Shown one piece after another: positions 1-64,000 of a stretch of DNA of 64,000 nucleotides (positions within the stretch are counted from its first letter, which is position 1; each line of letters starts with the position of its first letter). The notes under the pieces were generated by a model. It had not been told where the DNA came from. It saw nothing but the letters and a program-made list of their open reading frames with translations, and did not search any database. This DNA is from Mesorhizobium sp. AR02 (GTDB lineage: Bacteria; Pseudomonadota; Alphaproteobacteria; Rhizobiales; Rhizobiaceae): assembly GCF_024746835.1 (NCBI RefSeq), contig NZ_CP080531.1, positions 4,732,001 through 4,796,000 of the forward strand, in the 5' to 3' direction. The position numbers and the translations under genes were made by a program.

Positions 1-340
1 CCGCGGCGCGGTAGTTGGACGGGTTGGTGACATCGGCCTTGAACACGGCGCCGACGGCGCCGGCGCGGGCAGCCGGGTTGAGGTCTTCGATGTCCTCGCC
101 ATTGGTGCCGATATTGCCGATATGCGGGAAGGTGAAGGTGACGATCTGGCCGGCATAGGAGGGGTCGGTGAGGATTTCCTGGTAGCCGGTGAGTGCCGTG
201 TTGAAGCAGACCTCGGCAACAGCGGAGCCGGTGGCGCCGAGGCCGCGGCCCTCGATGACGGTGCCATCGGCCAGCACCAGAAGGGCAGTCGGCTTTTCGG
301 TGGCCCAAGGTGGGGTCAGCGTGGGCGTCATCTCGGCCAT
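1..340 (-). CDS. carA: Carbamoyl-phosphate synthase small subunit (N-terminal part)
   Basis: Glutaminase subunit of carbamoyl-phosphate synthetase, which supplies carbamoyl phosphate for arginine and pyrimidine synthesis. Only the first ~113 codons are in the window; the gene continues beyond position 1. The translation starts [20 protein letters not shown] and then shows the typical CarA N-terminal domain: [33 protein letters not shown], and [17 protein letters not shown]. The start at 340 is preceded by a GGAG-like ribosome site. It is divergent from the GatB/YqeY gene, an arrangement I recall from rhizobia (knowledge, not checked). The catalytic Cys/His/Glu of the amidotransferase domain lie outside the window. 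Confidence 0.96.
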
Positions 341-618
341 GGCGGCACTCCTATCGGGCCGCGCGCTAGTAACCGGCCCGGCGGGCGATCTGCGCGGCAA
401 ACGGCGCGAAGCGGCGAATTCGCGGCTCCCACGCAGTCAAGCTTCAGTTCATGCAAGGCCCAGTACATAGGGGAAGGGGGCAGGTCGGTCAATGATCATG
501 CGAAATGCGGCCGCGATTTATTTCATCCAGCAATATCATGGGCTTGCCCTGGCATATCAGGGTTTGCGTCGGCTCGCCCCCGGCGCTATTGTCCGCGCCG
601 ACCGAAGGAGAAAGTACA

Positions 619-1068
619 ATGCGCGCGAAAATCGCCGAATCCCTGAAGAGCGCGATGAAGGCGCAGGACAAGCACCGGCTGCCGACATTGCGGCTGATCC
701 AGGCCGCCATTCATGATCGCGACATCGCCAATCGCGGTTCGGCCAAGGACCCCGCCAGCGACGAGGAGATCTTGCAGATCCTGGCCAAGATGGTGAAGCA
801 GCGCGAGGAATCGGCCAAGGCATTCGAAGACGGCAAGCGGCCGGAACTGGCGGCGCAGGAGCGCGGCGAGATGGAGATCATCCGCGGCTTCCTGCCGACC
901 CAGCTTGACGACGCAGCCATTGCGACCGCCGCACGCGAAGCGATCGCGGCGACGGGTGCTGCCAGCCAGAAGGACATGGGCAAGGTGATCGCCGCGCTGA
1001 AGCAGAAATATGCCGGCCAGATGGATTTCGGCAAGGCAAGCGGCATCGTCAAGGGCCTGCTGCAGTAG
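619..1068 (+). CDS. GatB/YqeY domain-containing protein
   Basis: 149-residue protein of the YqeY family, related to the C-terminal tail domain of the GatB subunit of the Asp/Glu-tRNA amidotransferase. It is helical and soluble. Family landmarks are visible: the N-terminal MRAKIAESLKSAMKAQDK, LPTLRLIQAAIHDRDIA, the central EEILQILAKMVKQREESAKAFEDGKR, and the C-terminal DMGKVIAALKQKYAGQMDFGKASGIVK. The start at 619 was chosen over upstream ATGs because GAAGGAG lies about 8 bases before it and the protein then has the family length. The cellular role of free-standing YqeY proteins is not settled; a link to tRNA amidotransferase is inferred from homology only. Confidence 0.93.
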   Translation: MRAKIAESLKSAMKAQDKHRLPTLRLIQAAIHDRDIANRGSAKDPASDEEILQILAKMVKQREESAKAFEDGKRPELAAQERGEMEIIRGFLPTQLDDAAIATAAREAIAATGAASQKDMGKVIAALKQKYAGQMDFGKASGIVKGLLQ

Positions 1069-1105
1069 GGGGGTGTTAAGGGCAACCGTCAAGTCTGACC
1101 TTGCC

Positions 1106-1690
1106 CTACGACGCGGTTTTTGGCGGCTCCAATGCGAGGCGCAATGCCGGTGCTTCCTGCCGGACATAGTCCCATAACCGGCTGGCGACCGGTCCGTGCG
1201 GCCGGTCGCGGCGGCGCGCCACCACCAGCTCGTCGATGCGGCCAGGCATATGCCGGCCGGCAATGGAGCGCAGGCGGCCGTCGCCGAGCTCCTCCTCGAT
1301 CAGGAAGCGGGGCAGGTGGCCCCAGCCGAGGCCCTGCAGGATGATCTCCTTCTTCATGCCCTGGTCGGCCACCAGGCATTGCGGCGCGCCTTCGATCAGC
1401 GAATAGTCTTGTTGTGGCGAATGGCGGGCGCTGTCGCGCATGACGCATTGGGTCAGCGCCTGCATCTGATCGGGCGTGATCGGCTCTCTGATGCGTTCCG
1501 GCAGAAAGCCTGGTGCCACCACGGGAATGAAGGGCACCTTGCACAAATCGACCCATTCCACCCGCGCATCGCCCTTGTCGACCCAGTGCAGGATCAGGTC
1601 GGCCTCGTCATCGAAAAGGCGCTCCCACGGACCGCCAACGGCCTCGAAATGCAGATGCAGGCGCGTGCCGCGACTACGCTCTGCCTCATT
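1106..1690 (-). pseudogene. LysR-type regulator remnant, effector domain only
   Basis: The reading frame encodes about 195 residues that look like the substrate-binding half of a LysR regulator (FDDEADLILHWVDKG, FIPVVAPGFLP, MKKEIILQGLGWGHLPRFLIEEEL), ending at a TAG at 1106-1108. The N-terminal winged helix-turn-helix and linker, about 110 residues of a normal ~300-residue LysR protein, are missing. In their place, upstream on this strand, lies the start of the divergent pcaD-like gene. The frame stays open to 1759, but the residues beyond ~1690 do not look like LysR. It therefore cannot bind DNA as a normal LysR protein and is most simply a deletion remnant. The original regulator may have controlled the adjacent hydrolase gene, as LysR genes often do. 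Confidence 0.75.
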
Positions 1691-1715
1691 CAACGTTCCA
1701 GAAGGAATTTTCACC

Positions 1716-2507
1716 ATGAGTGAGCTGAATTTCGTGACCATCGGCGACGGCACGCGCATCGCCTATCGCTTCGACGGCGATGCCGGAAAGCCGGTGCTGG
1801 TGCTGTCGAACTCCATCGGCACCACGCTGCATATGTGGGACGGGCAGGTCGGCGAACTGTCCAGGCATTTCCGCGTTCTACGCTACGATTTTCGCGGTCA
1901 TGGCGGGTCAAGCGCGCCAGTCGGCGCCTATTCGCTCGACCGGCTTGGGCGCGACGTGATCGAGCTGCTCGATGCGCTCGGGCTTGGACGTGTGCATTTC
2001 CTCGGCCTGTCGCTCGGCGGCTTCGTCGGGCAGTGGCTCGGCATCCACGCGCCCGAGCGGATCGACCGGCTGATCCTGAGCAACACCTCGTCCCATCTCG
2101 GGCCGGCAAGCTATTTCGACGAGCGGATTGTCGTTGTCCGGCAGGCGCCGGACATGTCAGAAACCGCCGAAATGTTCCTCAACAACTGGTTCCCCGCGCA
2201 GATGGTGGCGGCCAACGTACCGGCCATTGAGGAATTCCGAACCATGCTGCTGGCGATCGACCGGCTGGGCCTGGCCGGGCTGTTCGCGGCGGTGCGCGAT
2301 GCCGACCTTCGCCGCACGGTGGCGCTGATCAACCGGCCGACGCTGGTGATTGCCGGCGAGCATGACACGGTGACGGCGGCCAGCCATAGCGAACTGATCG
2401 CGGCAGCCGTGCCCGGTGCGAAGCTGGTTGTGCTGCCCGCGGTTCACCTGTCGAACGTCGAATATCCGGCCGAATTCATAAAGGCCGTGCTCGATTTTCT
2501 GCGATGA
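1716..2507 (+). CDS. pcaD: 3-oxoadipate enol-lactonase-like alpha/beta hydrolase
   Basis: 263-residue alpha/beta-hydrolase closely resembling PcaD, which hydrolyses 3-oxoadipate enol-lactone to 3-oxoadipate in the beta-ketoadipate pathway. The catalytic triad can be read: Ser99 in the elbow GLSLGG (97-102), Asp217 in AGEHDTVT, and His244 in PAVHLSNVEY. The oxyanion region SNSIGTTLHMWD and the RYDFRGHGGSS strand are also typical. The start at 1716 follows GAAGGA. No other pca genes are next to it, so the physiological lactone is uncertain and a related carboxylesterase role is possible. The truncated LysR gene directly upstream in divergent orientation may be what is left of its regulator. Confidence 0.85.
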   Translation: MSELNFVTIGDGTRIAYRFDGDAGKPVLVLSNSIGTTLHMWDGQVGELSRHFRVLRYDFRGHGGSSAPVGAYSLDRLGRDVIELLDALGLGRVHFLGLSLGGFVGQWLGIHAPERIDRLILSNTSSHLGPASYFDERIVVVRQAPDMSETAEMFLNNWFPAQMVAANVPAIEEFRTMLLAIDRLGLAGLFAAVRDADLRRTVALINRPTLVIAGEHDTVTAASHSELIAAAVPGAKLVVLPAVHLSNVEYPAEFIKAVLDFLR

Positions 2508-2565
2508 ACAGAAGCACGAAACTCAACGCGGTGAGTGAGGTTCGCGGCCTGTCCAGAGCGGGACC

Positions 2566-3558
2566 TCACGGCTCCTTGCACATCGGCGCCGGCTGCGGTG
2601 GCGGTGCCGGGTGGTCCTTCTTGTACTGGGCGATGATCGGCTCGAGGGTTTTCTTCGGCCAGAATTTCGGTGCGCCGATTTCCTTCAGGCAGGACGCGTT
2701 CCAATAGAGGTCGGTGCCGGCTAGCGAATGGCCTTTTGCCGCCTGCGCGACGGCGGCGATGTCGCGCGATTCCGGGTAGATGTAGAGCGTCGTCGGGTTG
2801 TCCTTGACCATTGCGATGATCTGCTGGGCATCGGCCGGCGACCAGCTGGTGCAGCCATTGCTGCGGCCGCCGGCATAGTCCACCAGCTTGCCGAACGGCA
2901 CCAGACCATCATGATCGGCGTAGGAGCTGTTTGGGCTTTTGCGCATGCACATGCCACGCAGCACCTGCGCCGCATGGCCGCCGATCACGCGCTGCCTGGC
3001 GTTGGCGGCTTCGCCTTCGCCGTCGAATTGTATGAAGGTGCGCAGGAAGGCGGCATCCTGTTTCGCGCCGGTGCGATAAAAACCCTTGAAGGAGGTTTTT
3101 GCCTCGCGGGTCATGTAGGCGCCGCCGGCGGTCAACTCGGAATCCATGGCATTGCCGAAATTCTTGGAGCACCGCCTGCCGTTTGAGAAATCGACCGTGC
3201 CTTTCAGATTCTTGCCGCCGCCGTGACCCGACGAGATGGCGCGAAACGACTGGCTGGCTTCGCAGACGACGTAGTACCGGCGGCCGAGCACGCCATTGCC
3301 GAGATCGCCGGGACGCGTTGCATCCATGGCGAAATAGCAGGGGTTCCTGACGGCGCCTTGCGCCACCTTCTTCAGGTAGAGCGCGCGCGCCCGCTCCAGC
3401 ACCACCTGAGAGATTTGGCCATCGCTGTCGCCGACATGGGCCTGCAGCCAGGCCGGGATGCCGGATGGCGCGGCAAAGGACCGGACCGTCGCCGTCAGGG
3501 CAATGACGAGAAGGCTCAGGATGATGACGACACCCAATGGGACAGATCTCAACCGCAC
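2566..3558 (-). CDS. Murein L,D-transpeptidase catalytic-domain-like (YkuD_2 type) exported protein
   Basis: About 330 residues with one N-terminal hydrophobic segment (VPLGVVIILSLLVIALTATV) acting as signal or anchor, then a periplasmic domain. The stretch GGRSNGCTSWSPADAQ has the Cys-containing signature expected of the L,D-transpeptidase nucleophile loop, preceded by a conserved His region (VIGGHAAQVLRGM). This matches the YkuD_2 branch, thought to act on peptidoglycan peptides. I favour the GTG at 3558, preceded by CAGGAGA; an ATG at 3612 in the same frame would add 18 residues. The C-terminus is proline-rich (HPAPPPQPAP). It stands alone, converging with pcaD. Function is inferred from motif only. 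Confidence 0.72.
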   Translation of the reverse strand: MRLRSVPLGVVIILSLLVIALTATVRSFAAPSGIPAWLQAHVGDSDGQISQVVLERARALYLKKVAQGAVRNPCYFAMDATRPGDLGNGVLGRRYYVVCEASQSFRAISSGHGGGKNLKGTVDFSNGRRCSKNFGNAMDSELTAGGAYMTREAKTSFKGFYRTGAKQDAAFLRTFIQFDGEGEAANARQRVIGGHAAQVLRGMCMRKSPNSSYADHDGLVPFGKLVDYAGGRSNGCTSWSPADAQQIIAMVKDNPTTLYIYPESRDIAAVAQAAKGHSLAGTDLYWNASCLKEIGAPKFWPKKTLEPIIAQYKKDHPAPPPQPAPMCKEP

Positions 3559-3929
3559 CGGTTCAATTCTCCTGCCGAAGGCATGCGAATCCTTGTTGCC
3601 ACACGCAGCCAATCATAAAATGTCTCGCGGCAATCGGCGAAACACATCTTTGTTTAGCGCGCCCGCAAGTTCAGGCGAACCGGCCCGGCGCGCAAACCGC
3701 CCATAGACCGGGATGCTGGTCCAAGGCTTGCGGCTAATGCCTCCGTGGACACGCGAGATTTTCGATCCGTTCTGATTGCGCTATGATCTGATTCTGGCGT
3801 GGCCCGCGCCTCCTCCCTCCCGTCGGGAAAGCATCAGTTCATGCGGGGCACTCTCATCATCGGACCGACTGTTCGAGCACAAGGCATAAGGAGGGGTTGC
3901 GAAGACTGCTCGCACCAGGAGGTTTTGCG
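3559..3929. other. Intergenic region between divergent genes
   Basis: About 370 bases without a supportable gene, lying between the divergent transpeptidase-like and DnaB-C-like ATPase genes, so both promoters should be here. The only clear signal I see is the strong Shine-Dalgarno AGGAGG at 3917-3922 serving the ATPase gene. No repeat, terminator or RNA gene was recognised. Confidence 0.5.
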
Positions 3930-4640
3930 ATGAAGCTGTCCCAGCCCATCTATCATCTGAAGCGTCAAGCCAGGCTGTTGTCGCGCGAGGCAAAAATCCC
4001 GCTCCACCAGGCGCTTGACCGTATTGCAGTGCAGCAAGGTTTTGCCAGCTGGAGCTTGCTGGCGGCGAAGCTTTCCGAGACGGTGCCCGCCAGCAAATTG
4101 TTCGCGCAGCTGGCGCCGGGTGATCTGGTTCTTGTCGGCGCGCGGCCGGGCCACGGCAAGACACTGATGAGCCTCGAACTGGCGATCGAAGCGATGAAAT
4201 CAGGCCATCGCAGCGTGTTCTTCACGCTGGAATATACGCAACGGGGCGTACTGGAGCGGTTTCATGCCATCGGGGCCGAGCCGGCCCGGTTCGACCAGCT
4301 GTTCGAGTTCGACACTTCCGATGCCATCTGCGCCGACTACATCGTCAGAAGGTTGGGATCGGCGCCGCGCGGTACGTTGGCGGTCATCGACTATTTGCAA
4401 TTGCTCGACCAAAGGCGGGAAAACCCGGGCCTGATGGAACAGGTCCGCACGCTGAAGGCTTTTGCACGCGACAGCGGCGTGATCCTGGTGTTCATCTCGC
4501 AGATCGACCGGTCCTACGATCCCAGGACCAAGCCGGTGCCCGATATCAGCGATGTCCGCCTGCCGAACCCCCTGGATTTGTCGCTGTTCAACAAGGCCTG
4601 TTTTCTTAACAAGGGCGAGATCCGTTTCCAGGCAGCTTGA
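3930..4640 (+). CDS. Small DnaB C-terminal-like RecA-fold ATPase
   Basis: 236 residues. The core resembles the RecA-like ATPase domain of replicative helicase DnaB: Walker A GARPGHGKT (about 74-82), the sheet FFTLEYTQRGVLERF corresponding to the DnaB FSLEM region, Walker B LAVIDYLQLL, and the Gln-bearing strand ILVFISQIDRSYDP. The N-terminal ~50 residues (LKRQARLLSREAKIPLHQALDRIAVQQGFASW) are not the DnaB N-terminal domain and look like a short helical adaptor. The start follows AGGAGG. It is half the length of a helicase and stands alone between a divergent gene and a GNAT remnant. ATP binding is well supported; helicase activity is not. Its role is unknown. Confidence 0.72.
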   Translation: MKLSQPIYHLKRQARLLSREAKIPLHQALDRIAVQQGFASWSLLAAKLSETVPASKLFAQLAPGDLVLVGARPGHGKTLMSLELAIEAMKSGHRSVFFTLEYTQRGVLERFHAIGAEPARFDQLFEFDTSDAICADYIVRRLGSAPRGTLAVIDYLQLLDQRRENPGLMEQVRTLKAFARDSGVILVFISQIDRSYDPRTKPVPDISDVRLPNPLDLSLFNKACFLNKGEIRFQAA

Positions 4641-4692
4641 GCGTTCTCCCGGCCACGGCTATGCCGGCTTCGCTTTCCAGGGAGCATGGATC

Positions 4693-5251
4693 ATGGTCGA
4701 GATCGTCAAACCAGCGCTTGAACATCTGCCGTCCTACAAGGCGGCGCTCGAGCGCGGCTGGTCGCCGGACAATGTGCGGCTGGACGTGGCAAGGCGCGCG
4801 GAGCTCGCGGCGATAGAGCAGGATCCGACGGCCTTTCTCGCCAGCCTTGATGATCCAGAAGCCAGGGGTGACCTGATCACCTCGCCCGACGGCACGCAAG
4901 TGCCGCGGCTGCCGGGATTCCGCCGCTGGATCTGGGATGGCGAGGCGTCGGGCTCGATCGGCTTCCGCTGGCAGAAGGGCACGGCGGAACTGCCCTCGCC
5001 ATGTGCTTGGCCATATCGGCTATGCGGTGGTGCCGTGGAAGCGGCGGCGCGGCTACGCCACGCAGGCGCTGCGGCTGATGCTCGACGAGGCGAGGGCGGT
5101 CGGCCTGCCCTATGTCGAGATCACCGCCAAGCCGGGCAATCCGGCATCGCATAAGGTGATCCTGAGCAATGGCGGCAGACTGGTCGAGCGCTTCTTCGAG
5201 GATGCCGCCTATGGCGGGGTGGAGAGTTTACGGTTCAGGATCGAGCTGTAG
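4693..5251 (+). pseudogene. GNAT-family N-acetyltransferase, frameshifted
   Basis: The first part, from ATG 4693, encodes MVEIVKPALEHLPSYKAALE through SGSIGFRWQKGTAELP. The continuation, in the next frame, encodes HVLGHIGYAVVPWKRRRGYATQAL and on to FRIEL, with a stop at 5249-5251. The second piece holds the acetyl-CoA-binding motif (VVPWKRRRGYATQALRLML) followed by the typical asparagine region (PGNPASHKVILSNGG). The frame changes near 4998-5003 (CCCTCGCCATG), where one extra base would explain it. Joined, the two parts give about 185 residues, normal for this family. Either the gene is inactivated or this base is an assembly error. The substrate is not predictable. Confidence 0.8.
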
Positions 5252-5318
5252 GGTTGCAGGTTGGGCAGCCGGCAGCCTGCTCTCATTTCGAGCGTCGGCT
5301 TCGCCAATAGGGGACATC

Positions 5319-5735
5319 TCACCCGTGCTCGTCGGTACACAGCGCGTGGTCGGACAGCGCGCGGATGACATAGCAGTCGCCGACCGTCTTGCCGTCGCAG
5401 CAGGAGGCGATGCGCTCCAGTTCGGTTTCCAGCCGCTTCAGCTGGGCGATCTTTTCGCGCACGGCAATCAACTGCTCCTGCGCGATCTTGTCGGCATGGC
5501 CGCAGGGCTGCTCGGGATGGCCGCTGAGATCGATCAGGGCGCGGATATCCTCGACGGCGAAGCCGAGGTCGCGGGCGTGGCGGATGAAGGCCAGCCGCTC
5601 CAGCTCCTGCCTGGAGTAGCGGCGCTGGTTGCCTTCCGAGCGTTCGGGCACGGCGACCAGGCCCATCTGCTCGTAGTAGCGGATGGTCGGCACCTTGACG
5701 CCGGTGCGGCGGGAGAGATCACCGATCGAAAACAT
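5319..5735 (-). CDS. MerR-family heavy-metal sensor regulator (CadR/PbrR/ZntR type)
   Basis: 138-residue MerR-type activator: N-terminal winged helix (FSIGDLSRRTGVKVPTIRYYEQMGL), a dimerisation coiled coil (QEQLIAVREKIAQLKRLETELERIA), and a metal-binding end. Cysteines at 78, 112, 113 and 121 fit the ligand pattern of Zn/Cd/Pb sensors such as ZntR and CadR rather than Cu or Hg sensors. It is divergent from the P-type ATPase gene, and the intervening promoter has the long spacer and dyad this family acts on. I infer that it untwists that promoter when Zn, Cd or Pb binds. Which metal it prefers cannot be told from sequence. Confidence 0.92.
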   Translation of the reverse strand: MFSIGDLSRRTGVKVPTIRYYEQMGLVAVPERSEGNQRRYSRQELERLAFIRHARDLGFAVEDIRALIDLSGHPEQPCGHADKIAQEQLIAVREKIAQLKRLETELERIASCCDGKTVGDCYVIRALSDHALCTDEHG

Positions 5736-5747
5736 GCATTTTGCCCC

Positions 5748-5778
5748 TTGAAGCTCTAGTGACTAGAGCAATTACAGT
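5748..5778 (+). promoter_or_regulatory. MerR-type promoter/operator of the metal-efflux ATPase
   Basis: A -35 element TTGAAG at 5748-5753 and a -10 element TACAGT at 5773-5778 are separated by 19 bp, the overlong spacing characteristic of MerR-activated promoters. The spacer contains a perfect inverted repeat, CTCTAGT-G-ACTAGAG (5754-5768). It lies between the MerR gene (start 5735, minus) and the ATPase gene (plus). Confidence 0.88.
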
Positions 5779-5847
5779 GCCTGGCATCAGGGTTCAAGAC
5801 CCATGCGGCGGCACGCCGCGCGGGTGAAGACGCAGACAGGTGATGTG

Positions 5848-8097
5848 ATGACGGCTCCTCTAAGGCAGACACGGTTCAAGATCGGCGGCATGGATTGCGC
5901 TTCCTGCGCGGCCAAGGTCGACACGGCGGTGCGCCGCCTCGACGGCGTCGCCGACGTCTCGGTTTCGGTGACCGGGGCCAGCATGACCGTCAGCCATGGT
6001 GGCCCGCTCAATGACGACAAGGTGCTGCGGCAGGTGGCGCGGCTGGGTTATGGCATCGTCAGGGCGGAGGCCAGGACAGATGGGCCGGCGGCCAAGGCGC
6101 ATGACCATGCCGATCATGACCACGAAGGCCATGATTACGAGGGGCACGACCACGCGGGCCATGATCATGGCGGCGGCCAACAGATCACCAACGGGGCTGC
6201 CGGGCCATCGCATCTCCACAGCCACGCCGAGCCGGGGCAGGCGTGGTGGCGCACCCGCCGCGCGGCATTGACGCTGGCTTGTGCTGCAGCGCTTCTGGCC
6301 GCCTATGGCATCGGTAATCTGTACCCGGTGGCCGAGCGCTGGGTTTTCCTGGCCGCACTGCTGGTCGGCCTGGTGCCGATCGCGCGGCGCGCGCTGATGG
6401 CGGCGCTGGCCGGCACGCCGTTCTCGATCGAGATGCTGATGACCATCGCCGCCGCTGGCGCCGTGATGATCGGCGCCACGGAGGAAGCTGCGGCCGTGGT
6501 GGTGCTGTTCCTGATCGGCGAACTTCTGGAAGGTGTCGCCGCCGGCCGTGCGCGAGCCAGCATCCAAGGGCTGGCCGATTTGGTGCCGAAGACAGCGCTG
6601 GTCGAGCGGGGAGGCGGCACGGTTGAAGTTCCCGCCGAACAGCTCGGCGTAGGCGACGTCATCGTGGTGCGGCCGGGTGACCGCATCCCGGCCGACGGCG
6701 AGATTGTGGAAGGGTCGAGCGATATCGACGAGGCGCCGGTGACCGGCGAAAGCACGCCGAAGCGCAAGGGCGTCGCGGAAGCGGTCTTCGCCGGCACGAT
6801 CAACAGCGACGGCGTGCTGAAAGTGCGGGTGACGGCGGCCGCTTCCGACAACACCATCGCCCGCGTCGTGCGGCTGGTGGAGGAGGCGCAGGAGGCCAAG
6901 GCGCCGACCGAGCGCTTCATCGATCGCTTTTCGCGCTACTATACGCCTGGTGTGCTGGCGGTCGGCGCGCTGGTGGCGCTGCTGCCGCCGCTCTTCGCCG
7001 GCGGCGACTGGAGCGAATGGATCTACAAGGGGTTGGCGATCCTGTTGATCGGCTGTCCCTGCGCGCTGGTCATCTCGACGCCCGCCGCGATCGCCGCAGG
7101 CCTGGCGACCGGCGCAAGGCGCGGCTTGTTGATGAAGGGTGGCGCGGTGCTGGAAGGCTTTCGCCGGATCACCGCAGTGGCCTTCGACAAGACCGGCACG
7201 CTGACCGCGGGCAAACCAGTCGTCACCGACATTGTCGTCTATGGCCGCGATGAACGCAACGTGCTGGCGCTGGCGGCGGCGCTTGAGCAAGGCTCGAGCC
7301 ATCCGCTGGCGCTGGCGATCCTGGACAGGGCCAAGGCCGACAAGGCGCCCGTCCCGCCCGCGCTCTCGGCAAAGGCGATCTCCGGCAAGGGTGTCGAGGG
7401 CTGCGTCGGCGGCGTCGCCGTCTTCCTGGGCTCCGGCCCGGCGGCAGGCGAACGCGCGGACATGACGCAAGCGCAGCGCCTTGCCATCGACAGCCTCAAC
7501 GGCCAGGGCAAAACTGTGTCCGTGCTGGTGGCCGATGGCGTGGTGGCCGGGCTGATCGCCATGCGCGACGAGCCGCGGCCGGATGCCGCGGCCGGCGTCA
7601 CGGCACTCAAGGCAGAGGGCATCCGCACGGTGATGCTGACCGGCGACAACCGCCGCACGGCGGAAGCCATTGCCGCTTCGCTCGGCATCGAGGCGCGGGC
7701 GGAATTGTTGCCGCAGGACAAGCAGCGGATGATCGGCGAATTGCAGCGCGAGGGGCTGAAGGTGGCCAAGGTCGGCGACGGCATCAACGATGCGCCGGCG
7801 CTCGCCGCCGCCGACATCGGTATCGCCATGGGTGGCGGCACCGATGTGGCGCTGGAGACGGCGGATGCGGCGATCCTGCATGGCCGTGTCATGGATGTCG
7901 CCCGCATGGTGCGGCTGTCGCGGGCGGTGATGGCCAATATCGGCCAGAACATCATCGTGGCGCTGGGGCTGAAGGCGGTGTTCCTGGTCACCACCATTTT
8001 AGGCATCACCGGCCTGTGGCCGGCGATCCTGGCCGACACCGGCGCCACCGTATTGGTCACCGCCAACGCCATGCGTCTCTTGCGCTGGCGCGGGTGA
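5848..8097 (+). CDS. cadA: Zn/Cd/Pb-translocating P1B-type ATPase (ZntA/CadA type)
   Basis: 749-residue inner-membrane efflux pump. In order: a heavy-metal-associated domain with GMDCASC (14-20); a His/Asp-rich stretch around 84-115 (repeated HDHxGHD units) likely to bind metal; membrane helices; the actuator motif VTGESTP; the metal-translocation motif CPC in GCPCALVIS (about residue 401); the phosphorylation site DKTGTLT (about 446); and the hinge GDGINDAPAL (about 643). CPC with this HMA domain and a CadR/ZntR-type neighbour points to Zn2+, Cd2+ and Pb2+ rather than copper. I chose ATG 5848, preceded by AGG, over an in-frame ATG at 5803. Expression should be metal-induced through the MerR-type promoter. 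Confidence 0.95.
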   Translation: MTAPLRQTRFKIGGMDCASCAAKVDTAVRRLDGVADVSVSVTGASMTVSHGGPLNDDKVLRQVARLGYGIVRAEARTDGPAAKAHDHADHDHEGHDYEGHDHAGHDHGGGQQITNGAAGPSHLHSHAEPGQAWWRTRRAALTLACAAALLAAYGIGNLYPVAERWVFLAALLVGLVPIARRALMAALAGTPFSIEMLMTIAAAGAVMIGATEEAAAVVVLFLIGELLEGVAAGRARASIQGLADLVPKTALVERGGGTVEVPAEQLGVGDVIVVRPGDRIPADGEIVEGSSDIDEAPVTGESTPKRKGVAEAVFAGTINSDGVLKVRVTAAASDNTIARVVRLVEEAQEAKAPTERFIDRFSRYYTPGVLAVGALVALLPPLFAGGDWSEWIYKGLAILLIGCPCALVISTPAAIAAGLATGARRGLLMKGGAVLEGFRRITAVAFDKTGTLTAGKPVVTDIVVYGRDERNVLALAAALEQGSSHPLALAILDRAKADKAPVPPALSAKAISGKGVEGCVGGVAVFLGSGPAAGERADMTQAQRLAIDSLNGQGKTVSVLVADGVVAGLIAMRDEPRPDAAAGVTALKAEGIRTVMLTGDNRRTAEAIAASLGIEARAELLPQDKQRMIGELQREGLKVAKVGDGINDAPALAAADIGIAMGGGTDVALETADAAILHGRVMDVARMVRLSRAVMANIGQNIIVALGLKAVFLVTTILGITGLWPAILADTGATVLVTANAMRLLRWRG

Positions 8098-8112
8098 GGG
8101 CTTTGTCGTGGG

Positions 8113-9297
8113 CTACTCGGCGGGTGCCGTCAGCGGCGGCGTGGCGTTGCTGCGCCCTTCCCAGACCTGGGAGACGACTGCGACGACCACGGCGACCAGC
8201 ATCGCCAAAGCGCCGGCCACCGGCAGGCTGCGGTAGCCGTAGCCGGCATTGAGCATGGCGGCGCCCAGCGACGCCGCCAGCGCGATGCCGACATTGAAGC
8301 CGGACGGGATCAGCGAGGAAGCAAGGTTCGACGCGTCGGCCGTCCAGGCCAGGATGCGGGTCTGGATCGGCGTGCCGATGGCGAAGTTGAGGCCGCCCCA
8401 GACGACGATCGCGACAACCATCGGCACGGGGTAGGGGCTGACGGCGTAGATGACCGCCAGCGTCACCGCCTGCAAGGCGAGCATGGTGATCAGCGATGGC
8501 ATCAGCTTCCAGTCCGACAATTTGCCGCCGAGGAAGACGCCAAGGGTGGCGCCGACGCCGTTGAGCAGCAGCACCCAGGGCACCAGGTTCTCGTCGAGCC
8601 CGGTGACCTCCAGCAAAGTCGGCGTGATGTAGGTGAACAGGCAGAACTGGCCGAGCATCAACATCAGCATCAGGATCAGCGAGGTCCAGACCTGCTGGCG
8701 CGCCAGCACGCGGATTTCGCGCGCAAGGCCGACATGCCTCGCGGATGATCCAGTGGTGCGCGGCAGGAGTGCCGCCATGGCGAGCGTTGCAGCCACGCCC
8801 AGCGCGCACATCACCCAGAAGGTGGCGCGCCAGCCCCAGATGTTGCCGATTGCGGTGCCGGCCGGCACGCCGATGACGTTGGACACGGTGAGGCCGGACA
8901 GGATGACCGCCACTGCCATGCCGCGTTTGTCCTCGGGAACGAGGCCGACGGCGACCACCATGGCGACGCCGAAATAGGCGCCATGCGCGACCGCAACGGC
9001 AATGCGCAAAAGCAGCATCGAGGTGAAGTCGGGCGCCAGCGCACAGGCCGCCTGGCCGATGGTGAAGGCGACGGCCAAGCCGAGCAGCAAGGTCTTGCGC
9101 GGCAGCGACTTTGTGGCGAGCGCCAGCAGCGGGCCGCCAATGGCAATGCCGCAGGCATAGCCGGAGACGAGATAGCCGGCGGAGGGAACCGAGACACCAA
9201 GCCCTTCCGCCACCTGCGGCAGCACGCCGGCAATGACGAATTCGGTGGTGCCGAAGGCGAATGCAGCGATGAACAGGGCAATGAGCGGAAGCGACAT
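8113..9297 (-). CDS. MFS transporter, DHA1 drug/arabinose-efflux (AraJ-like) family
   Basis: 394 residues with about twelve hydrophobic segments. The start MSLPLIALFIAAFAFGTTEFVIAGVLP is the classic beginning of AraJ/YdhP-type major-facilitator exporters. The loop KSLPRKTLLL after helix 2 and the second-half loop LGGKLSDWKL match MFS signature positions. It probably exports sugars, amphiphiles or drugs by proton antiport; the substrate cannot be predicted. It converges with the metal ATPase gene, whose stop is only 15 bp away, so both probably share termination in this short gap, although I see no clear hairpin. Confidence 0.9.
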   Translation of the reverse strand: MSLPLIALFIAAFAFGTTEFVIAGVLPQVAEGLGVSVPSAGYLVSGYACGIAIGGPLLALATKSLPRKTLLLGLAVAFTIGQAACALAPDFTSMLLLRIAVAVAHGAYFGVAMVVAVGLVPEDKRGMAVAVILSGLTVSNVIGVPAGTAIGNIWGWRATFWVMCALGVAATLAMAALLPRTTGSSARHVGLAREIRVLARQQVWTSLILMLMLMLGQFCLFTYITPTLLEVTGLDENLVPWVLLLNGVGATLGVFLGGKLSDWKLMPSLITMLALQAVTLAVIYAVSPYPVPMVVAIVVWGGLNFAIGTPIQTRILAWTADASNLASSLIPSGFNVGIALAASLGAAMLNAGYGYRSLPVAGALAMLVAVVVAVVSQVWEGRSNATPPLTAPAE

Positions 9298-9395
9298 GGG
9301 GAAAGCCTTGGCTGGAACGGCCTCAAACCACGGATGGACGGCGGGGGCAATCCAGAAATTTTTGTCGCGACTTTAGGTTTTCTTGACCGGCAGCT

Positions 9396-9607
9396 TTAGG
9401 CTGGAGTCTTGCGGCCATAGGGAATCTTCAACCACGCCCGCTCGTGGAAATAGTAGAGCAGGGACTTGGTGAAGACCTCGGTTATGCCGATGGCTGCGGC
9501 GAGCTTGACGCTTCCTGTCACGACCAGGGAAATGATCAGTGTGTCGATGGTGCCGGTCACGCGCCAGGACAGCGCGCCTTGGCGAAACTGCGCGAATGGG
9601 TGTCCAT
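9396..9607 (-). pseudogene. DUF2061 membrane protein, probable early frameshift
   Basis: Small membrane protein of the DUF2061 family (SWRVTGTIDTLIISLVVTGSVK then EVFTKSLLYYFHERAW). An ATG at 9607 with AGGAATCG before it encodes MDTHSRSFAKA, the N-terminus I expect for this family (FAKA followed by LSWR), but that frame runs into a stop. The LSWR part is in another frame. Two extra bases (CG) in the run GCGCG at about 9573-9577 would explain the break. The downstream frame is open further upstream to a TTG at 9632, which would give an intact 78-residue protein with an atypical N-terminus, so it may still be expressed. DUF2061 function is unknown. Confidence 0.7.
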
Positions 9608-9705
9608 CGATTCCTCCGAAAGCCTGGGCCAATCGATCCTTATCCTGACTGGCGGAAGCGGAGCAAAGGTATTTTGCCGTCGAAGTGAGGCGCAGTGAGG
9701 CGACT

Positions 9706-11370
9706 TCAGCTCGCCTTCAGCCTCGACCCCGTCAGCAGGCCGCGCTCTTCCAGCACCGGATAGGCCATCGAGGCCAGCAGCGAGTTGATCTGCTTCAGGT
9801 CGCGGATGGTGTCGAGGTGGATCGAGCTGGTTTCGACGCTCTTGGCGGTGCCTTCGCGCAGCCGCAGGAAATGGCTGGCGCTGGTTTCCTTCTCGCGGTC
9901 GCGCAACTGGTCCTTCTCCAGCACCAGCTGGCGGGCCGTTTCGGGATCGCGCGAGACCAGGACGTTGAAGGCAAGCCGGGCATTGGCCAGCACCGAGCTG
10001 TGGAAGGCGCACAATTCGCTCCAGCCCTCGTCGGTGAATTCCAGCCCGCGGTCGACCTTCTTCTTCACATGCACCAGCATGTTGCGCACGATGATGTCGC
10101 CGACTTGCTCGAGCTTGATGCAAGCGCCAATCAGTTCCTGGCAGCGCAGGGCCTCGTCCTCGGTCAGCTGGTTCTTGGTGAGCTTGGCGAGATAAAGTTT
10201 GATCGCCGCGTGCTTGCGGTCGACACGGTCGTCGAGGGCCGCCAGCGCCTTGATCTTGTCGGCGTCGGCGCTCTCGTAGAGTTCCATGATGCGCTTCAGC
10301 ATGATCTCGACGGTTTCACAGACCCGCACCACCTCGCGCGTTGCATTGCCCAGCGCCTGGCTCGGCACATCAAGTGCGCTCTCATTAAGGGCCGAAAGCT
10401 CGATGATATCGAGCGAGGCGGCCGGGGCCGGCTTGGTGCCGAGCGCCACGATCTTTTCCGAGGCGCGGTAGACGAAGCCGGCCAGCGGCAGGCCGGCAAG
10501 CAGGATGATGACGTTGAACAGGATGTGGGCGTTGACGATCTGGTCCGCCGCCGTCGTGCCGAGGAAGCCGACATGCGGGCGGACGATCATGAACAGGATC
10601 AGCATGACCAGCGAGCCCAGCCCGCGCATCAGGAGATTGCCGATCGGCACGACGCGCACGGCGGGTCCGGCCGAGCGGGTCAGCATCGGCGCGATGATCG
10701 AGGAGCCGAGATTGACGCCGAGGATGAGGACGACGCCGAGTTCCGGGCTGATCAGGCCGCGGCCGGCCAGCGTCGCCATCAAGAGAACCGCCGCGATGCT
10801 CGACTGGAACAGCCAGGTGATCAGCGCCGCCAAGAGATAGGCGGTGATGGAATCGCTGGAGAAGTAATTGATGATGACCGGCATCAGCTGGCTGTTGCGC
10901 AGCGGCTCCGACGCCTGGCCGATCATTTCCAGCGACAGGATCAGAAGGCCGATGCCGACCAGGATGCGGCCGGTCTGGCGCCAGTCGCGCCGCTCCGTGG
11001 CCATGAACATCACCGTGCCGGTGATCAGGCAGAGCGGCACCAGCAGCGTGAGATCGAAGGTCAGCAGTTTGACCACGAGCGCCGAGCCGATCTCGGCGCC
11101 GCGCACCGCCAACTGGCCGGCCGCACCCGAGACGATGCCGGAACCGGCGAAGGAGCCGACCAAAAGCGTCACGGCGGTCGAGCTTTGCAGGGCGATGGCA
11201 AGGCCGGTGCCGGCCAGCACCGCCATGATCGGATTGCGCATGGTGGCGCGCAGTCTGTGGCGCAGCACGTCGCCATAGGCGCGCTCGACGCCGGTCTTCA
11301 CCATGCGGGTGGCAAACAGCATCAGCGCGACCGCGCCGGCCAGATGCAGAAGGACGACGGACCCGCTCAT
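9706..11370 (-). CDS. Na/Pi cotransporter family protein with PhoU-like domain
   Basis: 554 residues. The first ~310 residues form two inverted membrane repeats, each with the phosphate-transporter signature QSST/QSSI (ALQSSTAVTLLVGSF and LFQSSIAAVLLMATL). The C-terminal ~230 residues are a cytosolic helical PhoU-like domain (LGNATREVVRVCETVEIMLKRIMEL, KHAAIKLYLAKLTKNQL, LEQVGDIIVRNML). This is the NptA/YjbB architecture: sodium-coupled phosphate transport, in some bacteria working as an exporter, with the PhoU-like domain probably regulating flux. It stands alone. Length and both halves are complete. Direction of transport is not predictable. Confidence 0.93.
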   Translation of the reverse strand: MSGSVVLLHLAGAVALMLFATRMVKTGVERAYGDVLRHRLRATMRNPIMAVLAGTGLAIALQSSTAVTLLVGSFAGSGIVSGAAGQLAVRGAEIGSALVVKLLTFDLTLLVPLCLITGTVMFMATERRDWRQTGRILVGIGLLILSLEMIGQASEPLRNSQLMPVIINYFSSDSITAYLLAALITWLFQSSIAAVLLMATLAGRGLISPELGVVLILGVNLGSSIIAPMLTRSAGPAVRVVPIGNLLMRGLGSLVMLILFMIVRPHVGFLGTTAADQIVNAHILFNVIILLAGLPLAGFVYRASEKIVALGTKPAPAASLDIIELSALNESALDVPSQALGNATREVVRVCETVEIMLKRIMELYESADADKIKALAALDDRVDRKHAAIKLYLAKLTKNQLTEDEALRCQELIGACIKLEQVGDIIVRNMLVHVKKKVDRGLEFTDEGWSELCAFHSSVLANARLAFNVLVSRDPETARQLVLEKDQLRDREKETSASHFLRLREGTAKSVETSSIHLDTIRDLKQINSLLASMAYPVLEERGLLTGSRLKAS

Positions 11371-11758
11371 TTCGGCGCCTGCATGCGGACAGGGCGCGCG
11401 GTGCGGACGGCACGGCGAACAGGAGGGAAAGCAAGGGTACGAATCATGGTCATGGCAACCGTGGATAATAGCCGGAATATTTTAGCCGGATAATAAAATT
11501 TTGTCGATTTCAAGGGGCCGTCGCGGCGCGACAGGGCGTGTCGGAAAAGGGACGGATGCGCAAATGGTTGCATCGCTGGTCCACGGCACCATCGCGGATC
11601 GGCAGCGTTTGCCCCGCGGCTCGCTGTCAACTTTGCGATGATGTTCAAATCTCCGGAATAAGCAGAGGATTTCATTACACAATTGTAATGCCGCTGTTCA
11701 GTTTCGGTTCATCCCCTGGCCGCTATTCCTCGGGCATCGACAACCAAGGAGACTTCTC
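11371..11758. other. Intergenic region between divergent genes
   Basis: About 390 bases between the Na/Pi cotransporter and the RcnB-like gene. It contains an AT-rich patch near 11465-11505 with the word TAGCCGGA repeated about 17 bp apart, and a dyad plus a direct repeat near 11673-11711, listed separately. No coding region or RNA gene was recognised. Confidence 0.5.
11673..11711 (+). promoter_or_regulatory. Candidate operator upstream of the RcnB-like gene
   Basis: A perfect inverted repeat, CATTACA-CAAT-TGTAATG (11673-11690), is followed by a direct repeat of GTTCA at 11696-11700 and 11707-11711. The 11-bp step is one helical turn, a pattern used by OmpR-type response regulators. The block ends about 48 bp before the ATG at 11759. 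Which factor binds is unknown. Confidence 0.4.
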
Positions 11759-12127
11759 ATGAAACGCATTGTTCTTTCTGTCCTCGCCGTCGCGATGCTC
11801 GCCGCCACGTCGCTCACCGGCCAGGCCGCGCCGATGAACGCGCCGGTCGCGCCGCAGTCGAATTACACCAAGGTCGACTGGCAGAAGCCCGGCCACCACA
11901 AGGATGTGAAGAAGCGCGTCTTCAAGAAGAAGGTCGTCGTGAAGCGCAACAACTGGCGCAATGGCCAGAAATATTCGGGCTGGAGGCAGCACCAGCCGAT
12001 CCGCGACTATGGCCGCTACGGCCTGCATCGTCCCGGCCGCGGCCAGGAATGGATCCGCGTCGGCAACGACTATGTGCTGGTCGGCATCCTGTCGGGCGTC
12101 ATCTTCGGCGCGCTCGCCGCGCAGTAA
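11759..12127 (+). CDS. RcnB-like small exported protein
   Basis: 122 residues with a clear signal peptide (MKRIVLSVLAVAMLAATSLTG, cleavage probably after GQAA). The mature part is short and basic, with a Lys/Arg/His-rich segment (KPGHHKDVKKRVFKKKVVVKR) and the C-terminal RPGRGQEWIRVGNDYVLVGILSGVI that is typical of RcnB-like periplasmic proteins in rhizobia. RcnB in E. coli modulates Ni/Co homeostasis, but rhizobial paralogues are numerous and mostly uncharacterised, so metal function is only a possibility. The ribosome site AAGGAGA precedes the start by a few bases, and a terminator follows. Confidence 0.75.
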   Translation: MKRIVLSVLAVAMLAATSLTGQAAPMNAPVAPQSNYTKVDWQKPGHHKDVKKRVFKKKVVVKRNNWRNGQKYSGWRQHQPIRDYGRYGLHRPGRGQEWIRVGNDYVLVGILSGVIFGALAAQ

Positions 12128-12154
12128 GTCTCCGCAGCTGGACTGAGAAGGAAG

Positions 12155-12183
12155 GGCGGCCCGCAACGGCCGCCTTTCTTTTT
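12155..12183 (+). terminator. Intrinsic terminator after the RcnB-like gene
   Basis: Perfect 7-bp stem GGCGGCC (12155-12161) / GGCCGCC (12168-12174) with a 6-base loop, followed by TTTCTTTTTG. It starts 28 bp after the stop codon. Confidence 0.9.
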
Positions 12184-12234
12184 GCCGTTTGCGCCCAGGC
12201 CTTTGCATGACGAAGGCTGAACTGGCTTGTCTCA

Positions 12235-12255
12235 AATATCGCAATATGCGATATT
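12235..12255 (+). promoter_or_regulatory. Toxin-antitoxin operator
   Basis: Perfect 9-3-9 inverted repeat AATATCGCA-ATA-TGCGATATT, ending 6 bp before the toxin GTG. Its position over the likely -10 region and its symmetry fit autorepression by the Xre-type antitoxin of the following pair. Confidence 0.75.
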
Positions 12256-12261
12256 CTGAGG

Positions 12262-12510
12262 GTGAAACGGGTTATCCTTCTCCCCCTGGCTGCCAAGGCA
12301 CTGCGAAAGCATCGGGCGGATGCGGAGAGAATCCTGTCGAAGATAGAAGCTTACGCCGATGACCCGAGCAGCCTTGCCAACATGGTCAAGGCCTTGCAAG
12401 GGTCGACCGCTCTGCGTTTGCGGGTCGGCGACTATCGCGTGGTGTTCGAGGAAACGGATCGGGAGATCATTGTCACCAAGATCGGACCGCGCGGATCGGT
12501 CTATGATTGA
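12262..12510 (+). CDS. RelE/ParE-superfamily toxin
   Basis: 82 residues starting at GTG 12262. The pattern KRVILLPLAAKALRKHRADAERILSKIEAY, then MVKALQGSTALRLRVGDYRVVFEE and IIVTKIGPRGSVYD, is the RelE/ParE fold (helices then a sheet ending in a basic patch). The sequence LRVGDYRVVFE is the family hallmark. RelE members cleave mRNA on the ribosome and ParE members poison gyrase; I cannot tell which applies. The gene is first in a two-gene operon with the Xre-type antitoxin 12 bp downstream, the reversed toxin-first order of HigBA-like systems. Confidence 0.88.
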   Translation: MKRVILLPLAAKALRKHRADAERILSKIEAYADDPSSLANMVKALQGSTALRLRVGDYRVVFEETDREIIVTKIGPRGSVYD

Positions 12511-12522
12511 AGGAATGCCGAG

Positions 12523-12888
12523 ATGAACAACATAGCCTATGTCACGACCCCGGGCGGCGAGGAGCTGGCTATCCTGCCGCGCCGCGAACTGGATGCCTTG
12601 CGTGAATCATTGGAGCATGCGCAGGCGCTTGGTGGGTTTCGCGCGGGCCAGCTTCCCGGCCTTACGCCGGATGAGGCACGGGCGCTTGTGGTTGCGACCT
12701 CTCCGCTCGCCTTCTGGCGCAGATACCGCAAGCAGACCCAGGCCGTCCTTGCCGCCTCCGTTGGCGTGACCCAGAATTATCTTTCGGAAATCGAGAATGG
12801 AAAGCGTGGCGGAGACGTCGCGCTTTGGTTGCGGCTGGCTCGCGCACTCGAACTGCCGGTCGAGAGTCTGGTCGAAGAAGGCGATTGA
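12523..12888 (+). CDS. Xre-family antitoxin
   Basis: 121 residues. The N-terminal ~60 residues (AYVTTPGGEELAILPRRELDALRESLEHA) are a toxin-binding region also seen in antitoxins partnering RelE-type toxins. The C-terminal ~50 residues are a Cro/C1-type helix-turn-helix: WRRYRKQTQAVLAASVGVTQNYLSEIENGKRGGDVALWLRLARALELPVESLV. It should neutralise the preceding toxin and repress the shared promoter by binding the dyad at 12235-12255. AAGGAATGCCGAG precedes the start. Confidence 0.9.
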   Translation: MNNIAYVTTPGGEELAILPRRELDALRESLEHAQALGGFRAGQLPGLTPDEARALVVATSPLAFWRRYRKQTQAVLAASVGVTQNYLSEIENGKRGGDVALWLRLARALELPVESLVEEGD

Positions 12889-13003
12889 TCGACAGAATAT
12901 TGACGGCGCCGCCTTTTGCCCTGTGGAAACCGGGTATGGCCCGTATTGGGGGTCGTCGGATTTCGCGCGCATGCTTATATGGTGGGGAAACGAGTTCCCT
13001 CAA

Positions 13004-14956
13004 ATGCGCTTTCCGCCCGCCTTTCTCGACGAGATCCGCGACCGCGTGCCGATTTCACAGGTCATCGGCCAGCGCGTCGCGTGGGATCGCAAGAAGACCA
13101 ATACGTCGCGAGGCGACTATTGGGCCTGTTGCCCGTTCCATGGCGAGAAGAGCCCGTCTTTCCACTGCGAGGACAAGAAGGGACGCTACCACTGTTTCGG
13201 CTGCTCGGTCTCGGGCGACCATTTCAAATTCCTCACCGAACTTGAAGGATTGAGTTTTCCCGAGGCGGTCGAGAAGATCGCCGACATGGCCGGCGTGCCG
13301 ATGCCGGTGCGCGACGAGCGGGAGGAGCGGCGCGAGCAGGAACGCGCCAGCCTGACCGACGTCATGGAAATGGCGACCGCCTTCTTCCAGGAGCGGCTGC
13401 AGGGGCCGGAGGGAGCCAAAGCCCGCGCCTATCTGCGCGACCGCGGGCTGACGCCGGCCACCCAGCAGTCATTCCGGCTCGGCTTCGCGCCCGATAGCCG
13501 CAATGCCTTGAAAGAGCATCTCGCGGCAAAAGGCGTGCCGAAAGCCGATATCGAAGCGTGCGGGCTGGTGCGGCACGGCGACGACATCCCGGTCTCCTAT
13601 GACTGGTTCCGCGACCGCATCATGTTCCCGATCCCGGATTCGCGCGGCAAGATCATCGCCTTTGGCGGACGCGCGCTGGCGCCCGATGCGCTGGCCAAAT
13701 ACATGAACTCGCCCGACACCGAGCTCTTCCACAAGGGCAATGTGCTCTACAATTTCGCCCGCGCCCGCAAGGCGCTCGCCAAGGGCGGCACGGTCATTGC
13801 CGTCGAAGGCTATATGGACGTGATCGCGCTGGCGCAGGCCGGCTTCGAGAATGCCGTGGCGCCGCTCGGCACCGCGCTCACCGAAAACCAGCTCGAACTG
13901 TTGTGGCGCATGGCGCCCGAGCCGATGCTGTGCTTCGATGGCGACAAGGCCGGACTGAAGGCGGCGTGGCGGGCCGCCGACATGGTGCTGCCGTTGGTGC
14001 AGGCCAGGAGCTCAGCGCAGGCCGGGCGCTCGGCGCGCTTCGCACTGTTGCCGGAAGGCAAGGATCCCGACGATCTGGTCAAGGCCGAGGGGCCGGACGC
14101 GTTCCGCACAGTGCTCGCCGAGGCGCGGCCGCTGGTGGATTTGTTGTGGATGCGCGAGACGTCGGGCGGTGTCTTTGACACGCCGGAGCGGCGGGCGGAA
14201 CTGCAGACGCGGCTGCGCGAACTGGCCAGCCGCATCCGCGACGAAAGCCTGCGCTATCACTACCAACAGGAGATGCATGAGCGGGTGCTGAGTTTCTTCG
14301 GCTCGCAGCGCACTGCGCGGCAAGGCCGTCAGGACTGGAAACCAGGGCAGGGCAAGACGCCCGCACCCGGCGGACAATTCGCCAAGCCTGGTGGCGGCCG
14401 CATGGCGATCACCGAAAGCCTCGGCCAATCCGCGCTGGTCAAGCGCGGCAGCGAGGGAATGTCGGTGCGCGAGGCGACGATCATCGTGGCCCTGGTCAAC
14501 CATCCACCGCTGATCGATGAGAATTTCGCCCATGTCGAATTTCTCGACCTCGCCAATTCCGATCTGCAGCGGCTGCACGCCGCCATCCTCGACGCGATGG
14601 CGCATGACATGGCCAATGACCGCCACGCCGTGGTGACGACGATCGAGCGCGCCGGCTGCGCCGAGATCTGGGGGCGCGCCGTCGAACTGATCAAGCGGGC
14701 GCGGCAATGGCCAGCGCTGGAGACGGCAGCGCTCGACGATGCCCGCGACGCTCTCAACCAGGCCCTGCACTTGCAGCGCAGCGCGCGCACCTTACATAAG
14801 GAGCTGAAACAGGCGGAAGCAGCGCTCGAAGCGGATCCTTCGGACGAAAACTTCCGCCATCTGATCGAAATTCAGGCGCAATTTCAGGATGTACAGGCGA
14901 CGGAAGCGCTGATCGAAGGATTCGGTGTTTCGTCGGGCAGGGCTGGGCGAGCCTAA
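13004..14956 (+). CDS. dnaG: DNA primase
   Basis: 650 residues. DnaG makes RNA primers at the replication fork together with DnaB. The N-terminal CHC2 zinc domain is visible (CPFH at 43-46, then YHCFGC with Cys64 and Cys67). Then come the RNA polymerase domain basic region (YLRDRGLTPATQQSFRLGFAP) and Toprim motifs: VEGYMDVIALAQAG near 266-280, and the metal-binding CFDGDKAGLKAA. The C-terminal helicase-binding domain is present and longer than in E. coli (581 residues). The ATG at 13004 gives the standard MRFPPAFLDEIRDRVPISQVIG start. It sits upstream of rpoD, a common arrangement. Confidence 0.97.
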   Translation: MRFPPAFLDEIRDRVPISQVIGQRVAWDRKKTNTSRGDYWACCPFHGEKSPSFHCEDKKGRYHCFGCSVSGDHFKFLTELEGLSFPEAVEKIADMAGVPMPVRDEREERREQERASLTDVMEMATAFFQERLQGPEGAKARAYLRDRGLTPATQQSFRLGFAPDSRNALKEHLAAKGVPKADIEACGLVRHGDDIPVSYDWFRDRIMFPIPDSRGKIIAFGGRALAPDALAKYMNSPDTELFHKGNVLYNFARARKALAKGGTVIAVEGYMDVIALAQAGFENAVAPLGTALTENQLELLWRMAPEPMLCFDGDKAGLKAAWRAADMVLPLVQARSSAQAGRSARFALLPEGKDPDDLVKAEGPDAFRTVLAEARPLVDLLWMRETSGGVFDTPERRAELQTRLRELASRIRDESLRYHYQQEMHERVLSFFGSQRTARQGRQDWKPGQGKTPAPGGQFAKPGGGRMAITESLGQSALVKRGSEGMSVREATIIVALVNHPPLIDENFAHVEFLDLANSDLQRLHAAILDAMAHDMANDRHAVVTTIERAGCAEIWGRAVELIKRARQWPALETAALDDARDALNQALHLQRSARTLHKELKQAEAALEADPSDENFRHLIEIQAQFQDVQATEALIEGFGVSSGRAGRA

Positions 14957-15379
14957 GTGCAGCTGAATACAGGAATGAGGGCGTGGCCAGGCTTCCCTAC
15001 GGGGCAGGGCGCGCTAAGTCGGGTAATTGATTCGCTTTTTTCATGCGAATCATGCCAGAGGCGCTTGACCTTCCGACAGAATGGCGGAATCAGGACGATT
15101 CGAAACGTTAACCCGCACCCGCGCCGACGGGAAATGAGCGATGTGAGGTACTGGTCACTGGACAGGCAGGCCGCCTGCCACAGATATCAGGGTTAATCTG
15201 GACTTAATGCATGTCGCCCAAAAGTGGAAACCGGTTTTGGGGCAACGACATGCACCAAACGAAGAGATGATGCGGTTACTGGCCCGGTGAAGCGCGTTTC
15301 ATAAGCGAGCACATCCGGTTTCGACTGGTCCGACAGCTTACGCGGCTTCGATGGCAGCCGCTTGGAGAAGATAAAAATT
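14957..15379. other. dnaG-rpoD intergenic region
   Basis: About 420 bases. It holds an 8-9-8 inverted repeat, TGATTCGC / GCGAATCA (15028-15052), and a 45-bp rhizobial palindrome (15209-15253, listed separately). rpoD promoters should lie here, but I could not place one convincingly. No coding region was recognised. Confidence 0.5.
15209..15253. repeat. Rhizobial intergenic palindromic element
   Basis: Outer arms GCATGTCG (15209-15216) and CGACATGC (15246-15253) with an inner CCCAAAA / TTTTGGG pairing. I recognise this as a dispersed palindrome type common between genes in rhizobial genomes (knowledge, not searched). It can fold as a hairpin in RNA upstream of rpoD. Confidence 0.7.
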
Positions 15380-17404
15380 ATGGCGACTAAGGAAAAGGAA
15401 GAGGTCGAGACCGAACGCGAAGGCGCCACCGATGGCCCTCTGCTCGACCTTTCCGATGATGCTGTCAAGAAGATGATCAAGGCCGCCAAGAAGCGCGGCT
15501 ATGTCACGATGGACGAGCTGAATTCGGTGCTGCCGTCGGAGGAAGTGACCTCCGAGCAGATCGAGGACACGATGGCAATGCTGTCCGATATGGGCATCAA
15601 TGTCGTCGAGGATGACGAGCAAGGCGAAGAGGCCGAGGCCGGCGACACTGCGGCCGACGCCGAGGAAGACGCCAACGAGCTGGCCGAGCAGACCGGCACG
15701 GCGGTCGCCGCCACCACCACCAAGAAAGAGCCGACCGATCGCACCGACGATCCGGTGCGCATGTATCTGCGCGAGATGGGCTCGGTGGAGCTTCTGTCGC
15801 GCGAAGGCGAAATCGCCATTGCCAAGCGCATCGAAGCCGGCCGCGAGACCATGATCGCGGGCCTGTGCGAAAGCCCGCTGACCTTCCAGGCCATCATCAT
15901 CTGGCGCGACGAGCTCAACGAATCCAAGATCCTGCTGCGCGAGATCATCGACCTCGAAGCCACCTATGCCGGCCCCGAAGCCAAGCAGGCACCGGTGGTC
16001 GAGCGTATCGAGGAGGCGCCCAAGGTCGAGGAAAAGCCGCGCCGCGGCCGCGACGAGGAAGAAGACATCACCAATGTCGGCGCCGACACGCGCGGCATCG
16101 GGGACGACGACGAGGAAGACGAGGACGAGGCCAGCCTGTCGCTGGCGGCGATGGAAGCCGAACTGCGTCCGCAGGTGATGGAGACGCTCGACGTCATCGC
16201 CGACACCTACAAGAAGCTGCGCAAGCTGCAGGACCAGCAGGTCGAGAACCGTCTGGCCGCCGCCGGCACGCTGTCGCCCAGCCAGGACCGCCGGCTGAAG
16301 GAGCTGAAGGACCAGCTGATCAAGGCGGTGAAATCGCTGTCGCTCAACACCGCGCGCATCGAGGCGCTGGTCGAGCAGCTCTACGACATCAACAAGCGCC
16401 TGGTGCAGAACGAGGGCAAGCTTTTGCGCCTCGCCGAAAGCTATGGCGTGCGCCGCGAGGAGTTCCTGAAGGAATATCAAGGCTCCGAGCTCGACCCCAA
16501 CTGGACGCGCGCGATCGGCAATCTGACGTCGCGCGGCTGGAAGGAATTCACCAAGAACGAGAAGGATGCGATCAAGGACCTGCGTGCCGAGATCCAGCAT
16601 CTGGCCACCGAAACGGCGATCTCGATCCTGGAATTCCGCAAGATCGTCAACCAGGTGCAGAAGGGCGAGCGCGAAGCCGCGATCGCCAAGAAGGAAATGG
16701 TCGAGGCCAATCTGCGCCTCGTCATCTCCATCGCCAAGAAATACACCAATCGCGGCCTGCAGTTCCTCGACCTGATCCAGGAAGGCAATATCGGCCTGAT
16801 GAAGGCGGTCGACAAATTCGAATACCGCCGCGGCTACAAGTTCTCGACCTACGCGACATGGTGGATCCGGCAGGCGATCACGCGTTCGATCGCCGATCAG
16901 GCGCGCACCATCCGCATTCCGGTGCACATGATCGAAACGATCAACAAGATCGTGCGCACCTCGCGCCAGATGCTGCACGAGATCGGCCGCGAGCCGACGC
17001 CGGAGGAACTGGCCGAAAAGCTCGCCATGCCGCTCGAAAAAGTGCGCAAGGTCTTGAAGATCGCCAAGGAGCCGATCTCGCTCGAAACCCCGGTCGGCGA
17101 CGAGGAGGATTCGCATCTGGGCGATTTCATCGAGGACAAGATGGCGATCCTGCCGATCGACGCGGCGATCCAGGCCAATCTGCGCGAGACCACCACGCGC
17201 GTTCTGGCCTCGCTGACGCCGCGCGAGGAGCGCGTGCTGCGCATGCGCTTCGGCATCGGCATGAACACCGACCACACGCTGGAAGAGGTCGGCCAGCAGT
17301 TCTCGGTCACCCGTGAGCGTATCCGCCAGATCGAAGCCAAGGCGCTGCGCAAGCTCAAGCATCCGAGCCGGTCGCGCAAGCTGCGCAGCTTCCTCGACAG
17401 CTGA
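15380..17404 (+). CDS. rpoD: RNA polymerase primary sigma factor (sigma-70)
   Basis: 674 residues with all regions of a housekeeping sigma factor: acidic region 1.1 at the N-terminus; region 1.2 ([22 protein letters not shown]); a long non-conserved acidic insert (near [23 protein letters not shown], read in parts); regions 2.1-2.4 ([51 protein letters not shown]); region 3; and regions 4.1-4.2 ([33 protein letters not shown]). The ATG at 15380 gives the usual MATKEKEE start; an ATG at 15362 in the same frame is possible. A strong terminator follows. Confidence 0.98.
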
Positions 17405-17429
17405 CACTTACCGATTGCAAAGAGATCAA

Positions 17430-17453
17430 GGGCGCCCATTGAGGCGCCCTTTT
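17430..17453 (+). terminator. rpoD terminator
   Basis: Stem GGGCGCC (17430-17436) / GGCGCCC (17443-17449) with a 6-base loop followed by TTTT, 25 bp after the rpoD stop. It may also serve the converging dioxygenase gene. Confidence 0.88.
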
Positions 17454-17479
17454 CATTTCAGGTGGTTCATCGAATTGCT

Positions 17480-18535
17480 CTACAACGGCACATTGAGCCG
17501 TGTCCCCTTGACGATGATGCCGCCCCGGTCGCCGATCTCTATCGAGCCATAACGCTGCCTGAAACACGCAGGCAGCGGACGGTCGCCGGGAACCGACAGC
17601 CACAGGCGCAGCATATGGCGCCGCTTGTCGGGGTCTGGCCAATCGCGAAAACCCATGCGGTCGTGAAGCAGCGAATGATTGTAGACGAACTGCATGTCGC
17701 CCGACCGAAGCCGCATCGACAGGTTCAGCTGGGGATCATTGGCGAGGCTGTCGAAGAGATCCAGCGCTTCGACATGGGCGGCACTCAGCCGCATGGCATC
17801 CGGGAAGCGCTGGGCGCTGTCGATGTACTGGCGCTGGTAGATGCCGGTCAGCAATCCCGCATGCCAGTTGAGGACCAGGATTTCGAAATAGGGCTTTTCA
17901 CCCTCCGGTATCTCGCCGCGCCGGTCGGTGGCAATCGGATCAAACAGCAGGCGGACCAGATCGGGCCGTCTTTTGCGCATCTCGTTGTAGATCGTCACCG
18001 TGCTGACCAGCAGCGACTCGCCGCCTTGCATGGCATCCCTTAGGCAGAGCAGGCCGACGACATCGGCGGAATCGGTGTGAAACGTCTGGCGCTCGGCCGT
18101 CTGATAGATGCGTGTCGTGGCGTTCCTGGCGTCGGCGCCGATGTCGCGGACATGGCCGAGAATGTGGCCCTGGGCATTCTGCGACCGCGCGCTTCCCAGA
18201 TGCGCGCCAACTCCGCAGAAGATCGTTGCCGCCATTTCAGCGGAATATCCCGCGACCGGGAGACCGCGCAGCACCTCGAAGCCTATGCCTTCGATCAGTT
18301 TTTGGCGAAGGGCGGCAAGATGGCCGGCGAGCCGGGGCAAGGGGAAATCGGCCTTGGTCAGGCTGCCGATATCCTGTGAGCGGGCGAGAAAGCGGGTTGC
18401 CGCCAATTCCAGCTCGGCGACGTCCCGCGGATCCAATTCCACCAGCCAATTCTTGGGATGCTTCGCCATGTCCTCGCCGGTCCATGCGGCAGGAATGTCG
18501 ATCCGTTCCGGCGGTAGGCCTGTTGTCTCGCGCAC
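17480..18535 (-). CDS. TauD/TfdA-family Fe(II)/2-oxoglutarate dioxygenase
   Basis: 351 residues. The facial triad can be assigned: His153 and Asp155 in FHTDSADVVGLLCL, and the distal His in the YNHSLLHDRMGFRDW region. The 2-oxoglutarate-binding Arg is probably in RRHMLRLWLSVPGDR. The N-terminal RIDIPAAWTGEDMAKHPKNWLVEL resembles the branch of TauD-like proteins annotated as hydroxylases of amino acids or unknown small molecules. It stands alone and converges with rpoD. The family is certain; the substrate is unknown. Confidence 0.88.
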   Translation of the reverse strand: MRETTGLPPERIDIPAAWTGEDMAKHPKNWLVELDPRDVAELELAATRFLARSQDIGSLTKADFPLPRLAGHLAALRQKLIEGIGFEVLRGLPVAGYSAEMAATIFCGVGAHLGSARSQNAQGHILGHVRDIGADARNATTRIYQTAERQTFHTDSADVVGLLCLRDAMQGGESLLVSTVTIYNEMRKRRPDLVRLLFDPIATDRRGEIPEGEKPYFEILVLNWHAGLLTGIYQRQYIDSAQRFPDAMRLSAAHVEALDLFDSLANDPQLNLSMRLRSGDMQFVYNHSLLHDRMGFRDWPDPDKRRHMLRLWLSVPGDRPLPACFRQRYGSIEIGDRGGIIVKGTRLNVPL

Positions 18536-18855
18536 GAAGCTCTCCTACTGGCCGGATCGGTCTCGGACATTAGCCGGGGATTTCCCCGCGATGGAGATTG
18601 CCGCAATCAGGCGGGGTTTTAAACCGGCTTTCCCTGGTCGGCGCCGACTGTTTTGCTGTCATCGCCATGCTGCCGCCTTCGCGGCGTTTGGCGCGAGGCT
18701 CGCCTTCACTCGGCAACAGGGTACAGGCGCAGTAGTCCTTGCGGGACGTTCGCCGCGGGAGGATAATTTCGCGTCGGATGCATTTTCTGGGCGACAACCC
18801 GGATGCCCGCCCCGGCGAAGCCGCCGTGCTCCGTGGCTCCGGAAGGAGGCGTACC
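18536..18855. other. Intergenic region
   Basis: About 320 bases between the divergent dioxygenase and GYD genes. Apart from the strong GGAAGGAGG ribosome site before 18856, I see no conserved element, repeat or coding potential. Confidence 0.5.
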
Positions 18856-19149
18856 ATGACGACCTACATCATGCTGATGAACTGGACCGAGCAGGGCGCG
18901 AAGAACGTGCGCGATTCGCCCAAGCGCCTCGACGCCGCCAGGAAGCAGCTGGGAGACATGGGCGGATCGTTCAAGGCGTTCTACCTGACCATGGGTGAAT
19001 ACGACATGGTGGCGGTGGTCGAAGCGCCCGACGATGCGGTGCTGGCGCGTTTCGCGCTGATGCTGGCCGCGAACGGAAACCTCAAGTCACGGACGCTGAA
19101 GGCCTTCCCGGAATTCGCCTACCGCGAGATCATCACTTCGCTGGGATAG
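18856..19149 (+). CDS. GYD domain-containing protein
   Basis: 97 residues forming a small ferredoxin-like alpha/beta domain: TTYIMLMNWTEQGAKNVRDSPKRLDAARKQL, then the signature MGEYDMVAVVEAPDDAVLARFALML. This is the GYD family (named for a Gly-Tyr-Asp motif, here GEYD). Function in bacteria is unknown. The start is fixed by GGAAGGAGG just upstream. It stands alone between two unrelated genes. Confidence 0.9.
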   Translation: MTTYIMLMNWTEQGAKNVRDSPKRLDAARKQLGDMGGSFKAFYLTMGEYDMVAVVEAPDDAVLARFALMLAANGNLKSRTLKAFPEFAYREIITSLG

Positions 19150-19290
19150 TGGGGTTTCGGACAGCGGTGATCAGGTGCCTGCTTGACGGCACCTGATCTG
19201 GCGATCTTGTCCACGCGTTCTGACATATTTGACAGTTGCCCCGGGACGGGACGCCTCGCCGTGGTAGACATGTGGCCAGGAGGGATCGTG

Positions 19291-19560
19291 ATGAACAATT
19301 TTTCGATACTGGCCATCGCTCTTGCCTTGATATCGCTGATGCCGGTCGCCGCCGGCGCTGCCGCGCAAAAACCGGTCGGCATGGCCAACCCGGCATCCGT
19401 CCATTGCAGCGAGATCGGCGGGCGCCTGGTGATCAGGAAGGACAAGGCCGGCAACGAATACGGGTTTTGCCGGCTGCCCAAAGGGCGCCTTTGCGAGGAG
19501 TGGGCGCTGTTTCGCGACAACAAATGCGTCGGGCCGAAGGCGGCCATGCGCCGCAAGTGA
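19291..19560 (+). CDS. DUF333 domain-containing small exported protein
   Basis: 89 residues: signal peptide (NNFSILAIALALISLMPVAAGAAA) followed by the DUF333 core NPASVHCSEIGGRLVIRKDKAGNEYGFC and CEEWALFRDNKC. Four cysteines in the mature part could form two disulphides in the periplasm. DUF333 proteins have been called putative haemolysins, without good evidence. The start at 19291 follows CAGGAGGGATC. Function unknown. Confidence 0.85.
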   Translation: MNNFSILAIALALISLMPVAAGAAAQKPVGMANPASVHCSEIGGRLVIRKDKAGNEYGFCRLPKGRLCEEWALFRDNKCVGPKAAMRRK

Positions 19561-19583
19561 CGTGCGCCTTATAGGGTGAGATC

Positions 19584-20642
19584 ATGTCCGAAACACATTC
19601 GCATCTTTGGCCCGGTGTGCCGCTTGCCCTTGGCTCGGCAGTCCTGTTCGGCGCGACGCCGCCACTTTCCAAGCTGCTGCTTGATGCCGTGAACCCCTTC
19701 ATGCTGGCCGGCCTGCTCTATCTCGGCGCCGGTGTCGGCCTCGCCCTCTATCGCCTGCTTCGCGGCAAGCAGGTGGCGGCCGGCGAGGCGCAATTGGCTG
19801 CTAGGGATATTCCATGGCTGGCGCTGGCGATCGGCATGGGCGGCATCGTCGCGCCGGTGCTGTTGATGTTCGGCCTTGCGTTGAACACCGCGTCCAGCTC
19901 GGCGCTGCTGCTCAATCTCGAAGGGCTGGCGACAATGGCGATCGCCTGGCTCGTCTACCGCGAGAATGTCGACCGGCGTCTGCTTCTGGGCGCCTTCGCC
20001 ATCTTTGCCGGCGCCGTTCTGCTGTCGTGGCAAGGCGACGGCGTCGCTTTCAACCTTGGCGCCATGCTGGTCGCCGGGGCTTGCCTGGCCTGGGGGCTGG
20101 ACAACAATTTCACCCGCAAGATCTCGGCCACCGATCCGGTGGTGATCGCCATGCTCAAGGGGTTGGTGGCGGGTGTCGTCAATGTCGGGCTGGCGCTTGC
20201 CGCCGGGGCTTCGTTTCCTTCAGCGTCAATCGTGGCGGCAACGGCCGCCGTCGGCTTCTTCGGCATCGGCGTCAGCCTGGCGATGTTCATCGTGGCGTTG
20301 CGCCATCTCGGCACCGCGCGGACCGGCGCCTATTATTCGCTCGCCCCGTTCATCGGTGCGCTGCTGGCCATCGTCATGCTGGGCGATGCCGTCACGCTCA
20401 AGCTGGCGATCGCGGGGCTTTTGATGGGCGTCGGCCTGTGGCTGCATTTGTCGGAGCGCCATGAGCATGAGCACGATCATGAAGCGCTGGAACACGAGCA
20501 CAGCCATGTGCATGACGAACACCACCAGCACCATCATGACGGGCCGGTGAGCGAGCCGCATTCGCACTGGCACCGGCATGCGCCGATGCGCCATCGGCAT
20601 CCGCACTATCCGGACCTGCATCACCGGCACGGCCACGGCTGA
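19584..20642 (+). CDS. DMT (EamA) transporter with histidine-rich C-terminal tail
   Basis: 352 residues: two EamA repeats, ten hydrophobic segments (from GVPLALGSAVLFGATPPLSKLLL to GLLMGVGLWLHL), then a cytosolic or periplasmic tail of about 65 residues dominated by His with Asp/Glu (EHEHDHEALEHEHSHVHDE, then HHQHHHDG and HPHYPDLHHRHGHG). The EamA part suggests a metabolite or drug exporter. The tail is the kind of metal-chelating sequence found on Ni/Co/Zn transporters, so divalent-metal binding is likely, whether for transport or sensing. The DCC protein gene starts 13 bp downstream and is probably cotranscribed. Confidence 0.88.
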   Translation: MSETHSHLWPGVPLALGSAVLFGATPPLSKLLLDAVNPFMLAGLLYLGAGVGLALYRLLRGKQVAAGEAQLAARDIPWLALAIGMGGIVAPVLLMFGLALNTASSSALLLNLEGLATMAIAWLVYRENVDRRLLLGAFAIFAGAVLLSWQGDGVAFNLGAMLVAGACLAWGLDNNFTRKISATDPVVIAMLKGLVAGVVNVGLALAAGASFPSASIVAATAAVGFFGIGVSLAMFIVALRHLGTARTGAYYSLAPFIGALLAIVMLGDAVTLKLAIAGLLMGVGLWLHLSERHEHEHDHEALEHEHSHVHDEHHQHHHDGPVSEPHSHWHRHAPMRHRHPHYPDLHHRHGHG

Positions 20643-20655
20643 GCATGCCAAGATC

Positions 20656-21048
20656 ATGCTCAAGCAAACACCCAAGCCTGAACTGACCGTTTGGTACAAC
20701 ACGCGTTGCCCTGTCTGCGATGCGGGCATCCGCTGGCAGAAGCGGCGGCTGATCGAAGCGGTCAAGGCCGGGCGGGTCGAGTTTCGCGACATCAATCTGG
20801 AGCCGGCGGCACTTGGCCGTTTTGGCGCCTCGCTGGAAGATATACGCCGTTGGCTGCACGCCACCGATGCAAATGGCCGCTTGCTGGTCGGCGCCGATGT
20901 TGCCATCGCCATATGGCAGGCGACACCCGGCGAGAGCTGGCTGGCCACGCTTTTCGGCAATCCGGTTGCCTTGCCACTGACGCGTTTTGCCTATGGTCGC
21001 TTCGCCGATCTGCTCTACGCCTGGAACCGCCGCAAGGGCCGCTGGTAG
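20656..21048 (+). CDS. DCC-family thiol-disulfide oxidoreductase-like protein (DUF393)
   Basis: 130 residues. The N-terminal LTVWYNTRCPVCDAGIRW carries the CPVC motif (Cys18 and Cys21) at the place expected for a thioredoxin-like active site. The rest (VEFRDINLEPAALGRFG, LVGADVAIAIWQATPG) matches the DCC family, named for its D-x-x-C-x-x-C motif. It probably acts on protein or small-molecule thiols in the cytosol. It starts 13 bp after the His-rich EamA transporter stop and is likely in the same transcript. Confidence 0.9.
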   Translation: MLKQTPKPELTVWYNTRCPVCDAGIRWQKRRLIEAVKAGRVEFRDINLEPAALGRFGASLEDIRRWLHATDANGRLLVGADVAIAIWQATPGESWLATLFGNPVALPLTRFAYGRFADLLYAWNRRKGRW

Positions 21049-21113
21049 CCGAACTCATCCCGTCGAACGGAACGCCGCAAGACCGGGAAGTTGATCCGGC
21101 TGGCGCGGCATTC

Positions 21114-21180
21114 AGATACATCGTAAGATATATCTTGACTCCACGAGAGCGCGGGCCTAATTAAGATATATCGTAAGATA
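21114..21180 (+). promoter_or_regulatory. padR promoter with two operator copies
   Basis: A -35 box TTGACT (21135-21140) and a -10 box TAATTA (21158-21163) are 17 bp apart. Two near-identical 17-bp words, AGATACATCGTAAGATA (21114-21130) and AGATATATCGTAAGATA (21164-21180), lie just before the -35 and just after the -10, with start points 50 bp apart. This fits negative autoregulation by the PadR protein encoded immediately downstream. Confidence 0.75.
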
Positions 21181-21198
21181 GAACTCAAGGAGCAATCA

Positions 21199-21873
21199 AT
21201 GCACAGACATAACCATTTCGGCGAGCGCATGTTCATGCACATGGCCGGCAAATTTGGTGGCAGAGGGGGCGGCGGCTTCGGCCCGTTCGGCCATGGCGGT
21301 CGCGGTGGCGGACGTGGTGGGCCGGGCGATATGTTCCGCGCCGGCCGCATGCTGGCCGACGGCGACCTCAAGCTGATCACGCTGTCGCTGCTGGCCGAGG
21401 CGCCGCGCCATGGCTACGACATCATCAAGGCGCTGGAAGAGCGCACCAGCGGCATCTACAGCCCGAGCCCGGGCGTGGTCTACCCGACGCTGACCTTCCT
21501 GGAAGAGGCCGGCTATGCCGCCTCCGCCGCGGACGGCAACAAGAAGGTATTTTCGATCACCGAGGCCGGGCAGGCGCATCTGGCTGAGAATCGCGAGATG
21601 ATCGACGGCGTGCTCGAACACCTCGAACGCTTCGGCCGCAAGATGGCCAAGGCGCGCGACTGGTTTGGCTGGAACGATGATGGCGACGACCGTCGCGGTG
21701 GCCGCGGTGGCCGTGGCGAGCGTTCGGAAACGCGCGACGAATTCCGTGCCATCCGTCACCGGCTGCGTGCGGCGCTGGGCGAGATCGTCGATGCGCCGGC
21801 TGAAAAGCAGGCCGAGGCGATCGCCATCCTCGAAGCCGCGGCGGAAGCGCTGGAAGCGCTGACGCACCGCTGA
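21199..21873 (+). CDS. PadR-family transcriptional regulator
   Basis: 224 residues. A Gly/Arg-rich N-terminal stretch (GGRGGGGFGPFGHGGRGGG) of about 45 residues precedes a PadR winged-helix domain: LKLITLSLLAEAPRHGYDIIKALEERTSGIYSPSPGVVYPTLTFLEEAGY, with the beta wing KKVFSITEAGQAHL. A helical dimerisation region follows, with a second GGRGGRGE stretch. The glycine-rich head is common in alphaproteobacterial PadR proteins. No target gene lies next to it except itself, and the operators in its own promoter suggest autoregulation. The ligand is unknown. Confidence 0.92.
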   Translation: MHRHNHFGERMFMHMAGKFGGRGGGGFGPFGHGGRGGGRGGPGDMFRAGRMLADGDLKLITLSLLAEAPRHGYDIIKALEERTSGIYSPSPGVVYPTLTFLEEAGYAASAADGNKKVFSITEAGQAHLAENREMIDGVLEHLERFGRKMAKARDWFGWNDDGDDRRGGRGGRGERSETRDEFRAIRHRLRAALGEIVDAPAEKQAEAIAILEAAAEALEALTHR

Positions 21874-21913
21874 GACTTAGAGCAGGGTGCTGGCGCCGAC
21901 CTCGCAAGACCTA

Positions 21914-22079
21914 GGTTCCTCGCCCCCGCAAAGCGGGGGAGAGGTGGCCGCGAAGCGGTCGGAGAGGGGGCTGCGGCGCTGGCAGGTTTTCTCAGACCTC
22001 ATTCAAGGTCGAGCCATTCCCCCTCTCCGTCTCGGCTTCGCCGAGCCACCTCTCCCCCATTTCATGGGGGCGAGGAACC
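21914..22079. repeat. Large rhizobial intergenic inverted repeat
   Basis: The left arm (21914-21970) and the right arm (22019-22079) are inverted copies over about 58 bp: both read GGTTCCTCGCCCCC, then GGGGGAGAGGTGGC, then GGAGAGGGGG, with small internal hairpin loops that differ. The arms are separated by about 48 bp. I recognise the motif as a dispersed Mesorhizobium-type intergenic repeat (knowledge, not searched). Confidence 0.75.
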
Positions 22080-22100
22080 CAAGTTCCGAAAGGCACAAAA

Positions 22101-22122
22101 AAGCCCGGGGAGACCCGGGCCT
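22101..22122. repeat. Left 22-bp flanking direct repeat of IS copy 1 (terminator hairpin)
   Basis: Identical to 23647-23668. It is itself a hairpin: stem GCCCGGG - loop GAGA - CCCGGGC with A residues before and T residues after. The IS begins immediately after it. Confidence 0.85.
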
Positions 22123-22136
22123 CAGACTGCTGACAA

Positions 22137-22162
22137 ACCCCTGGCATTTGCCGGGGGTTTTT
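22137..22162 (+). terminator. Inward-facing terminator at the left end of IS copy 1
   Basis: ACCCCTGGCA / TGCCGGGGGT stem (22137-22158) followed by a T run. It stops transcripts entering the IS just before the transposase start. The mirrored hairpin exists in copy 2. Confidence 0.75.
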
Positions 22163-22175
22163 GATTCACTGGGTC

Positions 22176-23543
22176 ATGTTGAAGCGACCCGCCCCTGAAC
22201 AGACCGCGCTTGAGATGGTAACGCTGGATCAGCTGGTTCCGGCTGATCACCTGTTGCGCAAGATCGACCGTGTGATCGATTTCTCCTTCATCCACGATCT
22301 GACGGCGCCACTCTATTGCCCGGACAATGGCCGGCCGCCGCTCGATCCGACCTTGATGTTCAAGGCGCTGTTCATCGGCTACCTGTTTGGAGTTCGCTCG
22401 GAACGGCAGTTGGTGCGCGAGATCGAGGTCAATGTCGCCTATCGTTGGTTTTTGCGGCTGAAACTGACGGACAAGGTGTTCGACGCCTCGACGCTGTCGC
22501 AGAACCGGCGTCGACGCTACGACGACACCAGCGTGTCGCAGGCGATCTTCGACCGTATCGTCGAGCAGGCGATCCGAGCGGGCCTTGTCGATGGCACGGT
22601 GCTTTACACCGACTCCACCCATCTGAAGGCCAACGCCAACAAGGGCAAATACGATCTTGCCATGATCGCCAAGTCGCGGGCCGACTATTGGGCCGACCTC
22701 GATCGTGCGATCGACGCCGAACGAGGGCTGCACGGCCAGAAGCCGCTGAAGGAGAAGCAACGCCAGCCCGCGGTGAAGGAGACGAAGGTATCGCGCACCG
22801 ATCCCGACAGCGGCTACATGGTGCGCGAGGGCAAACCGAAGGGCTTCTTCTATCTCGACCACCGCACGGTGGATGCGGCCCACGCCATCATCACCGACAC
22901 GCACACGACAGCGATCGTCCACGATTCTACGGTCTACCTGTCGCGGCTCGACCGCCAGGTGGAGCGCTTCGGCTTTGATGTCGGCGCTGTCGGGCTGGAC
23001 GCCGGCTATGCCACGGCCGGCATCGCCAAAGGGCTGGAGGATCGCGCAATACGCGGCGTCACCGGCTATCGCCGCCCAACACCGCCCAAGCCTGGCATGA
23101 TGGGACCGTCATCCTTCACCCATGAGCCCGAGACCGATGGCTATCGCTGCCCACAGGGCCAGTTGTTGGCCTACGCGACCACCGACCGCAATGGCTACCG
23201 CCATTACAAGAGCGCCCCCGCTATCTGCCGCGACTGTCCACTGCTCGCTTCCTGCACCACCAATGCCAAGGCCCAGCGCACCATCATCCGCCACGTCTGG
23301 GCCGATGCCAAGGAACGCACCGACGCCAACCGGCTGACGGCGTGGGGCAAGGCCGTCTACCGCCGCCGCAAGGAAACTGTCGAGCGCTCCTTCGCCGACG
23401 CCAAGCAACTGCACGGCCACCGCTATGCCCGGTTCCGAAGTCTCACCAGGGTAGCCTGCCAGTGTCTGATCGCCGCCGCAGCCCAGAACATGAAGAAGAT
23501 CGCCCTGGCCCTCAGCCCAAGGCCAAAACCCCGCCTCGCATGA
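22176..23543 (+). CDS. IS1182-like family transposase (copy 1)
   Basis: 455 residues from ATG 22176; a TTG at 22161 would add five residues but lies in the terminator T run. DDE-type transposase: the N-terminal region LVPADHLLRKIDRVIDFSFIHDLTAPLYCPDNGRPPLDP and FKALFIGYLFGVRSERQLVREIEVNVAYRWF is typical of IS1182-like enzymes. Catalytic acids are probably in VLYTDSTHLKANANKGK, VGLDAGYATAGIAKG and the late RRRKETVERSFADAKQLHG (Glu). A Cys cluster (CRDCPLLASC) precedes the last motif. The frame is intact, so the element may be active. The same protein is encoded by copy 2. Confidence 0.93.
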   Translation: MLKRPAPEQTALEMVTLDQLVPADHLLRKIDRVIDFSFIHDLTAPLYCPDNGRPPLDPTLMFKALFIGYLFGVRSERQLVREIEVNVAYRWFLRLKLTDKVFDASTLSQNRRRRYDDTSVSQAIFDRIVEQAIRAGLVDGTVLYTDSTHLKANANKGKYDLAMIAKSRADYWADLDRAIDAERGLHGQKPLKEKQRQPAVKETKVSRTDPDSGYMVREGKPKGFFYLDHRTVDAAHAIITDTHTTAIVHDSTVYLSRLDRQVERFGFDVGAVGLDAGYATAGIAKGLEDRAIRGVTGYRRPTPPKPGMMGPSSFTHEPETDGYRCPQGQLLAYATTDRNGYRHYKSAPAICRDCPLLASCTTNAKAQRTIIRHVWADAKERTDANRLTAWGKAVYRRRKETVERSFADAKQLHGHRYARFRSLTRVACQCLIAAAAQNMKKIALALSPRPKPRLA

Positions 23544-23604
23544 GGCAGGCAACCCTGACAAACGCTGCTGACGGCCGAAAATCCTGACCCACCCAACCCC
23601 ATAA

Positions 23605-23632
23605 GAAAAACCCCGCCGAAAATCGACGGGGT
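23605..23632 (-). terminator. Inward-facing terminator at the right end of IS copy 1
   Basis: On the minus strand: stem ACCCCGTCGA / TCGGCGGGGT (one mismatch) followed by TTTTTCTTAT. It would stop transcripts entering the IS from the right. Confidence 0.7.
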
Positions 23633-23646
23633 TTGTCAGCGGTCTG

Positions 23647-23676
23647 AAGCCCGGGGAGACCCGGGCCTTTTTTTTG
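23647..23676. terminator. Bidirectional terminator / right flanking repeat of IS copy 1
   Basis: The 22-bp flanking repeat (23647-23668) plus a following T run. Stem GCCCGGG - GAGA - CCCGGGC. The second copy is at 22101-22122. Between the convergent padR and yiaA-like genes, this was presumably one shared bidirectional terminator before the IS inserted. Confidence 0.85.
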
Positions 23677-23694
23677 GTGGTGATGCGGATGGCA

Positions 23695-23955
23695 TCATTC
23701 CTTGCCTACATACTCGCTGATCAGCTTTTCGTTGCGGGCCTTCTCGATCTTGGCGGTCATCTCGGCCGACAGGCGCTCGTCGGTGCGGTACTTGACCAGG
23801 TTCACCAGGCTGCCGGTGAGCAGCAAAATGCCCATGGCCCAGTAACCCTTGGTCGCCAGGTCGACCGGCGCCAGCCACAGCGACAGGCCGAGCATGAAAT
23901 AGGCGGCACCGACCGAGGCGGTGTTGAACATGATGTAGGTCTGATTGGCGTTCAT
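23695..23955 (-). CDS. YiaA/YiaB-type two-helix inner membrane protein
   Basis: 86 residues: a short polar head (MNANQTYIMFNTASVGAAYF), two closely spaced hydrophobic helices (FMLGLSLWLAPVDLATKGYW and AMGILLLTGSLVNLVKY), and a charged C-terminal helix. This is the YiaA/YiaB domain. Function is unknown, but such genes often sit beside pspA-like genes, as here, suggesting a membrane-stress role. It lies 64 bp downstream of the PspA gene on the same strand and is probably in the same operon under the TetR-like repressor. Confidence 0.9.
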   Translation of the reverse strand: MNANQTYIMFNTASVGAAYFMLGLSLWLAPVDLATKGYWAMGILLLTGSLVNLVKYRTDERLSAEMTAKIEKARNEKLISEYVGKE

Positions 23956-24019
23956 TGGTGTTCTCCGTTGGTTTGATGATGTTGGATTTGATGGAAGTCA
24001 GGTCTGCAAAGACTGGTTT

Positions 24020-24697
24020 TCAGTTGATGGTCTTCAGGCGCTCGAGCACGTCCTTGGCGCGCACTTTCACCGTCGCGCCGTGACCGGCGTCCGCAAGGCG
24101 GTCGCGGATTGCCTCGTGACGCAGCTCGCCGTCGATCTCGTCGAGAATGCCGGCCTCTTCGAACGGGTCGCTGGCTCCCTTGATGCGCGCCAAAAGCTCC
24201 TCGGCTTCGTTGAGGCTTCCAGAATTGCCGATCGACCTGACGAGGCGTGACTGTGCCTTGCGCTCGGCATCGATGGCCCGGGCCGAGATCATGCCCTGGT
24301 TCAAGTCGATGATGCGGCGATGCGCCCGCTCCACCGAAACGCGCATCCGCAACGTCTTTTCGCTAAGGCTCTGCACGGTGGTGCGGCGGACTTCGCGTTC
24401 ATTCTCCAGCTCGGCGACGGCTGCGGCACCGCTTTCGGCAAGCCCGTTATTGCCGGCGGCCAGCGCGCTGATGGTGCGGGTTTCCAAATCGGCGTGGCGG
24501 CGCTCGAGCTGGTCGAGACCGGCCTGCTCGGCACGCTGACGGACAATCAGCGAGGCAAGCGTCTGCTTGGCGGCTGCAAGACCCGCCTCGGCGTCGCGGA
24601 TGCGCTGCGCCAGAAGGTCGATGGCGAAGCGATCCTTGAGGCCGTCCTCGGCCCGCGCGCTGGCGCCGTCGAGCAGTGTTCTGATCAGGCTAAGCAT
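24020..24697 (-). CDS. pspA: PspA/IM30-family membrane-stress protein
   Basis: 225 residues, almost entirely alpha-helical coiled coil (RIRDAEAGLAAAKQTLASLIVRQRAEQAGLDQLERRHADLETR and following, quoted only in part). This is the PspA/IM30/Vipp1 fold of ESCRT-III-like proteins that polymerise on the inner membrane and protect it under stress. I chose the ATG at 24697, giving MLSLIRTLLDGASARAEDG with GGGAGAA before it, over an in-frame ATG at 24730. It is divergent from a TetR gene whose three operators overlap its promoter, and upstream of the YiaA-like gene. Confidence 0.85.
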   Translation of the reverse strand: MLSLIRTLLDGASARAEDGLKDRFAIDLLAQRIRDAEAGLAAAKQTLASLIVRQRAEQAGLDQLERRHADLETRTISALAAGNNGLAESGAAAVAELENEREVRRTTVQSLSEKTLRMRVSVERAHRRIIDLNQGMISARAIDAERKAQSRLVRSIGNSGSLNEAEELLARIKGASDPFEEAGILDEIDGELRHEAIRDRLADAGHGATVKVRAKDVLERLKTIN

Positions 24698-24723
24698 GGT
24701 TCTTCTCCCTTCGAATTGTTGCG

Positions 24724-24792
24724 TGAACAATGTTCACGAAGCCAACATAACAGGAAATGAACATTGTTCAAGAGGTTTTTGAACACTGTTCA
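24724..24792. promoter_or_regulatory. Three TetR-type operators between pspA-like and tetR genes
   Basis: Three 13-bp palindromes of the form TGAACANTGTTCA: 24724-24736 (central AAT), 24758-24770 (ATT) and 24780-24792 (ACT). Their centres are 34 and 22 bp apart. They cover the divergent intergenic region, so one repressor probably controls both pspA-yiaA and its own gene. Confidence 0.85.
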
Positions 24793-24873
24793 CGAAATCC
24801 CTTATATGGTAAACAAGGGGAAATCGCGGTTCGAACTGGCGTGCCGCAAGGCATGCGCACCACAAGGATTGAT

Positions 24874-25515
24874 ATGGCACTGGACAAGGAAGAGACGGGC
24901 GAGCGGGTGTTGGCGATTGCCGAGGTGCTGCTCAACGAGGGCGGCATGGACAATCTGAAGGCCAGGACCATCGCCGAGCAGGCAGGCATCTCGGTCGGCT
25001 CGGTCTACAATCTGTTTTCCGATCTCGACGGGGTGCATCGTGCCGTCAACATGCGGCTGCTCGACCGGCTGGGGGCGGCAGGGGCGGCGGCGATGGTCGA
25101 TCTCGGCAAACGCGGCATCACCGATGTGCGCCAGCGGCTGCTGGCGCTGGCCGGCGCCTATGTGCGCTTTGTCGAAGCGCATCCGGGCAGCTGGCCGGCG
25201 CTGCTCGCCTTCAACAGGCGCCGTCCGACGCTGACGGAGCCGGATGCCTATGAAGCGCGGCTCGACCAGCTGTTCGAGATCATCGCCCAGGTGCTCGCCG
25301 GCGGCGATTTCGACCTCGACGACGATACGCGCCGCATCGCCGCGCGCACGCTGTGGTCAAGCGTGCATGGCATCGTCACCAGCGGCTACGCGGCCAGATC
25401 CGTGCGCCGGCAGGCCGACGAGATCGACCAGCAGATCGAGCTCCTGGTCGCCGTCTTCATCAGGGGGCTGGAACGCGGCGGCACATTCGCGCATGCTGGG
25501 ACGAAAACGTCGTGA
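24874..25515 (+). CDS. TetR/AcrR-family repressor
   Basis: 213 residues from ATG 24874, which has AAGGA five bases upstream; an ATG at 24853 in the same frame is less well placed. N-terminal TetR helix-turn-helix: ERVLAIAEVLLNEGGMDNLKARTIAEQAGISVGSVYNLFSDLDGVHRAV. The C-terminal part is a helical ligand and dimer domain (GITDVRQRLLALAGAYVRFVEAHPGSWPALLAFN). Divergent from the PspA-like gene, with three matching palindromes between. The inducer is unknown. The next gene (HlyU) starts 47 bp downstream and may be cotranscribed. Confidence 0.92.
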   Translation: MALDKEETGERVLAIAEVLLNEGGMDNLKARTIAEQAGISVGSVYNLFSDLDGVHRAVNMRLLDRLGAAGAAAMVDLGKRGITDVRQRLLALAGAYVRFVEAHPGSWPALLAFNRRRPTLTEPDAYEARLDQLFEIIAQVLAGGDFDLDDDTRRIAARTLWSSVHGIVTSGYAARSVRRQADEIDQQIELLVAVFIRGLERGGTFAHAGTKTS

Positions 25516-25562
25516 ATCGCGAACGGACCGCGGTCTGCAAGGCGAACAAGGAGATTTGAGCC

Positions 25563-25856
25563 ATGTCTTTTCTGAAGCGTCTTTTCGGCGGTGGCGGCGG
25601 TGAAGCGGCCGAGCCCAAAAGTGCGGCACCGGCCAAGCAGGTCGAGCACAAGGGTTTCCTGATCAGCGCCACGCCCTACAAGGCCGATGGCCAGTACCAG
25701 ACCTGCGGCGTCGTCTCCAAGGAGATCGACGGCGTGATGAAGGAACACAAATTCATCCGCGCCGACCGCTTCGCCGGACTCGACGACGCCGTCGACATCT
25801 CGATCAAGAAGGGCATCCAGCTGGTCGATGAACAGGGCGAGCGGATTTTCGGGTAG
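25563..25856 (+). CDS. HlyU-family protein
   Basis: 97 residues: MSFLKRLFGGGGG, an Ala/Pro linker, then VEHKGFLISATPYKADGQYQTCGVVSKEIDGVMKEHKFIRADRFAGLDDAVDISIKKGIQLVDEQG, read in parts. This is the HlyU family named after a Vibrio haemolysin regulator, although rhizobial members have no proven DNA binding and lack a clear helix-turn-helix. A decayed copy of its C-terminal part lies at 58067-58179. Same strand as the TetR gene, 47 bp away. Confidence 0.85.
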   Translation: MSFLKRLFGGGGGEAAEPKSAAPAKQVEHKGFLISATPYKADGQYQTCGVVSKEIDGVMKEHKFIRADRFAGLDDAVDISIKKGIQLVDEQGERIFG

Positions 25857-25907
25857 GGTGGTGTCGGCAGTCGGCCATCCAGGACCGTAAGGTCGATGGG
25901 CGCGGCG

Positions 25908-26699
25908 TCACGCGTCGCGCCTGAAGTTCGATTTGATGACACGACCAGAAAGCTGTCCTCCGTCCAGGGGGAGGACTGCTCCGGTTATGAACCCGGACGA
26001 TGGCGATGAAAGCCACAGGACGGCGTCGGCGACATCCGTTACGGCTCCCAGCCGGCCCATCGGAACGGCCATTGCGGCCATGCGCTGCGCTTCCTGTCCG
26101 GCAGCCTCCAAATGGTGGGTCAGGATGGGGCCGGGCGCGATGACATTCACGCGGATGTTCCTGTCGGCATAATCGAGGGCTGCAACGCGGCTCAATCCAA
26201 TTATGCCGGCCTTGCCCGCCACATAGGCGGAAAGCCCAGAGACGCCCTTGACCCCGGCCGTCGAAGCCATGTTGACGATGGTGCCGCCGCCGTTTTCCAG
26301 CATGGCAGCGATCTGGAACTTCATGCCATGAAACGTGCCGTGAATGTTGGTGCGGATGCCTCTGTCGAACGCTTCCGGATCGATCTCCGCCAGCGGCGCG
26401 GGCCTCGGCCCATCGGTCGCGTTGTTGAACGCTGCATCCAGACGACCGAACGCGGCAATCGTTCTTGAGACGAGGGTTTCCATGCTGCCGGGATCGGTGA
26501 CGTCGGCCCGGACGGCAAGCGCCCGGCCTCCTGCCGCCTGGATTTGCCGCGCCACCTCGTCGATTGCCGACTGGTTCCGCGCCGCAAGCACGACCGCGGC
26601 TCCGGCGCGGCCGAACGCCTTGGCCGTCTCGGCGCCAATTCCCTTGCTGGCGCCGACGACGAGCGCGACCCTGTCGGAAAGATCAATGATTGCCGTCAT
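25908..26699 (-). CDS. Short-chain dehydrogenase/reductase (SDR)
   Basis: 263 residues. Classical SDR: NAD(P)-binding GASKGIG (16-22), Asn in FNNATDG, the catalytic Ser in NMASTAG and YVAGK with Tyr and Lys, then APGPI. The residue after the second beta strand (AARN) suggests NADP preference, with low certainty. It is a complete single-domain oxidoreductase for an unknown alcohol or ketone. The serine-hydrolase gene lies upstream on the same strand with an 82-bp gap, so they may form an operon. Confidence 0.92.
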   Translation of the reverse strand: MTAIIDLSDRVALVVGASKGIGAETAKAFGRAGAAVVLAARNQSAIDEVARQIQAAGGRALAVRADVTDPGSMETLVSRTIAAFGRLDAAFNNATDGPRPAPLAEIDPEAFDRGIRTNIHGTFHGMKFQIAAMLENGGGTIVNMASTAGVKGVSGLSAYVAGKAGIIGLSRVAALDYADRNIRVNVIAPGPILTHHLEAAGQEAQRMAAMAVPMGRLGAVTDVADAVLWLSSPSSGFITGAVLPLDGGQLSGRVIKSNFRRDA

Positions 26700-26781
26700 G
26701 TCTCACTCCTGAATTTGCACGTATGGGGCAAGTGTAAGCGCCCGGCAGAACAGTTCTCCTGGCTCGAAGGCGCGAGCCGCA

Positions 26782-27966
26782 TCAACTGCCGAGTGCCTTG
26801 GCGATCGCCTGGGGCAAGAGCCCGAGCATTCCCTCGTAGGCGGTGTTGGTAAGCAGCAGGCCGACGCGTCCACGCAGATGGTCGATGCACCACCAGTGCC
26901 CGTAGACGCCGCCCCACGATACGGTTCCAGGGGAGAGCGTCGAATTCGCCGCGGCGGGATCGACAAGCACTGCCCCCGTCCAGGAAAAACCCCATCCTGG
27001 CCCTTGCGCCATGGCTTCGGCACCGACCCTGATGCGGCTGGCGTCCTGCCTGCGTGGCGCGGACAGGAAATCTCCCTCGCGAAAGGCCTCGAGCAGCCGC
27101 AACACATCGTGCGCTGTACCCGCCATGCCCGCGCCACCGGACGGGAAAGCACTGCCGCGACCAATCCGCGACGGATCGAACCGCACGGCCGAACCCAGAT
27201 ATTCGGGCAGCGACACCTCTGTTACGTCAGTCATTCGTATCGGCGCCGTCTCGCCGTCATGGTAGGGCGTCGCGAGTTCGCCCGGCCTGGCATGGAAGGA
27301 CGCGGTCAGGCCGAGCGGAGCCGTGACCAGATCGGCCATCGCCCGTGGCAGTGTTTTGCCGGTGACGGCTTCGACGACACCGCCCAAAACGTCGGTGGCG
27401 ACCGAGTAGCGCCACGCCGAGCCGGGCCTGCAATTGAGAGGGATCGAGGCGATGCGGACAAGATTCTCGGCCAGCGAGATATCGGCGTCATCGAGCCCGT
27501 CGGACACGCCGGCTTGTGCGTAGGCGCCATTGCTGTCCTGCTGGAAGCGGTAGTCGAGCCCTGCGGTGTGCGACATCAGCCGCGCCACATTTATCTGCCC
27601 GGGCGTTCCATCCATAGTTTTGGGGGCGAAGTCCGGCAGCCATTTTTCAACCGGATCCTCGGCCGAGAGCGCCCCGGCCTCGATCAGCTTCAACGCCGCC
27701 ATGGTTGTGATGGGCTTGGTGACTGAGGCATAGCGGAACGGCGTGTCGGTTCTCATCGGCCTGCCCGCTTCACGGTCGGCCAGGCCGGCGGCACGCTCGA
27801 ATACGATCTGGCCGTGGTCTGAAACCAGCAGAACACATCCGACGATGCGTGCGTCCGACAGTGCGCTGTCGATAGCCTCATCGAGGGCGCCCACCATTGC
27901 GCCAGAGGGCCGGACGGGCGCAGCGATCGCCCGTGCTGCGGACGGAAAGGTTGTTTCTCGCGACAT
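26782..27966 (-). CDS. Serine hydrolase, class C beta-lactamase-like esterase
   Basis: 394 residues from ATG 27966 (CGGAGA upstream; an in-frame start at 28011 is possible). The penicillin-binding-type active site is present: S81-V-T-K84 in FRYASVTKPITTMAALKL, then Tyr in RYSVATDVLGG. Without an obvious signal peptide it is more like EstB/LovD-type esterases or transesterases than a secreted beta-lactamase. It is divergent from a LysR regulator that probably controls it. Substrate unknown. Confidence 0.88.
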   Translation of the reverse strand: MSRETTFPSAARAIAAPVRPSGAMVGALDEAIDSALSDARIVGCVLLVSDHGQIVFERAAGLADREAGRPMRTDTPFRYASVTKPITTMAALKLIEAGALSAEDPVEKWLPDFAPKTMDGTPGQINVARLMSHTAGLDYRFQQDSNGAYAQAGVSDGLDDADISLAENLVRIASIPLNCRPGSAWRYSVATDVLGGVVEAVTGKTLPRAMADLVTAPLGLTASFHARPGELATPYHDGETAPIRMTDVTEVSLPEYLGSAVRFDPSRIGRGSAFPSGGAGMAGTAHDVLRLLEAFREGDFLSAPRRQDASRIRVGAEAMAQGPGWGFSWTGAVLVDPAAANSTLSPGTVSWGGVYGHWWCIDHLRGRVGLLLTNTAYEGMLGLLPQAIAKALGS

Positions 27967-28064
27967 GTTCAATCTCCGTTTCGGCACCGAACGGAGAAAT
28001 AGGCTCGACAACCCTCAATAAAAACGGTCACATCGCTGCAAGCATCATGAAGGCAGACTTAACG

Positions 28065-28994
28065 ATGGAAAGCAGTATCCTGGCCGGGCTGCCCGTCTTC
28101 CGCATGGTGGCACGGGCTGGTGGGTTCACCGCGGCTTCCGGCCGGCTCGGCATCTCGGTTTCGGCAGTCTCCCAGTCGATCCGACAGATTGAACTTCGCC
28201 TGGGAATACGTCTGTTCGATCGGACAAGTCGCAACGTCAGGCTTACCGAGCGCGGGCGCCAGTTGCTGGAGACGATCGAAGGGCCGATTGGTCTTCTTGC
28301 TGGAGCCATTGAAACGGCCAGGGAGGTGGATGGCGAGCCGTCCGGACATTTGAGGATTACACTGTCGAGGCTTGCAGCCGAGATCTGCATCCTGCCCACG
28401 CTGGTCGGTTTCGTCAGGCGCTACCCGGCAATCCGGCTGGAGTTGTCGACGGATGACCGCCTGACCGACATCGTCAGTGGCGGCTTCGATGCGGGCATAC
28501 GCTTCAGAGGCACGCTGGAACTGGACATGATCTCCGTCCCGCTCGGGCCGCCGCTGCGGCGGTCGATGCTCGCCAGCAAGGACTATCTGGCGCGGGCCGG
28601 CGAGCCCCAAACGCCCGAAGACCTGTCGCGGCATGCGGTCATCCGCTATCGCTTTCCCGGGAGCGGCCGGCTGGAGCCGCTCACGCTGCGTCGTGGCGAA
28701 GAAACCATCCTGCTGGATCCGCCGGCAGTCCTCATCCTGGACGATAACGGACATTTCGCACTGGCTTCGCGCGCCGGACTGGGATTGGCCCAGCGGTTCC
28801 GAGTTACCGAGGAGGCGGCCATAGAATCCGGCGAATTGGTCAGCGTGCTGGACGCCTATGAGCCAGAACTGCAACAGCTTCACATCTATTTCCCGTCGCG
28901 TGACCTCCAGCCGGCGAAACTGCGGGCATTTATCGACTGGTTCAAAACGGGTCGTGCCGGGACCGACACGACCGTCGGGCAAGATGCTCCCTGA
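28065..28994 (+). CDS. LysR-family transcriptional regulator
   Basis: 309 residues from ATG 28065, giving MESSILAGLPVFRMVARAGG; ATG 28047 would add six residues. N-terminal winged helix (FTAASGRLGISVSAVSQSIRQIELRLGIRLFDRTSRNVRLTERG, in part), then the effector domain (GHLRITLSRLAAEICILPTL and FDAGIRFRGTLELDM). It belongs to the branch close to DmlR/PgrR-like regulators. It is divergent from the serine hydrolase and SDR genes, which are its likely targets. The 99-bp intergenic gap is enough for a LysR box, but I did not find a convincing one. Confidence 0.93.
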   Translation: MESSILAGLPVFRMVARAGGFTAASGRLGISVSAVSQSIRQIELRLGIRLFDRTSRNVRLTERGRQLLETIEGPIGLLAGAIETAREVDGEPSGHLRITLSRLAAEICILPTLVGFVRRYPAIRLELSTDDRLTDIVSGGFDAGIRFRGTLELDMISVPLGPPLRRSMLASKDYLARAGEPQTPEDLSRHAVIRYRFPGSGRLEPLTLRRGEETILLDPPAVLILDDNGHFALASRAGLGLAQRFRVTEEAAIESGELVSVLDAYEPELQQLHIYFPSRDLQPAKLRAFIDWFKTGRAGTDTTVGQDAP

Positions 28995-29246
28995 GATCGG
29001 AAGGCCTGAGGGAAAAAGGGGACTTGAAGCGATATCGGCTTTCTGGCCAAGCCGCCGGTTCAGTCGCCTCTACGCCACCTGCAACTCCCGGCGCGGCGCC
29101 TGATGGCGCGATCGGAACGCGCGGCCAGGTACCGGCTGCATAAATCCAGCTTATCATCATCCCCAGTTTTTGAAGACGTTACACGGCCTTTCGCCGCCTG
29201 TAGCTTCGGCGGTACACATTGGAAATGCTTGGGATTTGGTGGGTCG

Positions 29247-31685
29247 ATGCAGACATATGCGCGGGTGGTGATTGTTGGTGGCGGGTGTGTCGGCGCGGGC
29301 ATCCTTTACGGCCTGGCCAAGCGTGGCTGGACCGATGTTGCACTGCTCGAACGCACGCAACTGACGGCCGGCTCGACCTGGCATGCGGCCGGCCTCGTCC
29401 CATCCTATGCCCGCAACATCAATATCGGCCGGATGATCAACAAGACCATCGAGATCTATGAAGGGCTCGAGGCCGAGACCGGGCAGCCTGTCGGATGGCA
29501 CAAATGCGGCCAGTTGCGAATTGCCAATTCCAGGGACCGGCTCGACGAATACAAGAGCTATATGAGCGTGGCCGACGTTCAGGGCATGCGGGCGCAGTTA
29601 CTGTCGCCGGCGGAGGCGAGGGCGCTGTGCCCGCTTCTCGACAACAAGCATATGCTGGGCGCCCTCTATCATCCAGATGACGGCCATATCGCGCCGGCCG
29701 ACGTGACCCATGCCATGGCCAAAGGCGCGCGGGATCTGGGCGCCAAGATCTATCTCAACACGGAGGTCACCGGCTTTCAGCGGACTGCCGGCGGCGAATG
29801 GCGGATCCAGACCAACAAGGGCGACATCATTTGCGAGCATGTGGTCTGCGCGACCGGCAATTACGCGCGCCAGACCGGCGCGCTGCTCGGCCTCGACATT
29901 CCCGCCATTCCGATCCTGCACCAGTACTGGATCACCGAGCCGGTGCCGGAGGTCGTGGAGCGCAAGAAGCAGGGACGCGCGGAAATGCCGATCCTGCGCG
30001 ACGAGGGTTTTGAAGGCTATCTGCGCGAGGAGGGCGACGGCTTCATGTTCGGGCCCTACGAGCGCACCGAACACCTCAAACTGTTCGCCGAGGATGGCGT
30101 TCCCGCCTGGTTCGGCGCCGATCTCGTCGAAGAAGATTTCGAGGCGGTGTCATGGAACTGGGAGCAGGCAACGCAACTCGTGCCGGCGCTGGGACGCGCC
30201 GGGATCAAGGCCAATGTCCGCGGCCCCTTCCAGATGACGGCGGACGAGCTGCCCCTGATGGGACCGGCCTGGGGCCTGCCCAATGTTTGGCTGGCCGAGG
30301 GCGTGCCGGGCGGCATCCTGTGGGGCGGCACGATCGGCTACTATCTGTCGGAGCGGATCGTCGAGGGCGGCAACAGTCTCGACACCTCCGATCTCGACCC
30401 GCGCCGCTTCGGCGACTACGCCAACAAGGCGTGGACGCGCGAGAAAGTCCGCGAGGCCTGGGGCACGCATGCGGAGCAGAAATATCCCGGGCAGGACATG
30501 CCCGCCGCCCGGCCGCAGAAGACCGCGCCGTCCTATGAGCGGCTGACCGAGCTGGGCGCGGTCTGGGGCGTGCTCAACGGCTGGGAAATGCCCAACTGGT
30601 TCGCCCCCAAGGGCGTCGAGGCCAAGGATCAGTATAGCTGGCGCTGGACCGCCAAGGGCGTGTTCGTCGGCGAGGAGGTGCAGGTCGTGCGCAACGCCGT
30701 CGGCCTGGTCGAGATGACGCCGATGACCAAGTTCGAGGTGTCGGGGCCGAACGCGGCGGCCTGGCTCGACAGGATCCTCGCCAACCGCCTGCCGGCGGTC
30801 GGCCGCGCGACGCTGGCGCATCACCTCACGGCGGGAGGCGGCGTGCAGGCGGAATACATGGTGGCGCGCCTTGGCGAAGACAGCTTCTACCTCATTTCGA
30901 CGCCGCGCGCCGAGCGCTGGAATTTCGACGATCTCTCAAAACTACTTCCCGCCGACGGCAGCGTCAGCCTGAAGAATGTCACCAACGAGCGCGGCTGCTT
31001 TACGGTCGTGGGGCCGAAGGCGCGAGACGTGCTGCAGCCGCTGACCGAGATCGATCTGTCGAATGCGGGCTTTCCCTGGTTCGGCGTGAAGACCGGCAGC
31101 GTGGCGCTTGCCAGCGACGTGCGGCTGCTACGCGTCAACTATGAAGGCGAGCTCGGATGGGAACTCTACCATCCCATGGCCTACCAGCGGCAATTGCTCG
31201 ACGCGATCCTGAAAGAGGGCGAGAAGCACGGCATGCGGCTCGTCGGGTTGCATGCGCTGGAATCGCTGCGGCTGGAGAAATCCTATCGCGCCATGTACCG
31301 CGACATGAATCCCGAACTCAACGCACTGGAGAGCGGGCTCGAGCGCTTCATCCGCCTCGACAAGGGCGATTTCGTCGGGCGCGATGCGGTCCTGAATTAC
31401 AAGGACAAGAACGACCAGCGCCGGTCGGTGACGCTCAGAATAGAGACCGACGGCGCCAGCACGCTTGCTTCCGAAGGTCTATACATCGATGGTGAGCTGG
31501 TCGGGCGCATCACGTCGGGCGGCTATGGCTACACGCTCGGACATGATCTGGCGCTGGCGCTGCTGCCCGAGCGTCTCAGCAAGCCCGGCACGAAGCTCGA
31601 CGTCGCCATACTGGGGGAGTGGAAGACCGCTGAAGTCATCGCGGATTCGCCCTATGACCCTACCTCGGCAAGGGCGCGGATGTAG
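29247..31685 (+). CDS. Dimethylglycine/sarcosine dehydrogenase-like FAD-GcvT enzyme
   Basis: 812 residues with three parts. First, a DAO-type FAD domain (RVVIVGGGCVGAGILYGLAKRG, then LTAGSTWHAAGLVPSYARN, the Trp-His being where FAD is attached in this family). Second, an FAO_M linker (near LPLMGPAWGLPNVWLAEG and GDYANKAW). Third, a C-terminal folate-binding GcvT-type domain (GLVEMTPMTKFEVSGPNAAAWL, LGWELYHPMAYQRQLL, and late GRITSGGYGYTLGHDLALAL). This matches dimethylglycine dehydrogenase and sarcosine dehydrogenase, which demethylate N-methylated glycine and pass one-carbon units to tetrahydrofolate, typical of glycine-betaine or choline use. It stands alone; the exact substrate is uncertain. 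Confidence 0.92.
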   Translation: MQTYARVVIVGGGCVGAGILYGLAKRGWTDVALLERTQLTAGSTWHAAGLVPSYARNINIGRMINKTIEIYEGLEAETGQPVGWHKCGQLRIANSRDRLDEYKSYMSVADVQGMRAQLLSPAEARALCPLLDNKHMLGALYHPDDGHIAPADVTHAMAKGARDLGAKIYLNTEVTGFQRTAGGEWRIQTNKGDIICEHVVCATGNYARQTGALLGLDIPAIPILHQYWITEPVPEVVERKKQGRAEMPILRDEGFEGYLREEGDGFMFGPYERTEHLKLFAEDGVPAWFGADLVEEDFEAVSWNWEQATQLVPALGRAGIKANVRGPFQMTADELPLMGPAWGLPNVWLAEGVPGGILWGGTIGYYLSERIVEGGNSLDTSDLDPRRFGDYANKAWTREKVREAWGTHAEQKYPGQDMPAARPQKTAPSYERLTELGAVWGVLNGWEMPNWFAPKGVEAKDQYSWRWTAKGVFVGEEVQVVRNAVGLVEMTPMTKFEVSGPNAAAWLDRILANRLPAVGRATLAHHLTAGGGVQAEYMVARLGEDSFYLISTPRAERWNFDDLSKLLPADGSVSLKNVTNERGCFTVVGPKARDVLQPLTEIDLSNAGFPWFGVKTGSVALASDVRLLRVNYEGELGWELYHPMAYQRQLLDAILKEGEKHGMRLVGLHALESLRLEKSYRAMYRDMNPELNALESGLERFIRLDKGDFVGRDAVLNYKDKNDQRRSVTLRIETDGASTLASEGLYIDGELVGRITSGGYGYTLGHDLALALLPERLSKPGTKLDVAILGEWKTAEVIADSPYDPTSARARM

Positions 31686-31808
31686 CGCGCCATCCGGCGC
31701 GCACCGTGCGCCGCAGGTCACTGCCAGATTATCTCCGACCGTCCGGAACAAAGCCGACTGGCGCAGGTTAGGTCCCCAGCACATGTGTGCATAAAAAGGA
31801 CCTTCCCC

Positions 31809-32558
31809 ATGAAAACGCGCCTATTCCTGGCCTCACTGGCCACAGCCACAGCCATGGCTTTCGCCATGCCCGCCCTCGCCGCCGACAGCGCTCAGGACTT
31901 CGTCAACAAGGCCGCTGCTGGCGGCATGTTCGAGGTCGATTCGAGCAAGGTTGTCGAAGGCAAGGTGCAGGATCAGAGCATCAAGGATTTCGCCCACAAG
32001 ATGATCGACGATCACGGTGCGGCCAACGCCAAGCTGGAGACGATCGCCGGCGAACAGAAGCTGACGGTTCCCAAGGAATTGGACGCCAAGCATAAGGGTG
32101 ATGTCGACACTTTGCAGAACGGCAAGGATCCGATCGACGGCCCCTACGTCCAGATGCAGCGCGACGCGCACACCGATGCCGTGAAGCTGTTCGAGAGCTA
32201 CGCCAAGGACGGCGACAACGCCGAGCTGAAGACGTTCGCCCAGCAGACGGTGCCGACGCTCAAGATGCACCAGGAGATGATCGAAAAGATCGCGGCGACC
32301 ATGGGCACCCAGTCGTCAAGTTCGCAGACGCCCAAGGTCACTGTCGGTGACAAGCCCGACCAGACACCTCCGCTTTCCGGCGCCAACAGCTTCACCGAAG
32401 ACCAGGCAAAGGGCCGCATCCAGGATGCCGGCTTCGCCGATGTGTCGAAGCTGACCAAGGACGACCAGGGCATCTGGCGTGGCCAGGCCAACAAGGACGG
32501 CAAGAACACCACCGTGGCGCTGGACTACAAGGGCAACGTCGTTGCCGGCACCAACTGA
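31809..32558 (+). CDS. Exported DUF4142 protein with C-terminal PepSY-like domain
   Basis: 249 residues: signal peptide ending near AMPALAA; a DUF4142 ferritin-like helical domain (SAQDFVNKAAAGGMFEVDSSKVVEGKVQDQSIKDFAHKMIDDH, in part; then MQRDAHTDAVKLFESYAKDG and QQTVPTLKMHQEMIEKIA); a Ser/Thr/Pro linker; and a C-terminal ~70-residue domain (FTEDQAKGRIQDAGFADVSKL, then IWRGQANKDGKNTTVALDYKGNVVA). DUF4142 proteins in rhizobia are often under general stress control. Twenty-five bp separate it from the next, YflT-like, gene, so the two are probably one operon. Confidence 0.88.
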   Translation: MKTRLFLASLATATAMAFAMPALAADSAQDFVNKAAAGGMFEVDSSKVVEGKVQDQSIKDFAHKMIDDHGAANAKLETIAGEQKLTVPKELDAKHKGDVDTLQNGKDPIDGPYVQMQRDAHTDAVKLFESYAKDGDNAELKTFAQQTVPTLKMHQEMIEKIAATMGTQSSSSQTPKVTVGDKPDQTPPLSGANSFTEDQAKGRIQDAGFADVSKLTKDDQGIWRGQANKDGKNTTVALDYKGNVVAGTN

Positions 32559-32583
32559 AACTGAAATCCAGGAGATCAAAACC

Positions 32584-33186
32584 ATGAAAACCGTAACCGG
32601 CCTATTCGACAATTACGATGATGCCTCCGACGCCGTCGGCGAATTGGAAGCCAGCGGTGTTGCGCGTGACGATATCAGCATCGTTTCCAGCAATTCGGAC
32701 AATCAGCACGACAACAACGGGTCCAAGGCCGCCGACGACGCTGCCGGCGGCGCCGGACTGGGAGCCGCGATCGGTGGCGCCGGTGGATTGCTCGCCGGAC
32801 TTGGCCTGATGGCCATTCCGGGCGTTGGTCCGGTGGTGGCTGCCGGGTGGCTGGCTGCCACTGCCGTCGGTGCCGTTGGCGGTGCCGTGGTTGGCGGTGC
32901 CGCTGGTGGCATCGTCGGGGCGCTTACCGATTCCGGTGTCCCTGAGAATGATGCCCATGTCTACGCCGAGGGCGTGCGTCGCGGCGGCACGCTGGTCACC
33001 GCCAAGGTCGACGACCAGCTGGTGCCGGAGGCCGAAAGGATTCTGGGGCAGGCTACGTCTGTTAACCTGGAAGCACGGCGCGGCGAATACCAGGCCGACG
33101 GTTGGACCGGCTTTGACGCCGACGCGGAAAACTACCGCTCGAACGAAATCGGCCGGGACGGCGCTCGCGACGTGAATCGAGTTTGA
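32584..33186 (+). CDS. General-stress protein (YflT/Gsp17M-like), glycine-rich
   Basis: 200 residues. The N-terminal TVTGLFDNYDDASDAVGELEASGVARDDISIVSSNSD is the YflT/heat-induced stress domain. A long Gly/Ala-rich amphipathic stretch follows (AAGGAGLGAAIGGAGGLLAG to VGGAAGGIVGALTDSGV), likely membrane-associated, then a domain with the Asp/His-containing PENDAHVYAEGVRRGGTLVTAKV. Such proteins are induced by general stress in Bacillus and, in alphaproteobacteria, often by EcfG. Downstream lies a GC-rich hairpin (33193-33221) without a T run. Confidence 0.85.
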   Translation: MKTVTGLFDNYDDASDAVGELEASGVARDDISIVSSNSDNQHDNNGSKAADDAAGGAGLGAAIGGAGGLLAGLGLMAIPGVGPVVAAGWLAATAVGAVGGAVVGGAAGGIVGALTDSGVPENDAHVYAEGVRRGGTLVTAKVDDQLVPEAERILGQATSVNLEARRGEYQADGWTGFDADAENYRSNEIGRDGARDVNRV

Positions 33187-33242
33187 TCGACAGGGCCTCG
33201 CTGCCGAAAGGCGGCGGGGCCATTCTGCCGAACAGCCTTTGG

Positions 33243-34409
33243 CTAGCGCATCAAGCCGGCTGCACGAAGCGCATCTTCAATCACCTTGCCAATGCCCGTA
33301 GCAGAATCGGTTGAACCACCCGGACGCGTTTGTTCGGCAGGTTCGACCCGCGCAGGCCTTGGCTTTTCGGGCGCTATATATGGGCGCAAGTCCGTACCTG
33401 CAGTGGGGTTCGCTGCGGCCGCCTCAAACTTCGCCTCTCTTCGTGCATCCCGGCTTGCAATATCCCAGAAGGCCGCCATACGTCTCGTCGACGATATTCC
33501 AACATCCAGCATGAACGGTGCGGCATGGCCCAAGCCGTCCTCGCCACCCGTCTTCAAGGGGGTGCCATGGTCCATGCCGGCAATGGTGTATTTTTCGATC
33601 ACCTCATGGCCATCGGCGTCGCACCAAACCTGCCGCGTTTGTCCATCGACCGTCTCTTTTCGAACAGGGCTTGCCTCTACGCGATGAACGCTCTGCCATT
33701 GGGCGACAAGGGAGTCAGCGTTGGACGGCGCTACCGTGTGGTCGGCCGTGCCCTGCCAGATCGAAATCTTCGGCCATCTCCCTTTGTGTGGCGAAGCCTG
33801 CGCCAGGCGTCGCTGGAGCTCCGCTGGGGTTGGGCCGCCATGGCCACGCATGCGATCGAACGCCTCCGGGATCGTCGATGCGCTGCCATAGGCAAGGCCG
33901 GCAATGACTGCGCCGCCGGCGAACACCTCCGGATATGTTGCCAGCATTGCCGCCGCCATGGCGCCGCCGGCGGAAAGACCGGTGACGAAAACGCGCCGGC
34001 GGTCCAGGCCATGCTTCGTTACCATGGCTTCGATCATCTGGCGGATGGAGCGCGCTTCACCGCGATCGCGGGTGACATCTTCGGGCACGAACCAGTTGAA
34101 GCAGAGATTGGCATTGTTGGCGCGCTGTTGTTCCGGGAACAACACGGCAAACCCTTCCTCGGCTGCCAGGCGCGACCAGCCGGACCCGTGATCGTAGCCG
34201 GCCGCCGTCTGCGTGCAGCCGTGCAGGACGACGACCAGTGCGGCTTCGCGCGGTAAGTTCTCAGGAACGTAGAAGCGTGCCCGCAAGGCGCCTGGATTGG
34301 ACCCGAACGCGGCCAGGTCGGCCAGACTGTCGAGGTCGCTTTGTTGGGAAAATGCCGTCCGGCCTCGCATGGCCGAAAGGCGGGCGATCGTATCTGAGAT
34401 GTTCCGCAA
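33243..34409 (-). CDS. PHB-depolymerase-type esterase (Esterase_phd family)
   Basis: About 388 residues from a TTG at 34409 that has AGGA seven bases upstream and gives MRNISDTIARLSAM, the start I expect for rhizobial members. The frame stays open to 34637, so longer starts are possible. The alpha/beta-hydrolase core is complete: VVLHGCTQTAAGYD (oxyanion region), nucleophile Ser in FVTGLSAGGAMAAAM, Asp in QGTADHTVAPSNAD, and His in GMDHGTPL. This family includes extracellular poly(3-hydroxyalkanoate) depolymerases and feruloyl esterases. The C-terminal ~60 residues are Pro-rich and poorly conserved. Confidence 0.88.
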   Translation of the reverse strand: MRNISDTIARLSAMRGRTAFSQQSDLDSLADLAAFGSNPGALRARFYVPENLPREAALVVVLHGCTQTAAGYDHGSGWSRLAAEEGFAVLFPEQQRANNANLCFNWFVPEDVTRDRGEARSIRQMIEAMVTKHGLDRRRVFVTGLSAGGAMAAAMLATYPEVFAGGAVIAGLAYGSASTIPEAFDRMRGHGGPTPAELQRRLAQASPHKGRWPKISIWQGTADHTVAPSNADSLVAQWQSVHRVEASPVRKETVDGQTRQVWCDADGHEVIEKYTIAGMDHGTPLKTGGEDGLGHAAPFMLDVGISSTRRMAAFWDIASRDARREAKFEAAAANPTAGTDLRPYIAPEKPRPARVEPAEQTRPGGSTDSATGIGKVIEDALRAAGLMR

Positions 34410-34628
34410 ATCGAGATCCTGGACCGCCGGAATGGCGGAAGCCCGAGCACAATGCACATGCAGCAACATCGTTGCTGCACTGCACAATAGCAAGCTTACG
34501 CTGGGGTAGACGAGAGGCGAATGCTCCGTTCCAGGCCGTCCCGGCTCCCGGTCGGCAAACCGCCGGACCGGCCGAGCGCTCCCAACGGCGCGCTCAAAAT
34601 CGACTGCGCGCGGTTCTAACTCTTTGTT

Positions 34629-34679
34629 TTGACGCAATTCCGGACGGAAAACCGTTCACACTTTTCCTGGAATTGCTCT
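34629..34679. repeat. 51-bp rhizobial palindromic repeat, copy A
   Basis: Begins TTGACGCAATTCCGGACGGA and ends CCTGGAATTGCTCT; the arms GCAATTCC and GGAATTGC pair. It matches copy B at 36981-37031 with one difference in the loop. It overlaps the stop codon of the small gene at 34678. Confidence 0.85.
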
Positions 34680-34908
34680 AGTCCGAGAACCTCACGCTCA
34701 CGCCGCGCTGGCGAAAATAAGCCTGCATCAACTTGCGGCCCGAGCGGTTGTTCTGCGCCAGCTTGGTCGGATCGAACACCGCCTGTTTTATCCCCTCCCG
34801 TGCCAGGGCTGCCTTAAGCGTCGCAATATGTGCGTCGATGTCGGCATTGTCTGCCCGAAGCGAAGCATAGATGTTCTCGGTCGCCTCGGCCACGGTCAGT
34901 TCGCTCAC
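34678..34908 (-). CDS. Hypothetical small protein
   Basis: 76 residues from GTG 34908, with GAGG nine bases upstream; an in-frame start at 34947 would add 13 residues. Sequence: SELTVAEATENIYASLRADN, a helical middle with ALAREGIKQAVFDPTKLAQNN, and a basic tail RSGRKLMQAYFRQRGVSVRF. The basic C-terminus could contact nucleic acid. I do not recognise the family. It lies between the palindromic repeat and the sugar ABC gene cluster, in the same orientation as that cluster but 116 bp beyond its last gene. Confidence 0.55.
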   Translation of the reverse strand: MSELTVAEATENIYASLRADNADIDAHIATLKAALAREGIKQAVFDPTKLAQNNRSGRKLMQAYFRQRGVSVRFSD

Positions 34909-35024
34909 AGCTGTCGTCCTCTGGTTGGTTGCGCGGCGGCTTAGCACAGATTCGCGGCTCCGCCGATACCGATGCGCACCATTCAGGCTGGTCAGCTACA
35001 AGGGCTTCCCACCAGCGCCGTACC

Positions 35025-35819
35025 TCAAGCCGGGCTGCTCTTGGCCGACTTTGCCAGTTCCTGTTCCAGATCCACCAGTTCCTTGCCGCCCGCCATCAGG
35101 TTGAGCAGCTGGTCGCGGTCGATTTCGCCCTTGGCGTAGGTGCCGGTGCTTCTGCCGCGCTTCAAGAGCGTGAAGCGGTCGCCGACGACATAGGCGTGGT
35201 GAACGTTGTGGGAGATGAAGATGACGCCGATGCCGCGCGCCTTGGATTGCACGATGAGCTTCAGAACCACGGATGCCTGATGGACCCCGAGCGCCGATGT
35301 CGGCTCGTCCAGGATCAGCACCTTGGCGCCGAAATAGACGGCACGGGCAATGGCCAGGCATTGCCGTTCGCCACCAGACAGCGTGCCGACCGGCTGTTCG
35401 GGATCGCGCAGCTGGATGCCCATCGCCGACATCTCGTCATAGGCGGTGCGGTTGGCGAACTCGGCGTCGAACTGGCTGATCGGCCCGAACTTGCGCATCG
35501 GCTCGCGCCCGAGGAAGAAGTTGCGCGCCACGCTCATCAGCGGCACCAGCGCCAGGTCCTGGTAAACGGTCGCGATGCCGCTGTCGCGCGTATCGGCGGG
35601 CGAGGCAAACCGTGTCGGTTTGCCCTGGACGCGGATTTCGCCCTCATCGGGCGTGTAGACGCCGGACAGCGTCTTGATCAGTGTCGACTTGCCTGCGCCA
35701 TTGTCGCCGAGCAGGCAATGCACCTCGCCGGGGCAGACATCGAAAGACACATCCTTCAGCGCGACCACCGAGCCGAAATATTTGCTGACCGATTTCAGTT
35801 CGACATAGGGCTCGGCCAT
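35025..35819 (-). CDS. Sugar ABC transporter ATP-binding protein
   Basis: 264 residues, a single ABC domain: Walker [11 protein letters not shown]-loop YQDLALVP, signature LSGGERQ, Walker [14 protein letters not shown], and His in [10 protein letters not shown]. It resembles FrcA-type ATPases of the CUT2 (ribose/fructose/inositol) importers that have one rather than two ABC domains. Its ATG shares one base with the permease stop (TGATG), so translation is coupled. It energises import of the sugar bound by the periplasmic protein at 37068. Confidence 0.93.
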
Positions 35820-36916
35820 CACCGGCTCCTCATGGCGCGGTTGCGTACATAGCTGTTGAACAGCACCGCGATGACCATCATGGCGCCCATGAACAGCTTG
35901 AACCAGTCGGTGTCGATGCCGGTGTAGAAGATGCCCATCTGCACGACGCCGAAGATCAGGGCGCCGAACATGGCGCCGACCGCCGATCCGTAGCCGCCGG
36001 TGAGCAGCGTGCCGCCGATGACGACGGCAATGATTGCCTCGAATTCCTTCTGCGTGCCGCGCAGCGTGTCGGCCGAGCCGGTGACAAGCACCTGGATCGC
36101 CGCGAACAGGGCAGCCGCAAGTGCCGTCATGACGAACAGCGTGATCTTGGTGCGCGCCACCGGCACGCCGAGATTGCGGGCGGCATTGGCTTCGCCGCCG
36201 GCGGCGAAGATCCAGTTGCCGAAGCGGCTGCGCGTCAGCAGCCAGGTGCAGGCCAGGGTCAGCGCGATCCACCACACGATCGACACCGGAATGCCCGAAA
36301 TCGACGGCAGGCCGTCCGCCCGCTTGCCGATCAGGCCGATGTCGGCAAGCCAGGCGATCAGGCCGGAAAACACCTGTCCCGAAAACAGGCTGTTGAGCGG
36401 ATCGTGCAACGCCAGTTCATGCACGCCCGACACCTGGGTCCGCCCTGATATGCCGCGTGTGAGACCCAGGGTCAGGCCGCGCAGCATGAACAGGCTGCCG
36501 AGCGTCACGATGAAGGAGGGCAGTCCGGTCCTGACGACGGCGAGCCCGTTGAGCGCGCCGATGCCGCCGCAGACGGCGAAGGTGAACAGCAGCGAAAGCC
36601 AGATCGGCCAACCCCAGAAAACGGCAGGGATGGCGATGAGGATGCCGGCAAAGCCGATCATCGAGCCGACCGACAGATCGAACTCGCCGGCGATCATCAG
36701 CAGAGCCACGGGTGCGGCGAGAATGCCAAGCTGGGCCGAGACTTCGAGGAAGTTGACGATGCCCTTGGCACTGAAAAGTCCCGTGCTTCCCGCCGTGATG
36801 GCGAAGAACACGAAGACCAGCACGGTGCCGGCGGCCGCGCCAAGCTCCGGCCTGCTCAACAGGCGGCTGAGGCGTGAGACGGACCGGACCCGCTCGTCGC
36901 GAATCTCTGAAACCAT
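35819..36916 (-). CDS. Sugar ABC transporter permease (RbsC/FrcC type)
   Basis: 365 residues from ATG 36916 (AAGGG upstream; a GTG at 36934 is possible). About ten hydrophobic helices and the CUT2 permease features: [57 protein letters not shown], and [27 protein letters not shown] (in part). This is the membrane channel of a ribose/inositol-type importer. A palindromic repeat lies between it and the binding-protein gene, yet all are on one strand and are likely one transcript. Confidence 0.93.
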
Positions 36917-36980
36917 GACTGCGTTGCCCTTCACATAGAGCCGTTCATCGTTTCACGCTGAACAGCTCTATCTCCTTGCC

Positions 36981-37031
36981 TTGACGCAATTCCGGACGGA
37001 AAACCGCTCACACTTTTCCTGGAATTGCTCT
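36981..37031. repeat. 51-bp rhizobial palindromic repeat, copy B
   Basis: Same element as 34629-34679 in the same orientation, here between the permease and the periplasmic binding-protein genes. In the operon mRNA its arms GCAATTCC / GGAATTGC would form a hairpin 37 bp after the binding-protein stop, a position that often stabilises the upstream message. Confidence 0.85.
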
Positions 37032-37067
37032 GATGGTGCGGCCGGAGCGAAGCCCCGGCCGCCAGTG

Positions 37068-38024
37068 TCAGCGCTTGCCGAGTTTCGACAGCTCGATAAC
37101 CGAGGCGGCGGTGTCCTTGGTGACGAAGCCGGGGCCGGTCGGATAGTCGGCGATCGGCATGATCTTGTACTTCTTCCAGAGATCGAACATCGCGATCGGG
37201 ATGTAGCCCATGGCATATTGCTGGGCGTCGATGCCCCACTCCATCTTGCCAGCGACGACGGCCTGCAGGATCGTGGGGGAGAGATCGAACGTGCCGGTCT
37301 TCACTTTGCCCGACAGGCCCAATTCATCAAGCGCGGCCAGCGTCGGTTCGGCACCGCTGGCGCCGACGGCGAGAATGAACTGTGTATCGGCATGAGCGGT
37401 CATGTAGGCGATCACGCGGTTCTTCATCTCGGTCGGGTCGATGACGCCGTTCATCACCGGCACATCGACGCCCAGACCCTTGGCAAAGCCGGCGCAACGG
37501 TCGTCAAGGCTCGAATTGCCGACCTCATGGTTGGCGCAGACCGCCTTGGTGAGGCCGAGCGCCTTGATGCGCTCGCCGGCCATGACGCCCGCCTGGAACT
37601 CATCCTGCCCCATGAACAGCAGGCCGCCAAGGTCATGGGTGAGTTTCGAGCCGCCGGAATCGATGATGATGACCGGAATGCCGGCGGCGACGGCATTCTT
37701 GACCGGAGCCGAAAGGGCCGCCGCATCGGGGATCGAAACAACCATGCCGTCCGGCTTCGAGGCCGTGATGGCGTCGATCATCTGCGCCATCTTGGCCATG
37801 TCGAAGGTTTCAGGCGCCAGATATTCGGCCTTGACGCCCAAGGTCTTGGCGGCATCGTCCATGCCGTTCTTGACGACCGACCAGTAGGGGTCGCCGCTCT
37901 GGCCGTGGGTGACGAACACCACGCGCGTCTCATCGGCGGCCGCAAAGGTCGTGGCCGCCATCATCATCGTGAAGCCGGCCAGCAGGCCGAGCGCAGGCTT
38001 TATTAATTTCGCAAGCGAAAACAT
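37068..38024 (-). CDS. Periplasmic sugar-binding protein (MocB-like)
   Basis: 318 residues: signal peptide (LIKPALGLLAGFTMMMAATTFAAA), then a type I periplasmic binding fold (RVVFVTHGQSGDPYWSVVKNGMDDAAKTLGV, PDGMVVSIPDAAALSAPVKNAVAAGIPVIIIDSGGS, LLFMGQDEFQAGVMAGERI, and VGASGAEPTLAALDELG). This is the CUT2-type sugar receptor. With the dehydratase-like, MocA-like and MocR-like genes beside it, its counterpart would be MocB of the rhizopine locus of Sinorhizobium meliloti. The ligand is likely an inositol or inositol-amine, by context only. Confidence 0.9.
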   Translation of the reverse strand: MFSLAKLIKPALGLLAGFTMMMAATTFAAADETRVVFVTHGQSGDPYWSVVKNGMDDAAKTLGVKAEYLAPETFDMAKMAQMIDAITASKPDGMVVSIPDAAALSAPVKNAVAAGIPVIIIDSGGSKLTHDLGGLLFMGQDEFQAGVMAGERIKALGLTKAVCANHEVGNSSLDDRCAGFAKGLGVDVPVMNGVIDPTEMKNRVIAYMTAHADTQFILAVGASGAEPTLAALDELGLSGKVKTGTFDLSPTILQAVVAGKMEWGIDAQQYAMGYIPIAMFDLWKKYKIMPIADYPTGPGFVTKDTAASVIELSKLGKR

Positions 38025-38137
38025 AGAACCTCCTGTTTGTTTTCCGCCGCCGCAATTACGGTCGGCAGTCCAGTTGCCCCTTCATTCCAGTTTCATTCCT
38101 CAGCACTGGTTCCCTGGAGGCCGCATGGCGGCCTCGA

Positions 38138-39037
38138 TCACTCAATGACGTCAAATCCAGCTTGCCTCGCCATGCGCGACAGGTTCAGGAATCCCATTGT
38201 CGCATAGGTCAGCGGATTGGCCTTGTTGGGATCCTGCTCGGCCTCGACGACCAGCCAGCCGCTGTAACCATTGTCGGCCAGCACGCGCAAAATGGCGGGG
38301 TAGTCGATGGAGCCGTCGCCGGGGACGGTGAAGATCCCTTCCATGACCGCACCCATGAAACTCATGTCCCCGGCGCGGGCACGCTCAAGCACGGCTTTGC
38401 GTGCGTCCTTGCAGTGCACATGCACGACGCGTTTGACGTGCGCCTTGACGAGGGCCAGCGGGTCGCCGCCCGAAAATGTCGAATGGCCGGTGTCGTAGAG
38501 CAGGCCGACCGCTTCGCCGGTGTGCCGCATCAGGAGGCCGACCTCGGCGTCGGTTTCGACGATGGTCCCCATATGGTGGTGAAAGGCCATGCGCACACCG
38601 AAATCCGCCATCCGTTCGGCGAGTTCGGTCAGCTTGCGGCCATAGGCCGGCCACTCTTCAGGGCTGAGGGCCGGGCGCTGCGAGATCGGCCCCCAGATGG
38701 CGTTGTGGCGACCGCGCGAGGTGTCGGCATAGACGACATGGGTCGAGCCCATATCCTTCAAGAGCTGGAGATGCGGCGCGATCGCATCCATTTCCGCACT
38801 GAGGTCCTTCTCGTCGCAACGGCCGTCATACCAGCCGGAAATCACGGCAAGGTCATAGCGCTGCATGATCGGCTTCAGTTCAGCCGAGCGGCGCGGAAAC
38901 TTGCCGCCAAGTTCGGTGCCGGAATAACCGGCCTGCCTGGTTTCGCTGAGACAGACCTCAAGCGGTGTATCGCCGCCGAGTTCCGGCACGTCATCGTTGG
39001 TCCAGGTGATCGGATTGATGCCGATGCGAACCTTCAC
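38138..39037 (-). CDS. IolE/MocC-like TIM-barrel protein (inosose dehydratase family)
   Basis: 299 residues from GTG 39037. An AP-endonuclease-2-type TIM barrel: VRIGINPITWTNDDVPELGG, PLEVCLSETRQAGYSGTELGGKFPR, FGVRMAFHHHMGTIVETDAEV, GLLYDTGHSTFSGGD, HVHCKDAR, and WLVVEAEQDP. The metal-binding His/Asp/Glu set is spread over these motifs. The N-terminus closely resembles IolE, which dehydrates scyllo-inosose, and MocC of rhizopine catabolism. It overlaps the mocA-like stop by four bases (GTGA). Enzymatic assignment beyond inositol-type sugars is inference. Confidence 0.9.
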   Translation of the reverse strand: MKVRIGINPITWTNDDVPELGGDTPLEVCLSETRQAGYSGTELGGKFPRRSAELKPIMQRYDLAVISGWYDGRCDEKDLSAEMDAIAPHLQLLKDMGSTHVVYADTSRGRHNAIWGPISQRPALSPEEWPAYGRKLTELAERMADFGVRMAFHHHMGTIVETDAEVGLLMRHTGEAVGLLYDTGHSTFSGGDPLALVKAHVKRVVHVHCKDARKAVLERARAGDMSFMGAVMEGIFTVPGDGSIDYPAILRVLADNGYSGWLVVEAEQDPNKANPLTYATMGFLNLSRMARQAGFDVIE

Positions 39038-40152
39038 GGGCGAACTCCTGATTGCTTCAACTGGGCAAGGTGATGGCGGGCGAGTCTGGCCAGCAGCGTC
39101 ATGTCGCGGCGGGCATGCTCGGCGGTGTTGCGCTCCGGCGTGCCTTCGACGATCGCCGACCAGAAGCCTTTCAACTCCTCGACGAACGCTTCTTCGTAGC
39201 CGCTGCTTATGTCGCGGCTGGAAAGCGTGTGGCCGTCGCCGGTGCGGATGGTCAGCCGCGTCGGCTGGTGGTTGAGATAGGGCGAGGGGAATTCCAGTTC
39301 GAGAGAGGCATCGTCGAAATAGAGCGTGATGCGCTCGCGATAATCGGGCAACCTGGGAATGGCGATATGGACCATGTTCCACATTGCCTGGCCGTCGAGC
39401 AGCCGCACGGCGCCCTGACCACCTTCGCCCTTGGCGAAGAGCGAGGCGCCGACGATTTCTCCGTCGGCGATACCCAGCGCGTCAAGCAAGCCATGGACGG
39501 CGTTGACGTCGTGCACGATCGACGAACAATAGGCGCCGACAAAGCCGCGAAAGGCGTCGGGATCGTCCAGCCCCGGCACGGCGCGCGCCACCTGCTCGCG
39601 CTGCCTGGCTTCGGTCGAGGCAATCAATTCCGCCGCGACGTCGTCACCCCGGCAAGTGGAGGCGTGCCGGATGAAGGGCCAGGCGTCGGGATCGTTGACC
39701 TCGACCGAAATATAGCGAAGCGTCCGCGCCGTGCCGGGCAGCATTTTCAATGCCGCCTCGTAGCTCGGGTCGAAACGCTTCATGTAGCCGACCTGGAGCA
39801 CCTTTCCGGCGCGATCCCTGGCCGCGATCAATTCGTCGATATCCCCCGCACTGTAGCAAAGCGGCTTTTCACAGAAGACATGCAGCCCCCTGGCAAAGGC
39901 GGCGAGGCTCTGTTCGCGGTGCAGCGCATCCGGCGAGGCGATGATCACGGCGTCAAGCGGCATCGCGCGCAGCGCGTCGAGATCGGCGAATGTTTCGAGG
40001 CCGAATTCCTCGCCGACAAAGGCGCGGACTTTGCGCGAAGGGTCGTAGACACCGACGATCTTGAACTGCCGGTGCAGTTTGAGCAGGTTCGGAATGTGCT
40101 CGACCTGGGCGACGCCGCCCGCACCGATCACTCCCACCCTTATGCACTGCAT
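39034..40152 (-). CDS. Gfo/Idh/MocA-family dehydrogenase
   Basis: 372 residues from ATG 40152 (MQCIRVGVIGAGGVAQVEHIP). Rossmann domain with GAGGVAQ, then the family motif EKPLCYSAGDIDELI with the catalytic Lys, and YMKRFDPSYEAALKML; the C-terminal beta-sheet domain follows. This family oxidises cyclic sugars and inositols with NAD(P), and is named in part for MocA of rhizopine catabolism. First gene of the operon, divergent from the MocR-like regulator; the next gene overlaps its stop by four bases. Confidence 0.9.
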   Translation of the reverse strand: MQCIRVGVIGAGGVAQVEHIPNLLKLHRQFKIVGVYDPSRKVRAFVGEEFGLETFADLDALRAMPLDAVIIASPDALHREQSLAAFARGLHVFCEKPLCYSAGDIDELIAARDRAGKVLQVGYMKRFDPSYEAALKMLPGTARTLRYISVEVNDPDAWPFIRHASTCRGDDVAAELIASTEARQREQVARAVPGLDDPDAFRGFVGAYCSSIVHDVNAVHGLLDALGIADGEIVGASLFAKGEGGQGAVRLLDGQAMWNMVHIAIPRLPDYRERITLYFDDASLELEFPSPYLNHQPTRLTIRTGDGHTLSSRDISSGYEEAFVEELKGFWSAIVEGTPERNTAEHARRDMTLLARLARHHLAQLKQSGVRP

Positions 40153-40207
40153 CGGCCAGCCCCATCTGAACCCGAACGCTTTTTGCTTGAGCCTAAGGCT
40201 GCTTTGG

Positions 40208-40247
40208 TTCCATTGTGAGAGCCAGATTCCATTGATTTTTCGGAACC
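40208..40247. promoter_or_regulatory. Candidate MocR-type operator between mocA-like and mocR-like genes
   Basis: A direct repeat TTCCATTG at 40208-40215 and 40227-40234 has a 19-bp period, about two helical turns. An inverted pair GGTTCC (40206-40211) / GGAACC (40242-40247) spans the block. MocR-type proteins commonly bind spaced direct repeats in the divergent promoter. Confidence 0.45.
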
Positions 40248-40249
40248 AG

Positions 40250-41704
40250 ATGAAGACCAGCTTTCCCATCGACGGCATCGCCCTCGATCGCGACAGTCCC
40301 GCCAATTTGCACCGGCAGCTCTATGTCCAGTTGCGCGGCCTGATCGAACGGCGCGTGCTGCCGAGCGGCCACGCATTGCCCTCGACACGGGTGATGGCGC
40401 GGGACCTGAATGTCGGGCGCAACACGGTGATTGCCGCTTGCGACCAGCTGGCGCTGGAGGGGTATCTGGCGATACGGCCGCGCAGGCCCTCGGTGGTGAT
40501 GGACCTGCCGACCCGTTCGGTGGCGGCGGAACTTGTCTCGGTCGAGGACGCCAACCCGATATCGCGGCGCGGGCAGACCATGCTTGCGCAACCCTACCAT
40601 CATGGCCGGCCAGGCATGCTTGCCTTTCATCCCGGCATGCCGGACCCGGACAATTTTCCGTTCAACACCTGGTCGAAACTGCTCAGCCGCCGCGCCAAAT
40701 TCGCGCATATCGATCTTTTCGGCACCTATCACGTCAAAGGCTATCCACCGCTTTGCGAGGCCATAGCGCGCTATCTCACCGCCTCGCGCGGCGTGAAGTG
40801 CACCGCCGAGCAGATCGTCGTCACCAACGGTGCGCAGTCGGCGTTCGACCTGCTGGCCCGGCTGCTGATCGATGACGGTGATACGGTGTGGATGGAGGAG
40901 CCAGGCTATTACGGCGCCGGTTCGGCCTTTGTCTCGGCCGGCGCGAAACTGGTGCCGCTGCGCGTCGGCAACGCCGGCTGGAACCTTGATCCGCCGCCTG
41001 TCATTCCGCGCATGATTTTCGTGACGCCCTCCTGCCATCACCCGCTCGGCATAACCATGCCGATGGAGCAGCGGCTCAATCTCTTGCATATGGCCGAGAC
41101 CTGGCGCTCCTGGATCATCGAGGACGACTATGACGGCGAATACCGTTTTCAGGGCCAGCCCATTCCGGCATTGCAAGGCATCGGCGCGTCAGACCGCGTG
41201 GTCTATGTCGGGACCTTCGCCAAGATCCTTTTCCCGGCCATGCGCCTCGGCTTTATGGTGGCGCCCAAGGCGATAGACCATACGATCGTCTCGGCGCTGA
41301 GCGTGAGCGGCCAGTTCGCTCCCTTGCTCACCCAGGCCGCGCTCGCGGACTTCATGAATGAGGGGCATTTCACCCGCCATCTCAGGCGCATGCGGCGTCT
41401 CTATGCGGAGAGGCGGCAGTTCTTCCTGGAAAGCGCGCAAAGGCATCTCGGGGAATGGCTGGATTTCCATACGACCGAATCCGGCATCCAGGTCGTTGGC
41501 ATTTTCCGCGAGAGATGCAGCGACAGGGCGGTTGCCGAGGCGGCGCTCCAGCAGGGCATCAACGTCTCGGCGCTGTCGATCCAGTACCGTCACGGCACGG
41601 AGCAGAACGGCCTCGTCATGGGCTTTGCGGCGGCCGATGCACAGACGACCGAAAAGACGATGCAAAAGTTTCGTGCCGTGCTAAGAGCCCATTTTTCGCG
41701 ATGA
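40250..41704 (+). CDS. mocR: MocR-family regulator (GntR HTH fused to class I aminotransferase)
   Basis: 484 residues. N-terminal GntR winged helix (LHRQLYVQLRGLIERRVLPSGHALPSTRVMARDLNVGRNTVIAACDQLALEGYL, in part), a linker, then an aminotransferase-like domain. The PLP-binding Lys is in YVGTFAKILFPAMRLGFMVAP and the cofactor-contacting DDYDGEYRF is also present. It is divergent from the mocA-like/IolE-like/sugar ABC operon and almost certainly regulates it. The family name comes from MocR of the rhizopine locus; whether the effector here is PLP, an inosamine or another amine is unknown. The ATG at 40250 was chosen by alignment to the family start. Confidence 0.9.
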   Translation: MKTSFPIDGIALDRDSPANLHRQLYVQLRGLIERRVLPSGHALPSTRVMARDLNVGRNTVIAACDQLALEGYLAIRPRRPSVVMDLPTRSVAAELVSVEDANPISRRGQTMLAQPYHHGRPGMLAFHPGMPDPDNFPFNTWSKLLSRRAKFAHIDLFGTYHVKGYPPLCEAIARYLTASRGVKCTAEQIVVTNGAQSAFDLLARLLIDDGDTVWMEEPGYYGAGSAFVSAGAKLVPLRVGNAGWNLDPPPVIPRMIFVTPSCHHPLGITMPMEQRLNLLHMAETWRSWIIEDDYDGEYRFQGQPIPALQGIGASDRVVYVGTFAKILFPAMRLGFMVAPKAIDHTIVSALSVSGQFAPLLTQAALADFMNEGHFTRHLRRMRRLYAERRQFFLESAQRHLGEWLDFHTTESGIQVVGIFRERCSDRAVAEAALQQGINVSALSIQYRHGTEQNGLVMGFAAADAQTTEKTMQKFRAVLRAHFSR

Positions 41705-41769
41705 ACAGTCCCGAGTAAGCACCTGGGATTATTCACTTTTTTTAGCTGGACTCGTGCCGCTGGGCGGTA

Positions 41770-43476
41770 CTAGCCCGGATCTGCCATCCGTTCCCGACAA
41801 CGCACCTCGTCAATGGGCCTGCCAAGCGCAGCAAAGCGCGTGGCTGCTTCCTCGAACGCCGCCAGGGCCCGGGTTTCGTTACGCTCGGCCCGGCGCTGCA
41901 CGCCGCGCGCTTCCCACACGGCCGCCACCCAGGGGCCGCCGTTCCACATGCCGGCGACCCGCTCAGCCTCGTCGAGCCGGCGGCTGACCTGCTCGATCTC
42001 GCCCGCCTCGGCCTGTGCGACGGCAGCCGCGGTACGGAAGGTCATCGAGCAAGGCTGGCAATTGCAGCCCGATGACAGCATGCGGTCACCTTCGCGAATG
42101 GTCTCGGCGATCCTCTCGGGGGTGGCGGCGGCGCGCACCTCGAGCCCTTTCAGGCTGATCAGCAGGTGCGGCGCAAGCCAGGAAGACTGGGCAAGGGTGG
42201 TGGCGCGGTGGATCAACCGTCCTGCCTGCCATTTCTGGCGGCGGGCAAGCGCGAGTTCCGTCAGGCGCTGGAGCGCCAGCACACGGCCGGCCACGGCTCC
42301 CACCCGCGCGTGGAGTCTTTCGGCTTCCATCAGCATGCGTTCGGCCTCGGCCAACTGGCCCGAGAAGAGCGCTGCTTCGCCCAGCACCAGCGAGGCCAGG
42401 CCGCGCCCGGCGACCGAGCCGGCGCCCTCGGCCACCGACAGGAGCTCTCGTGCCGAGGCGGCGATGTCGTGGTGGCCCTTGGCGCTGCAGAGGCAGAATT
42501 CGGCCAGGCACAGATGCCCGTCAAAAACGTTGGAGACGAAGGCCGGCTTGGAGCGGACCCATTCGATGAACTCAGCCCTGAATAGTTCGCGCCACTGGCC
42601 CTGCATGTGGGCCACCAGGCCGATCAAGGCGCTGGCCTCGCCAACCTCGCGGGCCAACCCCGCGCCCATGGCCAGTTCGCGGGTTTCCCGGCCGACCTGG
42701 CCGGCTCTGGCGAAGTCGCCGCTTTGCAGGTGCAGCAGGCCCCAGGCCAGCGAGGCGCGGATGCGGTCGCTCAAGCCGACGGGGTCGATGGAGGGCACGG
42801 CCAGCGCCTTTTCGTACAGCTTCACGGTTTCCGCGCCGGGACCGACCCCGAGATCGATCCGCAGGCAGTCGCTCAACTGATTGAACAGCCGGATCGCCTC
42901 GGCCCGGTTGCCGGCGTCGAGCGCCGATTGCATCAGGGCACACTGCGCCTGCTCGTCGGCCGGGTCCATCGCAATCAGGCGCTGCCACAGCTTGCCGGCC
43001 CGTAGCACGGCGGCATAGCGCTGCCGCAGGGCCTGGCGGGGTGTTTCGAACCAGTCGACATAGGGATCGTCCGGCAGCAGGTCTCCCGTGTAGAGATCGG
43101 CGGCCGCTTCAAGGGCGGCGATTTCCTCGCCGCGCAAGGCAAGCCTGGCGGCGGTCTCGAACGTCTCGACGTCGATCTCGAGGTCGGCGGCCGGGGCGAG
43201 TGCGATAATTTCAGCCGCTTGTTCGATGAGGTCATGGGCGCCCAGCGCGCGGCGGGCAAAGTGGATGGCCTTGCGCAGGTTGGCGCCGGCGGCCTCCGGA
43301 TCGAGATCGGGCCAAAAGGCCTCCATCACCTGTTCGCGGTGAATGCGGTGCGAACGAGTGACGGCCAGCAGCTTCACCAGTGCGGCGCCACGATCCCGGC
43401 GCCACGCCGCGACCGGGATGACCTGATCGTCCAGACTGACGCTGAAGCCGCCAAGCAATTGAATTCGAACGCGCAA
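41770..43476 (-). CDS. BTAD/SARP-like transcriptional activator
   Basis: 568 residues. The N-terminal ~95 residues are an OmpR-type winged helix (RVRIQLLGGFSVSLDDQVIPVAAWRRDRGAALVKLLAVTRSHRIHREQVMEAFWPD, in part). The bacterial transcriptional activator domain follows (ADLYTGDLLPDDPYVDWFETPRQALRQRYAAVLR), and then about 300 residues of TPR-like helices. There is no receiver or ATPase domain. This architecture is like AfsR/SARP-type activators. Divergent from the peroxiredoxin/SQR-like pair across 147 bp, so it probably controls them, sensing an unknown signal through the TPR part. Confidence 0.88.
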   Translation of the reverse strand: MRVRIQLLGGFSVSLDDQVIPVAAWRRDRGAALVKLLAVTRSHRIHREQVMEAFWPDLDPEAAGANLRKAIHFARRALGAHDLIEQAAEIIALAPAADLEIDVETFETAARLALRGEEIAALEAAADLYTGDLLPDDPYVDWFETPRQALRQRYAAVLRAGKLWQRLIAMDPADEQAQCALMQSALDAGNRAEAIRLFNQLSDCLRIDLGVGPGAETVKLYEKALAVPSIDPVGLSDRIRASLAWGLLHLQSGDFARAGQVGRETRELAMGAGLAREVGEASALIGLVAHMQGQWRELFRAEFIEWVRSKPAFVSNVFDGHLCLAEFCLCSAKGHHDIAASARELLSVAEGAGSVAGRGLASLVLGEAALFSGQLAEAERMLMEAERLHARVGAVAGRVLALQRLTELALARRQKWQAGRLIHRATTLAQSSWLAPHLLISLKGLEVRAAATPERIAETIREGDRMLSSGCNCQPCSMTFRTAAAVAQAEAGEIEQVSRRLDEAERVAGMWNGGPWVAAVWEARGVQRRAERNETRALAAFEEAATRFAALGRPIDEVRCRERMADPG

Positions 43477-43623
43477 CCGGAAGACCCTTTCAGGACGCGA
43501 GGCGCCGCGCGTGCCCGAAATCCGGCCGTCACAAGCACCTGCGCGGCGGGGAACGCTGGCGGAACATAGGTTGCCTAGTCTGCACCCGTAGTCAATTCCA
43601 ACCGTCTCTCACAGGAGGATGAA

Positions 43624-44292
43624 ATGTCTCTTCGTATCGCCGACACCGCGCCTGACTTCACCGCCGAAACCACCCACGGCCCAATCAGCTTCCACGATTG
43701 GCTGGGCAATTCATGGGGCATCCTGTTTTCCCATCCCAAGGATTTTACCCCGGTCTGCACCACCGAACTCGGTTACATGGCCAAGCTGAAGCCCGAGTTC
43801 GACAAGCGCGGCGTCAAGATCATCGGGCTCTCCGTCGATCCGGTCGAACGTCATGCCGGGTGGGCTGATGACATTGCCGAGACCCAGGGTCATGCACCGA
43901 ACTTCCCGATGATCGGCGACCCGATGCTGGCCATTGCCAAGTTCTACGATATGCTGCCCGCCACGGCCGGCGACAGCGCCGAGGGGCGCACGGCGGCCGA
44001 CAACCAGACGGTGCGCCATGTCTACGTCATCGGGCCCGACAAGAAGATCAAGCTGATGATCGCCTATCCGATGACCACCGGGCGAAACTTCGACGAGATC
44101 CTGCGCGTGGTGGACTCCATGCAACTGACCGCCAAGCACCGCGTCGCTACTCCAGTGAACTGGCGGCATGGCGACGACGTGATCATTGCGGGTTCGGTTT
44201 CGAACGATGAAGCCAAGGTGCTCTATCCCGACGGCTGGAAGCAGCCCAAGCCTTATATTCGTATCGTCCCGCAGCCTCGCAGCAACGCCTGA
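43624..44292 (+). CDS. 1-Cys peroxiredoxin (Prx6-like)
   Basis: 222 residues. The peroxidatic Cys45 is in the motif HPKDFTPVCTTELG. The C-terminal domain typical of Prx6-like enzymes is present (TPVNWRHGDDVIIAGSV and DGWKQPKPYIRIVPQP), and no resolving Cys is seen in the usual place. It reduces hydroperoxides in the cytosol with an external thiol. GGAGGATGAA precedes the start. Thirty-seven bp upstream of the SQR-like gene, in an apparent operon; divergent from the BTAD regulator. The pairing with a sulfide-quinone-reductase-like protein suggests a role in reactive sulfur or peroxide defence. Confidence 0.93.
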   Translation: MSLRIADTAPDFTAETTHGPISFHDWLGNSWGILFSHPKDFTPVCTTELGYMAKLKPEFDKRGVKIIGLSVDPVERHAGWADDIAETQGHAPNFPMIGDPMLAIAKFYDMLPATAGDSAEGRTAADNQTVRHVYVIGPDKKIKLMIAYPMTTGRNFDEILRVVDSMQLTAKHRVATPVNWRHGDDVIIAGSVSNDEAKVLYPDGWKQPKPYIRIVPQPRSNA

Positions 44293-44329
44293 GCCTTCCC
44301 AAAGACACCCGGCAACAGGAGGTGACAGT

Positions 44330-45463
44330 ATGAAAACCCGTATCCTTATTCTTGGCGCCGGTTTCGGCGGGCTCGAGCTCAGCACGTCCTTGTCCGAAGC
44401 TTTGGGTGACAGCATTGCTGTCACCCTGATCGACAAGTCGGATTTCTTCGTGTTCGGCTTTGCCAAGCTTGATCTGATGTTCGGCCGCGCAACCGAAACG
44501 GCTGTGCGGCTGCCCTACGCCGACTATGCCAAGGCTGGCGTCAAGATGAAGCGCGAGACTGTCACCGTCATCGACCCGGAACGGCGGCGCGTGACGACGG
44601 ACAAAGGTGTGCACGAGGCGGACATACTGGTGATCGCTCTCGGCGCCGACTATGACGTCTCGACCACACCTGGCATCACGCTCGGCCGCAACGAATTCTA
44701 CTCGGTTGCGGGCGCGGCCCACATGGCCAAGGTGCTGCCCGGCTTCACCCACGGCCATGCCGTGATCGGCGTCTGCGGCGCGCCCTACAAATGCCCGCCC
44801 GCGCCCAGCGAATGTGCCTTGATGCTGCATGACTACCTGACCGAGAGGGGCGTCCGGGGCGATTGCCAGATCACCTATGTGAACTCGATGTCCAGCCCGG
44901 TGCCGCCTTCTCCCGAAACATCGAAGGCGCTGCTCGCGGCCTTCGCCGAGTGCGACATCACCTTCATCCCCAGCACCCGCGTGGTTTCCGTGGACGAGGG
45001 TCGCAAGGTTGTGACGCTCGACAATGGCGGCGAACTGCCCTGCGATCTGTTCCTGGGCGTGCCCAGGAACCGCGCGCCCGATGTCGTCGTCGAGGCCGGC
45101 ATTACCGAAGGCGGCTGGGTCACCATCGATCCGCGCACACTGGAAACCCGCTTTTCCGGCGTCTACGCGCTGGGGGATCTGGCCAATACGGGCGCGCCGA
45201 AGGCGGGCGTCTTTGCCGAGGGCGCCGCACGCACCGTTGCTGCTAACCTGATCGCCAGGCTCCGCCATGAGGAACCGACGGCCAGGAACCCGGGGGCGGG
45301 ATCCTGCTACATCGAATTCGGGGCCAACCGGATCGCCAGGGTGGATGTGGATTTCTTCTCTGGTCCAAAACCCACCGGTACTTTCTACGAACCATCGGAG
45401 GCCTTGCGAGTCGACAAGGTGAATTTCGGCTCCAGCCGCAAGGCCCGCTGGTTCGGGCATTGA
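44330..45463 (+). CDS. FAD/NAD(P)-binding oxidoreductase, sulfide:quinone reductase-like
   Basis: 377 residues. FAD motif ILILGAGFGGLE (6-16), second dinucleotide region AVIGVCGAPYKCPPAPSEC, and a C-terminal VYALGDLANTGAPKAGVFAEGAARTV with the FAD-contacting Asp. The cysteines at 149, 155 and 162 sit where sulfide:quinone reductases have active-site Cys, although one of the usual late Cys is not evident, so persulfide or other thiol oxidation is possible instead. GGAGGTGAC precedes the ATG. Second gene of the operon with the peroxiredoxin. Confidence 0.85.
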   Translation: MKTRILILGAGFGGLELSTSLSEALGDSIAVTLIDKSDFFVFGFAKLDLMFGRATETAVRLPYADYAKAGVKMKRETVTVIDPERRRVTTDKGVHEADILVIALGADYDVSTTPGITLGRNEFYSVAGAAHMAKVLPGFTHGHAVIGVCGAPYKCPPAPSECALMLHDYLTERGVRGDCQITYVNSMSSPVPPSPETSKALLAAFAECDITFIPSTRVVSVDEGRKVVTLDNGGELPCDLFLGVPRNRAPDVVVEAGITEGGWVTIDPRTLETRFSGVYALGDLANTGAPKAGVFAEGAARTVAANLIARLRHEEPTARNPGAGSCYIEFGANRIARVDVDFFSGPKPTGTFYEPSEALRVDKVNFGSSRKARWFGH

Positions 45464-45516
45464 CCTTCGACAAAGGCGGGCGCCGATGAATTATCACCAC
45501 CGCCCGTCCAGTTGCT

Positions 45517-46719
45517 TTAGGCCATCTGCAATTCCCTTCGCGGCAGCGGCGGGAAGGCGATCGCTATGCCCGCGGCCCCCAGGCCGATCAGGGCCGAGCC
45601 GATGAACAGCCAGTGGTAGCTGGCATAGGCGTCGAAGACCATGCCGCCGGCGAGCGGTCCCAACGCCATGCCGAGGCTGGACAGCATGGTGGCGGCGCCG
45701 AATACGGTGCCGAGGATGCGCTGGCCGAAATATTCGCGCGCCAGCACCGCGTAGAGCGGCATGACGCCGCCATAGGTGGCGCCGAAGATGACGGCCAGCA
45801 TATAGAACTGGTCGAGCTGGCTGACCGAGAGATAGGTGGCAATGACGATCGCCTGGATCGCGAGGCCCGCGACCAGCACCGGCTTGACGCCGAGCCGGTC
45901 GGCCAGCACGCCGTAGAGAAGCCTGCCGCCCAAGCCGGCGAGACCCTCGACGCTGTAGATCGTGACCGCCGCCATGGGGGCGACGCCACACAGCATGGCG
46001 TAGCTGACCATATGGAAGATCGGCCCGGAATGGGCAGCACAGCAGGCGAAAAAGGTCAGCCCGAGCACGATGAACTGCGGCGAGCGCAGCGCCTGGCCGA
46101 CACTCATGCCGGTACCCTCAGTGACCGGCGCGGAGGCCGCATCCGCCATAGCGGGCTTTGGCGGCTGGCGGACCAAAAGCACCGCCGGCAACAACAGCAC
46201 CCAGGCCATGATGCCGATGTCGAACATGGCGGCGCGCCATTCATAGGCCGAGATCAGCCAGCGGGCGAACGGCGAGATCGTCATCGGGGCGACGCCCATG
46301 CCAGCCGAGACCAGCGACACGGCAAGGCCGCGGTGGGTGTCAAACCAGGCCGTGGTCAGCGCGATCATCGGCGCGAAGAAGGCGCTGGCGGCAAGCCCGA
46401 CGAGCACGCCATAGCTGATCTGGAAGGTCATGAGCGAGCCGGCGCGGCTCGCCACCACCAGCGCCAGGCCGAGCAGCACGGCACCGATCGCCACGACAAT
46501 GCGGGCGCCGAAGCGGTCGGAGAGGGCGCCCCAGGCGAAGCCGCCAAGGCCCATGACCAGGAAGTTGAGCGTCATGGCGCTCGAAATGCCGGCCCGCGAC
46601 CACTGCGTGTCGAGCGCCATCGGTTCAAGGAAAATCGCCAGCGAGAACATCGTGCCGATGGCGACACAGGACATCAGCGCGCCTGCCGCGACGATGACCC
46701 AACGATAGGAAAGGTTCAT
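45517..46719 (-). CDS. MFS transporter, OFA (oxalate/formate-antiporter-like) family
   Basis: 400 residues and about twelve membrane segments. The start NLSYRWVIVAAGALMSCVAIGTMFSLAIFLEPM and GALSDRFGARIVVAIGAVLLGLALV match the monocarboxylate/OFA branch of the major facilitator superfamily. Substrates in this branch are small organic acids; which one is unknown. A perfectly foldable three-way junction lies 11 bp before the start, ending at the Shine-Dalgarno, so translation may be controlled by RNA structure. Divergent from an unknown membrane protein. Confidence 0.88.
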   Translation of the reverse strand: MNLSYRWVIVAAGALMSCVAIGTMFSLAIFLEPMALDTQWSRAGISSAMTLNFLVMGLGGFAWGALSDRFGARIVVAIGAVLLGLALVVASRAGSLMTFQISYGVLVGLAASAFFAPMIALTTAWFDTHRGLAVSLVSAGMGVAPMTISPFARWLISAYEWRAAMFDIGIMAWVLLLPAVLLVRQPPKPAMADAASAPVTEGTGMSVGQALRSPQFIVLGLTFFACCAAHSGPIFHMVSYAMLCGVAPMAAVTIYSVEGLAGLGGRLLYGVLADRLGVKPVLVAGLAIQAIVIATYLSVSQLDQFYMLAVIFGATYGGVMPLYAVLAREYFGQRILGTVFGAATMLSSLGMALGPLAGGMVFDAYASYHWLFIGSALIGLGAAGIAIAFPPLPRRELQMA

Positions 46720-46729
46720 GCAAATCTCC

Positions 46730-46781
46730 CATGCCAGAGGGCAGCGCTCAGCGCTGCTTGCGTCCGAAGGACGCTGGCATG
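46730..46781 (-). promoter_or_regulatory. Candidate structured leader RNA (three-way junction) of the MFS gene
   Basis: In the transcript: closing stem CATGCCA / TGGCATG (46781-46775 with 46736-46730), then hairpin GCGTCC-TTC-GGACGC (46774-46769 and 46765-46760), then hairpin GCAGCGC-TGA-GCGCTGC (46757-46751 and 46747-46741). All three stems are perfect. The 3' strand of the closing stem runs directly into GGGAGA, the ribosome site of the MFS gene. No T run follows, so it is not a terminator. It could be a riboswitch or protein-binding leader; no known class was recognised. Confidence 0.5.
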
Positions 46782-46955
46782 GAGGCCCGTCCTACAATCC
46801 GGTTGCATTTTTTATCCAGTCTGGGCTGGTGCCCTTTTGCCGGTCGCTTTTCGTGGGCGATTGTCGTGATCGGTATGGCATCGGCTGACTTGCTGGGGTA
46901 TTCGATCGGCTGATCCTTCTTCAAGGCGGCCGGACAAGGCCAAGACATCCGCTTC

Positions 46956-47798
46956 ATGATCCTGGTCTTCAAGCTTTTCAGCACGCCGCTCCTTATCCTC
47001 TGTCTCACATTGCTGAGCCGGCGTTTCGGGCCGGCGGTGGGTGGGCTGCTGATGGGGATACCCTTGGTGACCGGCCCCGTTTCGGTCTTCACCGCACTGG
47101 AAAATGGCGCGGCGTTCGCCCGGCACGCGGCGGTGGGCAATCTAGTCGGCCAGGTCTCGACCTGCATCTTCTGCTTCGTCTACGCCCGCGCGGCAAGGCG
47201 CTTCAACTGCTGGATCAGCATGCTCGCCGGAGTCGGCGCCTTCTTTCTCGCCACCTTTGTCTGGAACCTGGCCAGCTGGACATTCGCGCAGGCCATTGGG
47301 CTGCTTCTGGTGACGTTGTTCTTTCTGTCCTTCCTCACCAAAGCGGTGAATATGGAAGCGCTTGCCGGGATAGCGCCGAGATGGGACCTTCCCGCGCGGA
47401 TGGTCGTCTCGACGGGCTTCGTCTTCCTGATCACCTTGTCGACCAGGTACCTTGGGCCGCAGCTCAGTGGGCTTGTGGCCCCGTTTCCCGTGTTTGTCCT
47501 TGTCCTGGCGATGTTCACGCATCATCAGCGAGGAGCGCCGGCAGCCGCCAATCTGTTGCGTGGCGTTATCGTCGGGTCGTTCTCATTTGCGTCCTTCTTC
47601 ACGGTCGTGGCTTTGGCGCTGTCCGACAGCTGGCTGCCGTTTGCCTATGGGCTCGCTACGCTCGCGAGCGTGGCAACCACGAGTGCGATTTATCTCTGCA
47701 CACGCGCCACCCCGTTTGTCGGGACCACTCCGTTGATTGGTTCTGTTGCTGTCGCCCCGCTTAAGCCGAACATCTTGCGCGATGGCGGCTCACTCTGA
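46956..47798 (+). CDS. Integral membrane protein of unknown function
   Basis: 280 residues, about eight hydrophobic segments (LVFKLFSTPLLILCLTLLSRRFGPAVGGLLMGIPLVTGPVSVF in part; VSTCIFCFVYARAARRF; FVFLITLSTRYLGPQLSGLVAPFPVFVLVLAMF in part). The repeated PAVGGLLMGIPL and PQLSGLVAPFPV motifs suggest an internal duplication with a Gly/Pro hinge in each half, as in small exporters. I do not recognise the family. Divergent from the OFA-type MFS gene and convergent with the Lrp-type gene. Confidence 0.72.
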   Translation: MILVFKLFSTPLLILCLTLLSRRFGPAVGGLLMGIPLVTGPVSVFTALENGAAFARHAAVGNLVGQVSTCIFCFVYARAARRFNCWISMLAGVGAFFLATFVWNLASWTFAQAIGLLLVTLFFLSFLTKAVNMEALAGIAPRWDLPARMVVSTGFVFLITLSTRYLGPQLSGLVAPFPVFVLVLAMFTHHQRGAPAAANLLRGVIVGSFSFASFFTVVALALSDSWLPFAYGLATLASVATTSAIYLCTRATPFVGTTPLIGSVAVAPLKPNILRDGGSL

Positions 47799-47836
47799 CA
47801 GCAGACAGGCTGACGCCAAAGCGCCGGTGACAGGCC

Positions 47837-48331
47837 TCAGATCGGCAGTTCCGACGTGTATTTGATCGTCTGGCTGGGGACGTCGGTCTTGACGTTCTGG
47901 ACGCCTTTGATGCGGCTGAGATGCTCCGACTGGAAGCGGCGGTAGTCGTCGATGCTGGCCGCCACAATGCGCACCATGGCGTCGCAATCGCCAAGCATCA
48001 GGTAGCATTCCATGACCTGGGGCAGCTTGGCTACTTCGGTGGCGAAGTGCCCGATCGTCTCCTCGTCCTGCGTCTTCAGCCAGATGCGGGTGAAGAAGGT
48101 GAGGCCCTTGCCGATGCTGGCCGGGTTGAGCACGGCGACATAGCGGTCGATGACGCCGGCTTCCTCCAACAGTTTCACGCGCCGCAGGCAAGGCGAGGGC
48201 GACAGGCCGACCTCATTGGCCAGATCGTTGTTGGCCATGCGGCCGTCGCGCTGCAGCGCCCGCAGGATGCGCCTGTCGATGTCGTCAAGTTTCATGGTGT
48301 TGAATTCCATTTTCTTGGGCATCTGTGACAT
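47837..48331 (-). CDS. Lrp/AsnC-family regulator
   Basis: Up to 164 residues; an ATG at 48295 (MKLDDIDRRILRALQRDGRM) gives the usual Lrp start at 152 residues, and I cannot decide because no ribosome site is strong. Helix-turn-helix: NNDLANEVGLSPSPCLRRVKLLEEAG. The C-terminal RAM/AsnC ligand domain is present: KGLTFFTRIWLK, LPQVMECYLMLGDCDAMVRIVAASIDDYRRF. It is divergent from azlCD, so it most resembles AzlB, the Lrp-type repressor of branched-chain amino-acid export in Bacillus. It likely senses an amino acid. Confidence 0.93.
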   Translation of the reverse strand: MSQMPKKMEFNTMKLDDIDRRILRALQRDGRMANNDLANEVGLSPSPCLRRVKLLEEAGVIDRYVAVLNPASIGKGLTFFTRIWLKTQDEETIGHFATEVAKLPQVMECYLMLGDCDAMVRIVAASIDDYRRFQSEHLSRIKGVQNVKTDVPSQTIKYTSELPI

Positions 48332-48465
48332 TCAGTGCCAAAAATAGGTGAAATGCAACAATCTTTGCAACCAAATTGCGGCGAGCTGTGGGTATGTTTG
48401 CCCCCGGTATCACGAGAGTTCAAACGCAGGGAAGCGGCGGCCGCGAGGCCGGCCGATGGCAGAGC

Positions 48466-49200
48466 ATGAGCATTTCACAGGCAGTCGAAGCGGCGGGCGA
48501 TGGCTCGGGATCCGAGTTCCGCCGGGGCGTGGCATCCTGCGCGCCGGTGCTGTTCGGCACCATCCCGTATGCGCTGGTGCTCGGCGCCCAGGCCACGCAG
48601 AAAGGGCTGAGCACGCTCGAACTGTCGATGATGACGGGGCTGAATTTCGCCGGTGGTTCGGAATTCGCGGCGATCCAGTTGTGGACGTCGCCGCCGCATG
48701 TCCTGCTCATCGTCGCCATCACCTTCCTGGTCAACAGCCGTCATCTTTTGATGGGAGCGGCGCTCGCGCCATTCCTGCGCGACCTGCCACGGCGCAAGGC
48801 GTTTCCGGCGCTGTTCTTCCTATGCGACGAAAGCTGGGCGCTGGGTCTGGCCGATGCCAAACAGCGCGCCGCCGCCGGGATCACGCCGGCCTTCAGCCCG
48901 CGCTATTATATGGGCGCGGCACTGGCGATGTATCTGACCTGGGTGGCCTTCACCACGCTCGGCGCCTTGCTCGGCCCGATGCTTGGCCATGTCGAGACCT
49001 ACGGGTTCGACATGGCGTTTCCGGCCGTCTTCCTGGTGCTGATGCGCGGCATGTGGAAGGGCGTGGCGGCGGCGCGGCCCTGGCTGGTCAGCCTTGTGGT
49101 TGCCGCGCTTGTCTATCTCTTCATTCCCGGCGCCTGGTATGTCGCGGCAGGGGCGGTGTCGGGGCTGCTTGCCGCCTGGCTGATGGCAGGTGACGCATGA
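48466..49200 (+). CDS. azlC: AzlC-family branched-chain amino acid exporter, large subunit
   Basis: 244 residues from ATG 48466. Several membrane segments: CAPVLFGTIPYALVLGAQAT, MMTGLNFAGGSEFAAIQLW, VAITFLVNSRHLLMGAALAPFL, and FPALFFLCDESWALGLA, all AzlC hallmarks. With AzlD it forms a two-subunit exporter of branched-chain and other amino acids. Its stop overlaps the azlD start (ATGA), and an Lrp-type regulator is divergent, which supports amino-acid-controlled expression. Confidence 0.94.
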   Translation: MSISQAVEAAGDGSGSEFRRGVASCAPVLFGTIPYALVLGAQATQKGLSTLELSMMTGLNFAGGSEFAAIQLWTSPPHVLLIVAITFLVNSRHLLMGAALAPFLRDLPRRKAFPALFFLCDESWALGLADAKQRAAAGITPAFSPRYYMGAALAMYLTWVAFTTLGALLGPMLGHVETYGFDMAFPAVFLVLMRGMWKGVAAARPWLVSLVVAALVYLFIPGAWYVAAGAVSGLLAAWLMAGDA

Positions 49201-49496
49201 TCGACATGGCAACCCTTCTCACCATCGTGCTGATGGCCGGCGTCACCTATCTCACGCGGATCGGCGGTTATGTCGTGCTGCGCAACCGCACGCTCAGTGC
49301 GCGTGCCACGGCGGTGATGGAGGCAGCGCCGGGCTGCGTGCTGATCTCGGTCATCGCGCCAGCCTTCGTGTCGAGGAATCCGGCCGATCTGCTGGCGCTG
49401 GCCATTACTTTCGTCGCCGCGACACGGCTTTCCATGCTGCCGACCGTGCTGATCGGCGTTGGCGCCGCGGGCCTGCTTCGACATCTATTGGGCTAG
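49197..49496 (+). CDS. azlD: AzlD-family branched-chain amino acid exporter, small subunit
   Basis: 99 residues with three to four hydrophobic helices: TLLTIVLMAGVTYLTRIGGYVVL, AAPGCVLISVIAPAFVSRNPADLLALAITFVAA (in part), and LPTVLIGVGAAGLLRHLLG. AzlD partner of AzlC. The start overlaps the azlC stop by four bases, which implies coupled translation. Confidence 0.93.
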   Translation: MIDMATLLTIVLMAGVTYLTRIGGYVVLRNRTLSARATAVMEAAPGCVLISVIAPAFVSRNPADLLALAITFVAATRLSMLPTVLIGVGAAGLLRHLLG

Positions 49497-49529
49497 CCCT
49501 CCAACAAAAAGCCGGGCGGGCGCCTGCGT

Positions 49530-50588
49530 TTACCGGACCGCAGACGTGATGCGCTGACCCTTGGCGTTGAACAGATGCAACTGGGTCAGGTCCGGCGCCA
49601 GGAAAACGCGCTGACCCGGCATCACGGAAATCCGCTCGCGCAGCAGCGCGCTCAGCGTGTTGTTGCCGGCCTTGGCCATGACAAGGGTTTCCGCGCCCGT
49701 CGGCTCCACCACCTGGACCACGGCCGGCACGCCGCTGTCGGAGAGCCTGAGATGTTCGGGCCGGATGCCCCAGGCCAGTGCGCTTTCGCCCTGTTCCAAC
49801 ACCGGCAAAGGAAACACCGTGCCGTCGCTGGCGGCAAAACCGTCCGCCGTGGTGCGGCCCTGCAGGATGTTCATCGACGGCGAGCCGATGAACTGGGCGA
49901 CGAACAGATTGGCCGGGCGGTCGTAGAGGTCGAGTGGCGCGCCGACCTGTTCGACGATGCCGCCATTCATGACGACGATCTTGTCGGCCATGGTCATGGC
50001 TTCAACCTGGTCGTGAGTGACATAGACGATGGTGGTTCCCAGGCGCTGGTGCAGCGCCTTGATCTCGGTGCGCATCTGCACGCGCAATTTGGCGTCGAGG
50101 TTGGAGAGCGGCTCGTCGAACAGGAAGACCTTGGGATCGCGCACGATGGCGCGGCCCATGGCGACACGCTGGCGCTGGCCGCCGGACAGCTGGCGCGGGT
50201 AGCGCTCGAGCAGGTCTTGCAGTCCGAGGATCGTCGCTGCACGCATGATCTTGGCGTCGATCTCGCTTTTGTCGGTCTTCTTCAGCGTCAGCGCGAAGGC
50301 CATGTTCTCACGCACCGTCATATGCGGGTAGAGTGCATAGTTCTGGAACACCATGGCGATGTCGCGCGACTTCGGCGCAACGTCATTGATGACCTTGCCT
50401 TCGAGCGCGATCTCGCCGGCGCTGATGTCTTCCAGCCCGGCGATCATCCTCAGCAAAGTCGACTTGCCGCAGCCGGACGGGCCGACGAGGATGACGAATT
50501 CACCTGACGCGATGTCGACCGACACGCCGTGGATAACCCGGGCCTTGCCATAGGCTTTCTCGACATCAGATATGGTGACCGCACTCAT
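49530..50588 (-). CDS. ugpC: Sugar ABC transporter ATPase (UgpC/MalK type)
   Basis: 352 residues. ABC domain: Walker A GPSGCGKST, Q-loop FQNYALYPHMTVRENMAF, signature LSGGQRQRVAMGRAIVRDP, Walker B FLFDEPLSNLDAKLR, His in VTHDQVEAMTMAD. A C-terminal TOBE/OB regulatory domain follows (AWGIRPEHLRLSD and RVFLAPDLTQLHLFNAKGQ). This is the CUT1 ATPase; one such subunit often serves several importers. Last gene of an operon of two permeases, a binding protein and a BKACE enzyme. Confidence 0.93.
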   Translation of the reverse strand: MSAVTISDVEKAYGKARVIHGVSVDIASGEFVILVGPSGCGKSTLLRMIAGLEDISAGEIALEGKVINDVAPKSRDIAMVFQNYALYPHMTVRENMAFALTLKKTDKSEIDAKIMRAATILGLQDLLERYPRQLSGGQRQRVAMGRAIVRDPKVFLFDEPLSNLDAKLRVQMRTEIKALHQRLGTTIVYVTHDQVEAMTMADKIVVMNGGIVEQVGAPLDLYDRPANLFVAQFIGSPSMNILQGRTTADGFAASDGTVFPLPVLEQGESALAWGIRPEHLRLSDSGVPAVVQVVEPTGAETLVMAKAGNNTLSALLRERISVMPGQRVFLAPDLTQLHLFNAKGQRITSAVR

Positions 50589-50599
50589 TCGTGTTTTCC

Positions 50600-51532
50600 T
50601 TAGAAAGAGACCTTGTCGCCGCCCTTGAGCTGCAAGATCTGCCGTGCCTCGTCAGGGGTGGCCACCGAGGCGCCGAGCCCTTCGATGATCTGGCGCACCT
50701 TCTTCACCTGCTCGGCGTTGGATTTCGCCAGCTGGCCCTTGCCGATCCACAGCGAGTCCTCCAGCCCGACGCGCACATTGCCGCCGAGTGCAATCGCCTG
50801 GGTGGCGATCGGCAGCTGGCTGCGGCCGGCGCCCAGCACCGACCAGTGGTAGTCCTGTCCGAACAGGCGGTCGGCGGTGCGCTTCATATGCGCGACATCT
50901 TCCGGATGGGTGCCGATGCCGCCCAGTATGCCGAACACGCTCTGGACGAAGAATGGCGCCTTGACCAGGCCGCGCTCGACGAAATGGGCGAGCGTGTAGA
51001 GATGGCCGATGTCGTAGCACTCGATTTCGAAACGCGTGCCGTTTTGCGCGCAGGTGCGCAGGATGTGCTCGATGTCGCCGAAGGTGTTGCGGAAGATGCG
51101 GTCGCGCGAGCCTTCGAGATAGGGCCGTTCCCAGTCATGCTCGAAGGTCTTGAAACGCTCCAGCATCGGATAGAGGCCGAAATTCATCGAGCCCATGTTG
51201 AGCGAGGCAACTTCCGGCGCAAAGGTCGCCGCCGGCTTGACCCGCTCCTCGACGCTCATCGTCGCGGCACCGCCGGTGGTGATGTTGATGACGCAGTCCG
51301 AGCGCTGCTTGATCACCTTCAGGAAGGGCGCAAAGGCCTCGGTCGACTGGTCGGGCCGGCCATCGGCGGGATTGCGCGCATGCAGATGGACGATGGCAGC
51401 GCCGGCCTCGGCCGCGCCGATCGCGGCATCGGCGATCTCTTGCGCGCTGACCGGCAGATGCGGCGACATTGACGGCGTGTGGATCGAGCCGGTGACGGCG
51501 CAGGTGATGATGATCTTGTTCTGGTTCGCCAC
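50600..51532 (-). CDS. Beta-keto acid cleavage enzyme (BKACE, DUF849)
   Basis: 310 residues from GTG 51532. A TIM barrel with the BKACE features: IIITCAVTGSIHTPSMSPHLPVSAQEIADAAIGAAEAGAAIVHLHARNPADGRP (in part), with the zinc-binding His pair in VHLHAR; LNMGSMNFG; and IECYDIGHLYTLAHFVERGL. Family members condense a beta-keto acid with acetyl-CoA, releasing acetoacetate and a new CoA ester (for example Kce in lysine fermentation). It sits inside a sugar ABC operon, between permease and ATPase, so it may act on a metabolite of the imported compound. Specificity is unknown. Confidence 0.9.
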   Translation of the reverse strand: MANQNKIIITCAVTGSIHTPSMSPHLPVSAQEIADAAIGAAEAGAAIVHLHARNPADGRPDQSTEAFAPFLKVIKQRSDCVINITTGGAATMSVEERVKPAATFAPEVASLNMGSMNFGLYPMLERFKTFEHDWERPYLEGSRDRIFRNTFGDIEHILRTCAQNGTRFEIECYDIGHLYTLAHFVERGLVKAPFFVQSVFGILGGIGTHPEDVAHMKRTADRLFGQDYHWSVLGAGRSQLPIATQAIALGGNVRVGLEDSLWIGKGQLAKSNAEQVKKVRQIIEGLGASVATPDEARQILQLKGGDKVSF

Positions 51533-51576
51533 TTGAAAGAATCCTTGTCTATTTAACCGTGCTATTTGACCGCGCC

Positions 51577-52425
51577 TTATTTCACCGCGCCTTGGGTGAT
51601 GCCCGAGATGAACTGCTTCGACAGCACGATGTAGAGCAGGGTGATCGGCAGTGCCGCCAGCGTCAGCCCGGTGAACAGCACGCCCCAGTCGGTGGTGAAT
51701 TCACCGACGAAGACGGTGAGGCCCTGCGGCAGCGTCTTGAGATTGTCCGAGGTGATCAGCACCAGCGGAAAGAAAAAGTCGTTCCAGATCGGCACGGCGT
51801 TCTGGATGGCGACGATGACCAGCGCCGGGCGCGCCAGCGGCAGCATGATCGAGCGCATGATGCAGAATTCGCTGGCGCCGTCCATGCGCGCCGACTCTTC
51901 CAGTTCGCGCGGCAAGGTCCGGAGGAAGCCGGTCATGATGAACACCGCCGAGGGAATGCCCATGGCGACATAGACCAGCACCAGGCCGGCATAGCTGTCG
52001 ACCAGGCCAAGCGAGTCGAGTTGGATGAACAGCGGAATGATCGCCAGCTTCAGCGGCACGGTCATGCCGCTGAGGAAAAACATCAGCACCAGCGCGCTCA
52101 GCCTGAACTGGTAGCGGGCAATGGCATAGGCGGCCATGGTGCTGAACAGCAGGATCAGGGCGAGCGCGGCCATGGTGATGCCGACGGAATTGGCGAGGTA
52201 GCGGACGAAATTGGTTTCGTTCCACACCCGTTCGGCATTGGCCAGCGAGAAGTGCGCCGGCAAGGCGAAGGGCGAGCTGAAGATCTCGGCGTTGGTCTTG
52301 AAGGACGACATCACCATGACGAACAGCGGATAGATCATGATGACGGCGTTGATCGCCAGCATCAGCTGGATGGCGCCGTTCTTCAGCAACTCGGCGGGTT
52401 GTCCGGTGCGGGTTGTCGCGCTCAC
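51577..52425 (-). CDS. Carbohydrate ABC transporter permease (MalG type)
   Basis: 282 residues from GTG 52425, which overlaps the upstream permease stop by four bases (GTGA). Six hydrophobic helices and the MalG-type EAA loop: ELEESARMDGASEFCIMRSIMLPLARPALV (in part). N-terminal transmembrane region IQLMLAINAVIMIYPLFVMVMSSF. Inner-membrane half of a CUT1 sugar importer; the substrate is discussed under the binding protein. Confidence 0.94.
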   Translation of the reverse strand: MSATTRTGQPAELLKNGAIQLMLAINAVIMIYPLFVMVMSSFKTNAEIFSSPFALPAHFSLANAERVWNETNFVRYLANSVGITMAALALILLFSTMAAYAIARYQFRLSALVLMFFLSGMTVPLKLAIIPLFIQLDSLGLVDSYAGLVLVYVAMGIPSAVFIMTGFLRTLPRELEESARMDGASEFCIMRSIMLPLARPALVIVAIQNAVPIWNDFFFPLVLITSDNLKTLPQGLTVFVGEFTTDWGVLFTGLTLAALPITLLYIVLSKQFISGITQGAVK

Positions 52426-53357
52426 AGTTCGATCTCACGGCGGCGCAGGTAGCGGAGCGCGATTGCGGTGACGCCGGCAACGATGATGAACATCATCACG
52501 GCCAGCGCGCTGCCCTGGCCGAAATCCTGGATGCCCGTCGTCGTCGAGCCGAAGGCGGTGCGGTAGAAATAGAGGCCGAGCACGTCCGTCGCGCCGCCGG
52601 GTGAGCCGGTGAGGCCAGCCATTACATAGGGGATTTCGAACCAGTTGAAGCTGCCGATGAAGGTCAGGATGGTGACGATGGTGACGCTCGGCGCAATCAG
52701 CGGCCAGATGATCTTCGTCATCAGCACATAGTCGCCGGCGCCGTCGAGACGGGCGGCTTCGATCACTTCCTTGCTGACACGCTGCATGCCGGCCAAAAGC
52801 ACCAGGGTCGGGAAGCCGAGCCAGTGCCAGACATTGGCGAACAGGATGCTGCCGAGTGCTGTGTGTTCATTGCCGAGCCACGGAATGGCGCCGATGCCGA
52901 CAAGCGCCAGCGTCTGGTTCACCAGTCCGAACAGCGGATGCAGGAACAGTTTCCACAGGAAGCCGACGATGACCGCCGACAGCACGACGGGTAGAAAGAC
53001 GATGACCTGGTGGATGCGGTGGCCGGGCAGCGCCTTCAGCAAGGCATAGGCGAGCAGGAAGGCGGTGCCGTTCTCGAACACCATCAGCGCCACGAAGGCG
53101 ATGATGTTGTGCTTCAGTGCATTGTAAGTCCAGTCGCTATAAGGCTGTTCAAACAGCACCTTGCGGAAGTTTTCGAAGCCGATGAATCCGGTCGGCTGCA
53201 AGCCGTTGAACTCATAGAAGGCAAGGCGGAAGGCCGAGAGCAGCGGCCAGAGCACGAACAGCACCATGACTACCAGGGCCGGTGTCAGCAGGGACGCGAT
53301 CCAGAGTGACCGGCGCCACGGAAAGGCTTTTGTGGTGTGGCGCCGGCCGATGTTCAT
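52422..53357 (-). CDS. Carbohydrate ABC transporter permease (MalF/UgpA type)
   Basis: 311 residues. Six helices, beginning SLWIASLLTPALVVMVLFVLWPLLSAFRLAFYEFN (in part), and the EAA loop VSKEVIEAARLDGAGDYVLMTKIIWPLIAPSVTIV (in part). Partner of the MalG-type permease that overlaps its stop. It begins one base before the stop of the binding-protein gene, so the four genes from 54609 down are tightly linked. Confidence 0.94.
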   Translation of the reverse strand: MNIGRRHTTKAFPWRRSLWIASLLTPALVVMVLFVLWPLLSAFRLAFYEFNGLQPTGFIGFENFRKVLFEQPYSDWTYNALKHNIIAFVALMVFENGTAFLLAYALLKALPGHRIHQVIVFLPVVLSAVIVGFLWKLFLHPLFGLVNQTLALVGIGAIPWLGNEHTALGSILFANVWHWLGFPTLVLLAGMQRVSKEVIEAARLDGAGDYVLMTKIIWPLIAPSVTIVTILTFIGSFNWFEIPYVMAGLTGSPGGATDVLGLYFYRTAFGSTTTGIQDFGQGSALAVMMFIIVAGVTAIALRYLRRREIEL

Positions 53358-53358
53358 G

Positions 53359-54609
53359 TCACTTGCCCTGGAAAGGCTTGTACCATTTGGCGAGGCCGCT
53401 GGTCAGGTCGGCCGCCAGCTGGTCCGGGGTGATCGAACCCGACATCATCTTGGTGATGTCGCCCTGCAGCAGCTCCGATCCCGTCGGCTTCTCGAAACGG
53501 AAGTAGACGACATTGATATGCGGCATGGCGGTTTCGTTCAACTTGGCGACGTGGGCGAGAAGCTCGTCCTTGATGACGACGCCCTTGATGGGCGAGATGT
53601 TGCCGAGCAATGCCGAGAACTTGTCGCCGAACTCCTTGGTGCCCATCCAGTTGACCAGCTTGAGCGCCGCCTCCTTGTTGGCCGACTTGGCGTTGACGGC
53701 ATAACCGCCGTCGAAGAACTTGGTCACCTGCGGCACATCGCCGGCCTTGGCCATTGGCGGGGCGACGAAGTCCATGTTGATGGCCGGGTTCTGGGTGCGG
53801 TAGCTGGCGATATCAAAGCTGCCACCGGCCAGCATCGCCGCCTTGCCGCTGATGAACAGCTGGCCCGCAGTGTCGTAGTCGATGCCTTCGAAACCGGGAG
53901 GCATGTAGTCGCGCAGTTCGAGCAGCTTGCCGAGTGCCACGACATAGCGCGGATCCTTGAAGGTGGTCTTGCCCGATGTCAGGTCGCTGACAAAGTCCTG
54001 GCCGAGGAACGGGTTGGTGAAGATGGCCACGAACATCTCGTTGAACCAGCTGGTGCCCATGCCGTTGGCGAGGGGATAAATGCCCTTGTCCTTCAGCGCC
54101 TTGCTGACGGTGATGAACTCATCCCATGTGGTCGGCGGCGTCAGCCCGGCTTTTGCAAAGACGTCCTTGTTGATGAACAGCCCGAGCGTCTGCGAAGCGA
54201 AGGGCAGGGAATAGACCTTCTTGTCGGCGCGGTAGGTGCCGGCCACCAGCGCATCGGCGGGCTGGTTGGCGAGCGAAGGCACCGTGGTCAGATCCTGCGG
54301 CTCGAAATAGCCCGCCTTCACGAACTGCTCGAGCCAGCCATAGGCGTGGGTGTGGATGACGTCGCCGCCCTTGCCGGCGGCTAGCGCCGTCGAGACGATG
54401 GTCGGATAGTTCTCGTCCGGGAACGACTCGAACTTCACATGGATGTCCGGGTTGGCCTTGGTGAAATCGGCGAAAAGTTCGTTGTAGGCGGCCTTGTCTT
54501 CCTGGCGCCAGGTCCAGAACGAGATGTCGGTGGCGTGCGCCACGCTGGCTGCCAATCCCCATGCGAAAGACGCGGCCACGAGGGCCAGCCCAATCCTTCT
54601 CCTGCTCAT
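53359..54609 (-). CDS. Extracellular sugar-binding protein (CUT1 ABC)
   Basis: 416 residues from ATG 54609 (GGGAGA upstream). Signal peptide RIGLALVAASFAWGLAASVAHA, then a type II binding-protein fold: TDISFWTWRQEDKAAYNELFADFTKANPDIHVKFESFPDENYPTIVSTALAAGKGGDVIHTHAYGWLEQFVKAGYFEPQDL (in part); LPFASQTLGLFINKDVFAKAGLTPP; NGMGTSWFNEMFVAIF. First gene of the importer operon. The divergent kinase, SIS and ROK genes point to an amino sugar such as an N-acetylglucosamine derivative, but this is context only. Confidence 0.93.
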   Translation of the reverse strand: MSRRRIGLALVAASFAWGLAASVAHATDISFWTWRQEDKAAYNELFADFTKANPDIHVKFESFPDENYPTIVSTALAAGKGGDVIHTHAYGWLEQFVKAGYFEPQDLTTVPSLANQPADALVAGTYRADKKVYSLPFASQTLGLFINKDVFAKAGLTPPTTWDEFITVSKALKDKGIYPLANGMGTSWFNEMFVAIFTNPFLGQDFVSDLTSGKTTFKDPRYVVALGKLLELRDYMPPGFEGIDYDTAGQLFISGKAAMLAGGSFDIASYRTQNPAINMDFVAPPMAKAGDVPQVTKFFDGGYAVNAKSANKEAALKLVNWMGTKEFGDKFSALLGNISPIKGVVIKDELLAHVAKLNETAMPHINVVYFRFEKPTGSELLQGDITKMMSGSITPDQLAADLTSGLAKWYKPFQGK

Positions 54610-54684
54610 GTTGCAATCTCCCAATCGCGCTTGATGCGCTTTTTACGACGATTATCAAATCATAGTTCTTGCCGTCTGGGAAGA

Positions 54685-54707
54685 TAGTTTGTAAAGTTTC
54701 CTAACTA
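54685..54707. promoter_or_regulatory. Candidate ROK-repressor operator
   Basis: A 23-bp imperfect palindrome with halves TAGTTTGTAAA and TTTCCTAACTA around a central G; reading the second half on the other strand gives TAGTTAGGAAA, so 9 of 11 positions match. It lies in the 146-bp divergent gap between the binding-protein and kinase genes. AT-rich symmetric sites of this form are typical of ROK-family repressors, and a ROK gene is two genes downstream. Confidence 0.7.
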
Positions 54708-54755
54708 ATGTGGATTGGACGCGGCAACCCGGCTTCGTCCTGGCTTGCGCGGTGG

Positions 54756-55685
54756 ATGTCGGTGACCCAGAAAATCATTGCAGGCGTGGATATAGGCGGC
54801 ACCAAGACGCGTATCGTTGCGTGCCAGGGCGAGCACACGATCGCCGACGAGGTGCTGGTGACGGAGAGCTGGCGCATTCGCCAGATGGAGACCGATGCCG
54901 AGACGCTGGCCGGGATCGTCGCCGGATTGTGCGGTGGCGTCGCGCCCGCTGCGCTCGCGGTCGGCGCGCATGGCTGCGACACGGACGAACAGTGCCAGCG
55001 GTTCCAGGCGCTGCTCTCCGCCCGGACCGGCGGTGCGGTGCAGGTGGTCAACGATGCCGAACTGATGGTGCCTGCCGCCGGCCATGTCGATGGCATCGGT
55101 GTCGTCGCCGGCACCGGCTCCATCGCGGTGGCGCGCACGGCCGATGGCAAGATGCTGGCAGCCGGCGGCTGGGGCTGGATCCTCGGCGACGAGGGCAGCG
55201 CGCCGGCATTGGTGCGCGAGGCCGCCAAGGCGATCCGCCACAGCCTCGACCGGGGCCACGATGGCGATCCGCTGATTGCCGCGCTGATGCGCGAACTCGA
55301 TACCGACGACCAGACCAAGCTTGGCATCCTGCTCAACGAAACGCGTGGTGCCGCGGTCTGGGGCCGCTATGCCAATGCCGTGTTCGACGCGGCGATCGCC
55401 GGCTCGGCCCTCGCCATCCGCGTCATCAGGGAAGGCGGGGCAGGGTTGGCCGCGCTGGTCGAACTCCTGATCGAACGCGGCGCCAATCCCGCCCTTGTCG
55501 TGGCCGGGGGCGGTGTCATCTCGGAGCAGCCGATGCTGATGACGGCATTTGTCGAGGCCATGGCAAAGGTGTCGCCGTCGAGCCAGGTGCTGCTGCTGCG
55601 CGAACCGCCGGTGCTGGGTGCGGTCGCCTTGGCCAGACGGCTGCTGGTCGGTCAAGGGCAGTCGTCAGAAATTGGAGCCATTTGA
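54756..55685 (+). CDS. BadF/BadG-type ATPase, probable N-acetylglucosamine-like kinase
   Basis: 309 residues from ATG 54756; an in-frame ATG at 54708 would place the operator inside the coding region and is rejected. Actin-like ATPase fold: phosphate-1 motif GVDIGGTKTRIVACQG, phosphate-2 GIGVVAGTGSIAVAR, and the adenosine motif ALVVAGGGVISEQP. Eukaryotic and bacterial GlcNAc kinases belong here. The stop TGA is directly followed by the SIS gene ATG. It probably phosphorylates the imported amino sugar. Confidence 0.85.
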   Translation: MSVTQKIIAGVDIGGTKTRIVACQGEHTIADEVLVTESWRIRQMETDAETLAGIVAGLCGGVAPAALAVGAHGCDTDEQCQRFQALLSARTGGAVQVVNDAELMVPAAGHVDGIGVVAGTGSIAVARTADGKMLAAGGWGWILGDEGSAPALVREAAKAIRHSLDRGHDGDPLIAALMRELDTDDQTKLGILLNETRGAAVWGRYANAVFDAAIAGSALAIRVIREGGAGLAALVELLIERGANPALVVAGGGVISEQPMLMTAFVEAMAKVSPSSQVLLLREPPVLGAVALARRLLVGQGQSSEIGAI

Positions 55686-56708
55686 ATGATGAAGCGTATC
55701 GGCTATCGCCCGGCGGTGGCGCGCCAGACGGAAAGCCTCGAAATCGGCAGGCGCTCGGTGGCCGCGGCGCTCGACGGTCTGGATCTTAGAGCTTTTGCCG
55801 GCAAGACGATCGGGCTTGCCGGCATCGGCGCCAGCTACCAGGTGGCGCTGGCCGGCGCGCTTTATCTACGTGCCTCCGGCATCGGGGCCTTCGCCTATAC
55901 GCCGACCGATCTCTATGGCCGGACCGATGCCGCCGCCGATGCCTTCATCGCGCTGTCGGCTTCGGGGCAGAGCCGCGAGATTTCCGATGTCATGCGCGAG
56001 GCGTCGGGCTCGCCACGCCTGGCGGTCTGCCGTGGCAGTGACAATCCGCTGGCTGATCTGACCGGCGCGGTGCTTGCCACGGATTCGGGCGCCGACAATG
56101 GCGCCAGTTCGACCGGCTATACCGGGACCTTGCTGGCGCTTGGCATGCTGATCGACAGGCTTGCCGGCAACAGTTTCGACTGGGCGCGTTTGCCCAGCGC
56201 TGTCGCGACCGTTCTCTCTGGTGCGCAACAGGCTGCCGGCCAAGCGGCCCGGCTGCTGCAAGGCAGAACATCCATCGATATTGTCGGCGCCGGTGTCGGT
56301 TTCGCCAATGCCGGCGAGGCGGCGATGCTGATCCGCGAGGCCGTTCGGGTGCCGGCATCGGGATGGGACACGCTGAACTATCTGCACGGACCGATGGAAT
56401 CGCAGGATGCGGCAAACGGATTGATCGCTATCGGTGACGGCCGCGAGGTCAAGATCGCGCAAGATGTTGCCGCCCTCGGCTGTCCCTCGGTGCTGGTGAC
56501 GCGGCGCGGCGATGTCGCTGCAGCCGACAGGCTGGTGGTGATCTCCATTCCGGCGCTCGGCAACATCATCGCCGATGCCATACTGGAGATCATCGCCATC
56601 CAGCTCATTGTCGGCGACATGCAGGACGCGGCCGGCCTCACCGACATCGTGTTCCGCTACCGCCAGACCGATATCAAGCTGAAGCCGTGGTCGCCGACCG
56701 AAGTCTGA
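55686..56708 (+). CDS. SIS-domain sugar isomerase/deaminase-like protein
   Basis: 340 residues with two SIS domains: TIGLAGIGASYQVALAGALYLRASGIGAFAYTPTDLYGR, then FIALSASGQSREISDVMREA (first), and IDIVGAGVGFANAGEAAMLIREAVRVPASGWDTLNYLHGPMES, then ADRLVVISIPALGNIIADAI (second), all read in parts. It matches GlmS isomerase-half and AgaS-type proteins, which isomerise or deaminate amino-sugar phosphates. There is no glutaminase domain. Translationally linked to the kinase; likely the second step after phosphorylation. Confidence 0.88.
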   Translation: MMKRIGYRPAVARQTESLEIGRRSVAAALDGLDLRAFAGKTIGLAGIGASYQVALAGALYLRASGIGAFAYTPTDLYGRTDAAADAFIALSASGQSREISDVMREASGSPRLAVCRGSDNPLADLTGAVLATDSGADNGASSTGYTGTLLALGMLIDRLAGNSFDWARLPSAVATVLSGAQQAAGQAARLLQGRTSIDIVGAGVGFANAGEAAMLIREAVRVPASGWDTLNYLHGPMESQDAANGLIAIGDGREVKIAQDVAALGCPSVLVTRRGDVAAADRLVVISIPALGNIIADAILEIIAIQLIVGDMQDAAGLTDIVFRYRQTDIKLKPWSPTEV

Positions 56709-56848
56709 CGTCCTTGTCCGGACATCGTGAAAATTGCCAAACCGGTCAGCAATGGGGCATTGAGGACAGGATGCGGCTTTGAGTCGTGGCGGCGCTTGCG
56801 CTTCACCGACCGGAGACAGGATTTCAGGGCAAAGGTCGAACGGCTGAG

Positions 56849-58057
56849 ATGGCGGCTGCGGAAATCCCCAATCTGACCGACAGCGCCCGGGCCGTGCTGC
56901 GCGTGCTCGCCGCGCAGGGGCCGGTGACGCGGCCGAAGCTCGGCGCCATGCTTGACCTGTCGAAGCCGACCATGTCGGCGGCGGTGTCGGAGCTGAGCGC
57001 GCTCGGCCTCGTCGCTTCGCGTGGGATTGAGCGCGGCGCCATTGGCCGCACGGCGACGATCTACGGCATCGGCCCGGGCGCCGGCTACGCGATCGGCATC
57101 GATGTCGGCGCCGCCCAGGTGCGCGCGGTCGCCTATTCGATGGATGCTGAGAAGCTGGCGTCGGCGGAAGAACCGATTGCGGAAACGATAGTCGGCGATG
57201 CCGATGAGGTCGGTGCTGTCGTGCTGTCGGTGGCGCGTGCCACCATGGGTCGGGTGGCCAAGAGTTTTCGCGCGCTGCGCGCCATTGCGGTGGCTGTGCC
57301 GCGCATCGTCTCCAACGATCGCTTCGACCGGCCCGGTGGGCCGTCCGCCGTGCTTGGCCTGCTGCGCCGCAGTATCGAGGTGCCGATCATCCTGGAAAAC
57401 AACGTCAACTGCGCGGCTATCGGCGAGATGCACTTTGGCGCCGCGCAAGGCCACCAGACCTTCGCCTTTCTGCAGGTTGGCGTGCGGGTCGGCCTCGGCT
57501 TCATCACCGAGGGACGCCTGTTTCGCGGCGCCGGCGGTGCGGCCGGCGAAATCGGCCGTATGCCGTTTCCATGGTCGGCCAGCGAGACGCCCTATCGTGA
57601 AGGGCTCGAACATTATCTCGGCTCGCGGGCGCTGATCGAGCGCTGCCGTGTCGACTGGCCGGCGGGGGAAGGCGCGCCGCCCGACTCGGCCAAGGATCTT
57701 TTTGCGCGCGCGCTTGAGGGCTCACCGCCGGCGGTAGCGGCCGTCGCGCGGCATGCTGCCGATATCGGCAGGCTGGCGGCCGGCTGCATCGGCATGCTCG
57801 ACCCCGGCCTGATCGTGCTTGGCGGCGGTGTCGGCAGAAACCCGCTGATGACGGAAAACGTCGAGCACGTCGCGGCGGAACTTGCATGGCCGACACGGAT
57901 CGCCGTCAGTTCGCTGGAAGACAGCGGCACGGCGCTTGGTGCGATGAAGCTGGCCGTCGACTACAGTCTCGGACTGATGCTGCGCGAAGGCCGCCATCCG
58001 GCCGTCGTGCTGCCGCCGCTATCGGAGCTGCAGCGGGACGACGCAAAGGACGCTTGA
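56849..58057 (+). CDS. ROK-family transcriptional regulator
   Basis: 402 residues from ATG 56849. N-terminal helix-turn-helix (ARAVLRVLAAQGPVTRPKLGAMLDLSKPTMSAAVSELSALGLV, in part), then the ROK sugar-kinase-like domain (YAIGIDVGAAQVRAVAYSMD, VPIILENNVNCAAIGEMHFG, GLGFITEGRLFRGAGGAAGEIG, LDPGLIVLGGGVG). The Cys cluster CxCGxxGC that normally binds zinc in ROK proteins is absent; after GEIGRMPFPW the sequence goes straight to EGLEHYLGSRAL. It probably represses the divergent amino-sugar importer and its own operon through the palindrome at 54685. Confidence 0.93.
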   Translation: MAAAEIPNLTDSARAVLRVLAAQGPVTRPKLGAMLDLSKPTMSAAVSELSALGLVASRGIERGAIGRTATIYGIGPGAGYAIGIDVGAAQVRAVAYSMDAEKLASAEEPIAETIVGDADEVGAVVLSVARATMGRVAKSFRALRAIAVAVPRIVSNDRFDRPGGPSAVLGLLRRSIEVPIILENNVNCAAIGEMHFGAAQGHQTFAFLQVGVRVGLGFITEGRLFRGAGGAAGEIGRMPFPWSASETPYREGLEHYLGSRALIERCRVDWPAGEGAPPDSAKDLFARALEGSPPAVAAVARHAADIGRLAAGCIGMLDPGLIVLGGGVGRNPLMTENVEHVAAELAWPTRIAVSSLEDSGTALGAMKLAVDYSLGLMLREGRHPAVVLPPLSELQRDDAKDA

Positions 58058-58066
58058 TGTGGCAGC

Positions 58067-58179
58067 GTGAAGGAGCGCCGCTTCATCCGCGCCGACCGTT
58101 TCGCCGGGCTCGACGACGCTGTCGACATCTCAATCAAGAGGGGCATACAAGCGACGAGCAGGTCGAGAAGATTTTCGGA
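58067..58179 (+). pseudogene. HlyU gene fragment
   Basis: The translation VKERRFIRADRFAGLDDAVDISIKRGIQ matches residues 59-86 of the intact HlyU protein at 25563-25856 (MKEHKFIRADRFAGLDDAVDISIKKGIQ). After that a frameshift occurs, and in another frame DEQVEKIFG matches the HlyU end DEQGERIFG. The N-terminal half of the gene is missing. The fragment sits 9 bp after the ROK stop and ends 4 bp before the pnkp stop codon, so it marks a recombination or insertion boundary. Confidence 0.85.
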
Positions 58180-58183
58180 TGGA

Positions 58184-60763
58184 TTACAGCCTTGGATCGA
58201 TTGGCTCGCTCTCCAGCGCGAGGACACCGAAAACACACTCGTGAACATGCCGTAGCGGCTGCCTGGCGACAAACCGCTTAAGCGCCTCGTGACCGAGCGC
58301 GAACTCCCTGAGCGCCAGACTGCGCTTGCCACCCAAGCCTCGTTCCCGCAGGCGCACGAGATTGTCCGGTGCGTCATATTCGGGGCCATAGATGATGCGC
58401 AGATACTCCCGGCCGCGCACCTTCAGCGCCGGTTGGATGAGCCCCTTCTTGTTCCGGCTGACGAAGTCGCGCGGCTTCACCACCATGCCTTCGCCGCCCG
58501 AGCCGGTCAGCGTCTCCCACCAGGCGACAGCCTCCGCACAAGCGCTGGCGTCGGCCAGATCAACCACCCGCCACTGTGTTCGCGTTACCACGCCGTCGCC
58601 GGCAGCCAGACGCTCTGCAAGCGTCATGTGCCAGACGTGGTCCTGATCGAACCAGACACGTCCCTCACTGGCGAGCAGGTGGAACGGCGCGACCTTCAGG
58701 TCGTCGATGCCCGAGACCGGCCACACATAAGGCGCCCAGGTGGTGGCGTATCTGGCCGCCCGCGCGGCGCGGTCCTCAAGGCGAGCGTCGAGCGCGGCCG
58801 CATCGACGCCTCGCGCCGCCGCGCGGGCCAGCGCATCGCGGCTGGCTTGGAAGCCGGCGGTAGCAGACGTCGCCACCGGGGCGTACTGGCTTTCAATCAG
58901 GCTGCCGGCCTTGGCCGACCAAGGCATGATCTCGGCGTCCAGCAGCAGCCAGTCGCTGTTCAATTCCTTCCATAGATCCGCAGCGTCGACGCTGGCGCGC
59001 AGGCGGGCGAGCAGGCCCTCCGTCATGCCGGTATCGTTGAAAAAGGCGCGTCCGGTCCGGGTCCAGATCGCGCCCGTATCGTCGCCCGGGACCCCGAACC
59101 GGTCGCGCGCCGTTTGCGTGTTTCGGCACAGCGCGATGACTGCCCGCGAACCCATGTGCTTCTCCTCGCACACGATCTGGGCGACGCCACGCTCTCGGAA
59201 ATGGGCGAAGGCTTCCTCGGGGCGCTCCAGCCAGCCGCTTTGGCTGCTGGTCTCGGATGGCGACATCGTCGGCGGCAGATACATCAGCCACTGCGGCGAC
59301 AACGCGAAGCGGCTCATCACCTCAAGTGCCGCCGACGCGTTCTCCTCGGCCACGACGACCCGGCCCCTCAGTTCGGTCTCGATCCAGCGCCGCCCGGAGA
59401 CATCCTGATAATCGAGCACGCCGTCGGCGTCGGCCTGTGCCGATTTGCCCAGACCGGAGGACCCACCGAGCGGACGCATCGGTTCGGACCAGGTCTGGAT
59501 TGCCGGGACGTCGACCAGTTCGCGTTCCGGCCAGCGCAAAGCCGTCAGCTTGCCGCCGAATACGCAGCCTGTGTCGATACACAGGGTGTTGTTGACCCAC
59601 TCGGCCGACAGAACCGGCGTGTGCCCGTAGATCACCGCCGTCTTGCCGCGATAGGCTGCTGCCCAATCGGCACGGACGGGCAGGCCGAATTCGTCGATTT
59701 CGCCCGTGGTTTCGCCATAGAGGGCGAACTCGCGCACAGCGCCGGAGCCGCGTCCGATCATCTCTTCCTTGAGGCCGGCATGCGCGACGGCGAGGCGTCC
59801 GCCGTCCAACCAGACGTGGCTGCGCAGGCTGTCAAGGAAGGTCGGCAGCGCCTCTCGCAGGCCGCGGTCCTGAGCGCCCAGCTGATCGATGGTTTGCTGC
59901 AGGCCGTGGGCGATCGTCACCTTGCGGCCTTCCAGCCAGCGGCTGAGTTTGCGTTCGTGATTGCCCTGGACACAGTAGGCGGTTCCGGCCGCGACCATGC
60001 TCATGGCGATGCGCAAGGCGTCGGGCACGTTGGGACCGCGATCGACAAGGTCGCCGACAAAGACGATCTTGCGGCCTTCCGGCGGCGTCACGGTGACGGC
60101 TCGTTCGCCCTGATCTTGGGACCAGGCGACGCTGTAACCGAGTTGAGCGAGCAAGGCCTGAAGTTCGTCGGCGCAGCCGTGGATGTCGCCTATGATGTCG
60201 AACGGACCGTGGTCGTCGCGCTTGTCGGTCCACAATGGCTGGCGCGGGACCCTGGCCGCGTCGATACTGGCCTCGCTGGTAAGCTTCCAGACCTGACGGA
60301 AACCTTCGCGTTGCAGGCCGCCGAGGCCCTTGCGGATTTCGGTCGTCATGCGCTGGACCACGCCGGCACCGAATGGCCGGTCGGGTCGCAACGCGTTGCG
60401 AGCGACGCAAACGTCGACACCGGGATCGATGACCACGGCGACCGGCAAGGCGTGCCACTTGCGCGCCAGTTCGATCCAGGCCTTGCGGTCAGCGGCTCGC
60501 ACGTTGGTGGCGTCGATGACGGCCAGCTTGCGGTGCTTGAGTCGTTTGCCGGCAATCTCGCGCGCCAGATCGAAGGCGTCGGCGGAGACATCCTGATCAG
60601 TCTCGTTGTCGCTGACGAGCGCGCGGCAGCGATCCGAGGAGATGATTTCGGTCGGCAGGAAGTGCCTGGCGGCGAAAGTCGATTTGCCTGATCCGGTCGA
60701 GCCGATCAGCATGACGAGGGCGAAGTCAGGGATGGTGAGGTCGGTCTTGTCGGGTTCTCTCAT
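58184..60763 (-). CDS. pnkp: Polynucleotide kinase-phosphatase-ligase (RNA repair, bacterial Pnkp)
   Basis: 859 residues; the Clostridium thermocellum enzyme has 870. Three catalytic modules in order: kinase with P-loop GSTGSGKST (21-29) and RPDRPFGAGVV; metallophosphatase with GDIHGC (192-197), GDLVDRGP (237-244) and GNHE (267-270); and a ligase-like adenylyltransferase with the nucleotidyl Lys535 in EEKHMGSRAV. It heals and, with Hen1, seals cut RNA such as toxin-cleaved tRNA, leaving a 2'-O-methyl mark that resists re-cutting. It overlaps the hen1 stop by four bases (ATGA). Intact and complete. Its convergent neighbour is an HlyU fragment. Confidence 0.95.
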   Translation of the reverse strand: MREPDKTDLTIPDFALVMLIGSTGSGKSTFAARHFLPTEIISSDRCRALVSDNETDQDVSADAFDLAREIAGKRLKHRKLAVIDATNVRAADRKAWIELARKWHALPVAVVIDPGVDVCVARNALRPDRPFGAGVVQRMTTEIRKGLGGLQREGFRQVWKLTSEASIDAARVPRQPLWTDKRDDHGPFDIIGDIHGCADELQALLAQLGYSVAWSQDQGERAVTVTPPEGRKIVFVGDLVDRGPNVPDALRIAMSMVAAGTAYCVQGNHERKLSRWLEGRKVTIAHGLQQTIDQLGAQDRGLREALPTFLDSLRSHVWLDGGRLAVAHAGLKEEMIGRGSGAVREFALYGETTGEIDEFGLPVRADWAAAYRGKTAVIYGHTPVLSAEWVNNTLCIDTGCVFGGKLTALRWPERELVDVPAIQTWSEPMRPLGGSSGLGKSAQADADGVLDYQDVSGRRWIETELRGRVVVAEENASAALEVMSRFALSPQWLMYLPPTMSPSETSSQSGWLERPEEAFAHFRERGVAQIVCEEKHMGSRAVIALCRNTQTARDRFGVPGDDTGAIWTRTGRAFFNDTGMTEGLLARLRASVDAADLWKELNSDWLLLDAEIMPWSAKAGSLIESQYAPVATSATAGFQASRDALARAAARGVDAAALDARLEDRAARAARYATTWAPYVWPVSGIDDLKVAPFHLLASEGRVWFDQDHVWHMTLAERLAAGDGVVTRTQWRVVDLADASACAEAVAWWETLTGSGGEGMVVKPRDFVSRNKKGLIQPALKVRGREYLRIIYGPEYDAPDNLVRLRERGLGGKRSLALREFALGHEALKRFVARQPLRHVHECVFGVLALESEPIDPRL

Positions 60764-62141
60764 CGCGTGAACACCGCCATTTGCGTGGGCGCACCCAGCG
60801 CGGAGTCCTCGGCTCCGATGCCGCTGAAGGTGGCGCCATAGCCATAGGTCTCGCCGATCTCGGTCGCCCAGGCTTCAAAGCGAACACGGCTCCATTCGAA
60901 ACGGTGATCGGGATGGCGGAAAGCGCCGGGGGCCAGATTGGGGAACAAAGCGTTGTAGTCAGCGTTCGGAGTGGTCACGATTACGAACTTGGGCGCCGTC
61001 TCACCGAAGACCACACGTTCGATCAAGGGCAGCCTGTCTTCGTCGAGATGTTCGATGACCTCGACCAACACGGCAACGTCAGCTTCTGCCCAGCGACTGT
61101 CGCGATATGTCAGCGATCCATGCAGCAGCGTGACCCGACCCTCGGGCGGTCCGCCGAACTCGTTCAGCTTGAGAGCTTGGCAGCCCATTCCAGTTCACGA
61201 ACTGCGGGGTCGAGTCCGAACAGCTTGTGAACCCATCGCTCGCGCACGAGCCGATAGAGCAGCTTGCCCTCGCCGCATCCCAAATCTGCAACACTGGTCC
61301 CGCCGGTCGTACGAATGGCCTTCACCACAGCGTCCATGCGAAGGTCATTCAGCCGGATGGGCGCCTCCAGCGCTTCCTCGGGCGCAACCCGGGCTTCGGG
61401 AGGCAGGGCCTCACCGGCCGTCTCGGGGGCCAGTCGCTCCAGGGCGATGCGGGCCAACGCGCCCCGGTTGCGCAGATAACGGCGCACGATCAGGTCTTTG
61501 GCCGGGTGGTTTTCCAGCCAGCCTTCGCCTTTGGACAGCAGCTTGTCGATCTCGGCCTCGCCAACCCAGTAGTGCTTGGCGTCGTCCATCACCGGGATCA
61601 GGACATAGAGATGGTTGAGCAGGCTGCTCAGCTGGCCGGTGCCAGTCAGCCTCAGGCGACCGTATCGGGGGGCGCCTGCGCCAGATCCAATAGTTTCGAT
61701 CGGCGTCAGGTCGACGGTCCATCCCAGGGGTTCGAACAGACCTCGCACCAGAGCCTCGCCGCCGCGCATCGGCAGCGGGGTCACCACGGCTTCGAGCGGC
61801 AGGTCGCTGTCGGCCAGTTGCTGGCGCTCCTTTGATATGCCAGTCATCGCGGTCCGCAGTGCCTTGTTCAATGCCACCGACAGGAAGGACGATGCCGCAT
61901 ACGGGCGGTCGTTTACATACTGGTCCAGCAAGCCTTCTGCCTGACCCTTGCCCCGCACGAGCCCTATCGGGTCGACGTCTAGCAGAAGCACAGCCTCGCA
62001 ACGCTCGTCGGTCGCTTCCGGATAGAACAGCCAAGCCTTGCCGAAGGATAGGTCAGTCTCGTGCAGACGTTCGGGGTGCTTGTGCAGCAAGAAGCCGAGA
62101 TCTGTGGCCGGACGATGCGTTGTGGCGACGGAAAGGAACAT
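60760..62141 (-). pseudogene. hen1: Hen1 3'-terminal RNA 2'-O-methyltransferase, frameshifted
   Basis: From ATG 62141 the N-terminal Hen1 domain reads MFLSVATTHRPATDLGFLLH and later YVNDRPYAASSFLSVALNKA. The methyltransferase domain starts TSVADLGCGEGKLLYRLV and continues LFGLDPAVRELEWAAK, where the frame breaks at about 61171-61176 (a GAGAG run on the plus strand). In the next frame LKLNEFGGPPEGRVTLLHGS, then VEVIEHLDEDRL (metal-binding Glu/Glu/His) and RHPDHRFEW follow to the stop at 60760. Two extra bases restore about 459 residues, the normal Hen1 length. Either inactivated, rescued by slippage, or a sequencing error. Upstream is IS copy 2. Confidence 0.9.
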
Positions 62142-62253
62142 CTGCGACCGATAACGCAGACAAGCAGAATAACCAATGGCGTTGCGCGGCAATCTATCCA
62201 ACGCAATACACCCATTTTCCATACGCAACCTGTCGCGCCGCTTGCCGAGCAAA

Positions 62254-62277
62254 AGGCAGGCGCTGACGCGCCTGCCT
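62254..62277. repeat. Left 24-bp flanking direct repeat of IS copy 2 (terminator hairpin)
   Basis: Identical to 63801-63824. It is a perfect hairpin: AGGCAGGCGC - TGAC - GCGCCTGCCT. The IS begins immediately after. Confidence 0.88.
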
Positions 62278-63800
62278 CAGACCGCTGACAAACCCCGTCG
62301 ATTTTCGGCGGGGTTTTTCTTATGGGGTTGGTGGGTCAGGATTTTCGGCCGTCAGCAGCGTTTGTCAGGGTTGCCTGCCTCATGCGAGGCGGGGTTTTGG
62401 CCTTGGGCTGAGGGCCAGGGCGATCTTCTTCATGTTCTGGGCTGCGGCGGCGATCAGACACTGGCAGGCTACCCTGGTGAGACTTCGGAACCGGGCATAG
62501 CGGTGGCCGTGCAGTTGCTTGGCGTCGGCGAAGGAGCGCTCGACAGTTTCCTTGCGGCGGCGGTAGACGGCCTTGCCCCACGCCGTCAGCCGGTTGGCGT
62601 CGGTGCGTTCCTTGGCATCGGCCCAGACGTGGCGGATGATGGTGCGCTGGGCCTTGGCATTGGTGGTGCAGGAAGCGAGCAGTGGACAGTCGCGGCAGAT
62701 AGCGGGGGCGCTCTTGTAATGGCGGTAGCCATTGCGGTCGGTGGTCGCGTAGGCCAACAACTGGCCCTGTGGGCAGCGATAGCCATCGGTCTCGGGCTCA
62801 TGGGTGAAGGATGACGGTCCCATCATGCCAGGCTTGGGCGGTGTTGGGCGGCGATAGCCGGTGACGCCGCGTATTGCGCGATCCTCCAGCCCTTTGGCGA
62901 TGCCGGCCGTGGCATAGCCGGCGTCCAGCCCGACAGCGCCGACATCAAAGCCGAAGCGCTCCACCTGGCGGTCGAGCCGCGACAGGTAGACCGTAGAATC
63001 GTGGACGATCGCTGTCGTGTGCGTGTCGGTGATGATGGCGTGGGCCGCATCCACCGTGCGGTGGTCGAGATAGAAGAAGCCCTTCGGTTTGCCCTCGCGC
63101 ACCATGTAGCCGCTGTCGGGATCGGTGCGCGATACCTTCGTCTCCTTCACCGCGGGCTGGCGTTGCTTCTCCTTCAGCGGCTTCTGGCCGTGCAGCCCTC
63201 GTTCGGCGTCGATCGCACGATCGAGGTCGGCCCAATAGTCGGCCCGCGACTTGGCGATCATGGCAAGATCGTATTTGCCCTTGTTGGCGTTGGCCTTCAG
63301 ATGGGTGGAGTCGGTGTAAAGCACCGTGCCATCGACAAGGCCCGCTCGGATCGCCTGCTCGACGATACGGTCGAAGATCGCCTGCGACACGCTGGTGTCG
63401 TCGTAGCGTCGACGCCGGTTCTGCGACAGCGTCGAGGCGTCGAACACCTTGTCCGTCAGTTTCAGCCGCAAAAACCAACGATAGGCGACATTGACCTCGA
63501 TCTCGCGCACCAACTGCCGTTCCGAGCGAACTCCAAACAGGTAGCCGATGAACAGCGCCTTGAACATCAAGGTCGGATCGAGCGGCGGCCGGCCATTGTC
63601 CGGGCAATAGAGTGGCGCCGTCAGATCGTGGATGAAGGAGAAATCGATCACACGGTCGATCTTGCGCAACAGGTGATCAGCCGGAACCAGCTGATCCAGC
63701 GTTACCATCTCAAGCGCGGTCTGTTCAGGGGCGGGTCGCTTCAACATGACCCAGTGAATCAAAAACCCCCGGCAAATGCCAGGGGTTTGTCAGCAGTCTG
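62278..63800 (-). mobile_element. IS1182-like insertion sequence, copy 2 (1523 bp)
   Basis: Same element as 22123-23646 in the opposite orientation and one base shorter in a C run near its 62330s end. Terminal inverted repeats CAGACCGCTGACAAACCCC and CAGACTGCTGACAAACCCC. Flanked by 24-bp direct repeats that are a complete terminator hairpin. Inward-facing terminator hairpins lie just inside both ends (about 62292-62320 and 63762-63790). It separates the azoreductase gene from hen1. Confidence 0.92.
62380..63747 (-). CDS. IS1182-like family transposase (copy 2)
   Basis: Encodes the same 455-residue protein as copy 1, with DDE-type motifs VLYTDSTHLKANANKGK, VGLDAGYATAGIAKG and RRRKETVERSFADAKQLHG intact. 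Identity between the copies suggests recent movement or gene conversion. The element is in the opposite orientation to copy 1, so recombination between the copies would invert the 40 kb between them. Confidence 0.93.
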   Translation of the reverse strand: MLKRPAPEQTALEMVTLDQLVPADHLLRKIDRVIDFSFIHDLTAPLYCPDNGRPPLDPTLMFKALFIGYLFGVRSERQLVREIEVNVAYRWFLRLKLTDKVFDASTLSQNRRRRYDDTSVSQAIFDRIVEQAIRAGLVDGTVLYTDSTHLKANANKGKYDLAMIAKSRADYWADLDRAIDAERGLHGQKPLKEKQRQPAVKETKVSRTDPDSGYMVREGKPKGFFYLDHRTVDAAHAIITDTHTTAIVHDSTVYLSRLDRQVERFGFDVGAVGLDAGYATAGIAKGLEDRAIRGVTGYRRPTPPKPGMMGPSSFTHEPETDGYRCPQGQLLAYATTDRNGYRHYKSAPAICRDCPLLASCTTNAKAQRTIIRHVWADAKERTDANRLTAWGKAVYRRRKETVERSFADAKQLHGHRYARFRSLTRVACQCLIAAAAQNMKKIALALSPRPKPRLA

Positions 63801-63829
63801 AGGCAGGCGCTGACGCGCCTGCCTTTTTC
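63801..63829 (-). terminator. Terminator of the azoreductase gene / right flanking repeat of IS copy 2
   Basis: Perfect 10-bp stem AGGCAGGCGC / GCGCCTGCCT with a TGAC loop, about 30 bp beyond the azoreductase stop. The T run lies on the plus side here (TTTTT, 63823-63827), and the matching A run for the minus strand (AAAA at 62251-62254) is now on the far side of the IS. So before insertion the hairpin had a T run for both strands. Confidence 0.75.
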
Positions 63830-63856
63830 AATTCAGGTGGGGTGAGCGCGGCAGCC

Positions 63857-64000
63857 TCACGCGGCAGCAGCGACCTGCTGGCTGGCCACCACGGCGTCGA
63901 CCTTGGCGGTCGCCTTGGCGAGTGCGGCGGTCACCGCGTCAGGGCCCATGCCCACGCCTTCGATGCGGATGACGTCGACATCGGTCATGCCGAGGAAGCC
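63857..64000 (-). CDS. FMN-dependent NADH-azoreductase (C-terminal part)
   Basis: Only the last 47 codons are in the window: GFLGMTDVDVIRIEGVGMGP, then DAVTAALAKATAKVDAVVAS and a stop at 63857-63859. The GFLGMTDVDVIRIEG pattern is the usual end of AcpD/AzoR-type flavodoxin-fold quinone/azo reductases. The N-terminal FMN-binding part lies outside. Downstream is the terminator now split by IS copy 2. Confidence 0.7.
   Translation of the reverse strand, partial: GFLGMTDVDVIRIEGVGMGPDAVTAALAKATAKVDAVVASQQVAAAA

Follow-up and report, generated by a model that had tools for sequence, protein, structure and literature searches.

An insertion sequence (IS) in the genome of Mesorhizobium sp. AR02 lies exactly between two stem-loops, raising the question of whether the hairpin itself was the insertion target and, if so, how it came to stand on both sides of the element. 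The locus was analysed within a window of 64 kb, the whole stretch of DNA under study. The 22 nt on either side of this IS (copy 1) are identical (AAGCCCGGGGAGACCCGGGCCT), and sequence and folding agree that they are themselves a hairpin, as originally noted. Each repeat comprises an 18-nt stem-loop, GCCCGGG-GAGA-CCCGGGC, plus 2 nt on each side; the suggested equality of repeat and hairpin length is thus correct with a margin of 2 nt at either end. Folded as single-stranded DNA, this core reaches –10 kcal/mol on each side, a stability equalled by 0 of 200 shuffles.

AAAAAA is found to the left of the left hairpin and TTTTTTTT to the right of the right one. Because the IS severs the inner run, each hairpin copy retains just the run on its outer side, an A-run for the left copy and a T-run for the right. 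A simple terminator scan flagged the right copy and left the left copy unflagged. The neighboring genes, assigned by Pfam to PadR (21199–21873, + strand) and YiaAB (23695–23955, – strand), are convergent, in agreement with the padR and yiaA-like neighbors described previously. Outside the IS, the window contains 26 perfect hairpins with a stem length of at least 8, counting two beside a second IS copy; apart from the latter pair, these hairpins mostly lack A/T runs as judged by eye.

Copy 1 belongs to the IS1182 family: its transposase matches the NCBIfam model NF033551 (transpos_IS1182) with 463.7 bits (cut-off 270), and the terminal inverted repeats typical of the family are present (CAGACTGCTGACAAACCCC and CAGACCGCTGACAAACCCC; Table 1). 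D160 (YTDST), D289 (GLDAGY) and E417 (ERSFAD), numbered along the 469-residue open frame, are conserved in 96–100% of 46 aligned family members and probably constitute the DDE catalytic triad.

Table 1. Positions of the two IS copies and their associated features within the window.
Feature	Position	Strand	Remarks
Left target repeat of copy 1, whole terminator stem-loop, native A-run outside	22101..22122	.	Sequence and folding; single copy in relatives
IS1182-family insertion sequence, copy 1, 1524 bp	22123..23646	+	
Left terminal inverted repeat, CAGACTGCTGACAAACCCC, 19 nt	22123..22141	+	
Left-end subterminal hairpin and T-run, inward; would stop padR transcripts	22133..22162	+	Unflagged in simple terminator scan
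DDE transposase, 460 aa	22161..23543	+	NF033551 IS1182; Pfam DDE_Tnp_1_6, DUF772, DDE_Tnp_1
Right-end subterminal hairpin and T-run, inward; would stop yiaA transcripts	23608..23634	-	Flagged in simple terminator scan
Right terminal inverted repeat, 19 nt; CAGACCGCTGACAAACCCC on - strand	23628..23646	-	
Right repeat of copy 1, same stem-loop, native T-run outside	23647..23668	.	Scanned as + strand terminator
Copy 2 hairpin repeat, lower-coordinate side, 24 nt, AGGCAGGCGC-TGAC-GCGCCTGCCT	62254..62277	.	Single copy in relative L239
Copy 2 of this IS	62278..63800	-	
Copy 2 hairpin repeat, higher-coordinate side, 24 nt	63801..63824	.	

Hairpin duplication in the genome, in relatives and in the family

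The 8.9-Mb genome (G000) harbors eight full IS copies and one end fragment. Copy 1 carries one extra C close to its right end, the other seven full copies being 1523 bp long. All eight full copies sit between stem-loops, and seven of them are flanked by exact whole-hairpin repeats (19, 21, 22, 24, 25, 28 and 31 nt), each a hairpin with its own sequence. The eighth copy (L004) is bordered by two different hairpins.

Sites lacking the element were read in related genomes. For copy 1, 144 of 146 genomes in the genus search matched the query somewhere, and 20 relatives were chosen and read: 19 possess one hairpin of this type in the padR–yiaA interval, one (L132) has none and none has two. One relative (L120) carries the 22-nt sequence of copy 1 base for base. 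The L004 site likewise has a single hairpin in 12 of 12 relatives, with both flanks present, and the L002 site has one in 10 of 10 (both flanks aligned in two, the left flank only in eight). At L003 and L005, one relative each (of four and seven fetched, respectively) contained both flanks and a single hairpin. With one hairpin in the empty sites, the hairpin must have preceded the IS and then been duplicated; a pair of hairpins already present before insertion is ruled out by its absence from all 20 relatives at copy 1 and all 12 at L004.

For a wider view, the best 80 of 413 relatives from a scan in which each species was represented by one genome were used, and extra copies were obtained from searches at the genus, order and class levels, from fuller sets of chosen genomes and from plasmids. 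After removal of 19 loci without a complete element, 14 duplicates and 13 loci with a single flank, 71 of 117 loci were retained; together with 26 more, this gave 97 unique copies with both flanks. Exact repeats of 16–31 nt (median 21) flank 71 of the 97 copies, 14 have near-exact repeats and 12 have non-matching flanks, where strongly diverged repeats would also be placed because the repeat finder penalised inner mismatches. Hairpin-wide repeats, anticipated at other copies of this IS, are thus found at 85 of 97. Short non-palindromic repeats, the outcome that would have spoken against this expectation, did not emerge, as no adjacent exact repeat of at least 2 nt was present at any of the 12 remaining copies.

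The 32-mer adjoining the IS contained a perfect stem of at least 6 in 85 (left) and 87 (right) of the 97 copies, compared with 108 of 3000 random 32-mers from the window. Given this excess and the eight of eight copies in the genome, the hairpins around the IS are not a product of chance. Repeat and palindrome share the same center in 77 of 85 cases, and within the repeat the arms are Watson-Crick paired in 91–95% at symmetric offsets 1–6 and in 85% at offset 7. In exact repeats, the contiguous stem ends no more than 1 nt from the repeat end in 63 of 71 cases on the 5′ side and in equally many on the 3′ side; in 43 of 71, a single A:T pair beyond the inner stem is part of the repeat. Repeat length correlated weakly (0.24) with contiguous stem length, since the stem finder halted at single mismatches and miscentered a few; that the repeat follows the hairpin is therefore judged from the center test and the stem-end counts. 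The basic observation, an IS placed in a hairpin that is duplicated, is real and general.

In a tree of 46 transposases (built by a quick method without bootstrap, with L346 left out and some long branches), 36 hairpin-flanked elements and ISEfa7 formed one clade of 37 (SH-aLRT 98), spanning Alphaproteobacteria, Gammaproteobacteria and Bacilli. Of these 36, 29 have repeats, six have two different hairpins and one has a single readable flank; ISEfa7 (L339) lacks a hairpin at its left end. Two elements from Bacilli (L332, L338) are bordered by two different hairpins. ISBspe1 and plasmid-borne IS1182 members (L326–L331, L333, L336, L337, L340) share CAG... ends and whole-hairpin repeats with the copy 1 element, but differ from it in sequence (~42–59% transposase identity). 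Their hosts are Alkalihalophilus, Bacillus, Brevibacillus, Sutcliffiella, Klebsiella, Salinivibrio, Vibrio and Listeria, and whole-hairpin repeats reach down to ~42% identity on a Listeria plasmid (L340). The gene tables list the plasmid members as ‘IS1182 family transposase’, one naming ISBspe1, and leave the hairpin repeats unannotated. In the other nine IS1182-family rows of the tree, the ends of three of which were not located, no hairpin repeat was found. These include an ISCfr1-like branch (L341 and relatives, ~31% identity) that NCBI naming also places in the IS1182 family, but that falls outside the hairpin clade and showed no flanking hairpin repeats (ends not located in L157, L158 and L345); the behavior was thus not found in these distant members. 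By sequence comparison, then, hairpin duplication at hairpins of unrelated sequence, with dyad-symmetric cuts and a length that follows the hairpin instead of a fixed stagger, is a trait shared within this clade.

Altered and foreign hairpins beside the element

The two repeats are identical at 71 of the 85 sites; 12 sites show a single-base difference and two (L064, L290) show two differences, both inside the repeat. Each of the 12 single differences falls on one of the two bases nearest the IS, six per side (p about 1e-9 relative to a uniform distribution), and two cases split between contigs (L036/L032; L306 with L028) fit the same pattern. As the far copy is continuous with the native flank, the copy adjoining the IS was taken as the altered one. 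A native pair is lost through eight of these changes and a new one gained through four, arguing against correction from the other arm of the palindrome as their general source. A likely explanation, judging from these positions, is a cut in the non-transferred strand ~2 nt beyond the end of the element, with occasional retention of the donor bases. Constant retention would make ~60% of sites differ per side; as only 7% (6/85) do, the bases would mostly be trimmed.

The 12 copies with non-matching flanks (L051, L058, L059, L065, L077, L078 and L083 among them) still have a hairpin on each flank in most cases, those at the left of L059 and at L078 being degenerate. Recombination between IS copies may account for some of them. 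L027 (Rhizobium metallidurans) is consistent with an IS–IS crossover, the contig ends L300 and L303 fitting the reciprocal product, and L028 is probably another such case, with L306 as the other half of its right-hand site. Crossover fails as a full account, however, because it would exchange flanks, and the two flanks of L004 are native and adjoin each other in relatives. One of the L004 hairpins is native (12/12 relatives), and the other, 28 nt long, occurs in the genome exactly three times without a mismatch: to the left and right of L003, and at L004 itself. This foreign hairpin, an outcome that simple duplication does not predict, may either have travelled with the element from a donor or result from gene conversion that a shared A-run sealed. 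L152, one hairpin of which is identical to both hairpins of L308 and whose flanks are non-contiguous in the relatives listed, may be a second foreign-hairpin case; for L152 and L294 alike, a crossover is a possible origin.

Recognition of the target

Terminators are the usual target, as had been proposed: an A- or T-run is present at 82 of the 85 hairpin sites (at least 4 A before and at least 4 T after the hairpin in 49, T only in 15, A only in 18), and the three sites with neither run keep the palindrome. These counts represent surviving insertions, and selection against insertion within genes could enrich terminators among them. The hairpin feet conform to a consensus on both strands, an A-run ^ A with mostly G as the next base, and T never occurs at repeat positions 1–4 of the 5′ foot. 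Together with the runs, this consensus makes the original wording, that the enzyme recognizes a stem-loop ‘rather than a sequence’, too strong. The stem-loop as the basis of target choice is itself borne out by the whole-hairpin repeats (85/97) and by empty sites with one hairpin, and hairpin choice in the IS1182 family has published support (PMC4923244, PMC5678879). Our main reading, which we hold with a probability of roughly 0.8, is that the IS1182-family DDE transposase targets a stem-loop, usually an intrinsic terminator, and duplicates it whole, with joining at the 5′ feet of the hairpin. The data suggest target recognition by DNA shape rather than sequence.

The foot consensus might also mean that linear double-stranded DNA is read by sequence, through an inverted foot motif (A-run, AG ... 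CT, T-run); the hairpin would then be a by-product, because terminators carry this motif inverted. The strength of the A-run^A(G) consensus and its mirror, the lack of T in the first four positions of the 5′ arm and the runs at 82/85 sites are all compatible with such an enzyme. However, a foot spacing of 16–31 nt would place the motifs on changing helical faces, the arms pair in 91–95% at offsets 1–6 and 85% at offset 7, and the three sites with neither run are still palindromic, which renders recognition of a linear motif unlikely. Bacteria possess hairpin-cutting nucleases, and host repair could in principle have made the repeats if the IS inserted beside a hairpin that was then cut and copied; the L004 hairpin, copied from another IS copy, could be a trace of gene-conversion repair. 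Yet 71 of 97 copies show a precise, symmetric outcome of one hairpin per side, a regularity far beyond what repair would be expected to produce, and we consider this origin very improbable.

Palindromic flanks can further be read as extended terminal inverted repeats, that is, as longer ends belonging to the IS and inserted without duplication. We give this practically no credence, since the hairpins differ among copies while the IS is nearly identical, and the hairpin is already there in the empty sites of relatives, which refutes it in general; a single-sided form survives for L004 only. Equally hard to credit is a replacement of the target hairpin, lost upon insertion, as described for IS1272. 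The staphylococcal IS1272/TnSha1 elements belong to the same family and target inverted repeats or hairpins, which lack a sequence consensus and are similar in size to the targets seen here; several were confirmed as transcription terminators (PMC5678879, PMC4923244). IS1272 is, however, described there as removing or replacing the hairpin without leaving a repeat, whereas the copy 1 element keeps and duplicates it whole: hairpin repeats on both sides, 71 exact and 14 near-exact, flank 85 of 97 copies instead of the hairpin being lost.

For targeting of the stem-loop, the hairpins of both strands would be extruded together, as a cruciform or its equivalent in transcription or replication. Each of the two 3′ ends of the IS would be linked to the 5′ foot of one hairpin on opposite sides of a four-way junction, where the distance between the points of attack would be independent of stem length; copying of the single-stranded hairpins would then yield whole-hairpin repeats. 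As the 5′ feet of opposed hairpins would be what the IS ends are joined to, the fold would set the repeat length. A DDE transpososome of fixed geometry leads to a nearly fixed stagger, and ordinary DDE elements have short repeats since the enzyme sets the stagger. Recognition of a cruciform is favored because repeat length varies over 16–31 nt and the cuts stay dyad-symmetric. Stems of 8–10 bp would have to extrude as cruciforms in vivo, and the geometry of the products fits strand joining at the 5′ feet; hairpins in single-stranded DNA, in a transcription bubble or during replication, could serve instead.

The element would leave its donor with ~2 nt of donor flank on the 5′ (non-transferred) strands, usually trimmed and sometimes kept. 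Cutting at hairpin feet may also act on the donor, where the IS is itself flanked by hairpins. More tentatively, a DDE enzyme directed by the four-way junction, with duplication set by the fold, might usually carry over ~2 nt and occasionally a whole donor hairpin, the latter replacing one of the two target copies as at L004; the odds are somewhat against this extended version. If donor hairpins are carried, the element would move terminators between loci.

Proposed transcriptional insulation and relation to known systems

Insertion severs one U-tract per hairpin copy, and a padR transcript thus meets a hairpin without a T-run. Inward-facing terminator-like hairpins with a T-rich tail were found no more than 75 nt from the end at 62 of 63 distinct left ends and 63 of 63 distinct right ends, compared with 164 of 1140 internal control pieces. 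From their position and orientation, these end hairpins probably take over termination of incoming transcripts. Each boundary would then function as a two-way terminator, consisting of an outward hairpin copy with its native run and an inward end hairpin of the IS, and the insertion as a whole would be transcriptionally insulated. The expectation that insertion at terminators is nearly harmless thus needs to be qualified: the hairpin copies lose the U-tract facing the incoming transcript, a loss for which the IS ends probably compensate. An independent genome survey counts IS1182 as one of the families enriched between convergent genes (PMC9208149).

Target behavior within the IS1182 family is described as mixed, comprising palindromes, short repeats or none (PMC3281130, PMC3196728, PMC5678879, PMC12056078). 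For instance, 4-bp repeats are given for ISPse1 (PMC3281130) and ISCaa15 (PMC3196728), some members are noted to target palindromes (Siguier et al., cited in PMC4923244 and PMC5678879), and a 2025 paper describes IS1182-related elements with or without target duplication that may recognize DNA structure (PMC12056078). The copy 1 element adds to this range a hairpin target with a whole-hairpin repeat. Wan et al. (2017) sketched such a scheme, structure-dependent transposition with stem-loop duplication, for IS1272 as a hypothetical alternative (pathway b; PMC5678879, Fig. 13 legend). Its hallmark, a whole stem-loop to either side of the inserted IS but a single one at the empty site, is what we observed here. 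ISPpu9, ISPpu10 and IS1397 likewise insert into intergenic palindromes (REP), but REP targets are one repeated sequence, whereas the native hairpins of the copy 1 element vary from site to site and differ among the genomic copies; the exact 28-nt hairpin of L003 was found only beside IS copies.

No report of whole-hairpin duplication as an observed outcome was found in the literature covered, outside of which lie ISfinder and TnPedia, so a prior record is possible. The ISfinder family table may list long repeats for IS1182. As far as searched, hairpin duplication as the regular outcome across Alphaproteobacteria, Gammaproteobacteria and Bacilli is new, as are the symmetric, variable repeat length, the confinement of single mismatches to the 2 nt nearest the IS, the inward terminator-like hairpins at the element's ends and the copy with a foreign hairpin. 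This novelty is lessened by IS1272/TnSha1 already targeting terminator hairpins.

For this IS1182 clade, the main reading would mean that the stagger is set by the fold of the DNA and not by the enzyme. It would extend hairpin targeting from replacement by the staphylococcal IS1272 to a clade spanning several classes with duplication, and make the pathway hypothesised in 2017 the usual outcome therein. Inward end terminators, together with outward hairpin copies, would explain low-cost multiplication of the IS between convergent genes. The element may offer a natural system for asking whether, and when, chromosomes in living cells adopt cruciforms or terminator hairpins.

Copy 1 and its surroundings

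A single extra C, in a C-run close to its right end, is all that distinguishes copy 1 from L002, another full copy of the IS in the same genome, which is itself identical to a third, L003. Elsewhere in the window, an unoccupied terminator-like hairpin resembles the targets of the IS.

Copy 1 is also adjoined by a palindromic intergenic repeat, whose arms are 83% complementary. With the arms counted separately, 103 places in the genome match parts of this repeat. Some of the relatives (L122, L131, L132, L135) also carry similar repeats at this site.

Features with coordinates
Feature	Location	Description
Unoccupied hairpin	window 17428-17451	AAGGGCGCC-CATTGA-GGCGCCCTT
Palindromic repeat	window 21905-22090	arms 21909-21948 and 22045-22084
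IS copy 1	window 22123-23646	
L004	G000:C2:6723195-6724717	IS copy, one flanking hairpin native, the other foreign
L009/L255	G000:C1 near 279672	solitary right-end fragment

The foreign hairpin of L004

Despite its one foreign hairpin, the L004 copy lies within native flanks. The foreign hairpin matches that of L003, another copy of the IS ~40 kb away.

Distant and Bacilli family members

Three distant IS1182-family elements of a single genome (L165, L168 and L171 in G686; ~32% identity) have, as judged by eye, ends near TCGTTGAAAAAC and are neighboured by AATNNGCC-like sequence rather than by hairpins. In several Bacilli elements (L332, L338, L340), the left terminal repeat and an inner copy of it fold into a T-tailed, terminator-like hairpin.

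Solitary ends and doubly flanked hairpins

Solitary right-end fragments of ~50 nt directly adjoin a hairpin at L009/L255, L236 and L237, and are probably remnants of lost IS copies. At L011, L015 and L053, one hairpin is flanked by two IS ends, either as IS-hairpin-IS or with an IS end remnant, as if the same terminator had been struck more than once.
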